This document shows, one piece after another, positions 1 to 64,000 of a stretch of 64,000 nt of DNA. The stretch covers positions 992,001-1,056,000 of the forward strand of contig NZ_CP061718.1 in NCBI RefSeq assembly GCF_014764365.1, given 5' to 3'. Each line of letters starts with the position of its first letter. Positions within the stretch are counted from its first letter, which is position 1. Below the pieces are notes generated by a model. The model was not told the origin of the DNA, did not search any database, and saw only the letters and a program-made list of their open reading frames with translations. Source of the stretch: Roseococcus microcysteis. Lineage in GTDB: Bacteria; Pseudomonadota; Alphaproteobacteria; Acetobacterales; Acetobacteraceae. Made by a program: the position numbers and the translations under genes.

Positions 1-33
1 TGAAACCGCCCCACAGCCGCGCCGCGCGCCCCC

Positions 34-927
34 TCATGCGACACCAGCCCGTCGCACGTGCTCGATCAGCGCCCGCAGCTTGGGCGCCATGTGGTGACGC
101 TGCGGGAAATACAGGAAGAAGCCCGGGAAGGGCGGCAGGAAGTCGCCCAGCAGCGGCACCAATTCCCCCGCGTCGATATAGGGCCGGAAGACATCCTCCG
201 GCGCGAAGGTGATCCCGCCCCCCGCCAGTGCGGTACGCAGCATCAGCGTCAGATCATTGGTGGTGACCTGCGGCTCGACCGCCACGTCGAAGGGAACGCC
301 ACCCTCCGCGAATTCCCAGCGATAGGGCGGCAGATGGGGCGCGGGGCGCCAGCCGATGCAGCGGTGACGCACCAGCTCGCGCGGATGCGCGGGCGCGCCA
401 TGCGCCGCCAGGTAGGCCGGGCTTGCGACCGCCATCTCGCGCTGCTCGCCGGTGATGGGGATGGCGATCATGTCCTGCGCGATCACCTCGCCCAGCCGGA
501 CGCCGGCGTCATGGCCCGTGGCGACGATATCGAATTCCTCATCCGTCACCGTCACGTCGAGGGTGACGCCCGGATGGGCGGCCGCGAAGGAGGCGATGAG
601 CGGCCCCGAGAGAAAACGCTGCGCGATGGAGGTGACCGCGATCCGCAGCAGGCCATGCGGCGCGTCCTGCGCCGCCACATCCTCCAGGGCTTGCGCCACC
701 TCGCCCAACGGGCGCGAGAGGGCGGCGTGCAGGCGTTCCCCCGCCTCCGTCAGATGGACGGAACGCGTGGTCCGCATCACCAGCGCGATGCCGAGCCCAT
801 CCTCCAGCCGCCGGATCGCCTGGCTCACGGCGGAGCGCGTCACGCCCAGCCGGTCCGCGGCGGCGCGGAAACTGCGTTCCTGCCCCACGGCCAGGAACAG
901 CGGCAGGAGGTTGAGGTCGGTCGTCAT
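34..927 (-). CDS. LysR-family transcriptional regulator
   Basis: This is a 297-residue LysR-type regulator of normal family length. The N-terminal winged helix-turn-helix (about residues 5-65) contains the typical run SFRAAADRLGVTRSAVSQAI, followed by a linker helix and a periplasmic-binding-protein-like effector domain (about 90-295). It starts at an ATG and is divergent from the SDR gene at 1025, with about 97 bases between them. That layout usually means the regulator controls the divergent gene and itself; this is inferred. The effector cannot be read from sequence. Confidence 0.92.
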   Translation of the reverse strand: MTTDLNLLPLFLAVGQERSFRAAADRLGVTRSAVSQAIRRLEDGLGIALVMRTTRSVHLTEAGERLHAALSRPLGEVAQALEDVAAQDAPHGLLRIAVTSIAQRFLSGPLIASFAAAHPGVTLDVTVTDEEFDIVATGHDAGVRLGEVIAQDMIAIPITGEQREMAVASPAYLAAHGAPAHPRELVRHRCIGWRPAPHLPPYRWEFAEGGVPFDVAVEPQVTTNDLTLMLRTALAGGGITFAPEDVFRPYIDAGELVPLLGDFLPPFPGFFLYFPQRHHMAPKLRALIEHVRRAGVA

Positions 928-1024
928 TGTCCAGCGTCACTAACCACCCAGTCCAGCGAAAGGCGGATACCAGCACCAATCCGCCGGGTCCATCTGTTCC
1001 CACACACCGTTCAAGGAGATGGAC

Positions 1025-1747
1025 ATGGACAAGATCATCGTCATCACGGGCGCCTCCAGCGGCATCGGCGAAGGCCTGGCTCGGGAATTGGCGGGCGCGG
1101 GTGCCAAGGTGCTGCTGGGCGCGCGCCGGCTGGACCGCATCGAGGCCATCGCCACGCAGCTTCGTGCCGCGGGCGGCACCGCCGAGGCGCAGCGACTGGA
1201 TGTCACCTCCCGCCCTTCCATGGCCGCCTTCGTGCAGGCGGCGGTGGAGAAATGGGGCCGCGTGGACGTGCAGATCAACAATGCGGGCGTGATGCCGCTC
1301 TCGCCCCTCGCGGCCGTCCAGCAGGATGAGTGGGAGCGGATGGTGGACGTCAACATCAAGGGCGTGCTGTGGGGCATCGGCGCCGTCCTGCCGGTCATGG
1401 AGGCGCAGGGCAGCGGCCATGTCATCAACATCGCCTCGATCGGGGCCTTGCAGGTGGTGCCGACGGCGGCGGTCTATTGCGCCACCAAGTTCGCCGTCCG
1501 CGCCATTTCCGACGGGTTGCGGCAGGAAAGCCGGAACATCCGCGTCACCTGCGTCAATCCTGGCGTGGTCGAGAGCGAACTGGCCTCCAGCATCACCCAC
1601 GCCGAGACCCTGGCGATAATGGAAAGCTACCGTGCCACGGCCCTGCAGCCGGCCGACATCGCCCGCGCCGTGCGCCAGGTGATCGAGGCGCCAGCGAATG
1701 TGGACACGACCGAGATCACCATCCGGCCCACCGCCTCCGCGAATTGA
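1025..1747 (+). CDS. SDR family NAD(P)-dependent oxidoreductase
   Basis: A classical short-chain dehydrogenase of 240 residues. The cofactor motif TGASSGIG lies near residues 8-15, NNAG follows in the middle, and the catalytic YCATK tetrad segment lies near residue 157. I chose the ATG at 1025 because AAGGAG sits six bases upstream; an in-frame ATG at 1019 overlaps that ribosome-binding site. Substrate is unknown; relatives are often annotated as YdfG-like or clavaldehyde-type oxidoreductases. It is probably controlled by the divergent LysR regulator. Confidence 0.9.
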   Translation: MDKIIVITGASSGIGEGLARELAGAGAKVLLGARRLDRIEAIATQLRAAGGTAEAQRLDVTSRPSMAAFVQAAVEKWGRVDVQINNAGVMPLSPLAAVQQDEWERMVDVNIKGVLWGIGAVLPVMEAQGSGHVINIASIGALQVVPTAAVYCATKFAVRAISDGLRQESRNIRVTCVNPGVVESELASSITHAETLAIMESYRATALQPADIARAVRQVIEAPANVDTTEITIRPTASAN

Positions 1748-1764
1748 GGCCCGCGCCTCAATTC
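1741..1764. terminator. Bidirectional hairpin containing two convergent stop codons
   Basis: GAATTGAGGC (1741-1750) and GCCTCAATTC (1755-1764) form a perfect 10-bp stem with a 4-base loop. The stem holds the stop of the SDR gene (1745-1747) and the stop of the MscS gene (1758-1760), and both proteins end in Asn-stop. There is no long T-run on either side, so a terminator or 3'-end stabilising role is inferred from position and symmetry. Confidence 0.5.
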
Positions 1765-2903
1765 CCCTCCACGGTCGCGCGCGGCTTCGGCGCCGCATCG
1801 GGCAGCCAGGCCGCGCCCTCCGGCAGGCTCGCGATCTCGGTGCGGCGACGCGGCAGGGCGCCCGGATACTCCGCCTGCAGCCACGCGATGAGCTTCTCCC
1901 GCACCTCGCAGCGCAGGTCGAAGGCGCGGCCGGCGCTGGTGGCACTCACCAGCATGCGGATTTCCATCGTGTCCTGCCGCAATTCCAGCACCTGCAGCCC
2001 GGCCACGCGGCGGTCCCACAGGGCCGACGCCGCCGCGATCTCCTCCAGCTTGCGGCGCATGGCGGAGACCGGCGCCGTGTAGTCCACATGGATGATCACG
2101 GTGCCGAGCAGGGAGGAGCTCTCGCGCGTCCAGTTCTGGAAGGGCGTCTCGATGAAATAGGTCAGCGGCAGCACCATCCGGCGCCAGTCCCACAGCCGCA
2201 CCACGACATAGGTGGAGGAGATTTCCTCCACATTGCCCCACTCATTCTCCACGATCACCGCGTCATCGATGCGGATGGGCTGGGTGATGGCGAGCTGGAT
2301 GCCCGCCACCAGGTTCCGCAGCAGCGGCTGCAGGGCGAAGCCCACCACGATGCCCGCGGCACCGGCCGAGGCCAGCAGGCTCACGCCATATTGCCGCACG
2401 CCGTCGAAGGTCATCAGCGCGGCCGCGAAGGTCAGCACCAGCACCAGCAGCGTCGCCACCCGCTTCAGGATGCTGAGCTGGGTGGTGTGCTTGCGGGCGA
2501 GCAGGTTGTCCTCCGCGTCCAGCTTGAAGCGGCGCAGATAGAGGGTGGACCAGATGTGGATGGCCGTGCGCGCGACCCAGCCCACCAGGAAGATGAAACA
2601 GATCAGCAGCAAATGGCGCACCATGCTGGTCTCGACGCGGGTGAGCGGCGCGATGCCGGCGGCGATGGACAGGCAGAACATGATGATGGCGAGCCGCGTG
2701 AGGCCCCGCGTCCGCGCCACGATGGAACGCCAGAACAGGTCCCGGTCCCGCACCAGCCGCGTCATGCCGCGGAAAACGAGCCGATGCAGCGCCAGCGCGA
2801 CCAGGACCGCCACGATCAGCACGCCGGCACTGACAACCAATGGCGGCGCCCAGGAGAACATCAGCACGACACTTCGCGCGGCGGCATTGAACTGGTCGAA
2901 CAC
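1758..2903 (-). CDS. Mechanosensitive ion channel family protein (MscS-like)
   Basis: This 381-residue protein has four or five hydrophobic segments in its N-terminal half, then the MscS pore and beta-domain signature: an Ala/Gly-rich helix near residues 180-200 (AGAAGIVVGFALQPLLRNLV) followed by the vestibule domain. MscS proteins open under membrane tension and release solutes on osmotic downshift. The start is a GTG at 2903 with AGGAG seven bases upstream. It is convergent with the SDR gene and shares a stop-codon hairpin with it. It lies about 100 bases downstream of the ABC permeases on the same strand and is probably a separate unit. Confidence 0.93.
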   Translation of the reverse strand: MFDQFNAAARSVVLMFSWAPPLVVSAGVLIVAVLVALALHRLVFRGMTRLVRDRDLFWRSIVARTRGLTRLAIIMFCLSIAAGIAPLTRVETSMVRHLLLICFIFLVGWVARTAIHIWSTLYLRRFKLDAEDNLLARKHTTQLSILKRVATLLVLVLTFAAALMTFDGVRQYGVSLLASAGAAGIVVGFALQPLLRNLVAGIQLAITQPIRIDDAVIVENEWGNVEEISSTYVVVRLWDWRRMVLPLTYFIETPFQNWTRESSSLLGTVIIHVDYTAPVSAMRRKLEEIAAASALWDRRVAGLQVLELRQDTMEIRMLVSATSAGRAFDLRCEVREKLIAWLQAEYPGALPRRRTEIASLPEGAAWLPDAAPKPRATVEGN

Positions 2904-3010
2904 GGCAATACTCCTGGCTTCCCCGGCGGTGCGCGCGGCACAGGCCGCAGCAGGTCCCGCGTCACCTCATCAGCGCGGAGCCCTGTCCAAGGTTGCGCCA
3001 CGGGCTTGTC

Positions 3011-3838
3011 TCAACCCTTCACCGCACCCGCCGTCAGCCCTGCCACCAGCCGCCGCTGGAACACCAGCACCAGCAGCACCAGCGGCACGGTCACGATGAC
3101 GGAAGCCGCCATGATAAGCCCCCAGGGCAATTCATAGCGGCTCGACCCCGTGATCATCGCGATGGCGACGGGCACGGTGCGCATCTCGTTCGTCAGCGTG
3201 AGCGTGAGTGCGAAGAGGAACTCGTTCCAGGCCGCGATGAAGGCGAGCAGGCCGGTCGTCACCATGGCGGGCGCCATCAGCGGCAGGAAGATGCGCGTCA
3301 GCGTGACGAAGGGTGTGGCGCCATCCATCGCCGCCGCCTCCTCCAGTTCCAGCGGCAATTCCCGCAGGAAGGCGGTCAGCACCCAGATGGTGAAGGGCAG
3401 CGTGAAGATGAGGTAGCTCAGCACCAGCCCCAGCAGGTTGTTGTAGAGACCCAACGCCCGGATCAGCTCGAACAGCCCCGACAGCACCGCGACCTGCGGG
3501 AACATGGAGACGCAGAGCAGCGTGCCCAGCAGCAGGCCCCGCCCGCGGAAACTCACGCGCGCCAGGGCGAAGGCCGCCGAGGCCGCCAGCGCCAGCGAGA
3601 CCAGCACCACCGTCCCCGCCACGAACACGGAATTCAGGATGTTCCGCCCGAAGGGCTGCTCCTGGAACACCGCCGCATAGTTCCCCCAGGCGGGCGCGCG
3701 CGGCCAGGCCTCCACCAGGAAGAGATCTGCCCCCGACTTCAGCGAGGACACCACCGCCCAGTAGAAGGGGAACAGCGTGTAGAACAGGATCAGCGCGACC
3801 AGCGCCGCGAAGCCCAACCGGCCCGCCACGCGCCTCAT
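3011..3838 (-). CDS. Carbohydrate ABC transporter permease (MalG-type)
   Basis: A 275-residue inner-membrane permease with about six transmembrane segments. The conserved EAA loop lies near residues 185-205 ([20 protein letters not shown]). It matches the MalG/UgpE family and would pair with the MalF-type permease encoded just upstream. The two genes overlap by four bases, so they are translationally coupled. With the binding protein upstream it makes a sugar-type importer. No cognate ATPase is visible nearby, so one must be encoded elsewhere. Confidence 0.92.
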
Positions 3839-4713
3839 GCCCGCCCCGCCGGCGAAAGCCGAAGCCGCCCGAGCGTCACCAGCGCCACAGCCACCAGCGC
3901 CACCACCAGCGCCACCATGGTGGCAGCCGCCGAGCCATAGCCCACATCCTGGAAGTCCACGAGCAATTGCCGCGCATGGACGGACATGGAGGCCGTGGCG
4001 CGGCTGTTGCCCGTCAGCACATACATCAGGTCGAAGACGCGCAGCGCATCCATCGTGCGGAACAGGATGGCCACCAGCAGCGCGGGCCAGATCAGCGGCA
4101 GGGTGATGCGGAAGAAGGTGCCGACGGGGCCGAGCCCGTCCACCTTCGCGGCCTCATACAATTCATTGGGCACGAGTTGCAGCGCGGCCAGCGTCAGCAG
4201 CGCCATGAAGGGCGTGGACTTCCACACATCCACCGCGATGACGGCGGCCAGCGCCAGGCCCGGCTCCGCCGTCCAGGCCAGCGGCTGCGCGATCACGCCC
4301 ATTCCCAGCAGCGCCGCATTCACCACGCCGTGCTGGTCATGCAGCATCCAGGCCCACATCTGCGCCGAGACCACGGTGGGAATGGCCCAGGGCACCAGCA
4401 TGGCCGCCCGCACCAGCCCCCTGCCCTGCATCCGCGCGTTCAGCGTCAGCGCGATGACGAGGCCCAGCATTGTCTCGATGGACACCGACACCACGGCGAA
4501 GATCAGCGTCACCCAGACCGCGCCCCACCAGTCGGGGTCCGTCAGCAGGAAGGCGTAGTTGGACAGGCCGAGGAAGCGCCATTCCTCCAGCGCATCCAGC
4601 CGCGCATCGGTCAGCGAGAAGAAGATGGTGCGCCCCAGCGGCCAGCCCGCCACCAGCGCCAGCACCAGCAGCGCGGGGGCCAGGAACAGCCAGGCGGTGC
4701 GCGGCGTCACCAT
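3835..4713 (-). CDS. Sugar ABC transporter permease (MalF-type)
   Basis: A 292-residue permease with six predicted membrane helices and an EAA-type loop ([20 protein letters not shown]), typical of the MalF/UgpA/ThuF group. Its start overlaps the end of the binding-protein gene (4707) by seven bases and its stop overlaps the start of the MalG-type permease by four. The three genes therefore form one operon in the order binding protein, permease, permease. The substrate is probably a di- or oligosaccharide or polyol; this is inferred from family only. Confidence 0.92.
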
Positions 4714-5936
4714 TGGCCGTCGCGCCCCACCCGCGCCAGGATGCGGTCGAGACGGGCCAGGGCGACCTCCGCCTCCAGCCGGCCCGAGAGCGTGTTGTGC
4801 ACCGCGTTCCAGAACTCGGCCGAGACCTGGTTGTAGCGGTTGCCCGTGACGGCCGATGGCCGCGCCACCGCCCCCTCCAGCGCGGCGGCGAGCAAGGCGA
4901 AGGCCGGGTTGGCGGCCTGCAATTCGGCGTCCTCATACAGCGCGGGACGTGTGGGCGGCGCCCCGGCCGCCAGCGCGCGGCGCCGCTGCTCGGCCGCGCT
5001 GGTCAGGTGCCGTACCAGGCTGATGGCCGCCTCGGGCTGGCGCGAATGGCGCGAGACGCCCAGTTGCTCGCCTCCCAGCACCGCGCCGCCGCCCGGCAGG
5101 GGGGCGACGCCCACGCGGCCCGCGACGGCGCTGCCCTCCGCCTCCAGCAGCGGCCAGGCATAGGGCCAGTTCCGCATGAAGACGGCCTGGCCGGATTGGA
5201 AGATGCCGCGCGCATCCTCCTCCGCATGGTTCAGCACGCCGCGCGGCGCGATGGTGCCGACCCAGCCGGCCGCGCGGCGCAGCACGGCGGCGGCCTCCGG
5301 CGTCGCGATGCTCACGCGGCCATCAGGTTCCACGATGCGGCCCGCGCCGGCGGCGTGCAGCCATTCCAGCGCGTTCACCGTCAGCCCCTCATAGGCGCGG
5401 CCCTGGAAGACGAGGCCCCAGCCGCCCTCGGCGGCCTGGATGTGCCGCGCCGTCGCCTCCAGCGCCTCCCAGCTTTCCGGCACGCCGCGCCCATGCCGCG
5501 CCAGCAGGTCCGCGCGGTAGTAGAGCAGCCCGGCATTGGCGAACCATGGCAGCGCCACCAGCCGCCCGCCGACCGTGTTGTTGGCGATGAGCGCGGGCAG
5601 GTGCGCCGCCACCTCCTCCGGCGGAAGGTGCGGGCCAAGGTCCAGCAGGTGCCGCGCCAGGATGCCCGGCCAGACGATGTCGAGCTGGAAGACATCAATG
5701 TCCGCCGACCGCGCGGCGAGGAGCTGCTGGATCAGCGCCAGGCGCTCGGTGCTGCCGGCCGGCATGGCGACCAGCGCGACCTCACGCCCCTCCGCGCGGG
5801 CCCAGGCCTCGGCGCCCTCGCGGCACAGCGCGGCCTCCGTCCCCACCGCGCCGCAGGCGATGACCAGGCGGGCAGCGGCGGGTTGGCCGAGGCAAAGCCA
5901 TGCCAGGGCGGCAATGACAGGCGCCAGGCGAGGCAT
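4707..5936 (-). CDS. ABC transporter sugar-binding protein (family 1)
   Basis: A periplasmic solute-binding protein of about 409 residues, first gene of the sugar-type ABC operon. I moved the start to the ATG at 5936, which has GGAAGGAG a few bases upstream and gives a clean Sec signal peptide (hydrophobic core ending in PAAA near residue 22). The longer frame beginning at 5996 lacks a good ribosome-binding site. The C-terminal segment with RYNQVSAEFWNAVHNTLSG is typical of ThuE-like trehalose/maltose binding proteins. Substrate remains unproven. Confidence 0.88.
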   Translation of the reverse strand: MPRLAPVIAALAWLCLGQPAAARLVIACGAVGTEAALCREGAEAWARAEGREVALVAMPAGSTERLALIQQLLAARSADIDVFQLDIVWPGILARHLLDLGPHLPPEEVAAHLPALIANNTVGGRLVALPWFANAGLLYYRADLLARHGRGVPESWEALEATARHIQAAEGGWGLVFQGRAYEGLTVNALEWLHAAGAGRIVEPDGRVSIATPEAAAVLRRAAGWVGTIAPRGVLNHAEEDARGIFQSGQAVFMRNWPYAWPLLEAEGSAVAGRVGVAPLPGGGAVLGGEQLGVSRHSRQPEAAISLVRHLTSAAEQRRRALAAGAPPTRPALYEDAELQAANPAFALLAAALEGAVARPSAVTGNRYNQVSAEFWNAVHNTLSGRLEAEVALARLDRILARVGRDGQW

Positions 5937-6259
5937 GGCGGTCTCCTTCCCAGCCGGTTGGGCCGGCAGGAAAAGCCATGCGGCAGGGGGCTGCAACCCA
6001 TGCGTTGACGCCGGAAACCTTGGGCTCCGCCTGGGCGTTTAGCGTCCACCGCTGGTTTGCCCGCCTCGTCCCTGGCGGCGCGATCGGCGCCCCTCGCCGC
6101 CCCAAACGGAGGGCGACGCGTTTCCCCGCCGGGCTTTGCCGTCTAGCCTGCCGTCCCGGAAAGCCCCGAAGGACAGCCCATGCCGAGATGTCGCCCAAGG
6201 GCCAGGGCGCGCAGCCGCCTCACATCATCCACCTTCGCTGACGGCAAGGCGCCGCGGCG
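5937..6259. other. Intergenic region upstream of the sugar ABC operon
   Basis: About 320 bases between divergent genes. It should hold the promoter of the minus-strand ABC operon and perhaps that of the small gene at 6260. Short open frames cross it on both strands, but their composition looks like GC-rich shadow and none has a good ribosome-binding site. I see no clear operator or RNA element. Confidence 0.5.
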
Positions 6260-6565
6260 ATGAGCGGCAGGGCATTCCTCGCCTGGATCATCCTCCTGGG
6301 CGCACCGACGGCCGTGCTGTTCGGCATGCTGGGCGATTTCGGTGGCACCCGCTCGCCGGGCATCGGCGGCGGCGCGTATGATCTGTCCGGGCCCCTCTAC
6401 GCCACGCTGCTCGTCGCGCTGACGGGCGGCTGGACGGTCGGGGCACTCCTCGCGACCCTGCGGCGGTGGCCTGCCCGCGGGTGGAACCTCGCGCTGGCCG
6501 CGGCGGGGGCCGCTTCGCTGCTGGCGGCCCTTCTGCGGCACGGCCATCAGCTTCCCTTCTGGTGA
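6260..6565 (+). CDS. Small hypothetical membrane protein
   Basis: This 101-residue frame encodes three hydrophobic stretches (about residues 5-23, 47-64 and 74-90) separated by short polar loops. That fits a small inner-membrane protein. The start ATG is preceded only by a weak AAGG. I do not recognise a family. It is convergent with the serine hydrolase gene, and the two stop codons lie in a short inverted repeat, which supports a real 3' end. Confidence 0.55.
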   Translation: MSGRAFLAWIILLGAPTAVLFGMLGDFGGTRSPGIGGGAYDLSGPLYATLLVALTGGWTVGALLATLRRWPARGWNLALAAAGAASLLAALLRHGHQLPFW

Positions 6566-6581
6566 GGCCTGCCGCGCCTCA
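6563..6581. terminator. Short hairpin joining two convergent stop codons
   Basis: TGAGGC (6563-6568) pairs with GCCTCA (6576-6581) across a 7-base loop. The left arm begins with the stop of the 101-residue gene and the right arm contains the stop of the serine hydrolase. It resembles the hairpin at 1741-1764. There is no T-run, so termination is inferred. Confidence 0.35.
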
Positions 6582-7577
6582 GCCGCGTGCCAGCATGGGC
6601 AGGATGGCTTCTTCCATCAGGCCATGCAGCGCCCGCGCATGGCCCTGCGCCCCGCCCGAGCGCTGGGTGGGGTCGGAGGTCATCACCACCGTGGCGCCGA
6701 GCGAGGGCACCACATGGATCATCTGCCCGCCGAAACCCCAGGCATAATGCCGCACCGGCCCGGCGCCGGGCGCGGTGAACCAGGCATAGCCATGCGCGGC
6801 CCCTGTGAAGGCGGAGGCCGTGCGCGGCGCGAAGCAGGTGGCCACCCAGGCCTCGGGCAGCACGCGCCGGCCCTCGTGAACGCCGCCCGCGCGGATCATC
6901 TCGCCAAAGACCAGCATGGCCCTGGGTGAAAGCAGCATGTCATTGCCGCCGAAGAAGATGCCCTGCGGGTCGAGCGGCCAGGGCGGGATCGCGATGCCGA
7001 GCGGCCGGCCCAGCCATTCCTCCGCCAGCGCATGGGTGGAGCGGCGCGCGACGCGTGTCAGGATCGCCGAAACCAGATGCGAATTGCCCGTCGAATACAG
7101 CATGGGCCCGCCCGGCTCCGCCACGAAGGGCCGCGCCAGCGCGTGGCGCACCCAGTCCGGGCTCGTCACCCAGCGCCCGTAGTTCACGCCCGAGGTTCGC
7201 TCCAGCCCCGCCCGCATCGAGAGCAGGTGGTCCAGCGTGATGCGCTGCAGCCGCGGGTCGGCGTCGCGCGGCAGCCGGTCGGCGAGGATGGGGGCGATGC
7301 GCTGGTCCGGCCCCTCCAGCAGCCCGCGCGCGATGGCCGCGCCCGCAAGGGCGGCGATGATGGCCTTGGAGACGGATTTCACATTCACCGGCCGGTCCAG
7401 CGCGGGGCCGGCGAAGCGGTGTTCCAGCAATGCCTCGCCCTGGCGGGCCACGATCAGCCCGCGCAGCGGTTCCAGCCGAGCCGCCGCGGCGACGACATTC
7501 TCCTGGGCGGCACCGGGGCGGGCGAGGATCAGCGCGGGCACCGCCAGAAGCGTGCGACGTGGAAGGGCGAAGGTCAT
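6579..7577 (-). CDS. Serine hydrolase (beta-lactamase / class C PBP fold)
   Basis: A 332-residue exported hydrolase of the beta-lactamase-related family (Pfam Beta-lactamase). The N-terminus is a signal peptide with two arginines (PRRTLLAVPALIL) and a cleavage region near residues 22-25. The nucleophile motif SxxK is visible as SVSK near residue 68, and the tyrosine motif is probably YGR or YSTG further on. Such proteins act as esterases or D-aminopeptidase-like enzymes; the substrate cannot be told from sequence. It stands alone between unrelated genes. Confidence 0.87.
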   Translation of the reverse strand: MTFALPRRTLLAVPALILARPGAAQENVVAAAARLEPLRGLIVARQGEALLEHRFAGPALDRPVNVKSVSKAIIAALAGAAIARGLLEGPDQRIAPILADRLPRDADPRLQRITLDHLLSMRAGLERTSGVNYGRWVTSPDWVRHALARPFVAEPGGPMLYSTGNSHLVSAILTRVARRSTHALAEEWLGRPLGIAIPPWPLDPQGIFFGGNDMLLSPRAMLVFGEMIRAGGVHEGRRVLPEAWVATCFAPRTASAFTGAAHGYAWFTAPGAGPVRHYAWGFGGQMIHVVPSLGATVVMTSDPTQRSGGAQGHARALHGLMEEAILPMLARG

Positions 7578-7643
7578 GCTTCGCAGATAACGCGCCGCCC
7601 CGTCCTGGCCAGCAGGGGGTTACCCTTCGTCACGCGCGGCTGG

Positions 7644-8258
7644 TCACTCCGCCGGCAGGTTGCGCCGCTGCCAGCGCCGCCATCCCCACCAGGCGAGGCC
7701 CCCGAGCGCCAGCAGGGCCGCGCCCAGCAGCAAGGGGTGGTCGGAGGCCGCCACCTGTTCCAGCCCGCGCGCCGCCGCATAGCCCGGCAGCAGCATGGCC
7801 GGCGCCCAGAGGAAGGCCGAGGCAATGTTGGCGGACTGGAAATGCCGCTCCCGCATGCGCGCCACGCCGGCCAGCAGGGGGGACACCGCCCGCATGGGCC
7901 CGAGGAAGCGGCCGAAGAACACCGCGGCCCAGCCCCAGCGGCGGAACAGCAGCAGGCCGCGCGCATAGTTGCGCCGCTGGCTGCGCGGCAGGATGCGCCG
8001 CACCGCCCGCGGCCCCAGCCAGCGCGACAGCCAGAACCCCACCGCATCGCCCAATATGGCGCCCGCGATGGCGCCGCCCAGCACCCCCCAGGGGTCGAGC
8101 GTGCCCGCGCCCAGCAGCGCCCCGGTCATCACCAGCAGCGCCGTGGCCGGCACGAGCAGGCTCACGCCGGGCAAGGATTCAAGGAAGGTGAGCAGGAACA
8201 CCACGAGAGGCGCCCAGCCGCCATGGGCCGTGAGCCAGGCTTCGACGGTTTCGATCAA
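7644..8258 (-). CDS. DedA family membrane protein
   Basis: A DedA/SNARE-associated membrane protein with the hallmark GDAVGFWLSRWLG region and several long hydrophobic helices. Members act in membrane lipid (undecaprenyl phosphate or phospholipid) flipping and membrane homeostasis. I prefer a TTG start at 8258, giving 204 residues, because AAGGA lies eight bases upstream. The ATG candidates at 8288 and 8354 have no ribosome-binding site and add a basic, non-conserved leader. It is divergent from the AI-2E-family gene. Confidence 0.88.
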   Translation of the reverse strand: MIETVEAWLTAHGGWAPLVVFLLTFLESLPGVSLLVPATALLVMTGALLGAGTLDPWGVLGGAIAGAILGDAVGFWLSRWLGPRAVRRILPRSQRRNYARGLLLFRRWGWAAVFFGRFLGPMRAVSPLLAGVARMRERHFQSANIASAFLWAPAMLLPGYAAARGLEQVAASDHPLLLGAALLALGGLAWWGWRRWQRRNLPAE

Positions 8259-8321
8259 GCGGGGCGTCCTTCGGTCATGACCGCGCATATGGGCGGCGCG
8301 GGTGGCATTTCCACGGCGGCG

Positions 8322-9422
8322 ATGGGTCGCGGGAATGTCAAAGCCGCGGGGCAACGCCCACCCAAGGTAGCGCGTTGCAGCGACGGACCACGCACCGCGA
8401 AGGAATACCCCCTGCCCCGCCTCGACGATTTCACGCGCCGCCTCACCCAGTTCGGCGCCGTGGCCAGCGCCTTCGCGCTGTTATGGCTGCTGTCCCATGT
8501 GCTGCTGCTGCTCTTCGCCGGCATCCTGCTGGCCACCGCCGGCGCGGTCCTGGCGAACGCATTGTCGCGCCTGACGGGGCTGCCGCGCGGGCTGGCGCTG
8601 GCTGTGGTGGTGCTGGGCATACCGGCGCTGCTGCTTGGCGTGGTGGCCCTGATGGGCCCGCAGATGGTGCGCGAGGTGAACGAACTCCGCACCGCCCTGC
8701 CCGAGGCGCTGGACGCCGCCGACACCTGGCTGCGCGAGGATTCCGGCCTCGGCATCGGCCTGCGTGAAATCCTCGGCGACCCGGCCGATGCCACCGCGAC
8801 CGTGCCCTGGGCCAGCCTCGCGGCCTATGTCGGCATCGGCGTGGGCGGCGTGGTGAACGCGGTGCTGATCGGCTTCATGGGCGTCTACCTGGCCGCGACA
8901 CCCGGCTTCTACCTGCGCGGCTTCGTCTCGCTCATGCCGCATGACCTGCGGCCGCGCGTGGCGGATGCGATGCGCGCGGCGGGCGAGGGCCTGCAAGGCT
9001 GGCTGCTGGGCCAGGTGATGTCCATGACCGTGATCGGCGTGCTGAGCGGCGTGGGGCTATGGCTGCTGGGCGTGCCCATGGCGGCCTCGCTCGGCGTGCT
9101 GGCGGGGCTGCTGGGCTTCGTGCCCTTCATCGGCGCCACACTGTTCACGGCCATCGCCGTCATCTTCGCCTTCTCGCAGGGGGCGATGCAGGCGCTCTAT
9201 GTCCTGCTGCTGTGCATCGCCGTGCAGCAGCTGGAGGGCGAGGTGATCACGCCGCTGATCCAGCGCTGGGCGGTGGCCTTGCCGCCGCTGCTGACCATCA
9301 TGGCCGTGCTGGTCTTCGGCACGCTCTTCGGCTTCATGGGCGTGCTGGTGGCCACGCCGCTGATGGTGGTGGTGATGATCCTGGTGCAGCGGCTCTACCT
9401 GGACCAGCGACCCGAGCTTTAG
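8322..9422 (+). CDS. AI-2E family transporter (PerM-like)
   Basis: A polytopic membrane protein of about 366 residues with the repeated hydrophobic pattern of the AI-2E/PerM exporter family, including the conserved GVLAGLLGFVPFIGATLF segment and a Gly/Val-rich C-terminal helix pair. Its frame is open far upstream into the DedA gene, so the start is uncertain. I use the ATG at 8322; the ATG at 8277 is an alternative and neither has a strong ribosome-binding site. The exported substrate is unknown. Confidence 0.87.
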   Translation: MGRGNVKAAGQRPPKVARCSDGPRTAKEYPLPRLDDFTRRLTQFGAVASAFALLWLLSHVLLLLFAGILLATAGAVLANALSRLTGLPRGLALAVVVLGIPALLLGVVALMGPQMVREVNELRTALPEALDAADTWLREDSGLGIGLREILGDPADATATVPWASLAAYVGIGVGGVVNAVLIGFMGVYLAATPGFYLRGFVSLMPHDLRPRVADAMRAAGEGLQGWLLGQVMSMTVIGVLSGVGLWLLGVPMAASLGVLAGLLGFVPFIGATLFTAIAVIFAFSQGAMQALYVLLLCIAVQQLEGEVITPLIQRWAVALPPLLTIMAVLVFGTLFGFMGVLVATPLMVVVMILVQRLYLDQRPEL

Positions 9423-9423
9423 C

Positions 9424-10116
9424 TCAGACCGTCAGCAGCCGGCGCACCGCGGCCTCGTCCAACGCCTCGGTGGGGCCGGCCAGCGCCACCTCGCCGCGGA
9501 CCATCACCGTGATGTGGTCCGCGAGGTCGCGCGCGAATTCGAAATACTGCTCGACCAGCACCACCGCGAAGTTGCGGTCCCGCGCGAGGTGACGGATCAC
9601 GCGGCCGATGTCCTTGATGACGTTGGGCTGGATGCCCTCTGTCGGCTCGTCCAGGATCAGCAGGCGAGGCCGCGCCGTCATCGCTCGCGCGATGGCGAGC
9701 TGCTGTTGCTGCCCGCCAGAAAGGTCGCCTCCCCGCCGCCGCAGGAATTGCCGCAGGATGGGAAAGAGGTCGAACACCTCCGGGTCCACCTTGCTGCCGC
9801 GCGGGGCGGCGGCCAGCGCCGTCTCCAGGTTTTCCTGCACCGTCAGGAAGGGAAAGATCTCGCGCCCCTGCGGCACATAGCCGATGCCCGCCCGCGCGCG
9901 ATCGGCGGGCGAGAGGCCCGCGAGGTTCCGCCCCTCCCAGGTGATGCGCCCGCCCTGGATGCGCTCCAGCCCCATGATCGCCCGCAGCAGCGAGGACTTG
10001 CCCACCCCGTTGCGCCCCAGCACGGCCGCCACTTGGCCCGGCTGCACGGCGAGCGAAACGCCCCGCAGGCAGCGGCTCGCGCCATAGGAGAGGTCCACGC
10101 CTTCGACACTCAGCAT
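9424..10116 (-). CDS. urtE: Urea ABC transporter ATP-binding subunit UrtE
   Basis: A 230-residue ABC ATPase of the LivF/UrtE branch. Walker A is LGRNGVGKSS (near residue 35), the signature is LSGGQQQQLAIARA, and Walker B is LLILDEPTEGIQP. The phrase PTEGIQPNVI is typical of UrtE rather than LivF. It ends the urtABCDE operon and starts three bases after the urtD stop. It powers urea uptake with UrtD. Confidence 0.93.
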   Translation of the reverse strand: MLSVEGVDLSYGASRCLRGVSLAVQPGQVAAVLGRNGVGKSSLLRAIMGLERIQGGRITWEGRNLAGLSPADRARAGIGYVPQGREIFPFLTVQENLETALAAAPRGSKVDPEVFDLFPILRQFLRRRGGDLSGGQQQQLAIARAMTARPRLLILDEPTEGIQPNVIKDIGRVIRHLARDRNFAVVLVEQYFEFARDLADHITVMVRGEVALAGPTEALDEAAVRRLLTV

Positions 10117-10119
10117 CGC

Positions 10120-10857
10120 TCAGCGCCCCAGATAGACTTCGATGACGCGCGGATCGGCCTGCACATGGGTGATGGAGCCCTCGGACAGCACGCTGCCCTC
10201 GTGCAGCACCGTGACCCGGCAATCGAGCGCGCGGACGAATTCCAGATCGTGCTCCACCACCACCACGCTGCGCGTGCCCGCGATGCCGCGCAGCAGGGCG
10301 GCGGTCTGCTCGGTCTCATGGTCGGTCATGCCGGCCACGGGTTCGTCCACCAGCAGGAGTTCGGGTTCCTGCATCAGCAGCATGCCGATCTCGAGCCATT
10401 GGCGCTGGCCGTGGCTGAGCAGCCCGGCCAGGTCCTCGCGCCGGGCGGTGAGGCCGATTTGTTCCATCGTGGCCTCGATGCGCGCGCGCGCCTGGCCCGA
10501 CAGCACCCAGCGCAGGCAGGCGATGGGCCCGCGCGGGGCTTTCAACGCCAGCTCCAGATTCTCGAAGACGGTCAGCGCGTCGAAGACGGTGGGCTTCTGG
10601 AATTTCCGCCCGATGCCCAGCATGGCGATGGCGGCTTCGTCCAGCCGCGTCAGGTCCCGCGCGGCGAAGCGGACGATGCCGGTGTCGGGCCGTGTCTTGC
10701 CGGTGAGGACGTCCATCATCGTCGTCTTGCCCGCGCCATTGGGGCCGATGACGGCGCGCAACTCACCGGGTTCGACCAGCAGGGAGAGGTTGTTCAGCGC
10801 GCGAAAGCCGTCGAAGGTGACGGTGACGCCGTCCACATAAAGGCCCGCGGTGCTCAT
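10120..10857 (-). CDS. urtD: Urea ABC transporter ATP-binding subunit UrtD
   Basis: A 245-residue LivG-type ATPase with Walker A GPNGAGKTT, signature LSHGQRQWLEIG and Walker B LLLVDEPVAGM. The SHGQ variant of the signature and the sequence DEPVAGMTDHETE are characteristic of UrtD. The start at 10857 overlaps the urtC stop in an ATGA arrangement; a longer open frame upstream lies inside urtC and is ignored. It works with UrtE at the cytoplasmic face of the permease. Confidence 0.94.
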   Translation of the reverse strand: MSTAGLYVDGVTVTFDGFRALNNLSLLVEPGELRAVIGPNGAGKTTMMDVLTGKTRPDTGIVRFAARDLTRLDEAAIAMLGIGRKFQKPTVFDALTVFENLELALKAPRGPIACLRWVLSGQARARIEATMEQIGLTARREDLAGLLSHGQRQWLEIGMLLMQEPELLLVDEPVAGMTDHETEQTAALLRGIAGTRSVVVVEHDLEFVRALDCRVTVLHEGSVLSEGSITHVQADPRVIEVYLGR

Positions 10858-11903
10858 GGCTGGCGCCTCCGCAGCAGGCCGATGAGCCCCTTGGGCAGCA
10901 GCAGCGTCACGATGACGAACAACAGCCCCAGCACGATCAGCCAGAGGTCCGGCGCCACCGAGGTCAGCCAGGTCTTGAGCGCGTTCACCGAGAAGGCGCC
11001 CAGCACCGCCCCCACCAGCGTGCCGCGGCCGCCGAAGGCCACCCACACCACCGCCTCGATGGAATTGCCCGGCGAGAATTCTGAGGGGTTGATGATGCCC
11101 ACCTGCGGCACATAGAGCGCGCCCGCCAGCCCCGCGATCATGGCCGAGAGCACGAAGACGAAGAGCTTGTGCTGTGTCACGTCATAGCCCAGGAAGCGCG
11201 TGCGGCTCTCGGCATCGCGGATGGCTGTCAGCACGCGGCCGAGCTTGGTTTGCGTCAGATGCGCGCAGCCCCAGAACACCAGCACCAGCGTGGCCAGCGA
11301 GGCATAGAACAGCGTGGCCCGCGTGCCCGCCGTATTGAGCGGCATGCCCAGCAATTCCTTGAAGTCGGTGAAGCCGTTATTGCCGCCGAAGCCCATGTCA
11401 TTGCGGAAGAAGGCCAGCATCAGCGCATAGGTCATGGCCTGGGTGATGATGGAGAGATAAACGCCCGTGATGCGGCTGCGAAACGCGAGCCACCCCACCA
11501 CCAGCGCCAGCAGCCCAGGGACAAACAGCGCCATGAGGAAGGCGAAGGCGAACCAGTCGAAGCCCAGCCAATACCAGGGCAGCTCCGTGTAGCCCAGGAA
11601 CACCATGAAGTCCGGCAGCACCGGATGGCCATAGACGCCGCGCGGCCCGATCAGCCGCATCAGGTGCATCCCGATCGCGTAGCCGCCCAGCGCGAAGAAG
11701 GCGCCATGGCCCAGCGAGAGAATGCCCGCATAGCCCCAGGCAAGATCAATGGCCAAGGCGAGAATGGCGTAGCAGATCCACTTGCCCACCACGCTCACGA
11801 GGAAATCCGGGACATGCAGCGGATGCTCGGCCGGCAGCGCGTTGAAGGCCGGAAGTGCCGCCAGCGCCAGCACGCACAGCAGCAGGACGAGGCGACGGTT
11901 CAT
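10854..11903 (-). CDS. urtC: Urea ABC transporter permease UrtC
   Basis: A 349-residue LivM-type permease with about ten hydrophobic segments. The UrtC hallmark GNNGFTDFKELLG occurs near residue 170, and the conserved FGGRGTLVGAVLGA lies near the C-terminus. Four-base overlaps join it to urtB upstream and urtD downstream, so the operon is translationally coupled. It forms the membrane channel with UrtB. Confidence 0.94.
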   Translation of the reverse strand: MNRRLVLLLCVLALAALPAFNALPAEHPLHVPDFLVSVVGKWICYAILALAIDLAWGYAGILSLGHGAFFALGGYAIGMHLMRLIGPRGVYGHPVLPDFMVFLGYTELPWYWLGFDWFAFAFLMALFVPGLLALVVGWLAFRSRITGVYLSIITQAMTYALMLAFFRNDMGFGGNNGFTDFKELLGMPLNTAGTRATLFYASLATLVLVFWGCAHLTQTKLGRVLTAIRDAESRTRFLGYDVTQHKLFVFVLSAMIAGLAGALYVPQVGIINPSEFSPGNSIEAVVWVAFGGRGTLVGAVLGAFSVNALKTWLTSVAPDLWLIVLGLLFVIVTLLLPKGLIGLLRRRQP

Positions 11904-13447
11904 TGGTCGGCCGCGCGCCCCTTCAGCGCGAACAGGCCCTTGGGCCTGCGCTGGATGAACAGCATGATGCCGACCAGCACCGCCACCTTGGCCAGCACCA
12001 CGCCCGTATAGGGCTCCAGCACCTTGTTCAGCAGCCCCAGGCTGAAAGCCCCGATCAGCGTGCCCATCAGCGACCCCACGCCGCCGAACACCACCACCAT
12101 GAAGCTGTCGATGATGTAGCCCGTGCCGAGATTGGGCGAGACGTTGTCAATCTGGCTCAGCGCCACGCCGGCCAACCCCGCGAGGCCCGATCCGAAGGCA
12201 AAGGTCATCGCGTCCACCCGCCCGGTGCGGATGCCCATGGTGGCCGCGATGCGCCGGTTCTGCACCACGGCGCGCATCTCCAGCCCGAAGCGCGTGAGCC
12301 TGATGGCGGCGAAGCAGGCCAGCAGCACGGCCAATGCGAAGAGGATGATCCAGAGGCGGTTCTGCGTGACCGCGACGCCTCCGGGCAGCAGCAGCGTGCC
12401 CATCATCCAGTCGGGGCTGATGACTTCGCGGTTCTGCGCGCCGAAGGTGAGGCGCACCACCTGCTGCAGGATCATCCCCACGCCGAAGGTCAGCAGCAGC
12501 GTCTCCAGCGGGCGGCCATAGAGGTGGCGGATCAGCCCGCGCTCCATCGCGGCGCCGATGGCGGCCGTCACCAGGAAGGCGGCCGGCACGGCCAAGGGAA
12601 GCGACCACGGCGCGAGTTCGGGAATGCCACGACAAAGTTCCTGCACCACCACGGTGGTGTAGGCGCCCAGCATCACGAACTCGCCATGGGCCATGTTGAT
12701 GACGCCCATCACGCCGAAGGTGATGGCGAGCCCCAGCGCCGCCAGCAGCAGCACCGAGCCGAGCGAGAGCCCTTGGAACATCGTCTCCGCCGCACGGCGC
12801 AGTTGCAGGCGGCGATCAATGGCGGCGATGGCGGCCTCGATTTCCGGCAGCAATTCGGCATTGGCGGCACGCGCGGCGAGCAACTGTCCCCGCGCCTCGG
12901 GCGAGGCGGAGGCGCCCAGCGCCGCGATCCCCTCCCGCCGCACCGCCACATCCTCCGACGCCAGCCGCGCACCCCCCAGCGCCAGCCCGAGCCGCACGCG
13001 GATGGGCGCCTGCGTCTCGCGCGCCAGCGCGGCCTCGATCAACGGGATGTCGGCCGCGCTTCGGTTGCGCAGGATGGCCTCCGCGGCGCGCAGCCGCTCG
13101 GCCGGGTCGGGCGAGACCAGTTGCAGCCGGCCCAGCGCGCCACGAAGCGCGCCCCGCACGCGGTTGTTGATGCGGATCAGCGTGGCGCCCTCGGGCGGCG
13201 CCGCACCCTGCTGCGGGGCGAAGCTGCCATCGGCCAGCCGCAGCAGCCGCGCATCCGCCATGGCCTGCAACAGCGGAATGGCGCGCGGGTCGCCCAGCAG
13301 GCCAAGCCGCTCCACCGTCTCGGCCTGCTGCGCGAAGCCGCCGGCCAGGCCCGGCAACAGCGCCTCATATTCCTGCGCCCGGGCGGGTGCCAGGAACAGC
13401 AGCAGGGCCAGCGCGGCGGCCAAGCCGCGCAGCAAAAACCAGGGCAT
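11900..13447 (-). CDS. urtB: Urea ABC transporter permease UrtB
   Basis: A permease of about 515 residues. It has a signal-like N-terminal segment ending in PARAQ, a long helical HEAT-like extracytoplasmic region (about residues 30-220) that is usual for UrtB but absent from LivH, and then a LivH-type membrane domain starting near LGLAITFGVMGVINMAHGEF. I use the ATG at 13447, which places the signal peptide at the N-terminus; the frame extends to 13516. It lies 68 bases from urtA. Confidence 0.93.
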   Translation of the reverse strand: MPWFLLRGLAAALALLLFLAPARAQEYEALLPGLAGGFAQQAETVERLGLLGDPRAIPLLQAMADARLLRLADGSFAPQQGAAPPEGATLIRINNRVRGALRGALGRLQLVSPDPAERLRAAEAILRNRSAADIPLIEAALARETQAPIRVRLGLALGGARLASEDVAVRREGIAALGASASPEARGQLLAARAANAELLPEIEAAIAAIDRRLQLRRAAETMFQGLSLGSVLLLAALGLAITFGVMGVINMAHGEFVMLGAYTTVVVQELCRGIPELAPWSLPLAVPAAFLVTAAIGAAMERGLIRHLYGRPLETLLLTFGVGMILQQVVRLTFGAQNREVISPDWMMGTLLLPGGVAVTQNRLWIILFALAVLLACFAAIRLTRFGLEMRAVVQNRRIAATMGIRTGRVDAMTFAFGSGLAGLAGVALSQIDNVSPNLGTGYIIDSFMVVVFGGVGSLMGTLIGAFSLGLLNKVLEPYTGVVLAKVAVLVGIMLFIQRRPKGLFALKGRAADQ

Positions 13448-13515
13448 CAACTCCGCCGCTTCCTTCTTCGCGCCACGAAAAGGGGGCGGGCGCATGCCGC
13501 CCCCTGGGCTTGGCA

Positions 13516-14763
13516 TCAGCGCCGGCGGTTCGCGTTCTCGGGGATGAAGGGCGACCAGTTCTCGGCCACGATGGCCGTCGGCGTGCGGCTGACGATGTCG
13601 AACTGCCCATCGGCGCGGATTTCGCCGATCATCACCGGCTTCGAGAGGTGATGGTTGCGGTGCATCTCCACCTCATAGCCCGAGGGCGCCGCCACCTTCT
13701 GCCCGTAGAGCGCCTCGCGCACCGCATCCACGCCCGTGCCGCGCGCGGCGGTGACGGCCTGCGCCCACATCTTGAAGCCGATGAGGGTGGCCTCCATCGG
13801 GTCGTTGGTCACGCGGCGCGGGTTGCGGATGTAGTTGCGCCACATGGTCAGGAACTCGGTGTTGGCGGGCGACTGCACGGACATGAAGTAGTTCCACGCC
13901 GCGAGGTGCCCCACCAGCGGGCGGGTGTCGATGCCCGCCAGCTCCTCCTCGCCCACGCTGAACGCGACGCAGGGGATGTCCTCGGCGCGGATGCCCTGGT
14001 TGCCCAGCTCGCGGTAGAAGGGAACGTTCGCATCGCCATTGATGGTGCTGACGATGGCGGTCTTCTTGCCCTCGCCCGCGAAGCGCTTCACGCGCGCCAC
14101 GATGCCCTGCCAGTCGCTGTGGCCGAAGGGGGTGTATTCCTCCAGGATGTCCGCGTCAGGAATGCCCTTGGAGTTCAGGAAGCCGCGCAGGATGCGGTTG
14201 GTGGTGCGGGGATAGACATAGTCCGTGCCCAGCAGCGCGATGCGCTTGGCTTCGCCGCCATCGGCGCCCAGCAGGTATTCCACGGCCGGGATGGCCTGCT
14301 GGTTTGGGGCGGCGCCGGTGTAGAAGATGTTCCGGCTTTCCTCCTCGCCTTCATACTGCACGGGGTAGAAGAGCAGCCCGTTCAGTTCCTCGAAGACCGG
14401 CAGCACGGATTTGCGCGAGACGGACGTCCAGCAGCCGAAGGTCACGTCCACGCGCGAAATCTGCAGCAGCTCGCGCGCCTTCTCGGCAAAGAGGGGCCAG
14501 TTGGAGGCGGGGTCCACCACCACGGCCTCCAGCCGCCGGCCCAGCAGCCCGCCCTGCGCGTTCTGCGCCTCGACCATCATCAGCACGGTGTCGCGCAGCG
14601 CGGTCTCGCTGATGGCCATGGTGCCCGACAGCGAATGCAGCACGCCGACCCGGATCGGCGCCTGCTGGCCGAGGGCGGGCGCGGCCAAGGGGGCGGTCAG
14701 CCCGACGGCCAAGGGGGCGGCCAACAGGCCGCGGCGGGTGACGGAATGGCTGGGTTCGCGCAT
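13516..14763 (-). CDS. urtA: Urea ABC transporter substrate-binding protein UrtA
   Basis: A 415-residue periplasmic binding protein of the branched-chain amino acid/urea type. It begins with a twin-arginine-like signal (SVTRRGLLAAPLAVG) and then IRVGVLHSLSGTMAISE, the start typical of UrtA/FmdD proteins. The start at 14763 is preceded by GAGG; the frame extends back to 14808 without support. It is first in urtABCDE, and the promoter should lie in the AT-richer stretch around 14800-14900. Expression in this family usually responds to nitrogen limitation (known of the family, not shown here). No urease gene is in the window. Confidence 0.94.
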   Translation of the reverse strand: MREPSHSVTRRGLLAAPLAVGLTAPLAAPALGQQAPIRVGVLHSLSGTMAISETALRDTVLMMVEAQNAQGGLLGRRLEAVVVDPASNWPLFAEKARELLQISRVDVTFGCWTSVSRKSVLPVFEELNGLLFYPVQYEGEEESRNIFYTGAAPNQQAIPAVEYLLGADGGEAKRIALLGTDYVYPRTTNRILRGFLNSKGIPDADILEEYTPFGHSDWQGIVARVKRFAGEGKKTAIVSTINGDANVPFYRELGNQGIRAEDIPCVAFSVGEEELAGIDTRPLVGHLAAWNYFMSVQSPANTEFLTMWRNYIRNPRRVTNDPMEATLIGFKMWAQAVTAARGTGVDAVREALYGQKVAAPSGYEVEMHRNHHLSKPVMIGEIRADGQFDIVSRTPTAIVAENWSPFIPENANRRR

Positions 14764-14886
14764 GGCGTCCTCACGGGGGGTGTGAAACCACCTGGAGGTT
14801 ACGTGCATCGCCGCGGCGCAAACTAAATTTTACGTTTTGAAAATCGGCATTTCTGGACCGCCACGCCTGAAAACGCCCCATACGCG

Positions 14887-14896
14887 TGCAATTGCA
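14887..14896. promoter_or_regulatory. Palindrome TGCAATTGCA upstream of urtA and the 24-residue peptide gene
   Basis: A perfect 10-base palindrome lies in the AT-rich part of the divergent region between urtA and the small peptide gene at 15002. Its position suits an operator for either gene. I cannot assign a regulator, and a 10-base palindrome could be chance. Confidence 0.25.
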
Positions 14897-15001
14897 TATT
14901 TAGTGATCCACCGGGCGTTCATTTTTCGCGCCTTGAACGTGACGGCGCTGCAACCGTGCCACGCCACTCCCGTTAGCTCACCATCGGAAAGGAGATATGC
15001 C

Positions 15002-15076
15002 ATGAACAGCATCGTTTATATCGTGGGCGCCGTCGTGATCGTCCTCTTCATCCTGGGCTTCCTGGGGCTGCGCTGA
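15002..15076 (+). CDS. 24-residue single-span membrane peptide
   Basis: This very short gene has a strong ribosome-binding site, AAAGGAGA, about six bases before the ATG, and is followed 27 bases after its stop by a good intrinsic terminator. The product begins MNSIVYIVG, is almost wholly hydrophobic (Ile, Val, Leu, Phe) and ends GLR, so it should be one membrane helix with a basic C-terminal residue. Similar tiny hydrophobic peptides occur in other proteobacteria as uncharacterised proteins. Function is unknown. Confidence 0.72.
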   Translation: MNSIVYIVGAVVIVLFILGFLGLR

Positions 15077-15103
15077 GCGCGCAACAGGATTTCACAGGAT
15101 ATC

Positions 15104-15138
15104 AAACGGGCCGGCGGCATCAGCCCCGGCCCGTTTTT
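15104..15138 (+). terminator. Intrinsic terminator after the 24-residue gene
   Basis: AAACGGGCCGG (15104-15114) pairs perfectly with CCGGCCCGTTT (15126-15136) across an 11-base loop and is followed by further T residues (five in a row at 15134-15138). This is a good rho-independent terminator for the plus strand. Read from the minus strand it could also end transcripts of the small gene at 15146. Confidence 0.8.
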
Positions 15139-15145
15139 CATGCGC

Positions 15146-15403
15146 TCAGCCGGCTGAGGCGGCGGGGATGATCCCGTCACCCGCGGGGTCATGCTCAAGC
15201 CGCGTGATCTCGAAGGGCATGGGGCGGGCATCGCCACCCGGGGGCGCCACCATCGCCCACGCCACCAGTCCGCCCTCGACCTGGTGGCGCGGCACCTCGA
15301 TCGGGCCGGGGGTCACGGGCACGAATACGATGTCCACCACTTGGCCCAGCACGTGACGGTCCGCCCTGCGCAGGGTGAGGCCGATCAATTGGTGCAACGA
15401 CAC
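15146..15403 (-). CDS. Small hypothetical protein, possibly PRC-barrel-like
   Basis: A frame of about 85 residues with a GTG start at 15403 and GGAG six bases upstream; a TTG at 15421 is a less likely start. The N-terminal half (HQLIGLTLRRADRHVLGQVV) has the pattern of a PRC-barrel strand pair, in which a Gly-x-x-Leu/Val segment is followed by a Gly-x-Val. That resemblance is weak. It lies between two terminators, which suggests its own short transcript. Function is not known. Confidence 0.5.
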   Translation of the reverse strand: MSLHQLIGLTLRRADRHVLGQVVDIVFVPVTPGPIEVPRHQVEGGLVAWAMVAPPGGDARPMPFEITRLEHDPAGDGIIPAASAG

Positions 15404-15420
15404 ACGCAATACTCCAGACA

Positions 15421-15451
15421 AGAAAAGGGGCGGCGTGAGGAACGCCGCCCC
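15421..15451 (-). terminator. Intrinsic terminator of the Pro/Gly/Gln-rich protein gene
   Basis: On the minus strand GGGGCGGCGT (15442-15451) pairs perfectly with ACGCCGCCCC (15427-15436) across a 5-base loop and is followed by TTTTCTTGT. It begins 16 bases after the stop codon of the gene at 15467 and is one of the clearest terminators in the window. Confidence 0.8.
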
Positions 15452-15466
15452 GGTGGGAAGATGGCC

Positions 15467-16174
15467 TCAGCCGCCCGGCTGTGTGCCACCCGAGGGCTGC
15501 TGCGGCGTGGGCGTCCGGTCGGGCTGCTGCGGCGGGGTGGCAGGGGTCTGCGCGGCGCCCGGGCTCACCTGCGGCTGGGCGGCCGGCGCACCGGTCGGGG
15601 CGGGCGCCGCCGCGGCCGCGGGGTTGTCCGGATTTTGCGGCGTGCCATAGGAGACAGGTGGCTGGCCCTGCGGCTGCTGCGGCACCGGCGGGCGCTGATC
15701 CGTGGTCGCGGTCGGGCTGCCGGGGCTGGGGCCGGCCGGCCCGCCCGAGGCGGCGGGGGCCGTCGTGGCGCCACCGGCACCCGTGCCGCGCGCCTGTCCC
15801 GCCGCGCCACCCTGCTGCGCGCCACCCTGCTGGGCCCCATCCTGCTGCGTGCGGGGACGCATGCCCGGGTAATCGCCCGCGCGCGTGCCCGGCACCATGC
15901 CGCCAGGCGCGACGCCGCCGCGTTCCGCCGGAGCGGGCCGCGCGGATTCACCCGAGGCCGGGGGCTGCGGCGCCTGGCGCTGCACGGGGGCCTGCTGGCC
16001 CTGCCCGGCGGTCGCCGGTGCCTGGGTGCCCGTGGGGGGCGCGCCCGGCGTGGCCGAAGCGGGCGGGGCGGTGGGATTGGGCGCCTGCTGCGCGAAGGCC
16101 GCGCCACCAAGCGCGAGGCCACCCGTCAGCGTGACGGCGAGCAGCGGTAGCCGCGTGAAATTACGTTGGGTCAT
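15467..16174 (-). CDS. Secreted Pro/Gly/Gln/Ala-rich low-complexity protein
   Basis: A 235-residue protein with a clear Sec signal peptide (hydrophobic core LPLLAVTLTGGLALGG, cleavage near AFA-QQ at about residue 28) and a mature part made almost only of Pro, Ala, Gly, Gln and Thr. A short GAQQGGAQQGGA repeat lies near residue 115. AGGAGG five bases before the ATG at 16174 fixes the start. It should be an unstructured periplasmic or surface protein. A strong terminator follows. I do not recognise a family. Confidence 0.72.
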   Translation of the reverse strand: MTQRNFTRLPLLAVTLTGGLALGGAAFAQQAPNPTAPPASATPGAPPTGTQAPATAGQGQQAPVQRQAPQPPASGESARPAPAERGGVAPGGMVPGTRAGDYPGMRPRTQQDGAQQGGAQQGGAAGQARGTGAGGATTAPAASGGPAGPSPGSPTATTDQRPPVPQQPQGQPPVSYGTPQNPDNPAAAAAPAPTGAPAAQPQVSPGAAQTPATPPQQPDRTPTPQQPSGGTQPGG

Positions 16175-16245
16175 GTCATCCTCCTGCTTGCGCTGCACGA
16201 GGCAGCTTGCAGGGAGAACGCAACGCGTCGGCGTTGGTTACCCGT

Positions 16246-16881
16246 TCAGCCTGCCGAAGGTGCCCAGGAGCCGGCCTCCAGCCCCGCGCGGCCCTGTTCG
16301 GCCGTCCATCCCCATCCGACGGCGGCGGTCACGCGCAACCCGTGCAGCCCATGCTCACGCCGCAGCCGGCCGAGCATCCGCCGCGCGGAACGCTGCAGCA
16401 GGCGACGCGCGGACAGCGCCTCCTGCCCCGCATCGCGCGGCAATTCGGGATGGAGGTGGACCACCCGCGCATCCGGCGCCAGCAGTGGCACCGCCGCGCG
16501 CAGCACGGCGCCGAAGCCCGCGACATCCTGCCGCGCGCCGGGCGCCGAACCCTCCACGCAGACCAGCGCCGCGATGCGGCCACGGCCCAGGAAGGCGGCG
16601 TGCAGCGCGGCCTCCTCGCAGGCCTCGATATCGTCCAGCGCGCCCGCGACCAGTTCGCAGCGCCGGCCCTCGGCCTCCACGTCGAGCGCTGTGGAAAGGG
16701 CCAGGGCCTCGTCGGCCTGCGCGTGCAGCAGCAGAACGTCCTGCCCGGCGCGCGCGAGATGCCGCGCCGCGGCCGCGGCCAGGCCCATGTTCTGGCCCGC
16801 GCTCAGCAGCACGGCGCCTGGGCCGGACGCGCACAGCCAGGCCGCGAAACGTCCCGCCGGCAAGTTCTCCATCATCCCCAT
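16246..16881 (-). CDS. SDR-like Rossmann-fold protein, degenerate
   Basis: A protein of about 211 residues resembling the short-chain dehydrogenase fold: GAVLLSAGQNMGLAAAAARH near residues 22-41 corresponds to the nucleotide-binding turn, but the usual TGxxxGxG is altered. A typical YxxxK catalytic motif is not obvious. I start it at 16881, where GGGAGG lies about ten bases upstream; the frame extends to 16959. It is divergent from the ferritin-like gene at 17034. It may be a non-catalytic SDR relative. Confidence 0.55.
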   Translation of the reverse strand: MGMMENLPAGRFAAWLCASGPGAVLLSAGQNMGLAAAAARHLARAGQDVLLLHAQADEALALSTALDVEAEGRRCELVAGALDDIEACEEAALHAAFLGRGRIAALVCVEGSAPGARQDVAGFGAVLRAAVPLLAPDARVVHLHPELPRDAGQEALSARRLLQRSARRMLGRLRREHGLHGLRVTAAVGWGWTAEQGRAGLEAGSWAPSAG

Positions 16882-17033
16882 CAAGCCGCCCCTCCCGCAC
16901 CGACGCGAACCGGAACGACAGCCGGACCAGCGGGTTGCCCTGGGTGTCTGAAACTTCATGGATGAACCCCCCGCCGCGATGCCGGTTCCGGAAGCACGGG
17001 CGACACGCCCGCTTCATGCAAGGAGAAACGCCC

Positions 17034-17519
17034 ATGTATTCGATGGACAAGCTGTTCCTGACCACCCTGAAAGACGTCTATTTCGCCGAGCGCCAGCTGT
17101 TGAAGGCGCTGCCCAAGATGGCCCGCGCCGCGCAGAGCGAGACACTGAAGCAGGCCTTCACCGAGCACCGGGAGGAAACCCAGGAGCAGGTGGCCCGCCT
17201 CTCCCGCGTCTTCGAGATCATCGGCAAGCGCGCCCAGGGCCAGACCTGCCAAGCGATGCTGGGCCTGATCGAGGAGGCCGAGGAACTGATGGAGGAGGCG
17301 CCGGAGCCCAGCCAGGTCCGCGACGCCGGCCTCATCGCCTGCGGCCAGGCCGTGGAGCATTACGAGATGGCCCGCTATGGCACGCTGGCCGCCTGGGCCG
17401 CGATGATGGGGCATGAGGAAGCGGCGCAGCTTCTCCGCCAGACGCTCGAGGAAGAGAAGAAGGCCGACACCCTGCTGAACCGCATCGCCACGCGCGAAGT
17501 GAACAAGGCCGCCGCCTGA
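17034..17519 (+). CDS. Ferritin-like DUF892 (YciE/YciF family) protein
   Basis: A 161-residue four-helix protein of the YciE/YciF (DUF892) family, recognised from the start LKDVYFAERQLLKALPKMA and the conserved carboxylate-rich helices (FTEHREETQEQ, EHYEMARYG, EEEKKAD). The Glu and His residues are those expected to hold a di-iron centre. Members are induced by osmotic and general stress. The start at 17034 has AAGGAG seven to nine bases upstream. It lies just before the Ku-LigD genes, separated by a perfect hairpin. Confidence 0.9.
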   Translation: MYSMDKLFLTTLKDVYFAERQLLKALPKMARAAQSETLKQAFTEHREETQEQVARLSRVFEIIGKRAQGQTCQAMLGLIEEAEELMEEAPEPSQVRDAGLIACGQAVEHYEMARYGTLAAWAAMMGHEEAAQLLRQTLEEEKKADTLLNRIATREVNKAAA

Positions 17520-17526
17520 GGCGCCC

Positions 17527-17553
17527 GCGCCGCGCCCGTCCTGGGCGCGGCGC
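17527..17553. terminator. Perfect GC hairpin after the ferritin-like gene
   Basis: GCGCCGCGCCC (17527-17537) pairs with GGGCGCGGCGC (17543-17553), an 11-bp perfect stem with a 5-base loop, starting 8 bases after the stop codon. No T-run follows, so it may slow or partly end transcription before the ku gene or stabilise the 3' end. Confidence 0.4.
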
Positions 17554-17602
17554 AACGCCTGCCCCCCTGCCGCGTTCCAGCCCGGCAGCAGGAGGTTCAC
17601 CC

Positions 17603-18517
17603 ATGGCGCCGCGACCGAGCTGGCGGGGGCATCTGAAGCTTTCCCTCGTCGCCTGTCCCGTCTCCCTCTTCCCGGCGACCACCGCCGCGAACGAGGTGCA
17701 TTTCCATCTCATCAACCCCGCCACCGGCAACCGCATCCGCATGCAGACCATCGACCCCGAGGCGGGCGAGGTGGAGCGGCGCGACCTGGTGAAGGGCTAT
17801 GAGGTCGAGAAGGACCGCCACATCCTCCTCACCGACGAGGAGCTGAAATCCGTCCGGCTGGAGAGCACCCGCACCATCGAGATCGAACGCTTCGTGGATG
17901 CCTCGGAGATCGACCGCATCTGGTGGAGCGACCCCTATTTCATGGTGCCCGATGGCAAGGCCGGGCTCGACGCCTTCTCCGTCATCCGCACCGCGATGGA
18001 AGAGGCCGGGAAGGTCGCCCTGGCGCGCCTGGTGCTGACCACGCGCGAGCGCGTGGTGGCGATCGAACCGCGCGGGCGCGGCATGCTGGTGACCACGCTG
18101 CGCGCCCTGCACGAGATGCGCGACGAGGAGGAGATCCTCGGCGACATCCCCTCCAGCAAGCGCAACGCGCCCATGATCGAGATCGCGGAGAAGATCATCG
18201 CGCAGCAGCAGGGCCCCTTCGACCCCGCCGCCTTCAATGACCGCTACGAGGAGGCGCTGCGCGCGCTGATCGCCTCCAAGGAGGATGGCGATGGCGGCGG
18301 TGTGACGGCGGCGCCCCCGCGCGAGGACAATGTCATTGACCTGATGGAGGCGCTGCGGCGCAGCCTGGAACAGGGTGGCGGCAAGGGCGGCGGCGGGAAG
18401 GCGCGCCCCGCCGCGAAGGCCAAGCCCGCCGCCAAGGCCCCCGCCGCGAAGTCCAAATCCAAGCCGGCCGCCAAGGCGAAGCCCAAGCCTGCGACGCGCC
18501 GGCGCGCCGCCGGCTGA
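17603..18517 (+). CDS. ku: Non-homologous end joining protein Ku
   Basis: A 304-residue bacterial Ku with the typical start SWRGHLKLSLVACPVSLFPA and the beta-barrel core to about residue 250. The last 45 residues or so are a Lys/Ala/Pro-rich tail (many AAKAK repeats) that in bacterial Ku contacts DNA. Ku binds double-strand break ends and recruits LigD. ATG start with GGAGG upstream. Only three bases separate it from ligD, so the pair is an operon. Confidence 0.96.
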   Translation: MAPRPSWRGHLKLSLVACPVSLFPATTAANEVHFHLINPATGNRIRMQTIDPEAGEVERRDLVKGYEVEKDRHILLTDEELKSVRLESTRTIEIERFVDASEIDRIWWSDPYFMVPDGKAGLDAFSVIRTAMEEAGKVALARLVLTTRERVVAIEPRGRGMLVTTLRALHEMRDEEEILGDIPSSKRNAPMIEIAEKIIAQQQGPFDPAAFNDRYEEALRALIASKEDGDGGGVTAAPPREDNVIDLMEALRRSLEQGGGKGGGGKARPAAKAKPAAKAPAAKSKSKPAAKAKPKPATRRRAAG

Positions 18518-18520
18518 GCC

Positions 18521-20935
18521 ATGGCCCGCGCCGCCCTCGACCGCTACCGCGCCAAGCGCGACTTCCGCCGCTCGCCGGAGCCGGAGGGGGGCACACCCCA
18601 GGAGGGCCGCCTCGCCTTCGTCGTCCAGCGCCATGCCGCGCGTCGGCTGCACTATGACTTGCGCCTCGAATGGGGCGGCGTGCTGAAATCCTGGGCCGTC
18701 ACGCGCGGGCCCTCGCTGGACCCCGCCGACAAGCGCCTGGCCGTGGAGGTGGAGGACCACCCCCTCGACTATGCCGGCTTCGAGGGCGTCATCCCCAAGC
18801 CCGGCTATGGCGCGGGCGTGGTGCAGCTCTTCGACCGGGGCGCCTGGGCGCCGCTCGACCCGGACCAGGTGGAGGAGAACCTCGCCAAGGGCGAGCTGAA
18901 ATTCGTGCTCGCCGGCGAGCGGCTGCGTGGCGGCTTCCTGCTGGTGCGCCTCAAGCCCCGCCGCGGCGAGAACCCGCGCCAACCCAACTGGCTGCTCATC
19001 AAGGAGCGCGACAGCATGGCCCGCCCCGGCGAGGGCGATGCGGTGCTGAAGGCCGAGACCTCCATCGCCACCGGCCGCACCTTGGCCGCCATCGAGGCCG
19101 GCACCGCCGCCATCCCGGATTTCGTGGAACCCCAGCTCTGCCGCCTGGTGGACACACCGCCGAGCGGCGCGGCCTGGCGGCACGAACCCAAGCTGGACGG
19201 CTATCGCGTGCAGCTGCGCGTGGAGGGCGGGAAGGCGCGGCTGCTGACCCGCACCGGCCTCGACTGGACCGCGCGCTTCGGCCCGCTAACCCGCGCCGCC
19301 CGCGCCTTGCCCGATGGCCTCGTGGATGGTGAGGTGGTGGCCTTGGACCGCAAGGGCGAGACGAGCTTCGCCGCCCTCCAGGCGCATCTCGCGGGTGAAC
19401 GCGGGGCGACCCTGCTCTACCACGCCTTCGACCTGCTGCACGACGGAAGCCGCGACCTGCGGGGCGAACCCCTGCGCGCCCGCAAGGCGGCGCTGCGCGA
19501 CTGGCTGCCAGAGGGCGACCCCTGGCGCTTCGTGGGCGATTTCGACGCGCCTGGCGCGCAGATGCTGGCCTCCGCCTGCCGCCTCGCGCTGGAGGGCATC
19601 GTCTCCAAGCGGCAGGACGCGCCCTACAGCTCGGGCCGGGGTGAGTCCTGGGTGAAGTCCAAATGCCGGGGGCGCGAGGAATTCGTGGTGGGCGGCTTCT
19701 CGCCCCAGGCCTCGGGCCGGGGCCTGGGCGCGCTGCTGGTCGGGCTGCAGCGCGACGGCCGCTTCAGCTATGCCGGTCGCGTGGGCACGGGCTTCAACGC
19801 CGCCGCCTCCTCCCGCCTGCTGAAGCGGCTGGAGGGGCTGCGCCGCAAAACCACGCCCTTCGAGCAGGGCGCCCCCGCCCGCCTCAGCGACGTGACCTGG
19901 GTGGACCCCGAACTGGTTGTGGAAGTCGCCTATGGCGGCTGGACCGAGGAGGGCATCCTGCGCCACGCCAGCTTCCTCGGCGAACGCGAGGACAAGCCCG
20001 CCGAGGCGGTCGAGGCCACGCCGCCGGCCAAGCCCTCTGCCCCGCGCCGCACCTCCGGCGCCCGCCTCTCCAACCCCGGCCGCGTGCTCTGGCCCGGCCC
20101 GCCCGCCGTGACGAAGGAGGCGCTGGCCGCGCATTACGAGCGCTTCGCCGACCGCATCCTGGCCCATGTCGCGGGCCGGCCCCTTTCGGTGCTGCGGGCG
20201 CCGGGCGGGCTCGGCAAGCCGCTCTTCTTCCAGCGGCACGCGGGCAACGCCCCCTCGCCCGCCCTGCGCGAGGTCTATATCGAGGGGCAGGACAAGCCCT
20301 ACATGGCGGTGGACGACGCGGCGGGACTCGCCGCGCTGGCGCAGATATCGGCCCTGGAACTGCACCCCTGGGGCGCCACCGCCGCCCGCCCCGAGATCCC
20401 GGACCGGCTGGTCTTCGACCTCGACCCCGCCGAGGGCGTGGAGATGCCCGCCATCATCGCCTGCGCGAAGGAATTGCGGGCGCGGCTGAAGGCGCTGGGC
20501 CTCACCGCCTTCCCGCGCGTCACGGGCGGCAAGGGGCTGCACCTCGTCGTGCCGCTGGCCATCCCAGCGCGTGGGGCGGCGGCGGATTGGGCGGCGGCCA
20601 AATCCTTCGCGCGGCTGCTCTGCACGCTGATGGTGCGTGACGCGCCGGATCGCTACACCGTGACGCTCGCGAAGAAGGCGCGGACGGGCAAGATCTTTCT
20701 CGATTATCTGCGGAACGACCGGCTGGCCACGGCCATCGCCAACTGGTCGCCCCGCGCGCGGCCGGGCGCGCCGGTGGCGCATCCCATCGCCTGGTCGGCG
20801 GTGAAGCCGGGGCTCGACCCCGCCGCGCTGACCCTGCCCGCCTTGGCCGATGCGCGCATGCCGCCCGACCCCTGGCGCGGCTTCGACGCTGCCGCCATCC
20901 CCCTCAACGACGCGATCCGGCGGCTGACCAGGTGA
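18521..20935 (+). CDS. ligD: ATP-dependent DNA ligase D (PE-LIG-POL order)
   Basis: An 804-residue multidomain end-joining enzyme. The 3'-phosphoesterase domain comes first (about residues 1-190, with VVQRHAARRLHYDLRLEW). The ligase domain follows (about 200-500), with the adenylated lysine at about residue 224 in EPKLDGYR and motif V as IVSKR. The primase-polymerase domain is last (about 530-800, with the metal site FDLDPAEG near residue 632 and VTGGKGLHLVVPL). This order is that of the Pseudomonas-type LigD, not the mycobacterial one. It forms the NHEJ pair with Ku. Its stop overlaps the next start by four bases. Confidence 0.96.
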   Translation: MARAALDRYRAKRDFRRSPEPEGGTPQEGRLAFVVQRHAARRLHYDLRLEWGGVLKSWAVTRGPSLDPADKRLAVEVEDHPLDYAGFEGVIPKPGYGAGVVQLFDRGAWAPLDPDQVEENLAKGELKFVLAGERLRGGFLLVRLKPRRGENPRQPNWLLIKERDSMARPGEGDAVLKAETSIATGRTLAAIEAGTAAIPDFVEPQLCRLVDTPPSGAAWRHEPKLDGYRVQLRVEGGKARLLTRTGLDWTARFGPLTRAARALPDGLVDGEVVALDRKGETSFAALQAHLAGERGATLLYHAFDLLHDGSRDLRGEPLRARKAALRDWLPEGDPWRFVGDFDAPGAQMLASACRLALEGIVSKRQDAPYSSGRGESWVKSKCRGREEFVVGGFSPQASGRGLGALLVGLQRDGRFSYAGRVGTGFNAAASSRLLKRLEGLRRKTTPFEQGAPARLSDVTWVDPELVVEVAYGGWTEEGILRHASFLGEREDKPAEAVEATPPAKPSAPRRTSGARLSNPGRVLWPGPPAVTKEALAAHYERFADRILAHVAGRPLSVLRAPGGLGKPLFFQRHAGNAPSPALREVYIEGQDKPYMAVDDAAGLAALAQISALELHPWGATAARPEIPDRLVFDLDPAEGVEMPAIIACAKELRARLKALGLTAFPRVTGGKGLHLVVPLAIPARGAAADWAAAKSFARLLCTLMVRDAPDRYTVTLAKKARTGKIFLDYLRNDRLATAIANWSPRARPGAPVAHPIAWSAVKPGLDPAALTLPALADARMPPDPWRGFDAAAIPLNDAIRRLTR

Positions 20936-22002
20936 CGCCCGCCCTCGCCGTCGCCATCCCCGCGCATGACGAGGCGCGGATGCTGCCGCGCTGCCTGGCC
21001 GCCCTGGCCGCGCAGCGCGACGCCCCGCCCTTCGCCGTGGTGGTGCTGGCCAACAACTGCACCGATGACACCGCGGAGGTAGCGCGGCGCCTCGTCCCCC
21101 GCCTGCCCTATCCGCTGCATGTGGAGGAGGTGACGCTGCCCGAGAGCGACCGCCACGCCGGCCATGCGCGCGGCCTCGCCATGGCCCGCGCCGCCGCCCT
21201 GCTGGGCGAGCAAGGCCTTCTGGCCGGCACCGATGCCGACGCCACGCCGGCGCCGAACTGGCTGGCCGGGCTCGCCCGGCATCATGCGGCGGGGTCGGAC
21301 GCCATCGCGGGCTGGGCCATCATGGAACGCGCCTCGGCCCGCACCCTGCCGCCCGCCGTGCGGGAGCGCGCGCGGGCCGAGGCGCGGCTCGCCCAATTGC
21401 TCGACCGGCTGGCCAGCGTGCTGGACCCCCTGCCCTGGGACCCCTGGCCCCGCCACACCGGCCATTCCGGCGCCAATTTCGCCGTGGCGAAGGAGGCCTA
21501 TTGGCGCTGCGGCGGCGTGCCCGACGTGCCGCTGGCGGAGGACCGTCTGCTCTTCGCGCGCCTCGCCGAGATCGGTGCGCGCATCCGCCACGCGCCTGAT
21601 TGCGTGGTGCATGTCTCGGCCCGGCTGAAGGGGCGCGCGGCGGGGGGGATGGCCGATGCGCTCCGCCGCCGCGCGGAGGATGCGGACCCCTTCTGCGATG
21701 CCTCCATCGAACCCGTCTCGCATGTTCTGCGTCGGCACCGCCTGCGCCGCGCCCTGCGCGAGGGTGTCGAGATCGAGCGGCTGGCGGGGCGGCTCGGCCT
21801 TGCGGGCGCCGAGGCGGTGGCGCTTACCGCCGGGCTGTCGGAGGACCAGAGCTGGGCCAGGCTGCGCGCCGCGGCGCCGCGCCTGCAACCCGTGCCCGTG
21901 CCCGCCCTCGAACTGGCGCGCCAGACGCGGGCCGCCGAACGCGCCCTGCGCCGCCTGGGCATCCCCCTGCCCGAGGCGCCGCCGGAGGGGGCGCTGGTTT
22001 AG
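20932..22002 (+). CDS. Glycosyltransferase family 2 protein
   Basis: A 356-residue GT2-type enzyme starting with a GTG that overlaps the ligD stop (GTGA). The N-terminus shows the nucleotide-sugar fold (VAIPAHDEARMLPRCLAAL, VVLANNCTDDT) and a DxD-like metal site (GTDADATP, near residue 102). Its stop overlaps the convergent NodS-like methyltransferase by four bases. With that gene and the acyl-CoA dehydrogenase-like gene it forms a three-gene set that I recall co-occurring in other bacteria, often with a PIG-L deacetylase. The product is unknown. Confidence 0.87.
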   Translation: MTPALAVAIPAHDEARMLPRCLAALAAQRDAPPFAVVVLANNCTDDTAEVARRLVPRLPYPLHVEEVTLPESDRHAGHARGLAMARAAALLGEQGLLAGTDADATPAPNWLAGLARHHAAGSDAIAGWAIMERASARTLPPAVRERARAEARLAQLLDRLASVLDPLPWDPWPRHTGHSGANFAVAKEAYWRCGGVPDVPLAEDRLLFARLAEIGARIRHAPDCVVHVSARLKGRAAGGMADALRRRAEDADPFCDASIEPVSHVLRRHRLRRALREGVEIERLAGRLGLAGAEAVALTAGLSEDQSWARLRAAAPRLQPVPVPALELARQTRAAERALRRLGIPLPEAPPEGALV

Positions 22003-22568
22003 CCAGCCTCCGCGATATCCATCCGGTAGCGCGGGCCCAGCGCCAGGTTCCGCGCGGGCCAATGCGCCGGCAGCGCGGCCAGGAAGCTCAGCGTGGCGGC
22101 ATCGCCCGACATGGTGCCGTCATTCTCGCCGCGCCAATTCACCAGCAGCACCACGCCGCCGGGGGCGAGGCTGTCCTGGCAACGGCGCGCCAGGGCGTCG
22201 AGATCGGCGAAGCCGAGGTAGTAGAGCATCTCCGACAACATGATCAGGTCGAAGCGGCCCTCCGGCCATTCGCCGGGCGCGGCCATATGGTGGAAGACGC
22301 CTCGCGGGCAGCGCCGCCGCGCCTCGGCCAGCGGTGCCTCGGCGTGGTCAATGCCCAGGAACTCCCCGCAGCGCGGCGCCAGCAGGGCGGAGAGCGTGCC
22401 GATGGAACACCCCACCTCCAGCCCACGCGCGAAGCGGCGCGCCGGCAGGGCGTCCAGCGTGGCCGCGTATTTCGCCGCCTCATAGTCGCTGCCCGCCAGG
22501 TCCCAGGGGTCGGGACGCTCGCGGTAGAGCTGGTCGAAATAGGCGGCGGGAATGGAGGCGCGGCTCAT
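21999..22568 (-). CDS. NodS-like class I SAM-dependent methyltransferase
   Basis: A 189-residue methyltransferase related to NodS. The N-terminal signature YFDQLYRERPDPWDLAGSDY and the SAM-binding motif GLEVGCSIGTLSALLA (about residues 48-63) are clear. NodS N-methylates the amino sugar of Nod factors; this protein is a distant relative in a non-nodulation context. Its start overlaps the stop of the upstream acyl-CoA dehydrogenase-like gene by four bases, so they are coupled, and it converges on the GT2 gene. Confidence 0.85.
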   Translation of the reverse strand: MSRASIPAAYFDQLYRERPDPWDLAGSDYEAAKYAATLDALPARRFARGLEVGCSIGTLSALLAPRCGEFLGIDHAEAPLAEARRRCPRGVFHHMAAPGEWPEGRFDLIMLSEMLYYLGFADLDALARRCQDSLAPGGVVLLVNWRGENDGTMSGDAATLSFLAALPAHWPARNLALGPRYRMDIAEAG

Positions 22569-23614
22569 CCCAGCACCCCCGCCCCGCGCGCGATGAGGAT
22601 GTCCGTCGCGCGGTCCAGCGCCGCATCGGGGCCGGGCTGGCGCAGGAAGCTGTCGAGGTCGCGGGCCAGGCGCTCCACCGGCGCGCCGCCGGGGGTTCCG
22701 TCCACCACACTGGCAGGCAGCCCGATGCCGCGCCGGAGGCGGGCCAGGACGCCCTCGGCCGCGCGCGTCGTCACCTCGCGCGCCAGCCCGACCCGGGCCA
22801 GCGCGGCCTCGCTGTCCTGGCCCGCCTCCACCGCCTCGGCGGCCGCAAGTGTCCAGAGGCGGGTGCTCTCCAGGTCCAGCGCGTTCTCCATCAGCCGCGC
22901 GCGCTGCGCCGGGTGGCCGGCGCGGTCATTCGCCAGCAGGTGCGCCCGCATGGCCTCGTCCAGCCGCCGCATTGCGCCCAGTTGCAGCGCGAGGATGCGC
23001 CAGATCCCGCCCGAGAAGGCCGGCTGCGCCAAATAGTCTCCCGGCCCCCCGATCACATCCCCTGGCCGCACCCGCAGCCCGTCCAGCGCGCAGGCGCGGC
23101 TCTCACTGGCGCGCATGCCGCCGATGGGCCAGGCCGATCCATCCGTGAAGCGCGCCGCCTCGGGCCGCTCGATCCAGACCAGCACCGGACCCTCGGGCGT
23201 GCGCGCCGTGACCAGCACGGCGCCCACCGAGGTCGCGCCCGAACAGAACAGCTTGCGGCCCGACATTCGCCCGCCCTCCAGCAGCACGGGCGCAGCGGGG
23301 TCGTCGGCACCCCAGATGGCCAGCAGGCCCGCCCCTTCCGCCCGTGCGCGCTGCGCGGCGTCGCCATGCGCGTCCAGCAGGTGAAGGACGTTCACATGTC
23401 CCTCGAACAGCCGCCCCGCGCTCAGATCGGCATGGCCCAGCGTCACCAGTGCCTGCCACAGCGCATGCGGCGCGGCCCGCGCCAGCGGCAGCAAGGGTGC
23501 CAGGTGGCGCAACGCGGCCGCGGCATTGCGCGGCGGCGCGGCCCGCAACGCGGCGGCCACGCCCAGGGCGCGCGCGTCCAGGCTGGCGGACAAGGGTTGT
23601 GCGGGAATGTCCAT
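22565..23614 (-). CDS. Acyl-CoA dehydrogenase family protein
   Basis: A 349-residue protein with the general layout of acyl-CoA dehydrogenases: an N-terminal helical part, a central beta domain (KLFCSGATSVGAVLVTART near residues 124-142) and a C-terminal helical bundle. It is shorter than the usual 380 residues, and the catalytic glutamate cannot be placed with confidence. It is co-transcribed with the NodS-like methyltransferase. In this context it may act on a small-molecule or glycolipid precursor rather than in beta-oxidation; that is inferred. Confidence 0.75.
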   Translation of the reverse strand: MDIPAQPLSASLDARALGVAAALRAAPPRNAAAALRHLAPLLPLARAAPHALWQALVTLGHADLSAGRLFEGHVNVLHLLDAHGDAAQRARAEGAGLLAIWGADDPAAPVLLEGGRMSGRKLFCSGATSVGAVLVTARTPEGPVLVWIERPEAARFTDGSAWPIGGMRASESRACALDGLRVRPGDVIGGPGDYLAQPAFSGGIWRILALQLGAMRRLDEAMRAHLLANDRAGHPAQRARLMENALDLESTRLWTLAAAEAVEAGQDSEAALARVGLAREVTTRAAEGVLARLRRGIGLPASVVDGTPGGAPVERLARDLDSFLRQPGPDAALDRATDILIARGAGVLG

Positions 23615-23652
23615 CGCCCTTGAACGCGCGGCGGGTGGGCGGGGTTACGGGT

Positions 23653-24153
23653 TCAGACCGAGTCCGGTTCCAGGGTGCTGGAATGGTCCAGCAGCGCCGC
23701 CAATTCCTGCCTTGCGCGGAAAACGCGGCTCTTCACCGTGCCCACCGGGCAGCCGATGATCTCGCCGATCTCGGCGTAACTCAGTTCCGCCCCCACGCTC
23801 AGCAGCAGCGCCTCGCGCTGGAGGTGGTGCAGCTTGCCCAGCGCCAGCCGCAGCTCCGACTGGCGGAAGGCCCATTCATGGGCGGGGGGCGTGACCAGGG
23901 CCTCGGGCGGCGCGTCCTCCAGGGGAACATTGGTTCTCCCATGCGCCGCGACGGTGTTGAAGAAGCGGTTGCGCAGGATGGTGAACAGCCAGGCACGCAT
24001 ATTGGTGCCCGGCGCGAAGCGCTCCCGTGCCGAAAGCGCGCGCAGCACGGTGTCCTGGACCAGATCGTCGGCGTCATGCGCATTGCGGGCCATGTTGCGG
24101 GCATAGGCCCGCAGACGCGGCAGCAGCGCCAGAAGCTCCTGTTCGAAGGTCAC
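23653..24153 (-). CDS. RNA polymerase ECF sigma factor, EcfG-like
   Basis: A sigma factor of 166 residues with region 2 (RAYARNMARNAHDADDLVQD and PGTNMRAWLFTILRN) and region 4 (LSYAEIGEIIGCPVGTVKSR). The PGTNMRAWLFTILRN block is typical of alphaproteobacterial EcfG, the general stress sigma. I use the GTG at 24153, which has GGGAGA eight bases upstream; the frame extends to 24231 with a non-sigma leader. NepR and PhyR, its usual partners, are not visible here, but an HWE-type kinase lies just upstream on the same strand. Confidence 0.88.
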   Translation of the reverse strand: MTFEQELLALLPRLRAYARNMARNAHDADDLVQDTVLRALSARERFAPGTNMRAWLFTILRNRFFNTVAAHGRTNVPLEDAPPEALVTPPAHEWAFRQSELRLALGKLHHLQREALLLSVGAELSYAEIGEIIGCPVGTVKSRVFRARQELAALLDHSSTLEPDSV

Positions 24154-24187
24154 GCCATGGTCTCCCGGAACCTGGCTCGCCGGCCGG

Positions 24188-24358
24188 CTATCGGCGCCGG
24201 ACGAGCCCCGCCAGGAGCGCCACCACGCCAAAGATGATCAGCGCCCAGAACAGGATGCTGGCGACGCCGCCCGCGGCGGCCGCCACGCCGCTCAACCCCA
24301 GCACGCCGGCCACGATCGAGACGATGGCCAGCACGATGATCCACCAGACGACCTTCAT
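24188..24358 (-). CDS. DUF1328 small membrane protein (YtjA family)
   Basis: A 56-residue protein starting MKVVWWIIVLAIVSIVAG and ending LVRRR, with two hydrophobic helices. This matches the DUF1328/YtjA family, in which the second helix holds ILFWALIIFGVVALLAG. Its ATG overlaps the stop of the proline-rich gene by four bases, and it ends 34 bases before the sigma-factor start. Members are tiny inner-membrane proteins often linked with stress genes; their function is not known. Confidence 0.88.
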   Translation of the reverse strand: MKVVWWIIVLAIVSIVAGVLGLSGVAAAAGGVASILFWALIIFGVVALLAGLVRRR

Positions 24359-24552
24359 CGGCCCAACTCCATCCGTGGCCCGGCGGGGGGCGGCGTGGTC
24401 GGGCCATCGGGCGTCTGGGGCGGCATTTCCTGCGGGATGGGCGGAAGGTCAGGCCCCGGCGCGGGCGGGGGGACATCGGGCCCGGGCGGCGGGGCGGGCG
24501 GCACCTCCGGCGGGGGCGGGTTCGGCCAGGTGGAGGCGACGTGGGACGCCAT
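24355..24552 (-). CDS. Proline-rich 65-residue peptide
   Basis: A short frame whose product is nearly half proline (repeats such as PPPAPGPDLPP). I use the ATG at 24552, which has AAGGAG about nine bases upstream; another ATG lies at 24570. The four-base overlap with the DUF1328 gene suggests it is really translated. There is no signal peptide or membrane segment. I recognise no family; the protein should be unstructured. Confidence 0.5.
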   Translation of the reverse strand: MASHVASTWPNPPPPEVPPAPPPGPDVPPPAPGPDLPPIPQEMPPQTPDGPTTPPPAGPRMELGR

Positions 24553-24610
24553 GGCGGGGATCTCCTTCATCTCCCCGCTTCAACGGCCCGTGGGCCGCCG
24601 GGTTTCAGCT

Positions 24611-27115
24611 TCAGCCGCGCAGACCGGACACGGGCGCCTCGCGGTCGGTCGAGAAGCGGATGTCGCAGGCCAGCCCCTCGGGGCGCCACTGGCGCTCGAT
24701 GGTGCCGCCCAGCGTGCCCTCGAAGCTGTGGGTGATGATCTGCGAGCCGAAGCTGACGCGCTCCGGCGGGCCCTCCAGCGGCGGCCCCCCGCTCTCGCGC
24801 CATTGCAGCACCACCTCCTGCCCGCGCAGCGACCAGCGCACTTCCAGCCGGCCTTCGGCCGTGGAGAGCGCGCCATACTTCGCGGCGTTGGTGGCGAGTT
24901 CGTGCAGCGCCATGGAGAGGGGCTGCGCCACATGCGGCCCGACCAGCACCTCCGGACCCTCCAGGGTGACGGGCGCATCCTCCTCGCCCACCCCAAAGGG
25001 TTCCAGCTCGTGGTGCAGCAGGTCGGCCACGCTGGCACCCTTCCAGCGGTGGCGGCCCAGCAGCGCCATGGTGCCGGCCAAGGCGCGGATGCGCGCCTCC
25101 AGCACCTCGACATATTCCTCATGCGTGTCGGCGGTGGTGACGCGCAGCAGGCCCGTGACGACGGCGAGCGCGTTCTTGGCCCGGTGCTCGACCTCATGGG
25201 CCAGCATCTCGCTGTGCGCCTCGGCCTCCTTGCGTTCCGTCACGTCATAGGCGACGCCGATCAGCCGCGCGCCGGGCCCGCCCTCGGGCGGCACGAGGCG
25301 CGCGCGCACGATGACCCAGATGGTCTCGACACCGCCCTCCGCCGTGGGGCGGTTGAGGCGGAACTCGCTGCGCAGCCAGCCGGCGCGGTTGGCCATCGCC
25401 ATCTCGCGGCGCACCCGCATCCGGTCCTCGGGGTGGAGCCGCCGCATCGCCTCCTGCAGGTCGGGCTGGCCCTCGGCGGGGTCGAAACCCCACAGCTCGA
25501 TCATCTTGGGCGACCAGTTGAGGGTGCGGCTGGCGGGGAACCATTCCCAGGTGCCGATGCCCACCGCCTCCTGCGCCAGGCGCAGCCGCGCATCGCTCTC
25601 GGCCAGCGCCATCTGCGTCTCGCGCAACGGCGTCACATCCACATGGGCGCCGCGCAGCACGCGGGGGCGGCCATCGGGGTCGCGCTGGATCTCGCCGCGC
25701 GCCGCGATCCAGCGCACCTCGCCCGCCGGCGTCACGATGCGGTAGCTCTGCGCGTAGTCGGTGATGCCGCTTGTCTCCGACACCGCCTCCAGCAGGGTGG
25801 ATTCCGCCCGATCACGGTCATCGGGGTGCAGACGGCGCACCCAGTCGGCATGCCCTTCCACGGCCGCGCGCGCGGCCAAGCCCTGCAGCGACATGTATTC
25901 AGGCGAGCGCAGGCTGACGCCGGTGGCGAGGTCCACCTCGAAGGTGCCGACCAAACCCAGGCGCGCGGCGCGGTTCAGCCGGTCGGCGTCACGCTCCAGG
26001 TCCCGACCCAGGGCGGCATTGGCGGCGCGCAGGCGCAGCTGGTCCGCGCGCACGCGCAGGCTCAGCCACAGCAGGGCCGCGCTGGCGGGCAGGCCGAAGA
26101 GGATGTAGCCCAACATGGCACGCTGCCAACGGGCCACGATCTCATGCCGCGGGCGCAGCGCCACCGCATGCACGTCGAAGCCTTCGACGGGATAGGCCGC
26201 GAAGAGCGCGGGCGCCCCATCCTGCGTGCGCGAGGAGGTGTAGATGTGCGAATGGCGCCGCCCCGCCGCGATCTCGTGGAAGGGGCTGTCCACGGCGACC
26301 TGGGGCAGCGGCTCCGTCTGGCCCAGGCTGCGGCTCAGAACATGGCCATCGTCGCGCACCAAGGCCAGGCTGTCCGTCGGCGCCTGAAGGCGGCGCATGC
26401 CCTCGGCCAGGGTGTTGGGGTCCACCGACACGCCGATGAGGCCATCGAAGGTCTCGCCCGGGGGGAGGTCATTGCCGGTGTCCTCGCGGCGGCGCGCCAC
26501 GGTGAACAGCAGCGAGCCCTGGATGCGGCCGCTGAACTGGCGGCTGACGAAGATCTGCGGCGCATCCTCGGCGCGCAGGGCCTCGAAATAATCGCGGTCC
26601 GCCATGGAGACGGCCGCCTCCGGCAAGGGCAGGCCCGTGATGAGCAGCGCCCTGCCCTCCCGGCTCACCACATGGCCGAAGGCGGCGTGCGGCAATTCGC
26701 GGATGATGCGGCCGAGTTCGCCCTGCAAGCCCGGCCCCGCGTTGAGGACCTGCTCATCCGTCAGCCCGCGCAGGCGCTCATTGATGCGGCCCGCGCCGAC
26801 GGCATAGCCCGTGAGCGCGCGCGCGCCATATTCCGCGGTGGCCTCGGCCGAGCGGAGCAGTTCCTCGCCCGCCTCGGCCCAGGTGAGGCGCCACATCACC
26901 CACCCGCCGCCGCCCAGCATGCACAAAGGCAGCAGCACGGCCATGAGGGGCAACAGCTGCACGAGGCGCGTGCCACGGGTCTGCGGCGCCCGGCTATTGC
27001 CGCGCAGGGATTCCGGCAGACCGCCCCGGGCATCGCCCCGCGGCCTGGCTGACGGCATGCTGCCGTTTGGCGTGGCCGTGACCCGAAGCTCGGCGGATTT
27101 GGAGGCGTGGGTCAC
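24611..27115 (-). CDS. Cache/PAS sensor histidine kinase, HWE type
   Basis: An 834-residue membrane sensor kinase. Two membrane helices (about residues 52-75 and 328-350) enclose an extracytoplasmic Cache-like sensing domain. Two PAS domains follow (about 385-500 and 508-635), then an HWE/HisKA_2 kinase (640-834) with the phospho-acceptor block HEVEHRAKNALAVV, the N-box HELATNAAKYGAL and the later W-x-E. HWE kinases often feed PhyR and the EcfG general stress response, and an EcfG-like sigma is encoded just downstream. The GTG start at 27115 is not well supported; the ATG at 27058 is an alternative. Confidence 0.9.
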   Translation of the reverse strand: MTHASKSAELRVTATPNGSMPSARPRGDARGGLPESLRGNSRAPQTRGTRLVQLLPLMAVLLPLCMLGGGGWVMWRLTWAEAGEELLRSAEATAEYGARALTGYAVGAGRINERLRGLTDEQVLNAGPGLQGELGRIIRELPHAAFGHVVSREGRALLITGLPLPEAAVSMADRDYFEALRAEDAPQIFVSRQFSGRIQGSLLFTVARRREDTGNDLPPGETFDGLIGVSVDPNTLAEGMRRLQAPTDSLALVRDDGHVLSRSLGQTEPLPQVAVDSPFHEIAAGRRHSHIYTSSRTQDGAPALFAAYPVEGFDVHAVALRPRHEIVARWQRAMLGYILFGLPASAALLWLSLRVRADQLRLRAANAALGRDLERDADRLNRAARLGLVGTFEVDLATGVSLRSPEYMSLQGLAARAAVEGHADWVRRLHPDDRDRAESTLLEAVSETSGITDYAQSYRIVTPAGEVRWIAARGEIQRDPDGRPRVLRGAHVDVTPLRETQMALAESDARLRLAQEAVGIGTWEWFPASRTLNWSPKMIELWGFDPAEGQPDLQEAMRRLHPEDRMRVRREMAMANRAGWLRSEFRLNRPTAEGGVETIWVIVRARLVPPEGGPGARLIGVAYDVTERKEAEAHSEMLAHEVEHRAKNALAVVTGLLRVTTADTHEEYVEVLEARIRALAGTMALLGRHRWKGASVADLLHHELEPFGVGEEDAPVTLEGPEVLVGPHVAQPLSMALHELATNAAKYGALSTAEGRLEVRWSLRGQEVVLQWRESGGPPLEGPPERVSFGSQIITHSFEGTLGGTIERQWRPEGLACDIRFSTDREAPVSGLRG

Positions 27116-27345
27116 GTCGCGCGCCTTCGGCTGTCCAGATGGAAGGCGATGAACTCGGTCTTTCCGAATGATGCGGCAGCCAAGCTACACAGAAACCCCG
27201 CCCGCCGCCACACCTCCGGACCATATTTCAGGCTTGGGCCAGGCAGTTACAGCTAAATAAAAATAACGCACTTCCAGTTGATGGCGCCAGAGTAACAGTC
27301 ATGCCAGATATGCTGGTGTCCCTGCTTCTGAAACGACGCGCCGCT

Positions 27346-28917
27346 TCAGAAGAGTTGCGCCGGCAACCAGGTGGCCAGCGCCGGAAAGACCATGACAAAC
27401 GCGATGGCCAGCAACTGCAACAGCACATAGGGGATGACGCCACGGTAGATATCCCCCGTGCCCACCCCCGCCGGCACCACCCCGCCCAGGTAGAACAGCG
27501 AGAAGCCGAAGGGTGGCGTGAGGAAGCTGGTCTGCAGGTTCAGCGCGATCAGTACCGCGAGCCAGATGGGGTCGATGCCCATGGCCAGCAGCACCGGGCC
27601 CACGATGGGGACCACGATGATGGTGATCTCCACGAAGTCGAGGAAGAAGCCCATCAGGAAGATCAGGACCATCACCGCGACCAGCGCGCCATGCGCGCCG
27701 CCGGGAATGAGGGAGAGCAACTCCTTCACCGTCTCGTCGCCACCCAGGCCCCGGAACACCAGCGAGAAGAGCGTGGCGCCGATCAGGGTCGCGAAGATCA
27801 TGGCCGTGATGGTCATGGTGGAATGCGACACGGCGGACAGCACCCCGCCCCGGAAGGTGCGCCACAGCGCGAGCGCGATGCCCGCGGCCAGGATGACCAC
27901 CAGCACGCCCGCCACGCCGATGGCGATGCGGTCGGACAGCGGGGGTGCGGCACGGCCCAGCCGCATGTCGAAGAAGACGCCCAGAAGCACGAGCCCTACG
28001 GCCGCCAGCCCCGCCAGCCAGATCAGCCAGCCGCGCGGCCCCTTGTGGCGCAACCCCGCCAGCAGCGTGGCGCCGATGGCGCCCACCGAGGCGGCCTCGG
28101 TCGGCGTCGCCACCCCGCCCAGGATGGAGCCCAGCACGGCCACCACCAGAATGATGGGTGGCAGCAGCGCGCGCAGCAGCTGGCCGGTGGTGACGCGCCC
28201 GGCCTCCTCGGGCGCCATGGCCGGGCCCATTTCGGGCCGCCACAGGCAGAGCAGCAATTGGTAGAGGATGTAGAGCCCCACCAGCATCAGCCCGGGGATC
28301 ATGGCGCCGGCAAAGAGCTGCCCCACCGAGACCGTCTGCACCGAGAACAGCCCCTGGGCCAATTGCGCCTGCTGGTAGGCGGCCGAGATGACCTCGCCCA
28401 GGATGACCATGACGGTGGAGGGCGGGATGATCTGCCCCAGCGTCCCCGCCGCGCAGACCGTGCCGCAGGCGAAGCGCTTGTCATAGCCGCGTCGCAGCAT
28501 GGCCGGCAGCGCGATCAGCCCCATGGTGACGACGGTGGCCCCCACGATGCCCGTGGAGGCCGCCAGCAGCGCGCCCACCACCGAGACGCTGATGGCCAGG
28601 CCTCCGCGCACCGTGCCGAAGAGGCGCCCCATGGCCTCCAGCAGCTCCTCCGCGATGCGGGAGCGTTCGAGCATGATGCCCATGAAGACGAACAGCGGGA
28701 TCGCGACCAGCGTCTCCCCCGTCATGGTGCCGAAGATGCGCTGCGCCAGCGCCGCGAGCAGGAAGGTGTCGAAGACGCCGAGCAGGATGCCCGCCGTGCC
28801 GAAGACGATGGCGCAGCCCACCAGCAGGAAGACGACGGGAATGCCGGTGAGGATCAGCCCGCAGAGCGAGGCGAACATGAGCAGGTCCAGCACCTGCCCG
28901 ATGGCGGCGGTGCTCAT
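27346..28917 (-). CDS. TRAP transporter large permease (DctM)
   Basis: A 523-residue DctM-family membrane protein with about 12-14 hydrophobic segments, longer than the usual 430 because of a hydrophilic/hydrophobic insert in the middle, a feature of the TakM-like subgroup. Conserved pieces include PLFVFMGIMLERS and the IPPSTVMVILGE loop. It couples solute uptake to the sodium gradient. Its start overlaps the small-permease stop by four bases. It is last in the run that begins with hutI. Confidence 0.92.
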   Translation of the reverse strand: MSTAAIGQVLDLLMFASLCGLILTGIPVVFLLVGCAIVFGTAGILLGVFDTFLLAALAQRIFGTMTGETLVAIPLFVFMGIMLERSRIAEELLEAMGRLFGTVRGGLAISVSVVGALLAASTGIVGATVVTMGLIALPAMLRRGYDKRFACGTVCAAGTLGQIIPPSTVMVILGEVISAAYQQAQLAQGLFSVQTVSVGQLFAGAMIPGLMLVGLYILYQLLLCLWRPEMGPAMAPEEAGRVTTGQLLRALLPPIILVVAVLGSILGGVATPTEAASVGAIGATLLAGLRHKGPRGWLIWLAGLAAVGLVLLGVFFDMRLGRAAPPLSDRIAIGVAGVLVVILAAGIALALWRTFRGGVLSAVSHSTMTITAMIFATLIGATLFSLVFRGLGGDETVKELLSLIPGGAHGALVAVMVLIFLMGFFLDFVEITIIVVPIVGPVLLAMGIDPIWLAVLIALNLQTSFLTPPFGFSLFYLGGVVPAGVGTGDIYRGVIPYVLLQLLAIAFVMVFPALATWLPAQLF

Positions 28918-29462
28918 GCCTCGCCCTGCCTTTGGCGCTGCGGGAAGTGGGTCGTGGCCGCGCCCGTCAGCACCGCCACGCAGCGGATGCCGATGGAGAC
29001 GGCCTGCAAGCCCAGCAATATCCCCATGGCCGGGATGAGCGATTTCAGCGCGGGCACGAAAGGCACGCCCCCCAGCGCCATGGGCCCCTCATTCTGCATC
29101 CAGGATCGCGCCGCGTAGTCCCAGGAGGCCCAGACCACCAGCGCGCAGAAGGGAAGTGCGGCGACGATCACGCAGGCGAGGTCCACCGCCGCCTGCCGCC
29201 GCACGGACCAGCCGGCGTAGAAGACGTCCACCCGCACATGCTGGTCCACCATCCAGGTGTAGCCCATGACCAGCATGAACAGCGTGGCATGGATGTAGAT
29301 CACGCTCTCCTGCATCCAGACGAAGGAGGAGCCATAGGCGTAGCGCAGCACCACGACGATGAACTGCACCAGCACCACCCCCAGCGCCAACCACTTGACG
29401 CCCTGGGCCAGGAAGCGGCTCAGGGCGTCATGCGCGTCGGCGGCACGCAGCAGGAGGCGCAA
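28914..29462 (-). CDS. TRAP transporter small permease (DctQ)
   Basis: A 182-residue DctQ-type protein with four membrane helices and the usual conserved tryptophan/arginine region (YTWMVDQHVRVDVFY near residues 68-82). It pairs with the large permease encoded immediately downstream; the two genes overlap by four bases. The binding-protein gene ends five bases upstream of its start. Together they form a complete TRAP system. Confidence 0.92.
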   Translation of the reverse strand: MRLLLRAADAHDALSRFLAQGVKWLALGVVLVQFIVVVLRYAYGSSFVWMQESVIYIHATLFMLVMGYTWMVDQHVRVDVFYAGWSVRRQAAVDLACVIVAALPFCALVVWASWDYAARSWMQNEGPMALGGVPFVPALKSLIPAMGILLGLQAVSIGIRCVAVLTGAATTHFPQRQRQGEA

Positions 29463-29467
29463 GCCGC

Positions 29468-30553
29468 TCAGCCCCAGCGAATGGGCAGGGCGCGCGAGTT
29501 GAAGTTCCCCGCGTAGGATTGCAGCATGTAGGCTTGGCTGCGGTTGCGGAACTCCGCGTAGCTGTCGGCGATGCGCTTCACCAGCGGGTCCTGGTGGGCG
29601 CGCAACTCGGCCAGGATTTCGCCCGCGATGTTGCCGAAGGCGATCAGCATGTCGCGCGGCACTTCCTTCACCTGCACGCCATGGCGCGTCACCAGCTCGT
29701 TCAGCGCGATGGGGTGGCGCACGTCGTATTCGCTGGTCGTCTCCTCGTGCAGGGAGAGGGCGCAGAAGCGCACCACGGCCTTCAGGTCATCCGGCAGGGC
29801 GTTCCAGCGCGCCATGTTGATGCCGATCTCCTCGGCGGAGGACGGCTCCTGCACACCCGGGTAGTAGTAGTTCTTGGCCACCTGGTGCAGGCCGAGCGGC
29901 AGGTCCGAGAAGGGGCCGACGAATTCGGCGGCGTCAATCGTGCCCGATTGCAGGGCGGCGAAGATCTGCCCGGCCGGCAGCGACACGACCGAGGCGCCGG
30001 CGCGGCGGAACATCTCGCCACCCAGGCCGGCCGTGCGGTAGCGCAGGCCGCGGAAATCCTCGAGGCTGTTCAACTCGCGGCGGAAGAAGCCCATCCATTG
30101 CGGGCCGCTGTCGCCCACGATGAAGCCCTTCACGCCGAAGCGGGCATACATCTCGTCATACATGGCCTGGCCGCCGCCATGCATCATCCAGCCCTGCCGC
30201 TCATAGGCCGTCATGCCGTAGGGGAAGCTGCCGAAGAAGCCGATGCCGGGGGACTTGGAAATCCAGAAGGAGGGCACGCCGTGGTAGAGATCGGCCGTGC
30301 CGGCCGCCACCGCGTCGAAGGCGCCGGCGGGGGGCACCACCTCGCCCGCGGCGAAGAGGCGCACCGTCAGCCGCCCGCCCGACATCTGGCCGATGCGGTC
30401 GGCGCAGCGCTGCGCGGCCACGCCGGGGCCCGGCAGGTTGCGCGGCCAGATGGTGACCATGCGCCACTCGATCCGGCCCTGGCTGAGGGCGGGGGTGGCC
30501 AAGGTCGCGGCGGTCGCGGCCGCGGCCGAACCGATGATGGTGCGTCTTTGCAT
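29468..30553 (-). CDS. TRAP transporter substrate-binding protein (DctP/TakP-like)
   Basis: A 361-residue periplasmic binding protein with an N-terminal signal (MQRRTIIGSAAAATAATLAT, cleavage near ALSQG) and the DctP fold. The motif YRTAGLGGEMFRRAGAS and the later GTIDAAEFVGPFSD fit the TakP subgroup, which binds 2-oxo acids or similar carboxylates. Gene order after the hut genes and the dioxygenase gene suggests a ligand related to histidine or imidazole carboxylates; this is inferred. Confidence 0.9.
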   Translation of the reverse strand: MQRRTIIGSAAAATAATLATPALSQGRIEWRMVTIWPRNLPGPGVAAQRCADRIGQMSGGRLTVRLFAAGEVVPPAGAFDAVAAGTADLYHGVPSFWISKSPGIGFFGSFPYGMTAYERQGWMMHGGGQAMYDEMYARFGVKGFIVGDSGPQWMGFFRRELNSLEDFRGLRYRTAGLGGEMFRRAGASVVSLPAGQIFAALQSGTIDAAEFVGPFSDLPLGLHQVAKNYYYPGVQEPSSAEEIGINMARWNALPDDLKAVVRFCALSLHEETTSEYDVRHPIALNELVTRHGVQVKEVPRDMLIAFGNIAGEILAELRAHQDPLVKRIADSYAEFRNRSQAYMLQSYAGNFNSRALPIRWG

Positions 30554-30588
30554 CTTCGTCTCTGCCTCTTGTGTTCTTGTGGGTGGTG

Positions 30589-31389
30589 TCAGGTGAAGCG
30601 GGGGAAGTCCGGCCCTTCGAGGGGCGCGCCATCCGCCAGGCGCAGATGCCGCATGGGGGGAGAGCCTCGGCCGCCACGGTCGCGGAACACCGCGTCATCG
30701 CCCACCCAGCGCGCGGAGAAGACGCGCCGCCGCCGCTGCGGCGAGGTGTTGGCCGGTGCGCCATGCATCGTGCGGTAGTGGAAGGCCACCGCGTCACCCG
30801 GCTGCATCTCCCAGCCCAGGATGCGGTGCTTCTCGCGCTCGGCGTCGATGTCGGGCATGTCCTCGCGGTCATCGCCCTCGTAGAGGTCGGTGCCGTCGAA
30901 GCGCTTGGGCTTGAGCGCCTTGGTCCAGAGATGGCTGCCGGCCACGCATTCCAGCGTCACGTCGCGGCCCACGGGGTCGAGGGGAATCCAGAAGCTGACG
31001 CTCTGCTCCGCCTCCACGCAGTAATAGGGCGAATCCTGGTGCCAGGGGGTGACGAGGCTCGTCCCCGGCTCCTTCACCAGCACATGGTCGTGGAAGAAGC
31101 GCGCACCCTGGCTGCCCATGAGTCGGCGCGCGATGGCCGCCCCGGGTCCCTGCTCCACGAAGGCGCGGAATTCCGGGATGCGCTGCCAGTTGCACAAATC
31201 CTGGAAGAAGCGCGCGCTGCCATCCTTGGGCGTGTAGCTGCGCTCATAGGGGCCGGGATGGGCCATCAGCGTCTCGATGCCGGCGCGGAGCGGTTCCACC
31301 CAGTCGGCGAAGGCGCCGCGCAGGAGGATGGCGCCATCCTCGGCGAAGGCCTGAACCTCGGGGTCGGTGGTGGTGGCGGCTTGGTCCAT
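30589..31389 (-). CDS. Phytanoyl-CoA dioxygenase (PhyH) family protein
   Basis: A 266-residue Fe(II)/2-oxoglutarate-dependent dioxygenase. The metal triad is visible as HQD in TPWHQDSPYYC (near residue 117) and a distal His in AFHYRTMHGAP, with an Arg shortly after that would bind 2-oxoglutarate. Bacterial members hydroxylate or demethylate many small molecules, so the family name says little about the substrate. It sits 66 bases after hutU and 36 bases before the TRAP binding protein, suggesting that it converts the imported compound into something the hut enzymes can use. Confidence 0.88.
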   Translation of the reverse strand: MDQAATTTDPEVQAFAEDGAILLRGAFADWVEPLRAGIETLMAHPGPYERSYTPKDGSARFFQDLCNWQRIPEFRAFVEQGPGAAIARRLMGSQGARFFHDHVLVKEPGTSLVTPWHQDSPYYCVEAEQSVSFWIPLDPVGRDVTLECVAGSHLWTKALKPKRFDGTDLYEGDDREDMPDIDAEREKHRILGWEMQPGDAVAFHYRTMHGAPANTSPQRRRRVFSARWVGDDAVFRDRGGRGSPPMRHLRLADGAPLEGPDFPRFT

Positions 31390-31454
31390 GCGGGTCTCTC
31401 CCTGCGCGGCGATGCTGCGGTTGCGCTGTCAGCCTGTAAAGCGGCGCCGCGGCC

Positions 31455-33124
<1,670 letters not shown>

Positions 33125-33128
<4 letters not shown>

Positions 33129-34642
33129 GCGTCGGTGTCCAGCTCGGGCAGGGGGTGGGCGGTGGCGGCGGCGAGCGCGCCGTCCCGCACCAGGGATGTG
33201 GCGGCGGCGATGTCCGGCGCCAGGAAACGGTCCGCCAGCAGCGGCGCGATGCGCGCGCGGATGGCGGCATGGGCGGCTTCCAGCGGCACGGAGCTGGTCA
33301 GCGGGCGCCGATGCTCCAGCGCCTCGGCCGCCGCCAGCGCCTCGATGCCGATGATGGCCGCCGCGTTCTCCGCCATCTCCAGCAGGCGCCAGGCCGCGTG
33401 GGTGGCCATGGACACATGGTCTTCCTGGTTGGCCGAGGTCGGGATGCTGTCCACCGAGGCCGGCGCCGCGCGCTGCTTGTTCTCGGAAGCGAGCGCGGCC
33501 GCCGTCACCTGCGCGATCATCAGCCCCGAATTCAGCCCCGCATCGCGTGCCAGGAAGGCGGGCAGGCCGGACATCACCGGGTCCACCAGCAGGGCGATGC
33601 GGCGTTCGGCCAGGTTGCCGATCTCGGCGAGCACCAGGGCGATCTGGTCGGCGGCGAAGGCCACCGGTTCCGCATGGAAATTCCCGCCGGAGAGGATGGA
33701 CCCATCCTCCATGACCAGCGGGTTGTCGGTGACGGCATTGGCCTCCACCGCCAGGGTGCGCGCGGCGAAGCGCAGCAGGTCCAGCCCCGCGCCCATCACC
33801 TGCGGCTGGCAGCGCAGCGAATACGGGTCCTGCACGCGGTCATCGCCCTCGCGGTGGCTTTCGCGGATGGCGCTGCCCGCCAGCAGCCCGCGCAGCGCGT
33901 GGGCCACGTCGCGCTGGCCCGCATGGCCGCGCAGCGCATGGATGCGCGGGTCGAAGGGCGTGTCGGAGCCGCGCAGCGCGTCCACCGTCAGCGCGCCTGA
34001 AACCAGCGCCGCCTGGAACACCCGATGCGCGGCGAAGAGCCCCGCCAGCGCCAGCGCCGTGGACACCTGCGTGCCATTGATCAGCGCCAGCCCCTCCTTG
34101 GGCCCGAGGGCGACGGGCGAAAGCCCCGCGCCCGCCAGCGCCCGCGTCGCCGGGACATTCGGCAGAACCGCGCCTTCGCCCAGCATCGCCGCCGTCATGT
34201 GCGCCAGCGGCGCCAAATCGCCCGAGGCGCCGACCGACCCCTTGGCCGGGATCAGCGGCAGCACGTCGCGCGCGCGCATGGCCTCGATCTGCGCCACCAC
34301 CTCCCACCGCACGCCCGAGGCGCCGCGCGCCAGGCTCGCGGCCTTCATCGCCATGATCAGCCGCACCACGGGTGCCGGCAGCGGCGCCCCCACGCCGCAG
34401 GCGTGCGACAGAATCAGGTTGCGCTGCAGCGCGGCCAGATCCGCATCGCCGATGCGTACGGAGGCCAGCTTGCCGAAGCCCGTGTTCACGCCATAGGCCG
34501 TCTCGCCCCGCGCGATGACGCCGGCCACCGCGGCCGCGCTGCGCTCCACCGCCGCCCGCGCGCCTTCGTCGAGCGGCGTGGCCGCCCCCTCCAGCACGGC
34601 GCGCCATTGCGCCAGCGTGACCGCGCCCGGAACCAGCGTCAT
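33125..34642 (-). CDS. hutH: Histidine ammonia-lyase
   Basis: A 505-residue histidine ammonia-lyase, which removes ammonia from histidine to give urocanate. The Ala-Ser-Gly triad that forms the MIO cofactor is present in [15 protein letters not shown] near residue 140. The active-site tyrosine region [12 protein letters not shown] occurs near residue 50. The ATG at 34642 overlaps the hutI stop by four bases; the longer frame to 35275 lies inside hutI and is a shadow. Confidence 0.97.
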
Positions 34643-35847
34643 GCCCGCACCCCTCCGTGATAGCGCGCCCAAAGCGGCGAGGGCCCGATCTGCGCCACGA
34701 CCTGCGCCAGGTTCTCCACCGACCACAGCGCCAGGTCGGCGCGCTTGCCCACCTCCAGGCTGCCCGCCTCCGCCTGCATCCCCAGCGCGCGCGCGGCGTG
34801 CAGCGTCATGCCGCGCCACACCTCCTCCACCGTCATGCCGAACAGCACGCAGGCGAGTGTCGCCGAAACGCGCAGCGAGGCGATGGGCGAGGAACCCGGG
34901 TTCAGGTCCGTCGCCACCGCCATCGCGACACCTTCCGCACGGAAGGCGGCGATGGGCGGCTTGCGCGCCTCGTTCAGCATGAGGAAGGCGCCGGGCAGGA
35001 TCACGGCCACCGTGCCCGCCTGCGCCATGGCCGCGGCCCCGGCATTGGAGCAATATTCCAGGTGGTCGGCCGAGAGCGCGCCGAAGCGCGCGGCCAGCGC
35101 GGCACCGCCCGTGTCGCTCAACTGTTCCGCATGGGATTTCACCGGCAGGCCCGCCATGCGCGCCGCGGTGAAGACGCGGGCGCATTCGGCGCCCGTGAAG
35201 GCGATGCCCTCCTGGAAGACATCCACCGCGTCCGCCAGACCCTCGGCCGCCAGGGCGGGGATCATGCGGTCGCACACCAGGTCGAGATAGCCCGCACGCG
35301 TGCCATCCGGCGGCACGGCATGGGCGCCGAGATAGGTGGCGCGCACCGTCACCGCCCGCTGCCCCGCCAGGGCACGCGCCACGCGCAACTGTCGCCGCTC
35401 GGTCTCCTCGTCGAGCCCGTAGCCGGACTTCACCTCGACGGTGGTGACGCCCTCGGCCAGCAGCGCATCCAGCCGCGGCAGGGCGGCGGCCAGCAGCGCC
35501 GCCTCATCCGCCGCGCGGGTGGCGCGCACGGTGGAGGCGATGCCGCCGCCCGAGCGCGCGATCTCGGCATAGCTCTCGCCGGCCAGGCGACGCGCGAATT
35601 CCTCTGAGCGGTCACCCGCGAAGACGAGGTGCGTGTGGCAATCCACGAGGCCGGGCGTGATCCAGCGGCCGTCGCACTCCACCCGCTCGGCCGCGTCGAA
35701 GCGCGGCGCGCCCTCGCGTGGGCCGGCATAGGCGATGCGCCCGTCGCGCACCGCCAGCACGCCATCCTCGACCACGCCGAGGCCCGCGCCCGCCATGGTG
35801 GCCAGCCGCGCGCCCTCGAACAGCAGATCGGTCGGGATGCCCGCCAT
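34639..35847 (-). CDS. hutI: Imidazolonepropionase
   Basis: A 402-residue amidohydrolase-fold enzyme that opens imidazolonepropionate to N-formimidoylglutamate. The metal-binding HxH is in [16 protein letters not shown] (near residue 70), and a second metal histidine lies in KSHAEQLSD. It is first in hutI-hutH-hutU and is divergent from hutF, with a HutC-type operator in the 100-base gap. Confidence 0.96.
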
Positions 35848-35914
35848 GCGCCAATCCTTACGTTGGTTTCCTTGCGGTGGGTGGACGTGCCGCTATCCTG
35901 CGGCCTGTGCGATA

Positions 35915-35926
35915 ATGTATAGACAT
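35915..35926. promoter_or_regulatory. Probable HutC (GntR) operator between hutI and hutF
   Basis: ATGTATAGACAT is a near-perfect palindrome (only the centre differs) and contains GTATAGAC, which fits the GTMTAKAC core known for HutC/FadR-type GntR regulators. It sits 22 bases before the hutF start in the divergent gap, so it can control hutIHU and hutFC together. A GATAAT hexamer at 35911-35916 overlaps it and may be a -10 box. Confidence 0.7.
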
Positions 35927-35947
35927 AATCTGCTTCGGAGATGGCCG

Positions 35948-37306
35948 ATGCGCAAGCTGCTTTTCGCCCATGCCCTGCTGCCCGAAGGCTGGCGCCGCGA
36001 GGTGCTGGTCACGCTCGATGCCACGGGCCGCATCTCCAGCGTGGAGCCTGACGCAACCGGCGGCGAATACCAGCACGCCATCGCCCTGCCCGGCCTGCCC
36101 AACCTGCATTCCCATGCCTTCCAGCGTGGCATGGCGGGCCTCACGGAACAGGCCGGCGCCAACGAGGACAGCTTCTGGACCTGGCGCGAGCTGATGTACC
36201 GCTTCCTGGGCCAGCTTACACCAGAGGATGTCGAGGCCCTGGCCACCCTGGCCTATGCCGAGATGCTGGAGACGGGCTTCACCCGTGTGGGCGAGTTCCA
36301 CTACCTGCACCATGACGCCGAGGGCCGCCCCTACGCCAACCCCGCGGAGATGGCCGCGCGCATCGCCGGCGCGGCCGACGCCACCGGCATCCACCTCACC
36401 CTGCTGCCCAGCTTCTATGCCCATGGCGAGGCCGGCGGCGGCGCCCCCCTGCCCGCCCAGCGCCGCTTCCTGAACGACCGCGACGGCTTCGCCCGCCTGC
36501 TGGAAGCCAGCCGCGCCGCCATCGCCCCCTTGCCGGGGGCCGTCCTGGGCGCCGCACCCCACTCCCTGCGCGCCGCCACCTTCGCGGAAATCCGCGACGT
36601 GGTCGCCATGCTGGCGCCCGGCGAACCCCTGCACATCCACGCCGCCGAACAGCTGCGCGAGGTCGAGACGTGCCGCGCCATCCTGGGCGCACCCCCCATC
36701 CAGGCCCTGCTGGACCAGGTGGGCCTCGATGCGCGCTGGTGCCTGATCCATGCCACCCATGGCACCGAGGCGGAACTCGCGGCCGTGGCACAAGCGGGCG
36801 CGGTGGTGGGCCTCTGCCCCGTCACCGAGGCCAATCTGGGCGATGGCATCTTCCCCGCGCCCAGCTATCGCGCGGCGGGGGGCCGCTACGGCGTGGGCAC
36901 GGACAGCAATGTGCTGATCGGCGCGGCGGAGGAACTCCGCACGCTGGAATACGGGCAGCGCCTCGCGCTGCGCACCCGCAACGCGCTGGCCCCGCGCGAG
37001 GCCTCCACCGGCCGCGCGTTGTGGGATGCCGCGCTGGCGGGCGGCACCCAGGCCCTGGCCGCCGGCCCCGCCGGCATCACCCCCGGCGCCTGGGCGGACC
37101 TTGTGCTGCTCGACCCCGCGCACCCCGCGCTCGCCGCGCGCGAGGGCGACCGCTGGCTGGATGCGCTGGTCTTCGCCACCCGCACCTCGCCCATCCGCGA
37201 AGTCTGGGTACGCGGGCGACGCGTGGTGGAGGATGGGCGCCACCCCCTGCGCGCGGCAGCCGAGGCGCGCGTCTCCGCGGTGCTGGGCCGCATCCTGGCC
37301 GCATGA
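35948..37306 (+). CDS. hutF: Formimidoylglutamate deiminase
   Basis: A 452-residue amidohydrolase that converts N-formimidoylglutamate to N-formylglutamate and ammonia, the step that defines the five-enzyme hut route. Metal-ligand regions are LPNLHSHAFQRGMAG (near residue 55), HIHAAEQ and a later CLIHATH. The ATG at 35948 has GGAGA seven bases upstream. The stop overlaps the hutC start by four bases. The expected next enzyme, HutG, is not encoded nearby. Confidence 0.95.
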   Translation: MRKLLFAHALLPEGWRREVLVTLDATGRISSVEPDATGGEYQHAIALPGLPNLHSHAFQRGMAGLTEQAGANEDSFWTWRELMYRFLGQLTPEDVEALATLAYAEMLETGFTRVGEFHYLHHDAEGRPYANPAEMAARIAGAADATGIHLTLLPSFYAHGEAGGGAPLPAQRRFLNDRDGFARLLEASRAAIAPLPGAVLGAAPHSLRAATFAEIRDVVAMLAPGEPLHIHAAEQLREVETCRAILGAPPIQALLDQVGLDARWCLIHATHGTEAELAAVAQAGAVVGLCPVTEANLGDGIFPAPSYRAAGGRYGVGTDSNVLIGAAEELRTLEYGQRLALRTRNALAPREASTGRALWDAALAGGTQALAAGPAGITPGAWADLVLLDPAHPALAAREGDRWLDALVFATRTSPIREVWVRGRRVVEDGRHPLRAAAEARVSAVLGRILAA

Positions 37307-38073
37307 CCGACTTCCCGCTGGATGGCGAAGGCCCGCTGCACGCGCAAATCCGGCGCGCGGTGGCCCAGGCCATTCTGTCCGGCCGCATCCCGCCCGGCGG
37401 GCGCATCCCCTCCGAGGCGGAGCTGATGACGCTGTTCGGCGCCTCGCGCATGACGGTGCATCGGGCGCTGGCCCAGCTCGCCGCCGAGGGGCTGGTCCGC
37501 CGCAACCGCCGCGCCGGCACCATCGCAAGCCCCGAAGCACGCGGCCGCGCCGTCTTCGAGATCTGGGACATCGGCGCCGAGATCGCGGCCGCGGGGGGCG
37601 TCCACAGCCATGACATCCTGCACCGCGCGACGCGCCCCGCCACCGCCGCCGACGCCGCGGCGCTGACCGTGGCCGAGGGCGCGCCCATCCTGGCGCTGAC
37701 CACCCGCCACCTGGCCGATGGCCGCCCCGTGCAGCTGGAGGAACGGCGCATCCATCTCCAGGCCGCCCCCGAGGCGGCGGCCGAGCGCTTCACCGAGACC
37801 CCGCCCGGCCGCTGGCTGCTGGACCACATCGCCTGGACCGAGGCCGAGCACAGCATCCTCGCCACAAGCACGCCCGCGCGCATCGCCCGCTTCCTCGGCA
37901 TGCCGCCGGGCGAGCCCGCGCTGGTCGTGGAACGCCGCACCTGGAATGGCGAAATTCCGGTCACTTTCGCGCGGCTCTGGCATCCGGGCGGGCGGCACCG
38001 GCTGGTGGGGCGCTTCACGGCGGGCGGGGCCGGCTTGCCAACGCCGCCGGGCCGCCCGCACCATCGGACATGA
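37303..38073 (+). CDS. hutC: Histidine utilisation repressor HutC (GntR family)
   Basis: A 256-residue GntR/HutC regulator with an N-terminal winged helix (about residues 10-75, IPSEAELMTLFGASRMTVHR) and a C-terminal UTRA ligand domain (about 95-240). HutC proteins repress hut genes and let go when urocanate binds. The gene overlaps hutF by four bases and the DUF1028 gene by four, and a matching operator precedes hutF, so autoregulation is likely. Confidence 0.93.
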   Translation: MTDFPLDGEGPLHAQIRRAVAQAILSGRIPPGGRIPSEAELMTLFGASRMTVHRALAQLAAEGLVRRNRRAGTIASPEARGRAVFEIWDIGAEIAAAGGVHSHDILHRATRPATAADAAALTVAEGAPILALTTRHLADGRPVQLEERRIHLQAAPEAAAERFTETPPGRWLLDHIAWTEAEHSILATSTPARIARFLGMPPGEPALVVERRTWNGEIPVTFARLWHPGGRHRLVGRFTAGGAGLPTPPGRPHHRT

Positions 38074-38732
38074 CCTTCTCCCTCATCGGCCATTGCGCCC
38101 GCACGGGGCAGTTCGGCTGCGCCGTCACCACCTCGGCCATGGGCGTGGGCGCCCGGGTGCCCTTCGCGGAAGCGGGGCTCGGCGCCGTGCTGACCCAGCA
38201 CCGCACCGACCCGCGCCTGGGTCCGCGCGGCCTTGATTTGCTGCGCAGCGGCTGCTCGGCGGAGGAGGCCCTGGCCGCGCTGGTCGCCAGCACACCCCAT
38301 CACCGCTGGCGGCAGATCGCGATCATGGACCGCGCCGGCCGCACCGCGCATTTCGACGGCGAGGCGGTGAAGCACGCCCGCGCGGCCGTGCATGCGTCGG
38401 GCTGCGTGGCACTCGGCAACATCATGGCCAACACCGACGTGCCCACCGCCATGGCCACCGCCTTCGCCGCGGACCCCGGCGAACCATTGGCCGAACGCCT
38501 GATGCGCGCGCTGGAAGCGGGCGAGGAGGCGGGCGGCGAGGGACGGCCCCTGCTCTCCGCCTGCCTGCTCGTCGTGCATGAGCAGCGCTTTCCCTATGTG
38601 GACCTGCGCGTGGACCTGGCCGACGCCGCCCTGCCCGCGCTGCGCCTGATGTGGAACCGCTACCGCCCCGACATGGACGAGCATGTGGTCCGCGCCGTGG
38701 ACCCGGAGGCCGCCAAGCCGCCGGTGCTGTAG
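38070..38732 (+). CDS. DUF1028 domain-containing protein
   Basis: A 220-residue DUF1028 protein beginning MTFSLIGHCARTGQFGCAVT, the usual family start, which resembles N-terminal nucleophile hydrolases; Thr2 could be the nucleophile if the initiator Met is removed, but this is inferred. It overlaps hutC by four bases and is therefore part of the hut operon. Family members are annotated as putative hydrolases without firm function. Its place next to hutF, where hutG might be expected, raises the possibility of a role in formylglutamate or related amide cleavage. Confidence 0.9.
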   Translation: MTFSLIGHCARTGQFGCAVTTSAMGVGARVPFAEAGLGAVLTQHRTDPRLGPRGLDLLRSGCSAEEALAALVASTPHHRWRQIAIMDRAGRTAHFDGEAVKHARAAVHASGCVALGNIMANTDVPTAMATAFAADPGEPLAERLMRALEAGEEAGGEGRPLLSACLLVVHEQRFPYVDLRVDLADAALPALRLMWNRYRPDMDEHVVRAVDPEAAKPPVL

Positions 38733-38735
38733 CCC

Positions 38736-39839
38736 TCAGCCCGCCAGCAGCCCCTCGCGCAGCGCCGCCCATCGCCGCGCGATGGCGGGCAGCAGGAACC
38801 CCTCCAGATGCGCGCGCCCCATCTCCGCGCGGCGGGCGCGTTCCTCCGGATGGGTGGCGAGGTGATGGATGGCCTCGGCGATGGCGCCGGGGTCATCGGG
38901 GTCCGCATAGAGCGCGGCCTCGCCCGCCGCCTCCGGCAGCCCGCCCCGGCGCGAGGCGACCAGCGCCGCCCCCGCCCCCAGCGCCTCCTGCGCCACGCGG
39001 CCAAAGGGCTCCGCCCAGCGGTTGGGCATGACGATGATGGCGGCGCGCCCCATCCGGGCGAGGGTGGCCGCGTGGTCGAGATACCCCAGCATCTCCACCC
39101 CGGCCGCGGCCGCCTGGGCGCGCAGCGCGGTGACGAAGGGCGTGTCCGCCCGGCCGCCGAACCAGGCATCCCCCACCATCTCGGCCCGCCAGCCCGGCAG
39201 GCGCGGCAGGGCGCGGGCGCAGGCGGCCACGAAGCTGTCCGCACCCTTCTCGGCATTGAGCCGCCCCACGAAGAGGATCAGCCGCTCGCGTGGGCCGCGC
39301 AGCGCAGGGAAGGCGGCAGGATCATGCGGGTTAGGCAGCACATGGACGCGGGGCGCCAGCGCCGGGGGCAGCCCCTCCAGGAAATCCCGCCGCAGGAAGT
39401 CCGAGACGCAGGCCACGGCCCGCACCTGGCGCAGCAGCGCGGCGCGTTCCTCCGGCCGCCGCAACCCGCCCATGCCCGAGGCCGCGTTGTGCAGCACCAG
39501 CACCACCGGGCAGGGCAGCGCCTCAGCCAGGTGCAGGGCCAGCGGCGCGCGATTGTGCGCCTCCACCACATCGGCCGGGTGGGCGCTGAGCCAGCGCGCG
39601 GCCGCACGGGCATGGGCGCGGTTGCGGCCGAGAAAAGCCAGCGGGCCCGGCAACAGCCCCTCGAAGCGGCAGAACTCGAAGGGCGCGTCCTGCATGGGGC
39701 TGCCCAGCACCATGGCCTCCCAGCCCGGGGCCGGCGCGCGGGCCAGGTCGCGCACCACCAGCGCCACGCCGCCCGCGCCCCGGGGGCCGAAGCGCTCCTT
39801 GGCGGGCAGGACCATCGCGACGCGCCGAGGGGCGGACAT
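38736..39839 (-). CDS. Glycosyltransferase family 4 protein
   Basis: A 367-residue GT-B enzyme of family 4. The donor-binding half shows VGRLNAEKGADSFVAAC (near residue 190) and EPFGRVAQEALGAGAALVAS (the E-x7-E motif, near residue 285). The N-terminal half has a Gly-rich acceptor loop (GPRGAGGVALVV). It faces away from the O-antigen ligase gene and converges with the DUF1028 gene. It probably adds a sugar to a surface glycan; donor and acceptor are unknown. Confidence 0.88.
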   Translation of the reverse strand: MSAPRRVAMVLPAKERFGPRGAGGVALVVRDLARAPAPGWEAMVLGSPMQDAPFEFCRFEGLLPGPLAFLGRNRAHARAAARWLSAHPADVVEAHNRAPLALHLAEALPCPVVLVLHNAASGMGGLRRPEERAALLRQVRAVACVSDFLRRDFLEGLPPALAPRVHVLPNPHDPAAFPALRGPRERLILFVGRLNAEKGADSFVAACARALPRLPGWRAEMVGDAWFGGRADTPFVTALRAQAAAAGVEMLGYLDHAATLARMGRAAIIVMPNRWAEPFGRVAQEALGAGAALVASRRGGLPEAAGEAALYADPDDPGAIAEAIHHLATHPEERARRAEMGRAHLEGFLLPAIARRWAALREGLLAG

Positions 39840-39929
39840 GCCCCAGGCTTACCCAATGGCACGCCGGGGGGCCAGCCTTGGCCCGCCGGCCCCAGCCTGT
39901 ATAACCGCGCCGCAATCCAGGGAGGTCGC

Positions 39930-41189
39930 GTGGAGCAGACCAGCACGACACCGCCCAGCTGGCTGCGGCGTCTCGACGGGCCGGGCAGCGTGCTGGCCAT
40001 GGCGGTGGGGGTGGCGATCCCCTGGGTGGTCATCGCCTCGCGCTCGGTGGCCGAGGCGGTGGTGGCGGGGCTGGCCCTGGGTTTCGTGCTTCACCTGCTG
40101 GCCACCCGCAATGTGGCCCCCCTGCGTGCCCCCTGGTTCCTGCTGGCCGCCGCCTATTGGGCCTGGCTGGTGTTGGTGACGGCGCTGGCGGGCGCCAACC
40201 CCGATCAGATGCTGGCGGCCCTGGCCTGGGGGCGGTTTCCCTTGGCCACGCTCGCCATCGCGACCTGGGCGCTGGCCAGCGCGCGCGCGCAGCGCCTGGC
40301 GCTCTGGGCCCTGGCGGGGGCGGTGGTCTTCGTCGCGCTGGAAGTCTGGCTGCAATTCACCTTCGGGCATGGGCTGGTGCGTTCGGGCGATGAACTGCCG
40401 GGCTATCTCTCGGGGCCCTTCCTGCGGCCGCGGGCGGGGGGGTATCTTTCCGTCACGCTCTGGCCCGTGCTGCTGCCGGCGGTGGTGGCGCTGGCGGCCC
40501 ATGGGCTCTGGGGGCGGGGCGCGGGGGTGGCGCTGGTGGCGCTGGCAGTGGGGGCGGTGATCCTGGCCTCGCAGCGCAGCCCGCTGATCATGGTGCTGTT
40601 CGGGCTCGCGCTCGCCGCGCTGGTGCTGCGGCCGCTGCGGGTGCCGGCCTTGCTGGCGGTGCTGGGGGTGGCCGGGATGCTGGGGCTGGCGGCCATCTTC
40701 GCCCCCATCACCTTCTACCGCTACGCCGTCCACCTGCCGCAATTGCTCGCGGGTTTCCCGGAGACGCATTACGGCCAGATCCTGGCCCGCGCGCTGGCCA
40801 TGGTCGAGGCGCATCCCTGGCTCGGCGCCGGCGCCGAGGCCTTTCGCACCGGCTGCTACGACCCACGCTTCCACATCGGCTGGGGGGGCGTGGGCGATGG
40901 CGGGGGCGAGGCGATGTGCGTGCCCCATGTGCACCATTTCTACCTGGAGGCGCTGGTGGATGGCGGCATCGTGGGGCTGGCGCTGTTCACCGCCTCCTGC
41001 CTCGCGCTGCTCTGGGCGCTGGGGCGGGGCGCGCTGGGCGATCCGCTGCGGCTTGGCCTCTTCCTCTCGGCACTGATCGCGCTCTGGCCGGTGGCGACGG
41101 CCGGCGCCTATGCGGGCATTGACCAGGCGGCCTTGCGGATCTTCCTGATGGGGCTGGGCCTGGCGCTCGCGGCCCGGCCGGCGACCTGA
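39930..41189 (+). CDS. O-antigen ligase family protein
   Basis: A polytopic membrane protein of about 419 residues with 10-12 hydrophobic segments and the Wzy_C/O-antigen ligase pattern: an SQRSP block near residue 210 and a long periplasmic loop with HHFYLEALVDGGIVGL near residue 335. These proteins polymerise or transfer lipid-linked glycans outside the inner membrane. The GTG at 39930 has GGAGG four bases upstream; the frame extends far upstream as shadow. Two bases separate it from the next gene. Confidence 0.87.
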   Translation: MEQTSTTPPSWLRRLDGPGSVLAMAVGVAIPWVVIASRSVAEAVVAGLALGFVLHLLATRNVAPLRAPWFLLAAAYWAWLVLVTALAGANPDQMLAALAWGRFPLATLAIATWALASARAQRLALWALAGAVVFVALEVWLQFTFGHGLVRSGDELPGYLSGPFLRPRAGGYLSVTLWPVLLPAVVALAAHGLWGRGAGVALVALAVGAVILASQRSPLIMVLFGLALAALVLRPLRVPALLAVLGVAGMLGLAAIFAPITFYRYAVHLPQLLAGFPETHYGQILARALAMVEAHPWLGAGAEAFRTGCYDPRFHIGWGGVGDGGGEAMCVPHVHHFYLEALVDGGIVGLALFTASCLALLWALGRGALGDPLRLGLFLSALIALWPVATAGAYAGIDQAALRIFLMGLGLALAARPAT

Positions 41190-41191
41190 AC

Positions 41192-41925
41192 ATGCAGACC
41201 GTCATCTGCATGAAGTGGGGCACGCTCTATGGCCCCGAATACGCCAACCGCCTGCACGCCATGGTGCGGCGGAACACGCGCCGCCCGCTGCGCTTCGTCT
41301 GCTTCACCGAGGATGCCACGGGGCTTCACCCCGGCATCGAGGTGCAGCCCCTGCCCCCCATCCGCATCCCCGCCCACCACCAGCGCTTTCCCTGGCGCAA
41401 GATGTCCCTCTGGGGGAGACGCTGGGCGACCTGACCGGCCCGGTGCTGTTCCTCGACCTCGACCTCGTGGTGACGGGCGATGTGGACGGCTTCTTCGACC
41501 ACGCGCCGGAGCAGGATTTCGTGGTGATCCGCAACTGGACCTCGCGCAGCGAGGCGATCGGCAACACCTCCTGCTTCCGGCTGCGTGTGGGCTCCAACGC
41601 GCATCTGCTGGCGGCGGTGGAGGCGGATTTCGACGGCGTCTTCGCCGCCCACCGCATCGAGCAGGTGTTCATCTCGCGCCACGCGCACAGCATCGCCTTC
41701 TGGCCGCAGGGCTGGTGCGTCAGCTTCAAGCATTCCCTACTGCCGCCCTGGCCCGCGCGGCTGTGGCGGCCGGCGCCGCTGGCGCCGGGCACGCGCCTCG
41801 TGGCCTTCACCGGCAAGCCCGACGTGCATGACGTGCTGGACGGGCGCTGGCCCGCGCCCTGGTACAAAAAATTCTACAAGACGCTGCGCCGGCCCGACTG
41901 GGTGGCCGAACACTGGCGCGAATAA
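41192..41925 (+). pseudogene. Glycosyltransferase-like protein, broken by a frameshift
   Basis: Two adjacent frames are pieces of one protein of about 244 residues. The first part (from 41192) begins MQTVICMKWGTLYGPEYANR and runs to KMSLWG. The second resumes as ETLGDLTGPVLFLDLDLVVT in the next frame and reads to 41925. The break lies at a run of five G (41412-41416); one more G restores the frame. The FLDLDLVVTGD segment is a DxD-type metal site of a glycosyltransferase. The gene sits directly after the O-antigen ligase. The shift may be a sequencing error. Confidence 0.8.
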
Positions 41926-41926
41926 T

Positions 41927-42406
41927 TCAGAACCAGCGGCGCACCTTGGCCTTGTAGTCCAGGTAGTCCTGGCCGAAACGGCGCTCCAGATAGGCTTCCT
42001 CGCGCCGCACCACCAGGAAATCCAGCGCCAGGAAGATGCCGCCCACGGCCAGCCACCCCCAGAGCGTGCCCCAGACCAGCGCCATGCCCGCCGCCACCAG
42101 CAGGAAGCCCGAATAGATGGGGTTGCGGCCCAGCCGGAAGGGGCCGCGCGCGACGAAGGCGGTGTCGGGCCTGTCGGGCCGCGGGTCATTGCCGGCGCGA
42201 ACGAGCACCAGCAGCGCCCAGCCCATCAGCAGGAAGGCCAGCAGCATCACCGGCATGCCGAGCTCGGGCGCGGGCGGGCCCAGCATCACCGGCGCCAGCC
42301 AGTTCAGCGCCCAGGCCAGCAGCAGCCCCGCCAGCACCATCAGCGGCGGCGGCACCTTCACGCCGGGGCCATGCGCGTCCTCGTCAGGCGGGGACATCGG
42401 CGGCAC
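41927..42406 (-). CDS. Isoprenylcysteine carboxyl methyltransferase (ICMT) family protein
   Basis: A 159-residue membrane methyltransferase of the ICMT/phospholipid methyltransferase type. Four hydrophobic segments are followed by the family core GPFRLGRNPIYSGFLLVAAG and a C-terminal RREEAYLERRFGQDYLDYK, which binds S-adenosylmethionine. The bacterial substrate is usually unknown and may be a lipid. Its start overlaps the ygfZ end by 23 bases, suggesting co-transcription; the ATG at 42397 would shorten the overlap. Confidence 0.9.
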   Translation of the reverse strand: MPPMSPPDEDAHGPGVKVPPPLMVLAGLLLAWALNWLAPVMLGPPAPELGMPVMLLAFLLMGWALLVLVRAGNDPRPDRPDTAFVARGPFRLGRNPIYSGFLLVAAGMALVWGTLWGWLAVGGIFLALDFLVVRREEAYLERRFGQDYLDYKAKVRRWF

Positions 42407-43214
42407 CTTCGGGCAGCTTCATCCAGCCCGGCACCTCCGGGGTCAGCCGGGCCGCGCCGCAATCGAGGGCGCCACCGCGCAGCGCCTCCATCCGCAGCAG
42501 CGCGAGGCCCCGCCCGTCGCGGCCGGAGCGCATCTCGCCCAGCTCGACCCCCTCGCGCGTGACGGGTGTGCCGCGCGCCGGCAGGGGCCCCTCCACGCGC
42601 ACCGGCACCAGGCGCCGCTTCACCAGGCCGCGATACTTGGTCCGCGCCGTCAGCTCCTGGCCCATGTAGCAGCCCTTGGTCCAGGAGACGCCGTGCAGCT
42701 CGTCGAAGCCCGCCTCCAGCAGCACCGACTTTTCCGAATCCATGTCGCGCCCGCCATCAGGAATGCCCAGGGCCAGGCGGTGGAGGTCGTAATCCTCGGC
42801 CGTGGCGTCGGCCGGCAGGGGGGTGGGCGAGAGCACGCGCCAGCCCGCCTCCTTGTGGCGGGGGTCGCGCCGCACCAGCCCCGCACCCGGCGGCGCCGCG
42901 CCCCAGGCGGCATGGACATGCCACTCCGCCGACGCATCCCGCAGCGCCACCTTGCTGCGCAGCCGGAAGCGCGAGAGGCGCTGCACCAGCTCCGGCACCT
43001 GGGCACGGTCGGTGTCCAGCAGCAGCGCCTCGCCTTCCGCGACCAGCAGGAAATCCGCCAGCCACTTGCCCTGCGGCGACAGCAGCGCGGCCCAGACGGC
43101 CGCCTGCCCGTCGGCGGCCGCCACGTCGTTGGAGATCAGCCCTTGCAGGAAGGCGACGCGGTCCGCGCCGGTCACCTCCAGCACGCCCCGTTCGGGCAGG
43201 TATGCGATGGTCAT
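42384..43214 (-). CDS. ygfZ: Folate-binding Fe-S cluster assembly/repair protein YgfZ
   Basis: A 276-residue tetrahydrofolate-binding protein of the GcvT fold. The family signature K-G-C-Y-x-G-Q-E is present as KGCYMGQELTAR near residue 190. YgfZ helps maintain some iron-sulfur enzymes. I start at the ATG at 43214; the frame extends to 43259. It interrupts the surface-glycan genes and is divergent from the heptosyltransferase-like gene at 43274. Confidence 0.92.
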   Translation of the reverse strand: MTIAYLPERGVLEVTGADRVAFLQGLISNDVAAADGQAAVWAALLSPQGKWLADFLLVAEGEALLLDTDRAQVPELVQRLSRFRLRSKVALRDASAEWHVHAAWGAAPPGAGLVRRDPRHKEAGWRVLSPTPLPADATAEDYDLHRLALGIPDGGRDMDSEKSVLLEAGFDELHGVSWTKGCYMGQELTARTKYRGLVKRRLVPVRVEGPLPARGTPVTREGVELGEMRSGRDGRGLALLRMEALRGGALDCGAARLTPEVPGWMKLPEGAADVPA

Positions 43215-43273
43215 GAACGGGATATCGGGGGCCCAGCCTCCCGCCTCAACCCCATGCATGTTAAGCCGCGCGG

Positions 43274-44188
43274 GTGGAAATCCTGTTCATCACCTCGAGC
43301 CGCATCGGGGACGCCGTGCTCTCGACCGGCCTCGCCGAACATCTGCGGCTGGCCCACCCCGACGCCCGCTTCACCATCGCCTGCGGCCCCGCCGCAGCCG
43401 GGGTGTTCGAGCGCATGCCCGGGCGCGTGGCCACGCTGGTGCTGCGCAAGCGGCGCTTCGCCTTGCATTGGCTGGGCCTCTGGGCGCGATGCGTGACCCG
43501 CCGCTGGGACCTGGTGGTGGACCTCCGCGGCTCGGCCTTCGCCTGGACGGTGCCGGCCCGCCGGCGGGCGGTGAAGCGGGGCGGCAGGCGGCCGGGCCAT
43601 CGCATCCTGCACATCGCGGAAGTGCTGGACATCACCCCCGCCCCGCGGCCCGTCGCCTGGTTCGCCCCCGAGGACATGGCGCGCGTCGAACCCCTGCTGC
43701 CGGCGGCCCCCTTCCTGGTCCTCGGCCCCACCGCCACCTGGGCGCCCAAGATGTGGCCCACCGAGCGCTTCGTGGCCCTGGCCCAGAGGCTGACCGCACC
43801 CGACGGCCCCCTGCCCGGCGCGCCCATCCTGATCCTGGGCGGGCCGGGCGCGGAGGAGGCCCGCATGGCCGCCCCCCTGCTGGCCGCCCTGCCCGAGGCC
43901 CGGCCCTTGATCGGCACCCTCTCCATTCCGGAGGTGACGGCGCTGCTCTCGCGCGCCGCGCTCTATGTCGGCAATGATTCCGGGCTGATGCACCTGGCGG
44001 CGGCGGCGGGCGCACCCACCCTCGGCCTCTTCGGCCCCTCCATGGTCAGTGAATACGCGCCCATCGGGCCGCGCGCGCGCCCGGTGGTGGCGCCGGGCCG
44101 GGCCGGGCATGCGCCCATGCGCGGCTTGAGCGTCTCGGCCGCCCTGGCGGGTGCGCGCGAATTGCTGGCGCATGAGCCGGTGGCCTGA
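43274..44188 (+). CDS. Glycosyltransferase family 9 (heptosyltransferase-like)
   Basis: A 304-residue GT9 protein related to ADP-heptose:LPS heptosyltransferases. It begins with a GTG (MEILFITSSRIGDAVLSTGL), where the SRIGD motif is typical. The C-terminal donor site has YVGNDSGLMHLAAAAGAPTLGLFG (about residues 236-259), and a GPTATWAPKMWP segment lies in the middle. It probably adds a core sugar to LPS or another surface glycan. The next gene starts two bases after its stop. Confidence 0.9.
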   Translation: MEILFITSSRIGDAVLSTGLAEHLRLAHPDARFTIACGPAAAGVFERMPGRVATLVLRKRRFALHWLGLWARCVTRRWDLVVDLRGSAFAWTVPARRRAVKRGGRRPGHRILHIAEVLDITPAPRPVAWFAPEDMARVEPLLPAAPFLVLGPTATWAPKMWPTERFVALAQRLTAPDGPLPGAPILILGGPGAEEARMAAPLLAALPEARPLIGTLSIPEVTALLSRAALYVGNDSGLMHLAAAAGAPTLGLFGPSMVSEYAPIGPRARPVVAPGRAGHAPMRGLSVSAALAGARELLAHEPVA

Positions 44189-44190
44189 CC

Positions 44191-45299
44191 ATGTTCGTCG
44201 TCGTCACCCAGAATTTCGCGCCGGACATCGGGGGCATCGCCATCGTGATGCACGCGCTGGCCGGCGCGCTGGCGGCGGAAGGCCCCGTCGAGGTCTTCGC
44301 CCACCGCATCCGCGGCGGCGGAGCGGAGCTTGAGGGCCACCCCTACACCGCCCTGCACCGCTTCGGCGGCCCGAACCCGCTGCGCGGCTGGCGCAAGGCC
44401 TGGGCGCTGCGCGGGCCGCTGGCGAACCCCGCCTTGCGCGGCGTGCTCTGCGACAGCTGGAAGAGCGCCGAGATCCTGCCCCCCACCAGCGCCCCCGTGC
44501 TGGTGCCGGCCATGGGCATGGAATTGCCGCCGAACCCCTCGCCGCGCCGCGCGCGGCGCATCCAGGCCGCGCTGGCGAAGGCGAGCGTCGTGCTGCCCAT
44601 CTCGCGCCACACGGCCACGGCGGTGGCGCCCTACCTCGCCCCCGGCGCGCGGATGGAGATCATCCCGCCCCCATCGCCCCCCAGCCCGACCCCACGCCCG
44701 AGGCCCGCGCCGCCCTGCGCGCGCGGGTCGGCGCGGGGCCGTTGATCGCCACGGTGTGCCGCCTCGAGAAGCGCAAGGGCGTGGACCGGGTCATCGCCGC
44801 CCTGCCCGAACTGCTGCCGCGCCATCCGGGCCTCGCCTTCGCCATCGCGGGCGAGGGCGAGGACCGTGCCCGGCTGGAAGCCCTGGCCGCCGAACTCCGC
44901 GTCACCCCGCACGTCCATTTCCTGGGCCGTGTGGATGACGCGCAGAAAGCCGCACTGCTGGCCGAGTGCGCTCTCTTCGCCATGCCGGTGCGGCGCGAGG
45001 GCGCCTCGGTGGAGGGCTTCGGCATCGTCTACCTGGAGGCCGCCTGGCATGGCCGCCCCTCGCTGGCCGGCCGCGAGGGCGGCGCGGGCGATGCGGTGGA
45101 GGAAGGCGTCACCGGCCTGCTCTGCGACGGCATGGACCAGGACAGCGTCACCACGCACCTCGCCGCCCTGCTGGACGACCCCGCCCGCGCCGATGCCATG
45201 GGTGCCGCCGCCGCGCGCCGCCTGCATGAGGGCTTTCTGCTCGACGCCGTCGCCCGCCGCTTCCTGGAGCTGATGCCGCCGCGCGGGGACGCGGCTTGA
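44191..45299 (+). pseudogene. Glycosyltransferase family 4 protein, broken by a frameshift
   Basis: Two frames together make one GT4 protein of about 369 residues. The first half (44191 to about 44670) has the acceptor domain starting MFVVVTQNFAPDIGGIAIVM. The second half (to 45299) has the donor domain with CRLEKRKGVDRVIAALPELL and EGFGIVYLEAAWHGRPSLAG. The reading shifts at a run of five C (44668-44672); one more C joins the halves as EIIPPPIAPQPDP. It lies between the GT9 gene and the asparagine-synthetase-like gene, with an end overlap of four bases. Mutation or sequencing error cannot be told apart here. Confidence 0.82.
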
Positions 45300-46954
45300 G
45301 CGCCATCGCGGGCCTCGTCCTGCGCGGGCGGCGCGTGCCCGATGCGGCGCCGCTGGAGGCGCTGTCGGCCGCCCTGGCCCATCGCGGCCCCGCCTCCGGC
45401 CCGCCCGTGCTGGGCCCGGGCCTCGGGCTGGTCGGGCGCGGCCTGCCCACCGAACCCCTCTCGGCCGGCGCGGCGACGCTGGTCGCGAGCCATCTGCTGG
45501 CGGCACCCGAGGCGCTGCGCGCGGCCCAGGGCCTGCCCGAGGCGCGCGACGCCGAGTTGCCCCTGCTGCTGTATCGCCGCCGGGGTCTCGATTTCGGCGC
45601 TGTGCTGGGCGGCGCCCATGCGCTGGCCGTGGCCGACCACGCCATGCGGCGCCTGGTGCTGGCGCGCGACGCCTTCGGGCTCGCGCCCCTCTATTTCGCG
45701 GAGACCTCGCTGGGGGTCGCCTTCGCCTCCGAACCCGCGGCGCTGATCGCGGCGGGCTTCGCCACCCCCCGGCTGCGCCCCGCCGCGCGCGACGAATTGC
45801 TGCAGCTGCGCTTCACCACCGGCGCCGAGACCATCTTCGAGGGCATCCAGCGCGTGCTGCCGGCCGAGTGCCTCGCCATCGCGGGCGGCGCCATCGTGGA
45901 ACGCCGCCGCGCGCCGCCCCTGCCCGAGGGCGGCCCCGAGGCCATCTCCGAGCCCGAGGCGCTGGCGCGTTTCGAGGCCGCCTTCCTGGCCAGCCTCGCC
46001 GCCCGGCTGGAAGGCCCCACCCCCGGCCTGCTGCTGACCGGCGGCGCCGGTGCGGCCGCGCTGGTCGCGGGTGTGGCGCGGCTGGGGCTACCCCCCCTGC
46101 CCGCCTTCGCACCCGTGCTGGAGGGCCAGGCGGCACCCGGCGACGCCATTCCCGTCCCCGTCACGCGCGACGCCTTCTGGGCCTGCCTGCCCGTCCTGGC
46201 CCAGGCGCTGGACGATCCCTCGGCCGAGCCCGCCCATGTGCTGCACTGGCTCCTGGCGGAGGCGGCGCGGGGGCAGGTCCCGGCGCTGCTGGCCCCCGAT
46301 GGCTCCAGCGAATTGCTGGCCGGCCATGGCCGCCACCGCGCCGCCATGCGCCCCTGGTGGCTCTGGGGACGGGCCATGCGCGCCCGCGGCGCCTTCGACC
46401 GGCTGGAGACGCTGGGCATCGAGCCCCGCGCCTGGCGCGACGGCATCGCCGCCGCCGAGACGGCCGAGGCGGGTTCCGGCCGCAGCCGGTTGCAGGTGGC
46501 CCAGGCGGTGGACATGGGCGACTGGCTCACCAACGGGCTGCTGGCCGGGCTCGACCGCTGCTGCGCCCGGCACGGGATCGAGGCGCGGGCCCCCTTCCTC
46601 GATGCCGGCGTCGTCGCCGCCACCTTCCGCCTGCCCGATGCGCTGAAGGTGCGGGGGGGCGAGGGCAAGCACCTGCTGCGCCGCTGGCTGGGCACGCCCT
46701 CGCCGCGCACGGCGCCGCGCCTGCCCATCGGCGCCTGGCTGGAGGCGGAGGCGGCGCGGCTCGCGCCCCTGGTCGCGCGCCAGCCCGGCGTCGCGGAAAT
46801 CTGCCGGCCGGGCCGGGCCGAGGCGCTGTTCCGCCGCGCCACCGACCGCCGCGCCGGCGCCGCCGCCTGGAACCTGCTCTTCTACGCGCTGTGGCACCGC
46901 GCGCATGTCGAGGGCGTGGCGCCGCGCGGCGATGCCTTCGAGGCGCTGAGCTGA
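45296..46954 (+). CDS. Asparagine synthase-like protein with degenerate active sites
   Basis: A 552-residue protein with the two-domain layout of AsnB: a class II glutaminase-like domain (about residues 1-200) and an ATP-pyrophosphatase-like domain (about 230-540). The nucleophile Cys2 (normally MCGIAG) is replaced: the start reads MSAIAGLVL. The ATP loop SGGxDS is replaced by LTGGAGAAALVA near residue 250. Both catalytic centres therefore look lost. A TTG start overlaps the preceding glycosyltransferase stop. Location in a glycan cluster suggests a structural or altered transferase role; this is inferred. Confidence 0.78.
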   Translation: MSAIAGLVLRGRRVPDAAPLEALSAALAHRGPASGPPVLGPGLGLVGRGLPTEPLSAGAATLVASHLLAAPEALRAAQGLPEARDAELPLLLYRRRGLDFGAVLGGAHALAVADHAMRRLVLARDAFGLAPLYFAETSLGVAFASEPAALIAAGFATPRLRPAARDELLQLRFTTGAETIFEGIQRVLPAECLAIAGGAIVERRRAPPLPEGGPEAISEPEALARFEAAFLASLAARLEGPTPGLLLTGGAGAAALVAGVARLGLPPLPAFAPVLEGQAAPGDAIPVPVTRDAFWACLPVLAQALDDPSAEPAHVLHWLLAEAARGQVPALLAPDGSSELLAGHGRHRAAMRPWWLWGRAMRARGAFDRLETLGIEPRAWRDGIAAAETAEAGSGRSRLQVAQAVDMGDWLTNGLLAGLDRCCARHGIEARAPFLDAGVVAATFRLPDALKVRGGEGKHLLRRWLGTPSPRTAPRLPIGAWLEAEAARLAPLVARQPGVAEICRPGRAEALFRRATDRRAGAAAWNLLFYALWHRAHVEGVAPRGDAFEALS

Positions 46955-46958
46955 CGCC

Positions 46959-47534
46959 TCAGCCCGCCAGCAGCCGCGACGAATAGCCGCCGATGAACAG
47001 CCCCAGGATGAGGTCCGTGATGACGAAGAGCGCCGCCGTGCCGCCGGTGACGTTCAGCGCCACCCGCACCACGAACCATTCGAGCCAGACGGCATAGCCC
47101 AGCGCCGCCAGCCCCAGCATGTTCGCCATCCACCCCGGCAGGCCCAGCGCGGCCAACACGGCCATCGCCACCAGCAGGATGAACTGCACCACATTGGTCC
47201 AGTTCCAGGCGGCCATGAATTGCGGCCATTGCTCGGCCCGGCCCGCCTGCGCCGCCAGCGGCAGCGACACCACGGCGAAGGCCGTCCAGGAGAGGGTGTA
47301 GCCGATCAGCTCCACCACCAGCGCGTAGGGGATGCCCGCCTCCGGCGCCCCGCGCATGCCCCAGGAGAGCAGGCGCATCACGAGGAACATCGGCAGGCAG
47401 ATCAGCGCCGCGCGGAAGGAGGCGCGGGCGGTGGCGAGGTCATTGGGCAGCAGCGCCAGCCCCTCGGGCCGGCCGCGCGCGAAGAGCAATGCGGCCGCGA
47501 GGCCCGCGGCGCTGCTGGGGTTCAAGCCAGGCAC
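46959..47534 (-). CDS. Hypothetical membrane protein
   Basis: A 191-residue protein with five or six hydrophobic stretches and few charged residues, so an integral inner-membrane protein. I do not recognise a family with confidence; the pattern of helices is somewhat like Yip1-type proteins. It overlaps the end of dapE by 13 bases and is the last gene of a long minus-strand run. Its stop and that of the convergent asparagine-synthase-like gene lie in a short inverted repeat (GCTGA/TCAGC, 46950-46963). Confidence 0.65.
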   Translation of the reverse strand: MPGLNPSSAAGLAAALLFARGRPEGLALLPNDLATARASFRAALICLPMFLVMRLLSWGMRGAPEAGIPYALVVELIGYTLSWTAFAVVSLPLAAQAGRAEQWPQFMAAWNWTNVVQFILLVAMAVLAALGLPGWMANMLGLAALGYAVWLEWFVVRVALNVTGGTAALFVITDLILGLFIGGYSSRLLAG

Positions 47535-48667
47535 TCCTCCAGGATCGCGGTGTAGACGCGCGACAGCGTGCGAAGGTTCTCCACCCCCGCGCGCTCATCC
47601 ACCTGGTGGCCGGTGGCGCCGATGTCGCCGAACTCCGCCACGGGGCAGAAGGCGCGGATGAAGCGCGCGTCGGAGGTGCCGCCGCCCGCGTTCAGCTCGG
47701 GCTCCTCGCCGGTGGTGCGGCGGATGGCGCGGACCAGCGCGTCCACGAAGGGGCCGGGCTCGGTCAGGAAGGGGTCCGCGTTGCTGTCGGCCTGCATCTC
47801 GTAGCGGCAGCCGGCGGCGGTCAGCGCCGCGTTCAGCCGCTCGATCAGCCCGGCCCGCGTGTGCAGATCATTGAAGCGGATGTTCAGCATGGCCCGCGCG
47901 GTGGCGGGAATGACGTTGGCGGCCGTGTTGCCCACGTCGAAGCCCGTGATCTGGAGCGTGGAGGGCGGGAAGAACTCGGTGCCCTGGTCCAGCGGCGCGG
48001 CCAGCAGCGGCGTCAGCGCGGCCATGAGGCGATGCACCGGGTTGTCGGCGCGGGACGGCATGGCGCTGTGCCCCTGCTTGCCCTGCACCGTGATGCGCGC
48101 CGTCAGCGAACCGCGCCGGCCGATGCGGATCACGTCGCCCACATTGCGCGCGGAGGAAGGCTCGCCCACCAGCGCCATGTCGGGCACGAGGTCACGCTCC
48201 GCGAGCCACGGCATGACGCGCGCCACGCCGTCCACGCTGCGCGCCTCCTCATCGCCCGTGATCAGCACGCTGATGGTGCCGGGGTGGTCCGGATGCGCCG
48301 CGATGTAGTCCTTCAGCCCCGCGAGGAAGGAGGCCACGCCGCCCTTCATGTCATTGGAGCCGCGGCCATAGAGCCAGCCATCGCGCACCACGCCGGAGAA
48401 GGGGTCGTCCGTCCAATGCGCCGGGTCACCGGGCGGCACCACGTCGGTGTGGCCGCAATACATGAAGTGGGGCGAGGCGCCGCCCCCCTTCATGGCGAAG
48501 AGGTTGTCCACCCGCCACTCATCCGGCCCGAACACCAGGCGCGAGCATTGGAAGCCCAGGGACTCCAGGAAGCGCTGCACCACGTCCAGCGCCCCATGGT
48601 CGGCGGGCGTGACGGAGGGGCAGCGGATGAGGTCCTGCGCGACGGGAATCGGGTCGGTGAGGGGCAT
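47522..48667 (-). CDS. dapE: Succinyl-diaminopimelate desuccinylase
   Basis: A 381-residue M20-family metallohydrolase that frees LL-diaminopimelate from its succinyl form in lysine and peptidoglycan synthesis. Metal-binding regions are YCGHTDVVPPGD (near residue 68), GRGSNDMKGGVA (near 95) and the catalytic GDEEARSVDG (near 130). I chose the ATG at 48667, with GAGG a few bases upstream, rather than a TTG at 48676. It lies five bases after dapD. Confidence 0.95.
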   Translation of the reverse strand: MPLTDPIPVAQDLIRCPSVTPADHGALDVVQRFLESLGFQCSRLVFGPDEWRVDNLFAMKGGGASPHFMYCGHTDVVPPGDPAHWTDDPFSGVVRDGWLYGRGSNDMKGGVASFLAGLKDYIAAHPDHPGTISVLITGDEEARSVDGVARVMPWLAERDLVPDMALVGEPSSARNVGDVIRIGRRGSLTARITVQGKQGHSAMPSRADNPVHRLMAALTPLLAAPLDQGTEFFPPSTLQITGFDVGNTAANVIPATARAMLNIRFNDLHTRAGLIERLNAALTAAGCRYEMQADSNADPFLTEPGPFVDALVRAIRRTTGEEPELNAGGGTSDARFIRAFCPVAEFGDIGATGHQVDERAGVENLRTLSRVYTAILEECLA

Positions 48668-48672
48668 GGGCC

Positions 48673-49497
48673 TCAATCCCGCAGCAGGTCGTTGATGGCG
48701 GTCTTGGCGCGGGTCTGCGCGTCCACCCGCTTCACGATCACGGCGCAGTAGAGGCTGGGCCCGGGCGAACCGTCGGGCAGCGGCTTTCCGGGCAGCGAAC
48801 CGGGCACCACCACGGAATAGGAGGGCACGCGGCCCACGAAGATCTCGCCCGTGTTGCGGTCGATGATCTTGGTGGTGGCGCTGAGGAACACGCCCATGGA
48901 GAGCACGCTGCCCTTCTCGACGATGACGCCCTCCACCACTTCGGAGCGCGCGCCGATGAAGCAGTCATCCTCGATGATGACGGGGTTGGCCTGCAGCGGC
49001 TCCAGCACGCCGCCGATGCCGACACCGCCCGAGAGGTGCACGTTCTTGCCGATCTGCGCGCAGGAGCCCACGGTGGCCCAGGTGTCCACCATGGTGTTCT
49101 CGCCCACATAGGCACCGAGATTCACGAAGGAGGGCATCAGCACCACATTGGGCGCGATATAGGCCGAACGCCGCGCCACGGCGCCGGGCACCGCGCGGAA
49201 GCCGGCTTCCTTCCAGCGGTTCGGGCCCCAATCGGACCACTTCAGCGGCACCTTGTCGAAGGCGCCGGCGCTGGTCGCCATGGGCGCGCTGTCCTCGATG
49301 CGGAAGGAGAGCAGGACCGCCTGCTTCAGCCACTGGTTCACCACCCAGCCATTCTCGGTGGGGGCGGCGACGCGGGCCTGGCCGCGGTCCAGCATGTCGA
49401 GGGCGCTCTCGATGGCGTCACGCGCCTCGCCGCGCGTGCCGCTGTTCAGCGTGTCGCGCTTGTCCCAGAGGGCTTCGATGGTGGCTTGCAAGGTCAT
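48673..49497 (-). CDS. dapD: 2,3,4,5-tetrahydropyridine-2,6-dicarboxylate N-succinyltransferase
   Basis: A 274-residue DapD with an N-terminal helical region and a C-terminal left-handed beta helix made of hexapeptide repeats (for example [20 protein letters not shown]). It succinylates tetrahydrodipicolinate in the diaminopimelate/lysine pathway. The ATG at 49497 has AGGAG seven bases upstream; the frame continues into the permease gene as shadow. Its start overlaps the stop of the osmoprotectant permease by four bases. Confidence 0.96.
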
Positions 49498-50246
49498 GTT
49501 CGGTCTCCTCCCGCTTGAATCGCAGCGCCTTGCCCCCCCGTCAATCGCGCCGCAAGCCCGCCCAGCGCCGCGTCGCAGAGGAAAGCGAGCGCGGCGGTGG
49601 CCGCGGCGCCTTGCAGGATCAGCAGCTCGTTCATCGTCTGCAGGCCGAGGATGATGGGCGTGCCGAGCGTGGCGGCCCCAGCCAGCGAGCCGACAGCGGC
49701 GGTGGCGGCGGCCAGCAGCACCGCCGTCCTGACACCCGGCAGCATGGCGGGCCAGGCCAGCGGCAGCACGATGCGCCACAGCGCCTGGCCCTCGCGCATG
49801 CCCATGGCGCGGGCGGCGAGGACCGCGTCGGGCGGCGTGGCCTCGACGGCGGCGATGGTCGCGCGCAGCACGGGCATCACGGCGTAGAGCGCCAGCGCCA
49901 GCAGGGTCGGCGCCGCGCCGAAGCCGAGTGCCGGGAAGGCCAGCGCCACCACCACCACGGGCGGGATGGCCTGGGCGGCGGCGGCCCCCGCATCGGCCAC
50001 CGGGCGCAGGGCGCGCCCCGCGCCCTCGGGCCGCGTCACCCAGAGGCCGACGGCGATGCCCAGCAGGATGGCCGGCCCCGCGCCGCCCAGCACCAGCAGC
50101 AGATGCTGCGAGGCCAGCGCCAGCAGGCGGGCGGTGTCGAAGGGGGTGCCCTCCAGCCTTAGGACGCGCGCCACCAGCGCGGCACCGGGCGCGCTGGCCA
50201 GGGCCGCGAGCAAGCCGGCCAGGATCAGGGCCGGCAATGGCCTCAT
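49494..50246 (-). CDS. Osmoprotectant ABC transporter permease (OpuCB/YehW-like)
   Basis: A 250-residue permease with about six hydrophobic segments and the BPD_transp loop ([21 protein letters not shown]). It belongs to the glycine betaine/choline (OpuB/OpuC/Yeh) group. Four-base overlaps tie it to the ATPase gene upstream and to dapD downstream. It forms a two-permease importer with the gene at 51148. Confidence 0.9.
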
Positions 50247-51151
50247 CGCGGCAGCAGCGCGGACCAGGGCAAGTGCCGCCCGCCCACGGAAAGCACGGGC
50301 GCGCCCTGTTCCTGCATCAGGGTCCAGGCCTCGGCGAGGCTGGCTTCGGGCGCGATCTCGGGCGCGGCGTCCGGGGCGGGGCCGTCCAGCGCGGCATCGC
50401 CCGCGCGCAGCAGCGACAGGCGGCGCAGGGCCAACGCCTCCGGCCCGAACAGCGCGCGCAGGAAGGGCGCGGCCGGGGGTGCGGCCAGCGAGGCCGCCTC
50501 GCCCGCCGCCACCAGCCGCCCCTCGCGCAGCACGATGAGATGGGTGGCCAGTTCCAGCGCCTCGATCGGGTCATGCGTGACCAGCAGGATGGTCTTGCCC
50601 GTCGCCGCATGGATGCGCGTCAGCTCCGCGCGCAGTTCGCGCCGCACGATGGGGTCCACCGCGCCGAAGGGCTCGTCCATCAGCAATATGTCGGGGTCGG
50701 CGGCGAGCGCGCGCGCCAGCCCCACCCGCTGCGCCTGTCCGCCCGAGAGCGCCGCGGGCCGGCGCGCCGCCAGCGCGGGGTCGAGCCGCACCAGCGCCAG
50801 CAATTCCTCCACCCGGGCCGCGATGCGCTCCGGCGCCCAGCCGAGCAGCGCCGGCACGGTGCCGATGTTGCGCGCCACCGACCAATGCGGGAACAGCCCC
50901 ATGGACTGCATGACATAGCCGATGGATCGCCGCAGCCGGGCCGGGTCGGCCATGGCCACATCCTCGCCCCGCACCCGCACCTGGCCGGCGCTGGGGGTCG
51001 CCATGCGGTTCACCAGGCGCAGCAGCGTGGTCTTGCCGGAGCCCGACGGCCCCACCAGCACCGCCAGCGCGCCGGCCGGGATGGTCACGGAAACGCCCTC
51101 CACCGCATGCGCCGCGCCGAAGCGCACCGAGACATTGTCGAATTCGATCAT
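50243..51151 (-). CDS. Osmoprotectant ABC transporter ATP-binding protein (OpuCA-like)
   Basis: A 302-residue ABC ATPase with Walker [10 protein letters not shown] (near residue 37), Q-loop [10 protein letters not shown], signature [14 protein letters not shown] and Walker [14 protein letters not shown]. The [14 protein letters not shown] stretch is typical of OpuCA/ProV. The C-terminal 60 residues or so look like the remains of a CBS domain. The ATG at 51151 overlaps the preceding permease stop; a longer upstream frame is shadow. Confidence 0.92.
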
Positions 51152-52239
51152 GCCCGCCGCTCCAGGACGCCCAGCCCCGCATCCACCGCCAGCGCCAGGG
51201 CCACGACCGGCAGGGCGCCGAGCAGGATCAGGTCGGTCGCGAATTGCGCCATGCCCTCGAAAACGAGCGCCCCCAAGCCCCCCGCGCCCACCAGCCCGCC
51301 CAGCGTGACCAGCCCCACCGCCTGCACCGCCGCCACGCGCAACCCGCCCAGGAAATGCGGCAGGCCGAGCGGCAGCCGCACCCAGGCCAGCATCCGCCCC
51401 CGCCCCATGCCCAGCGCGGTCGCGGCCTGGAGCACGGCGGGGTCGGTCGCCGTCAGCCCCGTGCGAAGCGCGCGCAGCAGCGGCAGCGAGAGGTAGAGGG
51501 CAATGCCGATCAAGGCCGGCGTGGCGCCGATGGCCCCGAAGCCCGCCGCGCGCAGCCCCGGGAAGACGCCCAGCAACGCCGCCAGCAAAGGCACCAGCAG
51601 GCCAAACAGCGCGATGGCCGGCACCACCTGCACACCGCCCAGTAGCGCGTCGAGAAAGCCCGTCAGCCGTGTCGAGGCCAGCCCCGCCAGCGCCAGCACA
51701 CTCGCCAAGGCCAGCGCCAGGGCGAGCGCGGCCAGCGACAGCCACAGATGGGTGAGAAGCGCCGCCCCCACCGCCTCCCGCCGCGCGCGGAACTCGACGG
51801 CCAGGGAAAGCCCGTCCAGCACGCCGCCCCAGGCCAGCGCGCCCAGGCCCAGCGCCAGCAGCGCCGCAGCCAGCAGGCGGCGTTGCCCCGGCCAGAAGAC
51901 CAGCGCGGCCGTGGCGCCCAGCGCGACCCAGGCCGTGGCCCCGAGCGTGGCACGGGCCGCCGGCGCCGCGCCCTCCAGCAGCCCGGCGGCGGCGGCGCCG
52001 AGGGCGGCCAGCAGCACCAGCAAGGCGGCGGAAGCGGCGATGGGCGCGTGGCGCCAGGGCGCGGTCCCCAACGCGAGCAGGGGCAGCAACAGCCAAGCCC
52101 AGCCGGGCAGCACCTCGCGCGCCGGCAGAGGCACCCCCGGCATCAGGCGGTTGGGGGCGAGCGACAGCGCATCCTGCCCGAAGATGAGCGCCGCCAGCGC
52201 CACAGCGGCCGGCAGCAGGCGCGGCCAGGCGGGCGTCAC
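51148..52239 (-). CDS. Osmoprotectant ABC transporter permease (YehY-like)
   Basis: A permease of about 363 residues. An extra N-terminal hydrophobic region (about residues 1-150) precedes the usual five-helix BPD_transp core, with the EAA-type loop AATALGMGRGRMLAWVRLPL near residue 270. The long N-terminal part resembles YehY-type subunits. I use the GTG at 52239, one base after the binding-protein stop; the frame extends to 52281 inside that gene. Confidence 0.88.
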   Translation of the reverse strand: MTPAWPRLLPAAVALAALIFGQDALSLAPNRLMPGVPLPAREVLPGWAWLLLPLLALGTAPWRHAPIAASAALLVLLAALGAAAAGLLEGAAPAARATLGATAWVALGATAALVFWPGQRRLLAAALLALGLGALAWGGVLDGLSLAVEFRARREAVGAALLTHLWLSLAALALALALASVLALAGLASTRLTGFLDALLGGVQVVPAIALFGLLVPLLAALLGVFPGLRAAGFGAIGATPALIGIALYLSLPLLRALRTGLTATDPAVLQAATALGMGRGRMLAWVRLPLGLPHFLGGLRVAAVQAVGLVTLGGLVGAGGLGALVFEGMAQFATDLILLGALPVVALALAVDAGLGVLERRA

Positions 52240-52240
52240 C

Positions 52241-53152
52241 TCAGCGCGCCGCGGCCTCCAGATGGGCACGCGCCACGTCACGCGCGGGGCGGCCCTCCAC
52301 CGCGATCTGCGCGTTCAGCCTTTGCAGCGTCGTGAGGTCCAGCGTGGTGAAGGCGGCGTCGAGCGGCGCGCGCATGGCGGGGAAGCGGTCCAGCACGGCC
52401 TGGCGCACCACGGGGGCGGCCTCATAGACGATCTGCGCGCCCTTGGTGTCGGTCATCACCACGAGGTTCAGCGCCGAGATGGCGCCATCCGTCCCATAGA
52501 CCATGGCGGCATTGACGCCCGAGATCTGCTGCGCGGCCGAACGCATGGTCACCGCCGTGTCGCCGCCGGGCAGCACCACGATGCGGTCGCGCGGGAAGGT
52601 GAAGCCGTAGGTCTGCTCGAAGCTCGGCAGGGCGGCGGCGCTTTCCACGAATTCGGCCGAGGCCGCGAGGCGCAGGACGCCACGGCCCGCGGCGGCGGCC
52701 AGGTCCTCCATGGTGCGCAGGTTCTCGCGCGTCGCCACGTCGCGGCGCACCGCGATGGCCCAGGTGTTGTTGGCCGGCGCGCGGCCAAGCCAGGCCAGGC
52801 CCTGCGGCGCGTCCAGCTCGCGGGCCAGGGCGTGCGCCTGGTCGGCGTTCTTCCAGGCCGGGTCGTCGGCGCGGTTGTGGAAGAAGGCGGCGTTGCCGGT
52901 GTATTCGGGGTAGAGGTCAATCTCACCCGCCAGCAGCGCGGCGCGGACGATGCGCGTGGGGCCCAGCGAAAGCCGCGCCTCGGCCGGCACGCCGGCGCGT
53001 TCCAGCACGGCCAGGATCAGGTTGCCCAGCAGCGCGCCCTCGGTGTCGATCTTGGAAGAGACCACCACGCGGTCGCGCGTCTGCGCCGAGGCCAGGGCGG
53101 GTGCCGCCAGTATCAGCCCCGCCAGGGCGCGGCGGCCCGTGAAATACGCCAT
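52241..53152 (-). CDS. Osmoprotectant (glycine betaine/choline-type) substrate-binding protein
   Basis: A binding protein of about 303 residues of the OpuAC/YehZ type. A signal peptide (RRALAGLILAAPALASAQ) is followed by VVVSSKIDTEGALLGNLILA, and the conserved DLYPEYTGN segment lies near residue 90. Such proteins bind quaternary ammonium compounds. I use the ATG at 53152, five bases after the HNH gene stop; another in-frame start lies at 53185. Confidence 0.9.
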   Translation of the reverse strand: MAYFTGRRALAGLILAAPALASAQTRDRVVVSSKIDTEGALLGNLILAVLERAGVPAEARLSLGPTRIVRAALLAGEIDLYPEYTGNAAFFHNRADDPAWKNADQAHALARELDAPQGLAWLGRAPANNTWAIAVRRDVATRENLRTMEDLAAAAGRGVLRLAASAEFVESAAALPSFEQTYGFTFPRDRIVVLPGGDTAVTMRSAAQQISGVNAAMVYGTDGAISALNLVVMTDTKGAQIVYEAAPVVRQAVLDRFPAMRAPLDAAFTTLDLTTLQRLNAQIAVEGRPARDVARAHLEAAAR

Positions 53153-53157
53153 GAGGG

Positions 53158-53859
53158 TCAGCCCTGTTCCAGTTCGCTGTCCCAATAGAGATAGTCACGC
53201 CAGCTCTCATGCAAATGGTTGGGCGGGAAGGCGCGGCCGTTTTCCTGCAATTCCCAGCTTGTCGGCTGGCGCGGGGTGGCGCGGGGCAGCATCTGGCATT
53301 CGCGCGGCAGCTTGTCCGCCTTCCGGAGATTGCAGGGGCCGCAGGCGGCGACCACGTTTTCCCAGTTCGTGCGGCCGCCGCGGCTGCGCGGGATCACATG
53401 GTCGAAGGTCAGGTTCTGCGCCGGCTGGCCATCGCCGCAATACTGGCATTCGAAGCGGTCGCGCAGGAACACGTTGAAGCGCGTGAAGGCCGGGCGGCGC
53501 GCGGCCGGGATGTATTCGCGCAGCGCGATGACCGAGGGCAGGCGCAGGGAGAAGGAGGGGGAACGCACTTCCGTCTCGTATTCGCTCAGCACCGAGACAC
53601 GGTCCAGCACCACGGCCTTCACCGCGTCCTGCCAGGCCCAGACCGAGAGCGGGAAATAGGATAGCGGGCGGAAATCCGCGTTCAGCACCAGGGCGGGAAA
53701 GCCGCCGGGGCCGTTGATCTGCGGAATGAGGCTGCCGTCGGGCAAGCGAAGCTCCTCCACGTCTCGCGTGGCGCGGAAGCCGGACCCGGAGGGAGCGGGC
53801 GCGCTCCCGATTCGGTTCTGCGCCACAACTGCAGCGCAGGCATGACAGGGATGCCGCAC
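53158..53859 (-). CDS. HNH endonuclease
   Basis: A protein of about 233 residues with a C-terminal HNH domain: CxxC in FECQYCGDG, the core DHVIPRSRGG and the second cysteine pair CGPCN. The middle block FPALVLNADFRPLSYFPLSV is typical of a conserved chromosomal HNH family in alphaproteobacteria whose role is not established. The GTG start at 53859 is uncertain, since the conserved part begins near residue 35. It is divergent from the GluQ-RS gene. Confidence 0.88.
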   Translation of the reverse strand: MRHPCHACAAVVAQNRIGSAPAPSGSGFRATRDVEELRLPDGSLIPQINGPGGFPALVLNADFRPLSYFPLSVWAWQDAVKAVVLDRVSVLSEYETEVRSPSFSLRLPSVIALREYIPAARRPAFTRFNVFLRDRFECQYCGDGQPAQNLTFDHVIPRSRGGRTNWENVVAACGPCNLRKADKLPRECQMLPRATPRQPTSWELQENGRAFPPNHLHESWRDYLYWDSELEQG

Positions 53860-53970
53860 CGCCGCAAGCCAAGCGCCGGGCGGGGCTTGGCGGTTTCACC
53901 GGCCCGTCACACTCGCACGCCCACACAAGCCCTTGCCGCCATGGGGAAAGGGCGCGAGAGGATGGACGCC

Positions 53971-54792
53971 ATGATCCAGGGCGCCGTCACCCGCTTCGCC
54001 CCCTCGCCCACCGGGCTGCTGCATCTGGGCCATGCCCATGCGGCGCTGTATGCCGCACGGGCGGGGGGCCGCTTCCTGCTGCGGCTGGAGGACATTGACG
54101 CCACGCGCTGCCGCCCGGAATTCACCGAGGCCATCTTCGAGGACCTGTCCTGGCTCGGCCTGCGCTGGGAGGAACCGGTGCGGGTGCAATCCGCCCATTT
54201 CGCGGATTACCGGGCCGCGCTGGACCGCCTCGCGGCCCGCCGCCTGCTCTACCCCTGCTTCTGCACCCGCGCCGACATCGCCGCCGCCGTCGCCGCCCAA
54301 CACGGGCCAGCCCATGTCTATCCGGGCACCTGCCGGGGGCTGGACCCCGCCCTGGCCGCCGCCCGCGTGGCCGCCGGCGAGGCCCATGCGCTGCGCCTCG
54401 ACGTGGCGCGTGCCCTGGCCGAGACCGGGCCGCTGACTTTCCAGGACCTGATCCACGGCCCCCGCCGCTGCGACCCCCTGGCCCAGGGCGACGTGGTCCT
54501 GGCGCGCAAGGACGTTCCCGCCAGCTACCATCTCTGCGTGACGCATGATGACGCCTTGCAGGGTGTCACCCTCGTGACCCGCGGCGAGGATCTGCTGGAG
54601 GCGACCGACATCCACCGCCTGCTCCAGGCGCTGATGGGCTGGCCGGAACCCTGCTACGCCCACCACACCCTGATCCGGGACGCGGAGGGCCGGCGCCTGG
54701 CCAAGCGCGACCAGGCCCCCACCCTGCGCGCCCTGCGCGAGGCCGGGCGCAGCCCCGCCGAGGTCCGCGCCATGGCCGGCTTTCCGGATTGA
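53971..54792 (+). CDS. gluQ: Glutamyl-Q tRNA(Asp) synthetase
   Basis: A 273-residue truncated glutamyl-tRNA synthetase without anticodon-binding domain. It attaches glutamate to queuosine 34 of tRNA(Asp). The class I motif is TRFAPSPTGLLHLGHAHAAL (HIGH equivalent HLGH), a zinc-binding CFC region lies near residue 95, and the KMSKS equivalent is RRLAKRDQ. I start at the ATG at 53971, which has GAGAGG about nine bases upstream; the frame extends upstream to 53842 without support. Confidence 0.93.
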   Translation: MIQGAVTRFAPSPTGLLHLGHAHAALYAARAGGRFLLRLEDIDATRCRPEFTEAIFEDLSWLGLRWEEPVRVQSAHFADYRAALDRLAARRLLYPCFCTRADIAAAVAAQHGPAHVYPGTCRGLDPALAAARVAAGEAHALRLDVARALAETGPLTFQDLIHGPRRCDPLAQGDVVLARKDVPASYHLCVTHDDALQGVTLVTRGEDLLEATDIHRLLQALMGWPEPCYAHHTLIRDAEGRRLAKRDQAPTLRALREAGRSPAEVRAMAGFPD

Positions 54793-54808
54793 GGGTAGCC
54801 TCGCGTCT

Positions 54809-55699
54809 GTGACCCAACGCAGCACCGGCCTCCTTCTCCTGATCGTGACGGCGCTGTGCTGGGGGTCCAACTGGCCCTTGCTCAAGCTGCTGCTGGCCGA
54901 GATGCCGCCGCTCGGCGCCCGCGCCTATGCGGGCTTCATCGCGGCCGCGCTGGTGGGGGTCATCGCGCTGGCGCGGGGCGAAAGCCTCGCCGTCCCGCGC
55001 GAGCAATGGGGCCGCGTCTGGCTCTTTGCCCTGCTGAACGTCACGGCCTGGATGGGCTTCGCCTCCATGGCGCTGCTCTGGCTCGCCGCCGGCGAGGCCG
55101 CCATCATCGCCTACACCATGCCCGTCTGGGCCGCGCTGCTGGCTTGGCTGATCCTGGGCGAGCCGCTGGGCTGGGCCAAGATCGCGGCGCTGGCGCTGGG
55201 CACGCTGGGCGTGGCGCTGCTCTTCACCCCGCAGGAGGTCGAGATCGGGCCGGACAAGGTGCTGGGCGGGGCCATGCTGCTGGCCGCCGCCCTGCTCTTC
55301 GCGCTGGGCGCGGTCATCGCCAAGCGCAAGCCTCTGGCCCTGCCGCCCCTCTCGGCCGTGACCTGGCAGTTGGGGCTGGGCAGCCTGCCGCTGTTCCTCA
55401 TCTCCTCGCTGTGGGAGGAGGTGGACTGGGCCGCGCTCTCTCCCGCCGGCTGGGGCTATTTCCTCTGGATGGCGGTGGGGCCGCTCGGCATCGCCTACAT
55501 GACCTGGTTTGGCGCGCTGCGGCGCCTGCCGGCCTCCACCGCGGCGCTGGGCACGCTGCTGACGCCCGTGGTGGGCACGCTCGGCGCCGCCTGGCTGGTG
55601 GGCGAGGCGCTGGGCTGGCGGCAATGGGGGGCGCTGGCCTGCATCGTGCTGGGCGTGGCATTGGCGGTGCGCCCGCCGCCCGCCCGCCCGCGTCATTGA
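54809..55699 (+). CDS. EamA/DMT family transporter
   Basis: A 296-residue drug/metabolite-type exporter with ten hydrophobic segments arranged as two EamA repeats (first about residues 8-135, second about 150-285). The start is GTG, 17 bases after the GluQ-RS stop. The second repeat has the usual ending AALGTLLTPVVGTLGAAWLV then GEALGWRQWGAL. The substrate is unknown; amino acids or other metabolites are typical. Confidence 0.9.
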   Translation: MTQRSTGLLLLIVTALCWGSNWPLLKLLLAEMPPLGARAYAGFIAAALVGVIALARGESLAVPREQWGRVWLFALLNVTAWMGFASMALLWLAAGEAAIIAYTMPVWAALLAWLILGEPLGWAKIAALALGTLGVALLFTPQEVEIGPDKVLGGAMLLAAALLFALGAVIAKRKPLALPPLSAVTWQLGLGSLPLFLISSLWEEVDWAALSPAGWGYFLWMAVGPLGIAYMTWFGALRRLPASTAALGTLLTPVVGTLGAAWLVGEALGWRQWGALACIVLGVALAVRPPPARPRH

Positions 55700-55714
55700 T
55701 TGGAACTGCAACTT

Positions 55715-56896
55715 ATGGACCTTCCCCTGCTCCGCCTGCTGCCCGGCCGTGACCGCCGCGTGAAGGGGGGCCACCCCTGGGCCTATTCCAACGAGGTGGC
55801 CATGTCGCCCGAGGCCCGCGCCCTGCCCCCGGGCAGCCCGGTGCGGCTGGAGGGCGATGACGGGGTGAAGCATGGCATCTGGCAGTTCAACCCGCACAGC
55901 CTCATCGCGGCCCGCGTGCTGGACCGCGACCCCGCCGCCCGCCCCGACGCCGCCTGGTTCCAGGCCCGCATCGCCGAGGCGCTGGCCCTGCGCGAGAAGC
56001 TGGGCGTCGCCCGCCACTGCCGCCTGGTGCATGCCGAGGCGGACGGCCTGCCCGGCCTGATCCTGGACCGGCACGGCGATGCGGTGGCGCTCCAGGCCAA
56101 CACCGCCGGCATGGAGGCCGCGACCCCCCTGGTGCTGGAGGCGCTGCACGCCCTGATGGCGCCGCGCGTGGTGGTGGCGCGCAATGACAGCCCGGTGCGG
56201 ACGCTGGAGGGCCTGCCCCTCGAATCCCGCCTGCTGCACGGCACCGACGCCACGGCGCGCATCGAGGAAGGCGGGCTGGCCTTCGAGATGGACCTGCTCT
56301 CCGGCCAGAAGACCGGCTGGTTCCACGACCAGCGCGAGAACCGCGCGCGCGTGGCCGCCCTGGCCCCCGGCGCCACCATGCTCGACGCCTTCTGCCACAC
56401 GGGCGGCTTCGGCCTGGTGGCGGCGCAGGCCGGGGCCGCGCATGTGACGCTGCTGGACCGTTCGGAGCCCGCCCTGGCACTGGCCATGCGCACCGCGGCC
56501 GCGCATGGGCTCGCCGAGCGCGTCACCGCCCAGCGCGGCGAGGCGCTGGAGGCGCTGGAACGCATGGTGGGCATGGGCCGCCGCTTCGAGGTGGTGGTGG
56601 CCGACCCGCCCGCCTTCGCCAAGGCGCGCAAGGACATCCCGGCGGCGCTGCGGGCCTATCTGCGCCTCGCCCGGCTCTGCGCGCAGCTGGTGGCGCCGGG
56701 GGGCGTGCTGTTCATCGCCTCCTGCTCGCACCATGTGGCGCCACCCGACTTCGCCGATGCGGTGGCCCAGGGCGTGTGGCGGGCGCGGCGCGAGGCGCGG
56801 CTGCTCTTCCAGGGCGGCGCGGGGCCCGACCACCCGGTCCACCCCCTGCTGCCCGAGAGCGCCTATCTCAAGGCGCTGCTGTTCCAGCTGCGATGA
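55715..56896 (+). CDS. Class I SAM-dependent rRNA methyltransferase (RlmI-like)
   Basis: A 393-residue enzyme of the RlmI/YccW group. An N-terminal PUA-like domain (RRVKGGHPWAYSNEV at about residues 13-27) is followed by an EEHUD-like region and a Rossmann methyltransferase domain with SAM motif LDAFCHTGGFGLVAA (about residue 226) and catalytic VVADPPAFAKAR. It probably makes 5-methylcytosine in 23S rRNA. I use the ATG at 55715; a TTG at 55700 is less likely. It overlaps the next gene by four bases. Confidence 0.92.
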   Translation: MDLPLLRLLPGRDRRVKGGHPWAYSNEVAMSPEARALPPGSPVRLEGDDGVKHGIWQFNPHSLIAARVLDRDPAARPDAAWFQARIAEALALREKLGVARHCRLVHAEADGLPGLILDRHGDAVALQANTAGMEAATPLVLEALHALMAPRVVVARNDSPVRTLEGLPLESRLLHGTDATARIEEGGLAFEMDLLSGQKTGWFHDQRENRARVAALAPGATMLDAFCHTGGFGLVAAQAGAAHVTLLDRSEPALALAMRTAAAHGLAERVTAQRGEALEALERMVGMGRRFEVVVADPPAFAKARKDIPAALRAYLRLARLCAQLVAPGGVLFIASCSHHVAPPDFADAVAQGVWRARREARLLFQGGAGPDHPVHPLLPESAYLKALLFQLR

Positions 56897-57354
56897 GCGG
56901 GGACCCTGGGCGGCTTGTCCGCCGCATCCCGAAGGCGGCGCGCGGCCTCAAGGCCCAGCACCGCGCCTGGGCCGCGACGATCTACCGCGCCGGTGCCGCC
57001 GAGGGGCGCATCGGCCGGCGCTCACCCGCGCTCGATGCGGTGCTCCGCGATTGGGGTCTCTGGCGCGGGAGCTTCCTGACCGCCTGGAACCCCTGGGGCC
57101 GGCCGGCCGGCCCGGCCCGCAACGCCCGCCTCCAGGCGCGGCTGGAGGGCGAGACGCGCAACCTGCCGCGCCTCGCCGGGGATTGCGGCGCGGAGGGCTG
57201 GTCGGAGCGGACCCTGTTCCTGGGCGCCCACCCCGCGCGCGTCGCGGCGCTGGCGCGCAAGTACCGGCAGGCGGCGGTGGTCCATGTGCTGCGCGGAAGG
57301 CCGCTGCGCCTCGCCACCTGGCCCGGCTTTCACCTGGCGCGCCGCGGCCGGTAG
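56893..57354 (+). CDS. DUF3293 domain-containing protein
   Basis: A 153-residue protein whose core (SFLTAWNPWGRPAGPARNARL followed later by WSERTLFLGAHPARVAALAR) matches the DUF3293 pattern: ITAWNP, an Asn-rich turn, a W-E segment and a Gln near the end. The ATG overlaps the stop of the methyltransferase gene (ATGA), so it is co-translated. Function is not known. Confidence 0.8.
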   Translation: MSGDPGRLVRRIPKAARGLKAQHRAWAATIYRAGAAEGRIGRRSPALDAVLRDWGLWRGSFLTAWNPWGRPAGPARNARLQARLEGETRNLPRLAGDCGAEGWSERTLFLGAHPARVAALARKYRQAAVVHVLRGRPLRLATWPGFHLARRGR

Positions 57355-57370
57355 GGAAGCTTCGGGCGAA

Positions 57371-57574
57371 TCAGTCGCCGTGGCGGTCGTGGTCCGCCGC
57401 GTCGAACCAGGCCTTCACCGCCCGATAGGCGACGAACACCCCGCCGAGGATCAGCACGATCCCCAGTTGCTCCTGCGTCACGCGCAGCTCGATCGTGGTC
57501 CGCGTCGCCAGCACGAGGCCCAGCAACGCCACCACCGCCCCCGCTCCGATGCGGAGCACAATGCCCATGTCCAT
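57371..57574 (-). CDS. Small two-helix membrane protein
   Basis: A protein of about 67 residues with two hydrophobic helices (about residues 5-22 and 37-52) and a C-terminal Asp/His-rich tail. The start could be the ATG at 57574 or 57568; the longer frame upstream lies in the patatin gene and is shadow. It follows patatin by 13 bases on the same strand. I do not recognise a family. Confidence 0.6.
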   Translation of the reverse strand: MDMGIVLRIGAGAVVALLGLVLATRTTIELRVTQEQLGIVLILGGVFVAYRAVKAWFDAADHDRHGD

Positions 57575-57587
57575 GGCTCGGGCTTTG

Positions 57588-58688
57588 CTACAGATAGCGC
57601 TGGATGTCGAGGGTGCTTTCGCGGCCCAGGCTGGCGCCGCTCTCGCGCAGGAACTTGTCCGCCGCCTGACGCCCGTAATCCCGCAGGGTGGAGAGGAAAT
57701 CCCAGTCGCCATTGAACTTGGTGCTGAGCTTGAAGGCGCGCATCCGCGCCTCGTCCTCGATGGCGTGCAGGAAGATGCGGCGATAGCGCGGCTGCTCCAG
57801 CCGGCCGGATTCGAGCATGCGCTGCACGAAGTCTATGGCCCGCATCTCGCTCATCAGGCTGGCGTTGAAGGTGATCTCGTTCAGCCGGTTCATGATGTCG
57901 GACGAGGTGGTCGGCACCTCGGGCCGGATCAGCGGGTTCAACTGGACGATGATGATGTCCGACGCCGGGCGGTCATGATAGAGCGGCCAAAGCGCCGGAT
58001 TGCCCAGGTAGCCGCCATCCCAATAGGCCTCGCCATCAATTTCGACGGCCTTGAAGATGTTGGGCAGGCAGGCCGAGGCCAGCAGCGCATCCACCGTGAT
58101 CTCGGCGCGGTTGAACACCCGCGGCTTGCCGGTGCGGACATTGGTGGCGGAGATGTAGAGCCGCATGGCGTTGCGGTCGGCCCGCAGGCGCTCAAGGTCC
58201 AGGCTCTGCTCCAGCGCCTTCCGCAGCGGGTTGAACTCCATCGGGAAGGGGTTGAACTGGTAGGGGCTCAGCATCCGCGTCGCCGTGTCGAAGGCGTTGT
58301 AGGCGAAGCTGTAGGTCAGGTCCCAGCCCCAGAGCGCCTTCTCGAAAGGGGTGGAGCGGAGCGGCGAGACGGCGAACTTGGCGCCCAGCGCCCGCCAGAA
58401 CCGGTCCAGCGCCGCCTTGGCGCCCTCGCGCCCGCCCTCCAGCAGGCCCAGCGCCAGCACCGCGCCGTTGATGGCGCCGGCCGAGGTGCCGGAGAGGCCG
58501 TCGAAATCCATCGACTCCTCCTCCAGCAGGCGGTCCAGCGCCCCCCAGGTGAAGGCGCCATGCGTGCCGCCGCCCTGGAGGGCCAGGTTCACGCGGCGCG
58601 GCTTCACCTCGCGCAGGGCGGGCGCGGCCGGGGGCTTGGCCACCATCTCCTCGACCATGACGGGGGCCGAGACCTCGGAAGGCGTCAT
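57588..58688 (-). CDS. Patatin-like phospholipase family protein
   Basis: A 366-residue patatin-fold lipid hydrolase. The oxyanion motif GGGTHG (near residue 40), nucleophile motif GTSAG (Ser near residue 69) and catalytic DGG (near residue 219) are all present. The C-terminal region (FVQRMLESGRLEQPRYRRIF) fits the DUF3734 extension of a bacterial subgroup. It overlaps the 3-hydroxybutyrate dehydrogenase stop by four bases, a pairing I recall elsewhere, suggesting a role linked to polyhydroxybutyrate or lipid turnover; this is inferred. Confidence 0.92.
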   Translation of the reverse strand: MTPSEVSAPVMVEEMVAKPPAAPALREVKPRRVNLALQGGGTHGAFTWGALDRLLEEESMDFDGLSGTSAGAINGAVLALGLLEGGREGAKAALDRFWRALGAKFAVSPLRSTPFEKALWGWDLTYSFAYNAFDTATRMLSPYQFNPFPMEFNPLRKALEQSLDLERLRADRNAMRLYISATNVRTGKPRVFNRAEITVDALLASACLPNIFKAVEIDGEAYWDGGYLGNPALWPLYHDRPASDIIIVQLNPLIRPEVPTTSSDIMNRLNEITFNASLMSEMRAIDFVQRMLESGRLEQPRYRRIFLHAIEDEARMRAFKLSTKFNGDWDFLSTLRDYGRQAADKFLRESGASLGRESTLDIQRYL

Positions 58689-59479
58689 GCCGCGAGCCAG
58701 CCCCCATCAATGGACAGCGCCGCGCCATTCACCCCGCCCGAGCCGGGGCCGACCAGGTAGAGCGCCATGCGCGCCACCTCCTCGACCTCGACCCAACGCT
58801 TGGAGGGCTGCTTGGCGAGAAGGTGGTCCTTCAACGCCACCTCCTCCGAGACGCCATGCTTCTCGGCCAGCGGCTTCACCTGCGCCTCGGCCAGCGGCGT
58901 GCGGACGAAGCCCGGGCAGATGGCGTTGCAGGTCATGGGGCTTTCCGCGATCTCGAGCGCGATGGACTTGGTCATGCCCACCACCCCGTGCTTGGCGGCC
59001 ACATAGGCGCTCTTGTAGGGGCTGGCGACCAGGCCATGCGCCGAGGCGACATTGATGATGCGCCCGTATTTCCGCGCCAGCATGCCCGGCATGGCCGCCT
59101 TGATGGCGTGGAAGTTGGACGACATGTTGATGGCGATGATGGCGTCCCACTTCTCGTCCGGGAAATCCTGCACGGGCGAGACGAACTGGATGCCGGCATT
59201 GTTCACCAGGATGTCCAGCCGCCCGAAGGCGGATTCGGCGGCGGCCACCATGGCGCGGACCTCGCCGGGCTTGGACATGTCGGCCGGGCTGTAGGGGGCG
59301 TCGCCGCCGCCCATCAGGGCGCCGACCTCGGCGCGGGCCTTGGCGATTTCCTCGGACTTGCCGAATCCGTTCAGCATCACCTTCGCACCCGCCTCGGCGT
59401 AAAGCCGCGCGATGCCGAGGCCGATGCCCGAGGTGGATCCGGTGATGAGGGCCGCCTGGCCTTCGAGGATGCGTTCCAT
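58685..59479 (-). CDS. bdhA: 3-hydroxybutyrate dehydrogenase
   Basis: A 264-residue SDR enzyme that interconverts 3-hydroxybutyrate and acetoacetate with NAD. The cofactor motif TGSTSGIG is near residue 12, NNAG near 90, and the catalytic YVAAK near 155; the VASAHGLVASPYKSAY block and the C-terminal IDGGWLA are typical of 3-hydroxybutyrate dehydrogenase. The ATG at 59479 has AGG five to seven bases upstream. It is the first gene of an operon with the patatin-like gene. Confidence 0.93.
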   Translation of the reverse strand: MERILEGQAALITGSTSGIGLGIARLYAEAGAKVMLNGFGKSEEIAKARAEVGALMGGGDAPYSPADMSKPGEVRAMVAAAESAFGRLDILVNNAGIQFVSPVQDFPDEKWDAIIAINMSSNFHAIKAAMPGMLARKYGRIINVASAHGLVASPYKSAYVAAKHGVVGMTKSIALEIAESPMTCNAICPGFVRTPLAEAQVKPLAEKHGVSEEVALKDHLLAKQPSKRWVEVEEVARMALYLVGPGSGGVNGAALSIDGGWLAA

Positions 59480-59573
59480 GCCGCCTGTCTCCAAACCCTT
59501 GCAACGTGTGGATAGGCCCATTGCTGCACCGCATCAACATCCGACCCGCGGGCCGCGCCGGGTGGGCCGGAGG

Positions 59574-59603
59574 TTGACGCGGAGGCCGCCCCCTTCCTAT
59601 ACC
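59574..59603 (+). promoter_or_regulatory. Probable sigma-70 promoter of rpmH
   Basis: TTGACG (59574-59579) and TATACC (59598-59603) are separated by 18 bases and lie about 70 bases before the rpmH start. This is the best vegetative promoter I can see in the window and suits a ribosomal-protein operon. Confidence 0.6.
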
Positions 59604-59673
59604 CCCCACAGCACGGGACAGCCTATGGCGGTCCCGCCCTTTCCATTTGCTTACGCCCGTTCAGGAGCCCGCC

Positions 59674-59808
59674 GTGAAGCGCACCTATCAGCCCTCCAAG
59701 CTCGTCCGCAAGCGGCGCCATGGCTTCCGTGCCCGTTCGGCCACGGTGGCGGGCCGCAAGATCCTGGCCAACCGCCGCTCGAAGGGCCGCGCCAAGCTCT
59801 CCGCCTGA
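59674..59808 (+). CDS. rpmH: 50S ribosomal protein L34
   Basis: A 44-residue basic protein, [20 protein letters not shown] at its start, identical in pattern to bacterial L34. It begins with a GTG, with GGAG seven bases upstream. It heads the rpmH-rnpA-yidD-yidC-yihA order found in most bacteria. Confidence 0.98.
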
Positions 59809-59839
59809 TCGCGCCACACGCGGCGCGGGAGACCCCGCG

Positions 59840-60187
59840 ATGCCTGCTGCCCCGCCCGCACGGCTGAAGCGCCGCGCGGAATTCCTCCGTGCTGCGCGCG
59901 AAGGCCGCAAGGTCGGGCGCGGGACGCTCGTCGTGCAGGCCCTGCCGCGCGCCGACGAGGCCACGCGGCTGGGCTTCACCGCGACGAAGAAGATCGGCAA
60001 CGCCGTGGTCCGCAACCGTGCCAAGCGCCGGTTGCGCGCCATGGCGCGCCTGGCGCTGGAGGCCACCCCGGCCCCAGGCTGGGATCTGGTGCTCATCGCC
60101 CGTGACGGGACCGCGACCTGCCCCTTCCCCACCCTGCGGGCCGAATTCGAATCGGCGCTGGCCAAGGCCGGGGTGCGGGCGCCATGA
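59840..60187 (+). CDS. rnpA: Ribonuclease P protein component
   Basis: A 115-residue basic protein that assists the RNase P RNA in cutting tRNA 5' leaders. The RNR signature is visible as NAVVRNRAKRRLRAMAR near residue 55. The ATG at 59840 follows rpmH by 31 bases, and the stop overlaps yidD by four bases. The frame extends upstream through rpmH as shadow. Confidence 0.96.
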   Translation: MPAAPPARLKRRAEFLRAAREGRKVGRGTLVVQALPRADEATRLGFTATKKIGNAVVRNRAKRRLRAMARLALEATPAPGWDLVLIARDGTATCPFPTLRAEFESALAKAGVRAP

Positions 60188-60477
60188 ACCCCGCCCAGCA
60201 TGTGCTGAAGGGCGCCATCGTCACCTATCAGTGGACGCTGCGCCCCTTCATCGGGGCGAATTGCCGTTTCCACCCCTCCTGCTCGCACTACGCGATCGAG
60301 GCCGTGACCGAACACGGCGCGGTGAAGGGTGCCGCCATGTCCGCCTGGCGCATCCTGCGCTGCAACCCCTGGAATGCCGGCGGCTATGATCCCGTGCCGC
60401 CGCGCAGGCCGGGGCTGAACCGCCTCCGACCCGCCGCCTCCCCTTCCGCCGGCCCCGATACCCGCCCCGAGAGTTGA
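60184..60477 (+). CDS. yidD: Membrane protein insertion efficiency factor YidD
   Basis: A 97-residue YidD with the diagnostic cysteine pattern CRFHPSCSHYAIEA (about residues 22-35) and WRILRCNPWNAGGYDPVP (about 57-74). It aids YidC-dependent membrane protein insertion. The ATG overlaps the rnpA stop by four bases, and yidC starts nine bases downstream. Confidence 0.96.
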   Translation: MNPAQHVLKGAIVTYQWTLRPFIGANCRFHPSCSHYAIEAVTEHGAVKGAAMSAWRILRCNPWNAGGYDPVPPRRPGLNRLRPAASPSAGPDTRPES

Positions 60478-60486
60478 TCGAGACCC

Positions 60487-62348
60487 ATGGACCAGAAGCG
60501 CCTCCTGGCGGCCATCGCCCTTTCCGTCGGCATCCTGCTGCTCTTCGAGATGTGGAACCGCGGCAACGCCCCGGTGCCGCCGCCGCGCCCCGTGGCCACG
60601 CAGCAGGCCGATGTGCCGCTGCCGGCCGTGCCCGCGCCCGCCACGCCCCAAGTGGCGCCGGGTGCGGTGCCGGGTGCGCCGCAAGCGGCCAGCCCCGGTG
60701 AGACCGCCGTCACCGCCGCGCCCCCCGCCGTCCCGGCGCAGCGCGTGCAGGTGGAGAACACCCGCGTGCAGGGCGCCCTCTCGGCCCGTGGCCTCTCGCT
60801 CGACCAGCTGACCCTGCGCGACTACCGCGAGACGGTGGAGCGCAACAGCCCGAACGTCACCTTGCTGGCCCCCGCGGCCGGCCGGAGGGCTACTTCGCGC
60901 AATGGGGCTGGACCCAGGCCGATGGCCGCACGCCGGTTCCCAACAACGACACCGACTGGACGGTGACGGGCGGGCCCCTCGGCCCCAACAGCCCCGTCAC
61001 CTTCCGCTGGGACAATGGCCAGGGCCAGATCTTCCAGGCGGTGGTCTCGCTCGACGCGAACTACATGTTCGAGGTGCGGCAATCGGTGGAGAACACCTCC
61101 GAGCAGGCCGTGACTGTGCTGCCCTGGGCCCGCATCCGCCGCGAGCGCACGCCCCAGGTGCAGGGCTTCTTCATCCTGCACGAGGGCTTCATCGCCGTGC
61201 AGGATGGCCGCCTGACGGAAATGACCTACAGCAACGGGCGCGACCAGGGGAATTCCCGCCGCGCCCTGGGCTCGGCCTGGGAGAACGAGGCGAGCGAGGG
61301 CTGGGCCGGCCTGTCCGACAAGTACTGGCTGACGGCGCTGACCCGCCTCGACCGCAATGAGCGCGTCCGCAGCGCCTTCCGCCACATCCCCGATGCCGGG
61401 GTGGACCGTTGGCAGGTGGACATCGCGCCCGCCGCGCCGCAGCTGATCGCGCCCGGGCAGAGCGCGGGCTTCGGCAGTCGCCTCTTCGCCGGCGCCAAGG
61501 AAGTGCGCCTGCTGGACGATTACCGCGACCGTCTGAACATCCAGGATTTCGACAAGGCGATTGATTTCGGCTGGTTCTACTTCATCACCAAGCCGTTCTT
61601 CTATGCGCTGGACTATCTGTTCATCCTGACCGGCAATTTCGGCGTGGCCATCCTGATCTTCACGCTGGCGCTCAAGATCCTGTTTTTCCCGCTGGCCAAC
61701 AAGGCCTACAAGTCCATGAGCCGCATGCGGCTGGTGGCGCCGAAGATGCAGGAAATCCGCGAGCGCTACAAAGAAGACCCGCAGAAGATGCAGGCGGAGA
61801 TGATGGCGCTCTACAAGAGCGAGAAGATCAATCCCGCCTCGGGCTGCCTGCCCATCCTGGTGCAGATTCCCGTCTTCTTCGCGCTCTACAAGGTGCTCTT
61901 CGTCACTATCGAGATGCGCCACGCGCCCTTCTTCGGCTGGATCCGTGACCTGTCGGACATGGACCCGACCAACGCCTTCACGCTGTTCGGCCTCATTCCC
62001 TGGGATCCGCCGCTGTTCCTGCACCTGCCGGTCTGGGCGATCCTGATGGGCCTGACCATGTTCGTGCAGCAGAAGCTGAACCCGCAGCCGCCCGACCCGA
62101 TCCAGCAGAAGATCTTCGCCTGGCTGCCGGTGATCTTCACCTTCATGCTGGCGAGCTTCCCCGCGGGCCTGGTCATCTACTGGACCTGGAACAACCTGCT
62201 CTCCATCGCGCAGCAGTGGTACATCATGCGGCTCGATGCGAAGGCCCAGGCGGCCAAGCCGCCCGCGCAAGGCGGCACCGGGGGCGCGCCCCCGCCCGCC
62301 CCCAAGGGCGGCGGCAAGCTGGCCGGCCCGGCCGCGGCGAAGAAGTGA
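60487..62348 (+). pseudogene. yidC: Membrane protein insertase YidC, interrupted by an apparent frameshift
   Basis: Two frames make one YidC of about 620 residues. The first (60487 to about 60876) has the N-terminal anchor and a Pro/Ala-rich linker. The second runs to 62348 and holds the rest of the periplasmic domain and the five-helix insertase core (LILIFTLALKILFFPLANK region, FFALYKVLFVTIEMRHAPFF, and a Lys-rich tail). The shift lies at GCGGC (60874-60878), where one extra G would give APAGRPEGYFAQWGW in one frame. YidC is essential in studied bacteria, so a sequencing or assembly error is the likelier cause. Confidence 0.93.
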
Positions 62349-63013
62349 CGGAGCTTCCCGCCGGCGGCCTGCTGGAGGCGCGCGACGAGGAGGAGCGCGC
62401 CGCCCTCATCGAGGCCGGACGCCTGCTCTTCGCCCGCCCCTGCACCTTCTTCACCGCCGCCCAGGCGCTGGACCACCTGCCCCCGCCGGATGGCGTGGAG
62501 GTGGCGCTGGCCGGGCGCTCGAATGTCGGCAAGTCCTCGCTGATGAACGCGCTGACGGGGCAGAACGCCCTCGCCCGCGTCTCGCACACGCCCGGGCGCA
62601 CCAAGCAGTTGAACTTCTTCACCATCGAGGGCCGCCTGACCCTGGTGGACATGCCGGGCTATGGCTTCGCCAAGGCCGCCAAGTCGGTGAAGGAGGATTG
62701 GCAGGGCCTGATGTTCAACTTCCTGCGCGGCCGGCCCAATTTGCGGCGCGTGCTGCTGCTGCTGGACGCGCGCATCGAGACCAAGGCCTCGGACCACGCG
62801 GTGATGGACCTGCTCGACAAGGCCGCCGTCGCCTTCCAGCTCGTGCTCACCAAGGCCGATGATGTGAAGCCCGCCGCACTGGCCGCCCGCCAGGCCGAGG
62901 TGGAAGGCCTGGCGCGCAAGCACCCCGCCGGCCACCCGCTGGTGCTCACCACCAGCAGCCGCACCGGCCGCGGCATGGAAGAGCTGCGCGCGGAACTCGC
63001 CGCCCTCGCTTGA
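62345..63013 (+). CDS. yihA: Ribosome biogenesis GTP-binding protein YihA/YsxC
   Basis: A 222-residue GTPase (EngB) needed for large-subunit assembly. G1 is AGRSNVGKSS (near residue 57), the G3 region is VDMPGYGF and G4 is TKAD. The GTG at 62345 overlaps the yidC stop (GTGA), which is why I prefer it; a longer frame begins in yidC and is shadow. Confidence 0.95.
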   Translation: MTELPAGGLLEARDEEERAALIEAGRLLFARPCTFFTAAQALDHLPPPDGVEVALAGRSNVGKSSLMNALTGQNALARVSHTPGRTKQLNFFTIEGRLTLVDMPGYGFAKAAKSVKEDWQGLMFNFLRGRPNLRRVLLLLDARIETKASDHAVMDLLDKAAVAFQLVLTKADDVKPAALAARQAEVEGLARKHPAGHPLVLTTSSRTGRGMEELRAELAALA

Positions 63014-63064
63014 CGGATCGCGCCCCGCGCCGGATAGCGCGGTCCAGGTTTCGAGGAATGCCAG

Positions 63065-63949
63065 ATGGCCGATGACGCGCTCACCCAGATGCAGACCCTG
63101 ATCGGCGCGCTGCCCTACCTGAAGCGCTATGACGACCAGATCGTCGTCGTGAAGTATGGCGGCCACGCCATGGGCGAGGAGCACGCCGCCGACCGCTTCG
63201 GCCGCGACATCGCGCTGCTGGAGCAGGTGGGCGTGAACCCCGTGGTGGTCCATGGCGGCGGGCCGCAGATCAACGCCATGCTGTCGCGGCTGGGTGTGAA
63301 GTCCACCTTCGTCCAGGGCCTGCGCGTGACCGATGCGCAGATGGTGGAGGTGGTCGAGATGGTCCTGGCCGGCACCGTCAACAAGCAGCTCGCTTCCGCC
63401 ATCACGCGGGCGGGCTGCATGGCCGTCGGCATCTCGGGCAAGGATGGCGGGCTGGTGCGCGCCCGCAAGGCCACGCGCACCATGAAGGACCCCGGCTCCA
63501 ACATCGAGCAGGTGCTGGACCTTGGCCTGGTGGGTGAGCCCGAGAGCGTGGACACCCGCGTCCTGGAATTGCTGATTGACGCCGACATCGTCCCCGTCAT
63601 CGCGCCCGTGGGCGTGGGGGCGGATGGGCAGACCTACAACATCAACGCCGACACCGTCTCGGGCGCCATCGCGGGGGCGCTGCGGGCCGAGCGCATGCTG
63701 ATGCTGACCGATGTCGCCGGCGTGATGGATGCGAACAAGAACTTCATCCCCGAGATGACGGTGGCCGAGGCCCGCGCCGGCATCGCGGCGGGCTGGATCG
63801 CGGGCGGCATGATCCCCAAGGTCGAGACCTGCATCCATGCGGTCGAGCAGGGGGTGAAGGGCGCCGTCATCCTGGATGGCCGCCTGCCCCACGCCGTGCT
63901 GCGCGAGCTGCTGACCGATGGCGGGGCCGGCACGCTGATCCGGCCCTGA
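63065..63949 (+). CDS. argB: Acetylglutamate kinase
   Basis: A 294-residue amino acid kinase that phosphorylates N-acetyl-L-glutamate in arginine synthesis. The nucleotide and substrate loops are clear: [10 protein letters not shown] (near residue 28) and [14 protein letters not shown] (near 61); [13 protein letters not shown] lies near the end. ATG start with GAGGAA upstream, 51 bases after yihA. The remaining 51 bases of the window contain no gene I can support. Confidence 0.97.
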
Positions 63950-64000
63950 GGGTGTTCGGGAAGGCTTAACCCGCGGCCGACATTCTGGCAGGGCATGGCC

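What the first reader, a model, noticed from the sequence alone, without database searches (positions are those of the whole stretch)
27346..35847. hutIHU runs into a 2-oxoglutarate dioxygenase and a TRAP importer
On one strand the order is hutI-hutH-hutU, then a PhyH-family dioxygenase 66 bases later, then a complete TRAP transporter 36 bases after that. The spacing suggests one transcript. A TakP-like binding protein plus an Fe(II)/2OG enzyme suggests uptake and oxidative conversion of a histidine-related compound (for example a methylated or betaine form, or an imidazole carboxylate) into a hut substrate. I know of no described pathway of this form.
Basis: partly seen in the sequence, partly recalled or inferred. 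Interest (0 to 1): 0.75.

Follow-up and report, generated by a model that had tools for sequence, protein, structure and literature searches.

The report
Dioxygenase and importer feeding histidine breakdown
A bacterial histidine-breakdown operon carries an extra oxygen-using enzyme and a nutrient importer, and relatives of that enzyme sit beside histidine-breakdown genes in many other bacteria, which suggests an undescribed way of feeding another imidazole compound into the pathway.

Summary
In detail: hutI-hutH-hutU (each overlapping the next), 65 bases, a PhyH-family Fe(II)/2-oxoglutarate dioxygenase with intact metal ligands, 35 bases, DctP-DctQ-DctM. The one HutC-type operator found in the window lies between hutF and hutI.
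The link recurs. Hut enzymes lie in the flanks of 39 of 80 PhyH orthologues (27 of 46 with at least 9 kb on both sides), with several importer types. A HutC-type motif lies within 300 bp upstream of 41 of 79 (0.015 expected), but of only 2 of 17 in the window's own TRAP lineage. In 385 genomes of the class, 30 of 33 with a copy of at least 50% identity have hutU, against 45 of 304 without one.
Most likely the enzyme oxidises the side chain of an imported imidazole acid and feeds hut at urocanate; imidazole propionate is my leading candidate. One draft genome has hutF-C-I-G-U plus the dioxygenase but no detectable hutH. The substrate is unproven: the binding protein keeps most of TakP's 2-oxo-acid site, and one relative lost hutIHU at this locus but kept PhyH-TRAP. 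Ten searches of an open-access library found no description.

The parts
35915..35926 (.). HutC-type operator ATGTATAGACAT between hutF and hutI
   Evidence: Only place in 64 kb with up to 2 mismatches (matches on both strands there); 0.21 matches expected, 0 of 100 shuffles with 2; same core motif upstream of PhyH in relatives
34639..35847 (-). hutI, imidazolonepropionase
   Evidence: TIGR01224 448 bits, cut-off 298
33125..34642 (-). hutH, histidine ammonia-lyase; start overlaps the hutI stop (ATGA)
   Evidence: TIGR01225 654 bits, cut-off 539; sequence
31455..33128 (-). hutU, urocanate hydratase; start overlaps the hutH stop
   Evidence: TIGR01228 959 bits, cut-off 375
30589..31389 (-). PhyH-family Fe(II)/2-oxoglutarate dioxygenase, 266 aa; H117, D119, H209 and R221/R222 invariant
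   Evidence: PF05721 2.9e-28; 34-row alignment; model pLDDT 93, pTM 0.91; best PDB match MysH
29468..30553 (-). DctP, TRAP binding protein of the 2-oxo-acid (TakP-like) group, 361 aa
   Evidence: PF03480 7.3e-41; 7ug8 ketoacid-binding protein, 4yzz, 4yic and 2hzk (TakP by recall) at 6e-56 or better; Q152, R173, E210, E236 in 17 of 17 rows
28914..29462 (-). DctQ, TRAP small permease, TTG start
   Evidence: PF04290 1.1e-13
27346..28917 (-). DctM, TRAP large permease
   Evidence: PF06808 6.2e-67; TIGR00786 282 bits, cut-off 268
35948..37306 (+). hutF, formimidoylglutamate deiminase, divergent
   Evidence: TIGR02022 587 bits, cut-off 413
37303..38073 (+). hutC, histidine utilisation repressor
   Evidence: TIGR02018 265 bits, cut-off 220
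38070..38732 (+). DUF1028 protein overlapping the end of hutC, possible part of the hut unit
   Evidence: PF06267 6.2e-62; relatives of it lie in 10 of 43 hut-linked loci scanned

Best explanation
The PhyH gene encodes a hut-linked accessory enzyme that opens a second entrance to the histidine utilisation pathway. An imidazole carboxylic acid with a C3 side chain enters through an exchangeable importer (here the TakP-like TRAP). The dioxygenase then oxidises its side chain with O2 and 2-oxoglutarate to a compound that HutU can take. The most likely reaction is imidazole propionate (dihydrourocanate) to urocanate, by desaturation or by hydroxylation next to the ring and loss of water. HutC keeps the set silent until urocanate, or an analogue, is present. 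Shown: gene order, conserved active-site residues, predicted fold, linkage, operator-like sites, HutC-family repressors, co-occurrence. Inferred: one transcript, the substrate, the reaction, the ligand of the importer, HutC control. My confidence that PhyH feeds an imidazole compound into hut is about 0.75; the figure below is for the whole statement, substrate included.
For: Linkage to hut enzymes in 39 of 80 loci, and in 27 of 46 with at least 9 kb on both sides. PhyH inside hut operons in L131 (48% identity) and L039 (66%). HutC-type motif within 300 bp upstream of PhyH in 41 of 79 loci against 0.015 per 300 bp elsewhere in the same loci; 15 of 40 loci without hut in the flank still have it. 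All seven GntR proteins tested, the window's and six from five PhyH loci (L034, L025 twice, L026, L060, L005), pass the curated HutC cut-off. hutU is present in 30 of 33 genomes with PhyH at 50% identity or more, 21 of 48 with a weaker match and 45 of 304 with none at E<=1e-50; Fisher p 4e-19 for the first against the last. hutU in 48 of 50 and hutH in 48 of 50 PhyH genomes tested, out of 80. G018 has hutF-hutC, hutI-hutG-hutU, a HutD-like gene and PhyH with a LIV-type importer but no HutH-like match at E<=1e-8, nor have its 7 genus-mates, so the product should enter below histidine. Only 11 of 50 have the HisC-like aminotransferase at E<=1e-80 and the window's genome lacks a close copy (29%), so a route through imidazolepyruvate is not general. 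The hut link is seen with different importers in the locus: TRAP 8 of 17, SsuA-like 12 of 24, HAAT 17 of 20, LIV 2 of 2. Fe ligands invariant, model confident. [quoted passage not shown]
Against: DctP keeps TakP's cation ligands and carboxylate Arg, which fits a 2-oxo or 2-hydroxy acid such as imidazolelactate better than imidazole propionate, which has no alpha oxygen. In L004 hutIHU are deleted at this locus and PhyH-TRAP stays, so PhyH-TRAP may be useful without hut; hut elsewhere in that genome was not checked. 41 of 80 loci, 9 of 17 TRAP loci and all 3 Opp and 14 unassigned-importer loci have no hut enzyme in the flank, many because the contig ends. The motif stands within 300 bp upstream of PhyH in only 2 of 17 TRAP loci; in the window it stands only before hutI. 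G018 is a metagenome-assembled genome. I recall the motif as fitting the general signature of the HutC subfamily. Of two SAR116 genomes tested, one has hutU and hutH and the other, small and probably incomplete, has neither, and the SAR116 loci show no hut enzyme in the flank. The nearest solved relative, MysH, is known to me as an enzyme that removes an N-linked group, a different reaction. Co-occurrence is not corrected for kinship or genome size.
Confidence: 0.4

Rival explanations
1. PhyH hydroxylates the carbon next to the carboxylate, turning imidazole propionate into imidazolelactate (or imidazolelactate into imidazolepyruvate), which is then oxidised and transaminated to histidine and enters hut through HutH.
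For: 14 loci of acetic acid bacteria carry an LldD-like FMN dehydrogenase, a GlcD-like FAD dehydrogenase and a HisC-like aminotransferase with PhyH, 12 of them with hutH in the flank (families tested on L060). The four Halomonas/Vreelandella loci have the HisC-like gene and hutH; L026 was shown by family search to have LldD-like and GlcD-like genes too. Two Zavarzinia loci have the HisC-like and GlcD-like genes. DctP keeps the TakP 2-oxo-acid site. Human PHYH, of the same family, is a 2-hydroxylase (entry title).
Against: The HisC-like gene is in only 11 of 50 PhyH genomes; the window's genome has no close HisC-like or LldD-like copy (29% and 38%); G018 has no detectable HutH.
Confidence: 0.22
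2. PhyH removes a group from nitrogen, for example the methyl of a methylhistidine or a MysH-like N-linked group, giving histidine or urocanate plus an aldehyde.
For: Closest solved structure is MysH (phmmer 1.3e-31; Foldseek 9e-22, 26% identity), recalled as a palythine-forming N-dealkylase. A paper on PHYHD1 and related dioxygenases reports demethylation of 2'-O-methylated nucleosides (PMC12709175, title and start of abstract in the listing).
Against: Does not explain the hydroxyacid dehydrogenases and aminotransferase in one set of lineages; a histidine product does not fit G018 without HutH. Genes for handling formaldehyde were not searched for.
Confidence: 0.13
3. PhyH-TRAP is a separate module for some other 2-oxo or 2-hydroxy acid that settled beside hut by chance or for regulation only.
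For: 9 of 17 TRAP loci lack hut in the flank and only 2 of 17 have the motif within 300 bp of PhyH; L004 kept PhyH-TRAP after losing hutIHU there, dN/dS 0.07-0.15 over the whole divergence from the window; TakP-type site.
Against: hut linkage recurs with other importers and in beta- and gammaproteobacteria (L039, L045, L026, L029, L030, L038); PhyH lies between hutH and hutU in L131; genome co-occurrence with hutU.
Confidence: 0.2
4. PhyH acts on a sulphur-bearing imidazole such as thiourocanate and releases urocanate.
For: L039 also carries a second urocanase close to the S-methyl-thiourocanate hydratase model (866 bits, cut-off 880).
Against: Seen in one locus only; an ergothionase was not looked for.
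Confidence: 0.05

Closest known systems
hut pathway and HutC regulon of proteobacteria
   Same: hutI, hutH, hutU, hutF, hutC, operator between divergent units, variable importers in the regulon
   Different: Adds a PhyH dioxygenase; in the published HutC regulon reconstruction (PMC5343134, passages) the HutC section names hut enzymes and transporters, and the words dioxygenase and imidazole do not occur in the main text; its supplements were not seen
MysH, Fe/2OG dioxygenase of mycosporine-like amino acid pathways
   Same: Closest solved relative by sequence and fold
   Different: 26% identity; hut neighbourhood; substrate pocket not compared
TakP, 2-oxo-acid TRAP binding protein
   Same: Q, R, E and E of the cation and carboxylate site at a constant offset
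   Different: Tyr100 is replaced by F96; ligand unknown
Imidazolyl-lactate and imidazolylpropionate degradation by Pseudomonas testosteroni (Coote and Hassall 1973)
   Same: A bacterium reported by title to degrade the candidate substrates (title in reference lists)
   Different: Text not held; genes unknown to me; whether that species has this PhyH was not tested

Membership tests
PhyH Fe(II)/2OG dioxygenases | HxD...H metal ligands and a 2OG-binding Arg | tested here: met
   H117, D119, H209, R221, R222 in 34 of 34 aligned rows; which Arg binds 2OG is inferred
PhyH Fe(II)/2OG dioxygenases | Fold of the family | tested here: met
   Model pLDDT 93; Foldseek MysH, SnoK, SnoN, EctD, PHYH
PhyH Fe(II)/2OG dioxygenases | 2OG- and O2-dependent activity | not testable with these tools
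   needs enzyme assay
Ectoine hydroxylase EctD | Match to a curated EctD model | tested here: not met
   Only NCBIfam match at E<=0.001 is 1-deoxypentalenic acid hydroxylase, 22.9 bits, cut-off 550; that NCBIfam holds an EctD model is recalled
MysH | Located with mycosporine biosynthesis genes | not tested
   no search for those genes was made
HutC regulon | HutC-type operator in front of the transcription unit | tested here: met
   Window 35915-35926; 41 of 79 PhyH loci within 300 bp upstream, but 2 of 17 TRAP loci
HutC regulon | A HutC repressor encoded nearby | tested here: met
   7 of 7 GntR proteins tested pass TIGR02018
HutC regulon | HutC binding and urocanate induction of PhyH | not testable with these tools
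   needs EMSA and expression data
TRAP transporter (DctPQM) | Binding protein, small and large permease together | tested here: met
   Pfam DctP, DctQ, DctM
TakP-type 2-oxo-acid receptors | Cation ligands Gln156, Glu214, Glu240 and carboxylate Arg177 | tested here: met
   Q152, E210, E236, R173 by a constant offset of 4, 17 of 17 rows; mapped by offset, the TakP alignment itself was not printed
TakP-type 2-oxo-acid receptors | Carboxylate Tyr100 | tested here: not met
   F96 in 17 of 17
TakP-type 2-oxo-acid receptors | Binds 2-oxo acids | not testable with these tools
   needs ligand screen; structure prediction of DctP failed (pLDDT 38)

The most novel reading that the evidence does not exclude
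A widespread hut-associated 2-oxoglutarate dioxygenase lets aerobic proteobacteria degrade imidazole propionate: it converts this gut-microbial product, reported in older work as a non-metabolisable hut inducer, back into urocanate, with lineage-specific importers.
Probability: 0.3. Interest if true: 0.8.

Novelty: new variant of a known kind. Interest (0 to 1): 0.63.

Why it matters
Histidine utilisation is a textbook pathway, and an oxygenase entrance to it, recurring in alpha-, beta- and gammaproteobacteria, did not turn up in the papers I could search. If the substrate is imidazole propionate, this would be an enzyme that destroys a metabolite linked to type 2 diabetes and heart disease, and a direct test is simple. 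Even if the substrate is another imidazole acid, a family now named only after phytanoyl-CoA dioxygenase would gain a metabolic role.

Tried and rejected
Chance neighbourhood of an unrelated PhyH-TRAP pair was considered and is disfavoured by recurrence with other importers and by co-occurrence, but kept as a rival. Ectoine hydroxylase was set aside after the family search. A HisC/LldD route in the window's own genome was sought and no close copies were found; a GlcD-like gene at 59% was found, but among its annotated neighbours none pointed to imidazoles. Other genomes with hutU but no hutH at E<=1e-100 (G078, G121, G311, G312, G416) were checked: G078 and G311 have 36-40% HutH-like proteins, G121 a 66% fragment, G312 and G416 only distant matches (27-31%), and G312's HutU match is only 51%; I did not count them as support. 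DctP structure prediction failed (pLDDT 38). The plus-strand ORF 24395-27052 gave no family; the likely gene there is a minus-strand HWE histidine kinase.

Literature: ten searches, of which 53 and 54 were on MysH and TakP; no paper linking a dioxygenase to hut was seen in the listings. Passages only were read in PMC1839085, PMC5343134, PMC12772324, PMC13320830, PMC9157411, PMC3953581, PMC5487837. The library is open-access only, so absence is weak evidence.

Counts and what was left out: one search found 261 relatives and kept the best 80. Of these 80 loci, 50 genomes were tested for HisC-like, hutU and hutH; 30 were not, L004 among them. Loci with short flanks were kept in the 39 of 80 count and dropped only for 27 of 46. 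One locus had under 300 bp upstream and is left out of 41 of 79. Importer labels were given by similarity anywhere in the locus, not by adjacency. In one search a second control on mechanical ORF starts gave 30 of 79 for the PhyH cluster and 55 of 744 for other clustered ORFs, some of which are hut or PhyH-operon genes.
Full report
What is there. hutI, hutH and hutU overlap each other by ATGA. Divergent from hutI lie hutF, hutC (both above their curated cut-offs) and a DUF1028 gene. A HutC-type operator, ATGTATAGACAT, stands between hutF and hutI and nowhere else in the 64 kb within two mismatches. No sigma-70-like promoter was found in the stretch, and no terminator-like site lies between hutU and DctP, which fits one transcript but does not prove it. 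The genome is one 4.2-Mb contig with a single match to this PhyH at E<=0.001; the nearest named PhyH relatives are in Roseococcus suduntuyensis and R. thiosulfatophilus, 98% identical.

The dioxygenase. Pfam PhyH at 2.9e-28. In 34 aligned rows the iron ligands H117, D119 and H209 and R221/R222 are invariant, and so are C66-N67-W68, H100, H102, K106, Y122, Y123, R163 and R227 among others; where these lie relative to the pocket was not examined. The predicted fold is confident (pLDDT 93, pTM 0.91). The closest solved structure is MysH (phmmer 1.3e-31; Foldseek E 9e-22, TM-score 0.79, 26% identity), then SnoK and SnoN, with GriE, EctD and human PHYH further down.

Linkage. Of 80 orthologous loci from genome contigs (56-98% identity; the best 80 of 261), 39 have a hut enzyme of at least 50% identity in the flank; of the 46 with at least 9 kb on both sides, 27 do. 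They include Acetobacteraceae, Reyranella, Variovorax, Halomonas/Vreelandella and a Rhizobiales genome. By importer in the locus, hut-linked loci are TRAP 8 of 17, SsuA-like 12 of 24, HAAT 17 of 20, LIV 2 of 2, Opp 0 of 3, unassigned 0 of 14. L039, a betaproteobacterium, has an IclR regulator, an arginase-family gene (below the agmatinase and HutG cut-offs), PhyH, hutU and hutH in a row.

Regulation. The core of the window's operator (TGTATAGACA, up to one mismatch, either strand) lies within 300 bp upstream of PhyH in 41 of 79 loci, against a density of 0.015 per 300 bp elsewhere in the same loci; 26 of 39 hut-linked and 15 of 40 unlinked loci have it. By importer: SsuA-like 21 of 24, HAAT 14 of 20, Opp 2 of 3, LIV 1 of 2, TRAP 2 of 17, unassigned 1 of 14. 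So the signal comes mostly from lineages other than the window's; in the window, L002 and L003 the site stands only before hutI. In L045 it stands before PhyH and before hutH-hutU. All seven GntR proteins tested from the window and five PhyH loci pass the curated HutC model. I recall that the motif also fits the general signature of the HutC subfamily.

Co-occurrence. In 385 genomes of the window's class hutU is present in 30 of 33 with a PhyH of at least 50% identity, 21 of 48 with a weaker match and 45 of 304 with none at E<=1e-50. This is not corrected for kinship or genome size. In 50 PhyH genomes out of the 80 loci, hutU is found in 48 (missing in G012 and G050) and hutH in 48 (missing in G018 and G050).

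Clues to the reaction. In 14 loci of acetic acid bacteria PhyH shares the locus with LldD-like, GlcD-like and HisC-like proteins, 12 of them with hutH, which I read as imidazolelactate to imidazolepyruvate to histidine. That part is not general: the HisC-like gene is in 11 of 50 and the window's genome has no close copy. G018 (L025, a Rhizobiales metagenome-assembled genome) has hutF-hutC, hutI-hutG-hutU, a HutD-like gene, PhyH, a LIV-type importer and two more HutC-type regulators, but no HutH-like protein at E<=1e-8, nor have 7 genus-mates. That favours a product at the level of urocanate. Imidazole propionate is urocanate with the double bond reduced, so its oxidation to urocanate is the simplest reaction that fits. 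Against it, DctP keeps the TakP residues that bind a cation and a 2-oxo acid, though not Tyr100 (PMC1839085, passages), which fits imidazolelactate or another 2-hydroxy or 2-oxo acid better.

A natural deletion. In L004 (Falsiroseomonas MAG) the start of hutF, a variant operator, the start of hutI and the end of hutU remain with the rest missing, and PhyH-TRAP follows intact at 87% DNA identity, with dN/dS 0.07-0.15 over the whole divergence. The operator lies about 370 bp upstream of PhyH there, outside the 300-bp count. The hut promoter region appears to serve PhyH-TRAP directly. It also warns that PhyH-TRAP may be useful without hut at this locus; the rest of that genome was not searched.

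Literature. Ten searches of the open-access library found no description (listed in Tried and rejected). A published HutC regulon reconstruction names hut enzymes and transporters, and its main text does not hold the words dioxygenase or imidazole (PMC5343134, passages). [quoted passage not shown]

Verdict. The claim that PhyH feeds an imidazole compound into hut is well supported (about 0.75); the substrate is a testable proposal (about 0.3-0.4).

Noticed in passing
window 38070-38732; L002, L003, L027, L033-L035, L048, L050, L052, L057: A DUF1028 protein sits in or beside the hut unit. Of 43 hut-linked loci scanned, 10 have DUF1028, 6 a HutG-like gene (the one in L039 is an arginase-family protein below the model cut-offs), none both and 27 neither, many with cut flanks. 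It may replace N-formylglutamate deformylase.
   Followed up: partly
L004 3064-3490: Scar of a natural deletion of hutI-hutH-hutU that leaves a HutC-type operator in front of an intact PhyH-TRAP.
   Followed up: partly
L058-L060, L064-L069, L071, L072, L075-L077 (acetic acid bacteria); L026, L029, L030, L038: Clusters with 2-hydroxyacid dehydrogenases, a HisC-like aminotransferase and usually hutH look like an imidazolelactate utilisation locus. A second Fe/2OG enzyme (DIOX_N, tested on L059 only) belongs to an 18-member cluster in these loci.
   Followed up: partly
L039 1047-2873: Second urocanase close to the S-methyl-thiourocanate hydratase model (866 bits, cut-off 880) in the same locus as PhyH-hutU-hutH.
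   Followed up: no
L135, L136, L140: A more distant PhyH group (52-54% identity) lies beside a 40-41% HutH-like lyase and, in L136, a LysR regulator; possibly a different substrate.
   Followed up: no
window 24611-27115 minus: HWE histidine kinase with PAS domains downstream of DctM, on the same strand.
   Followed up: no
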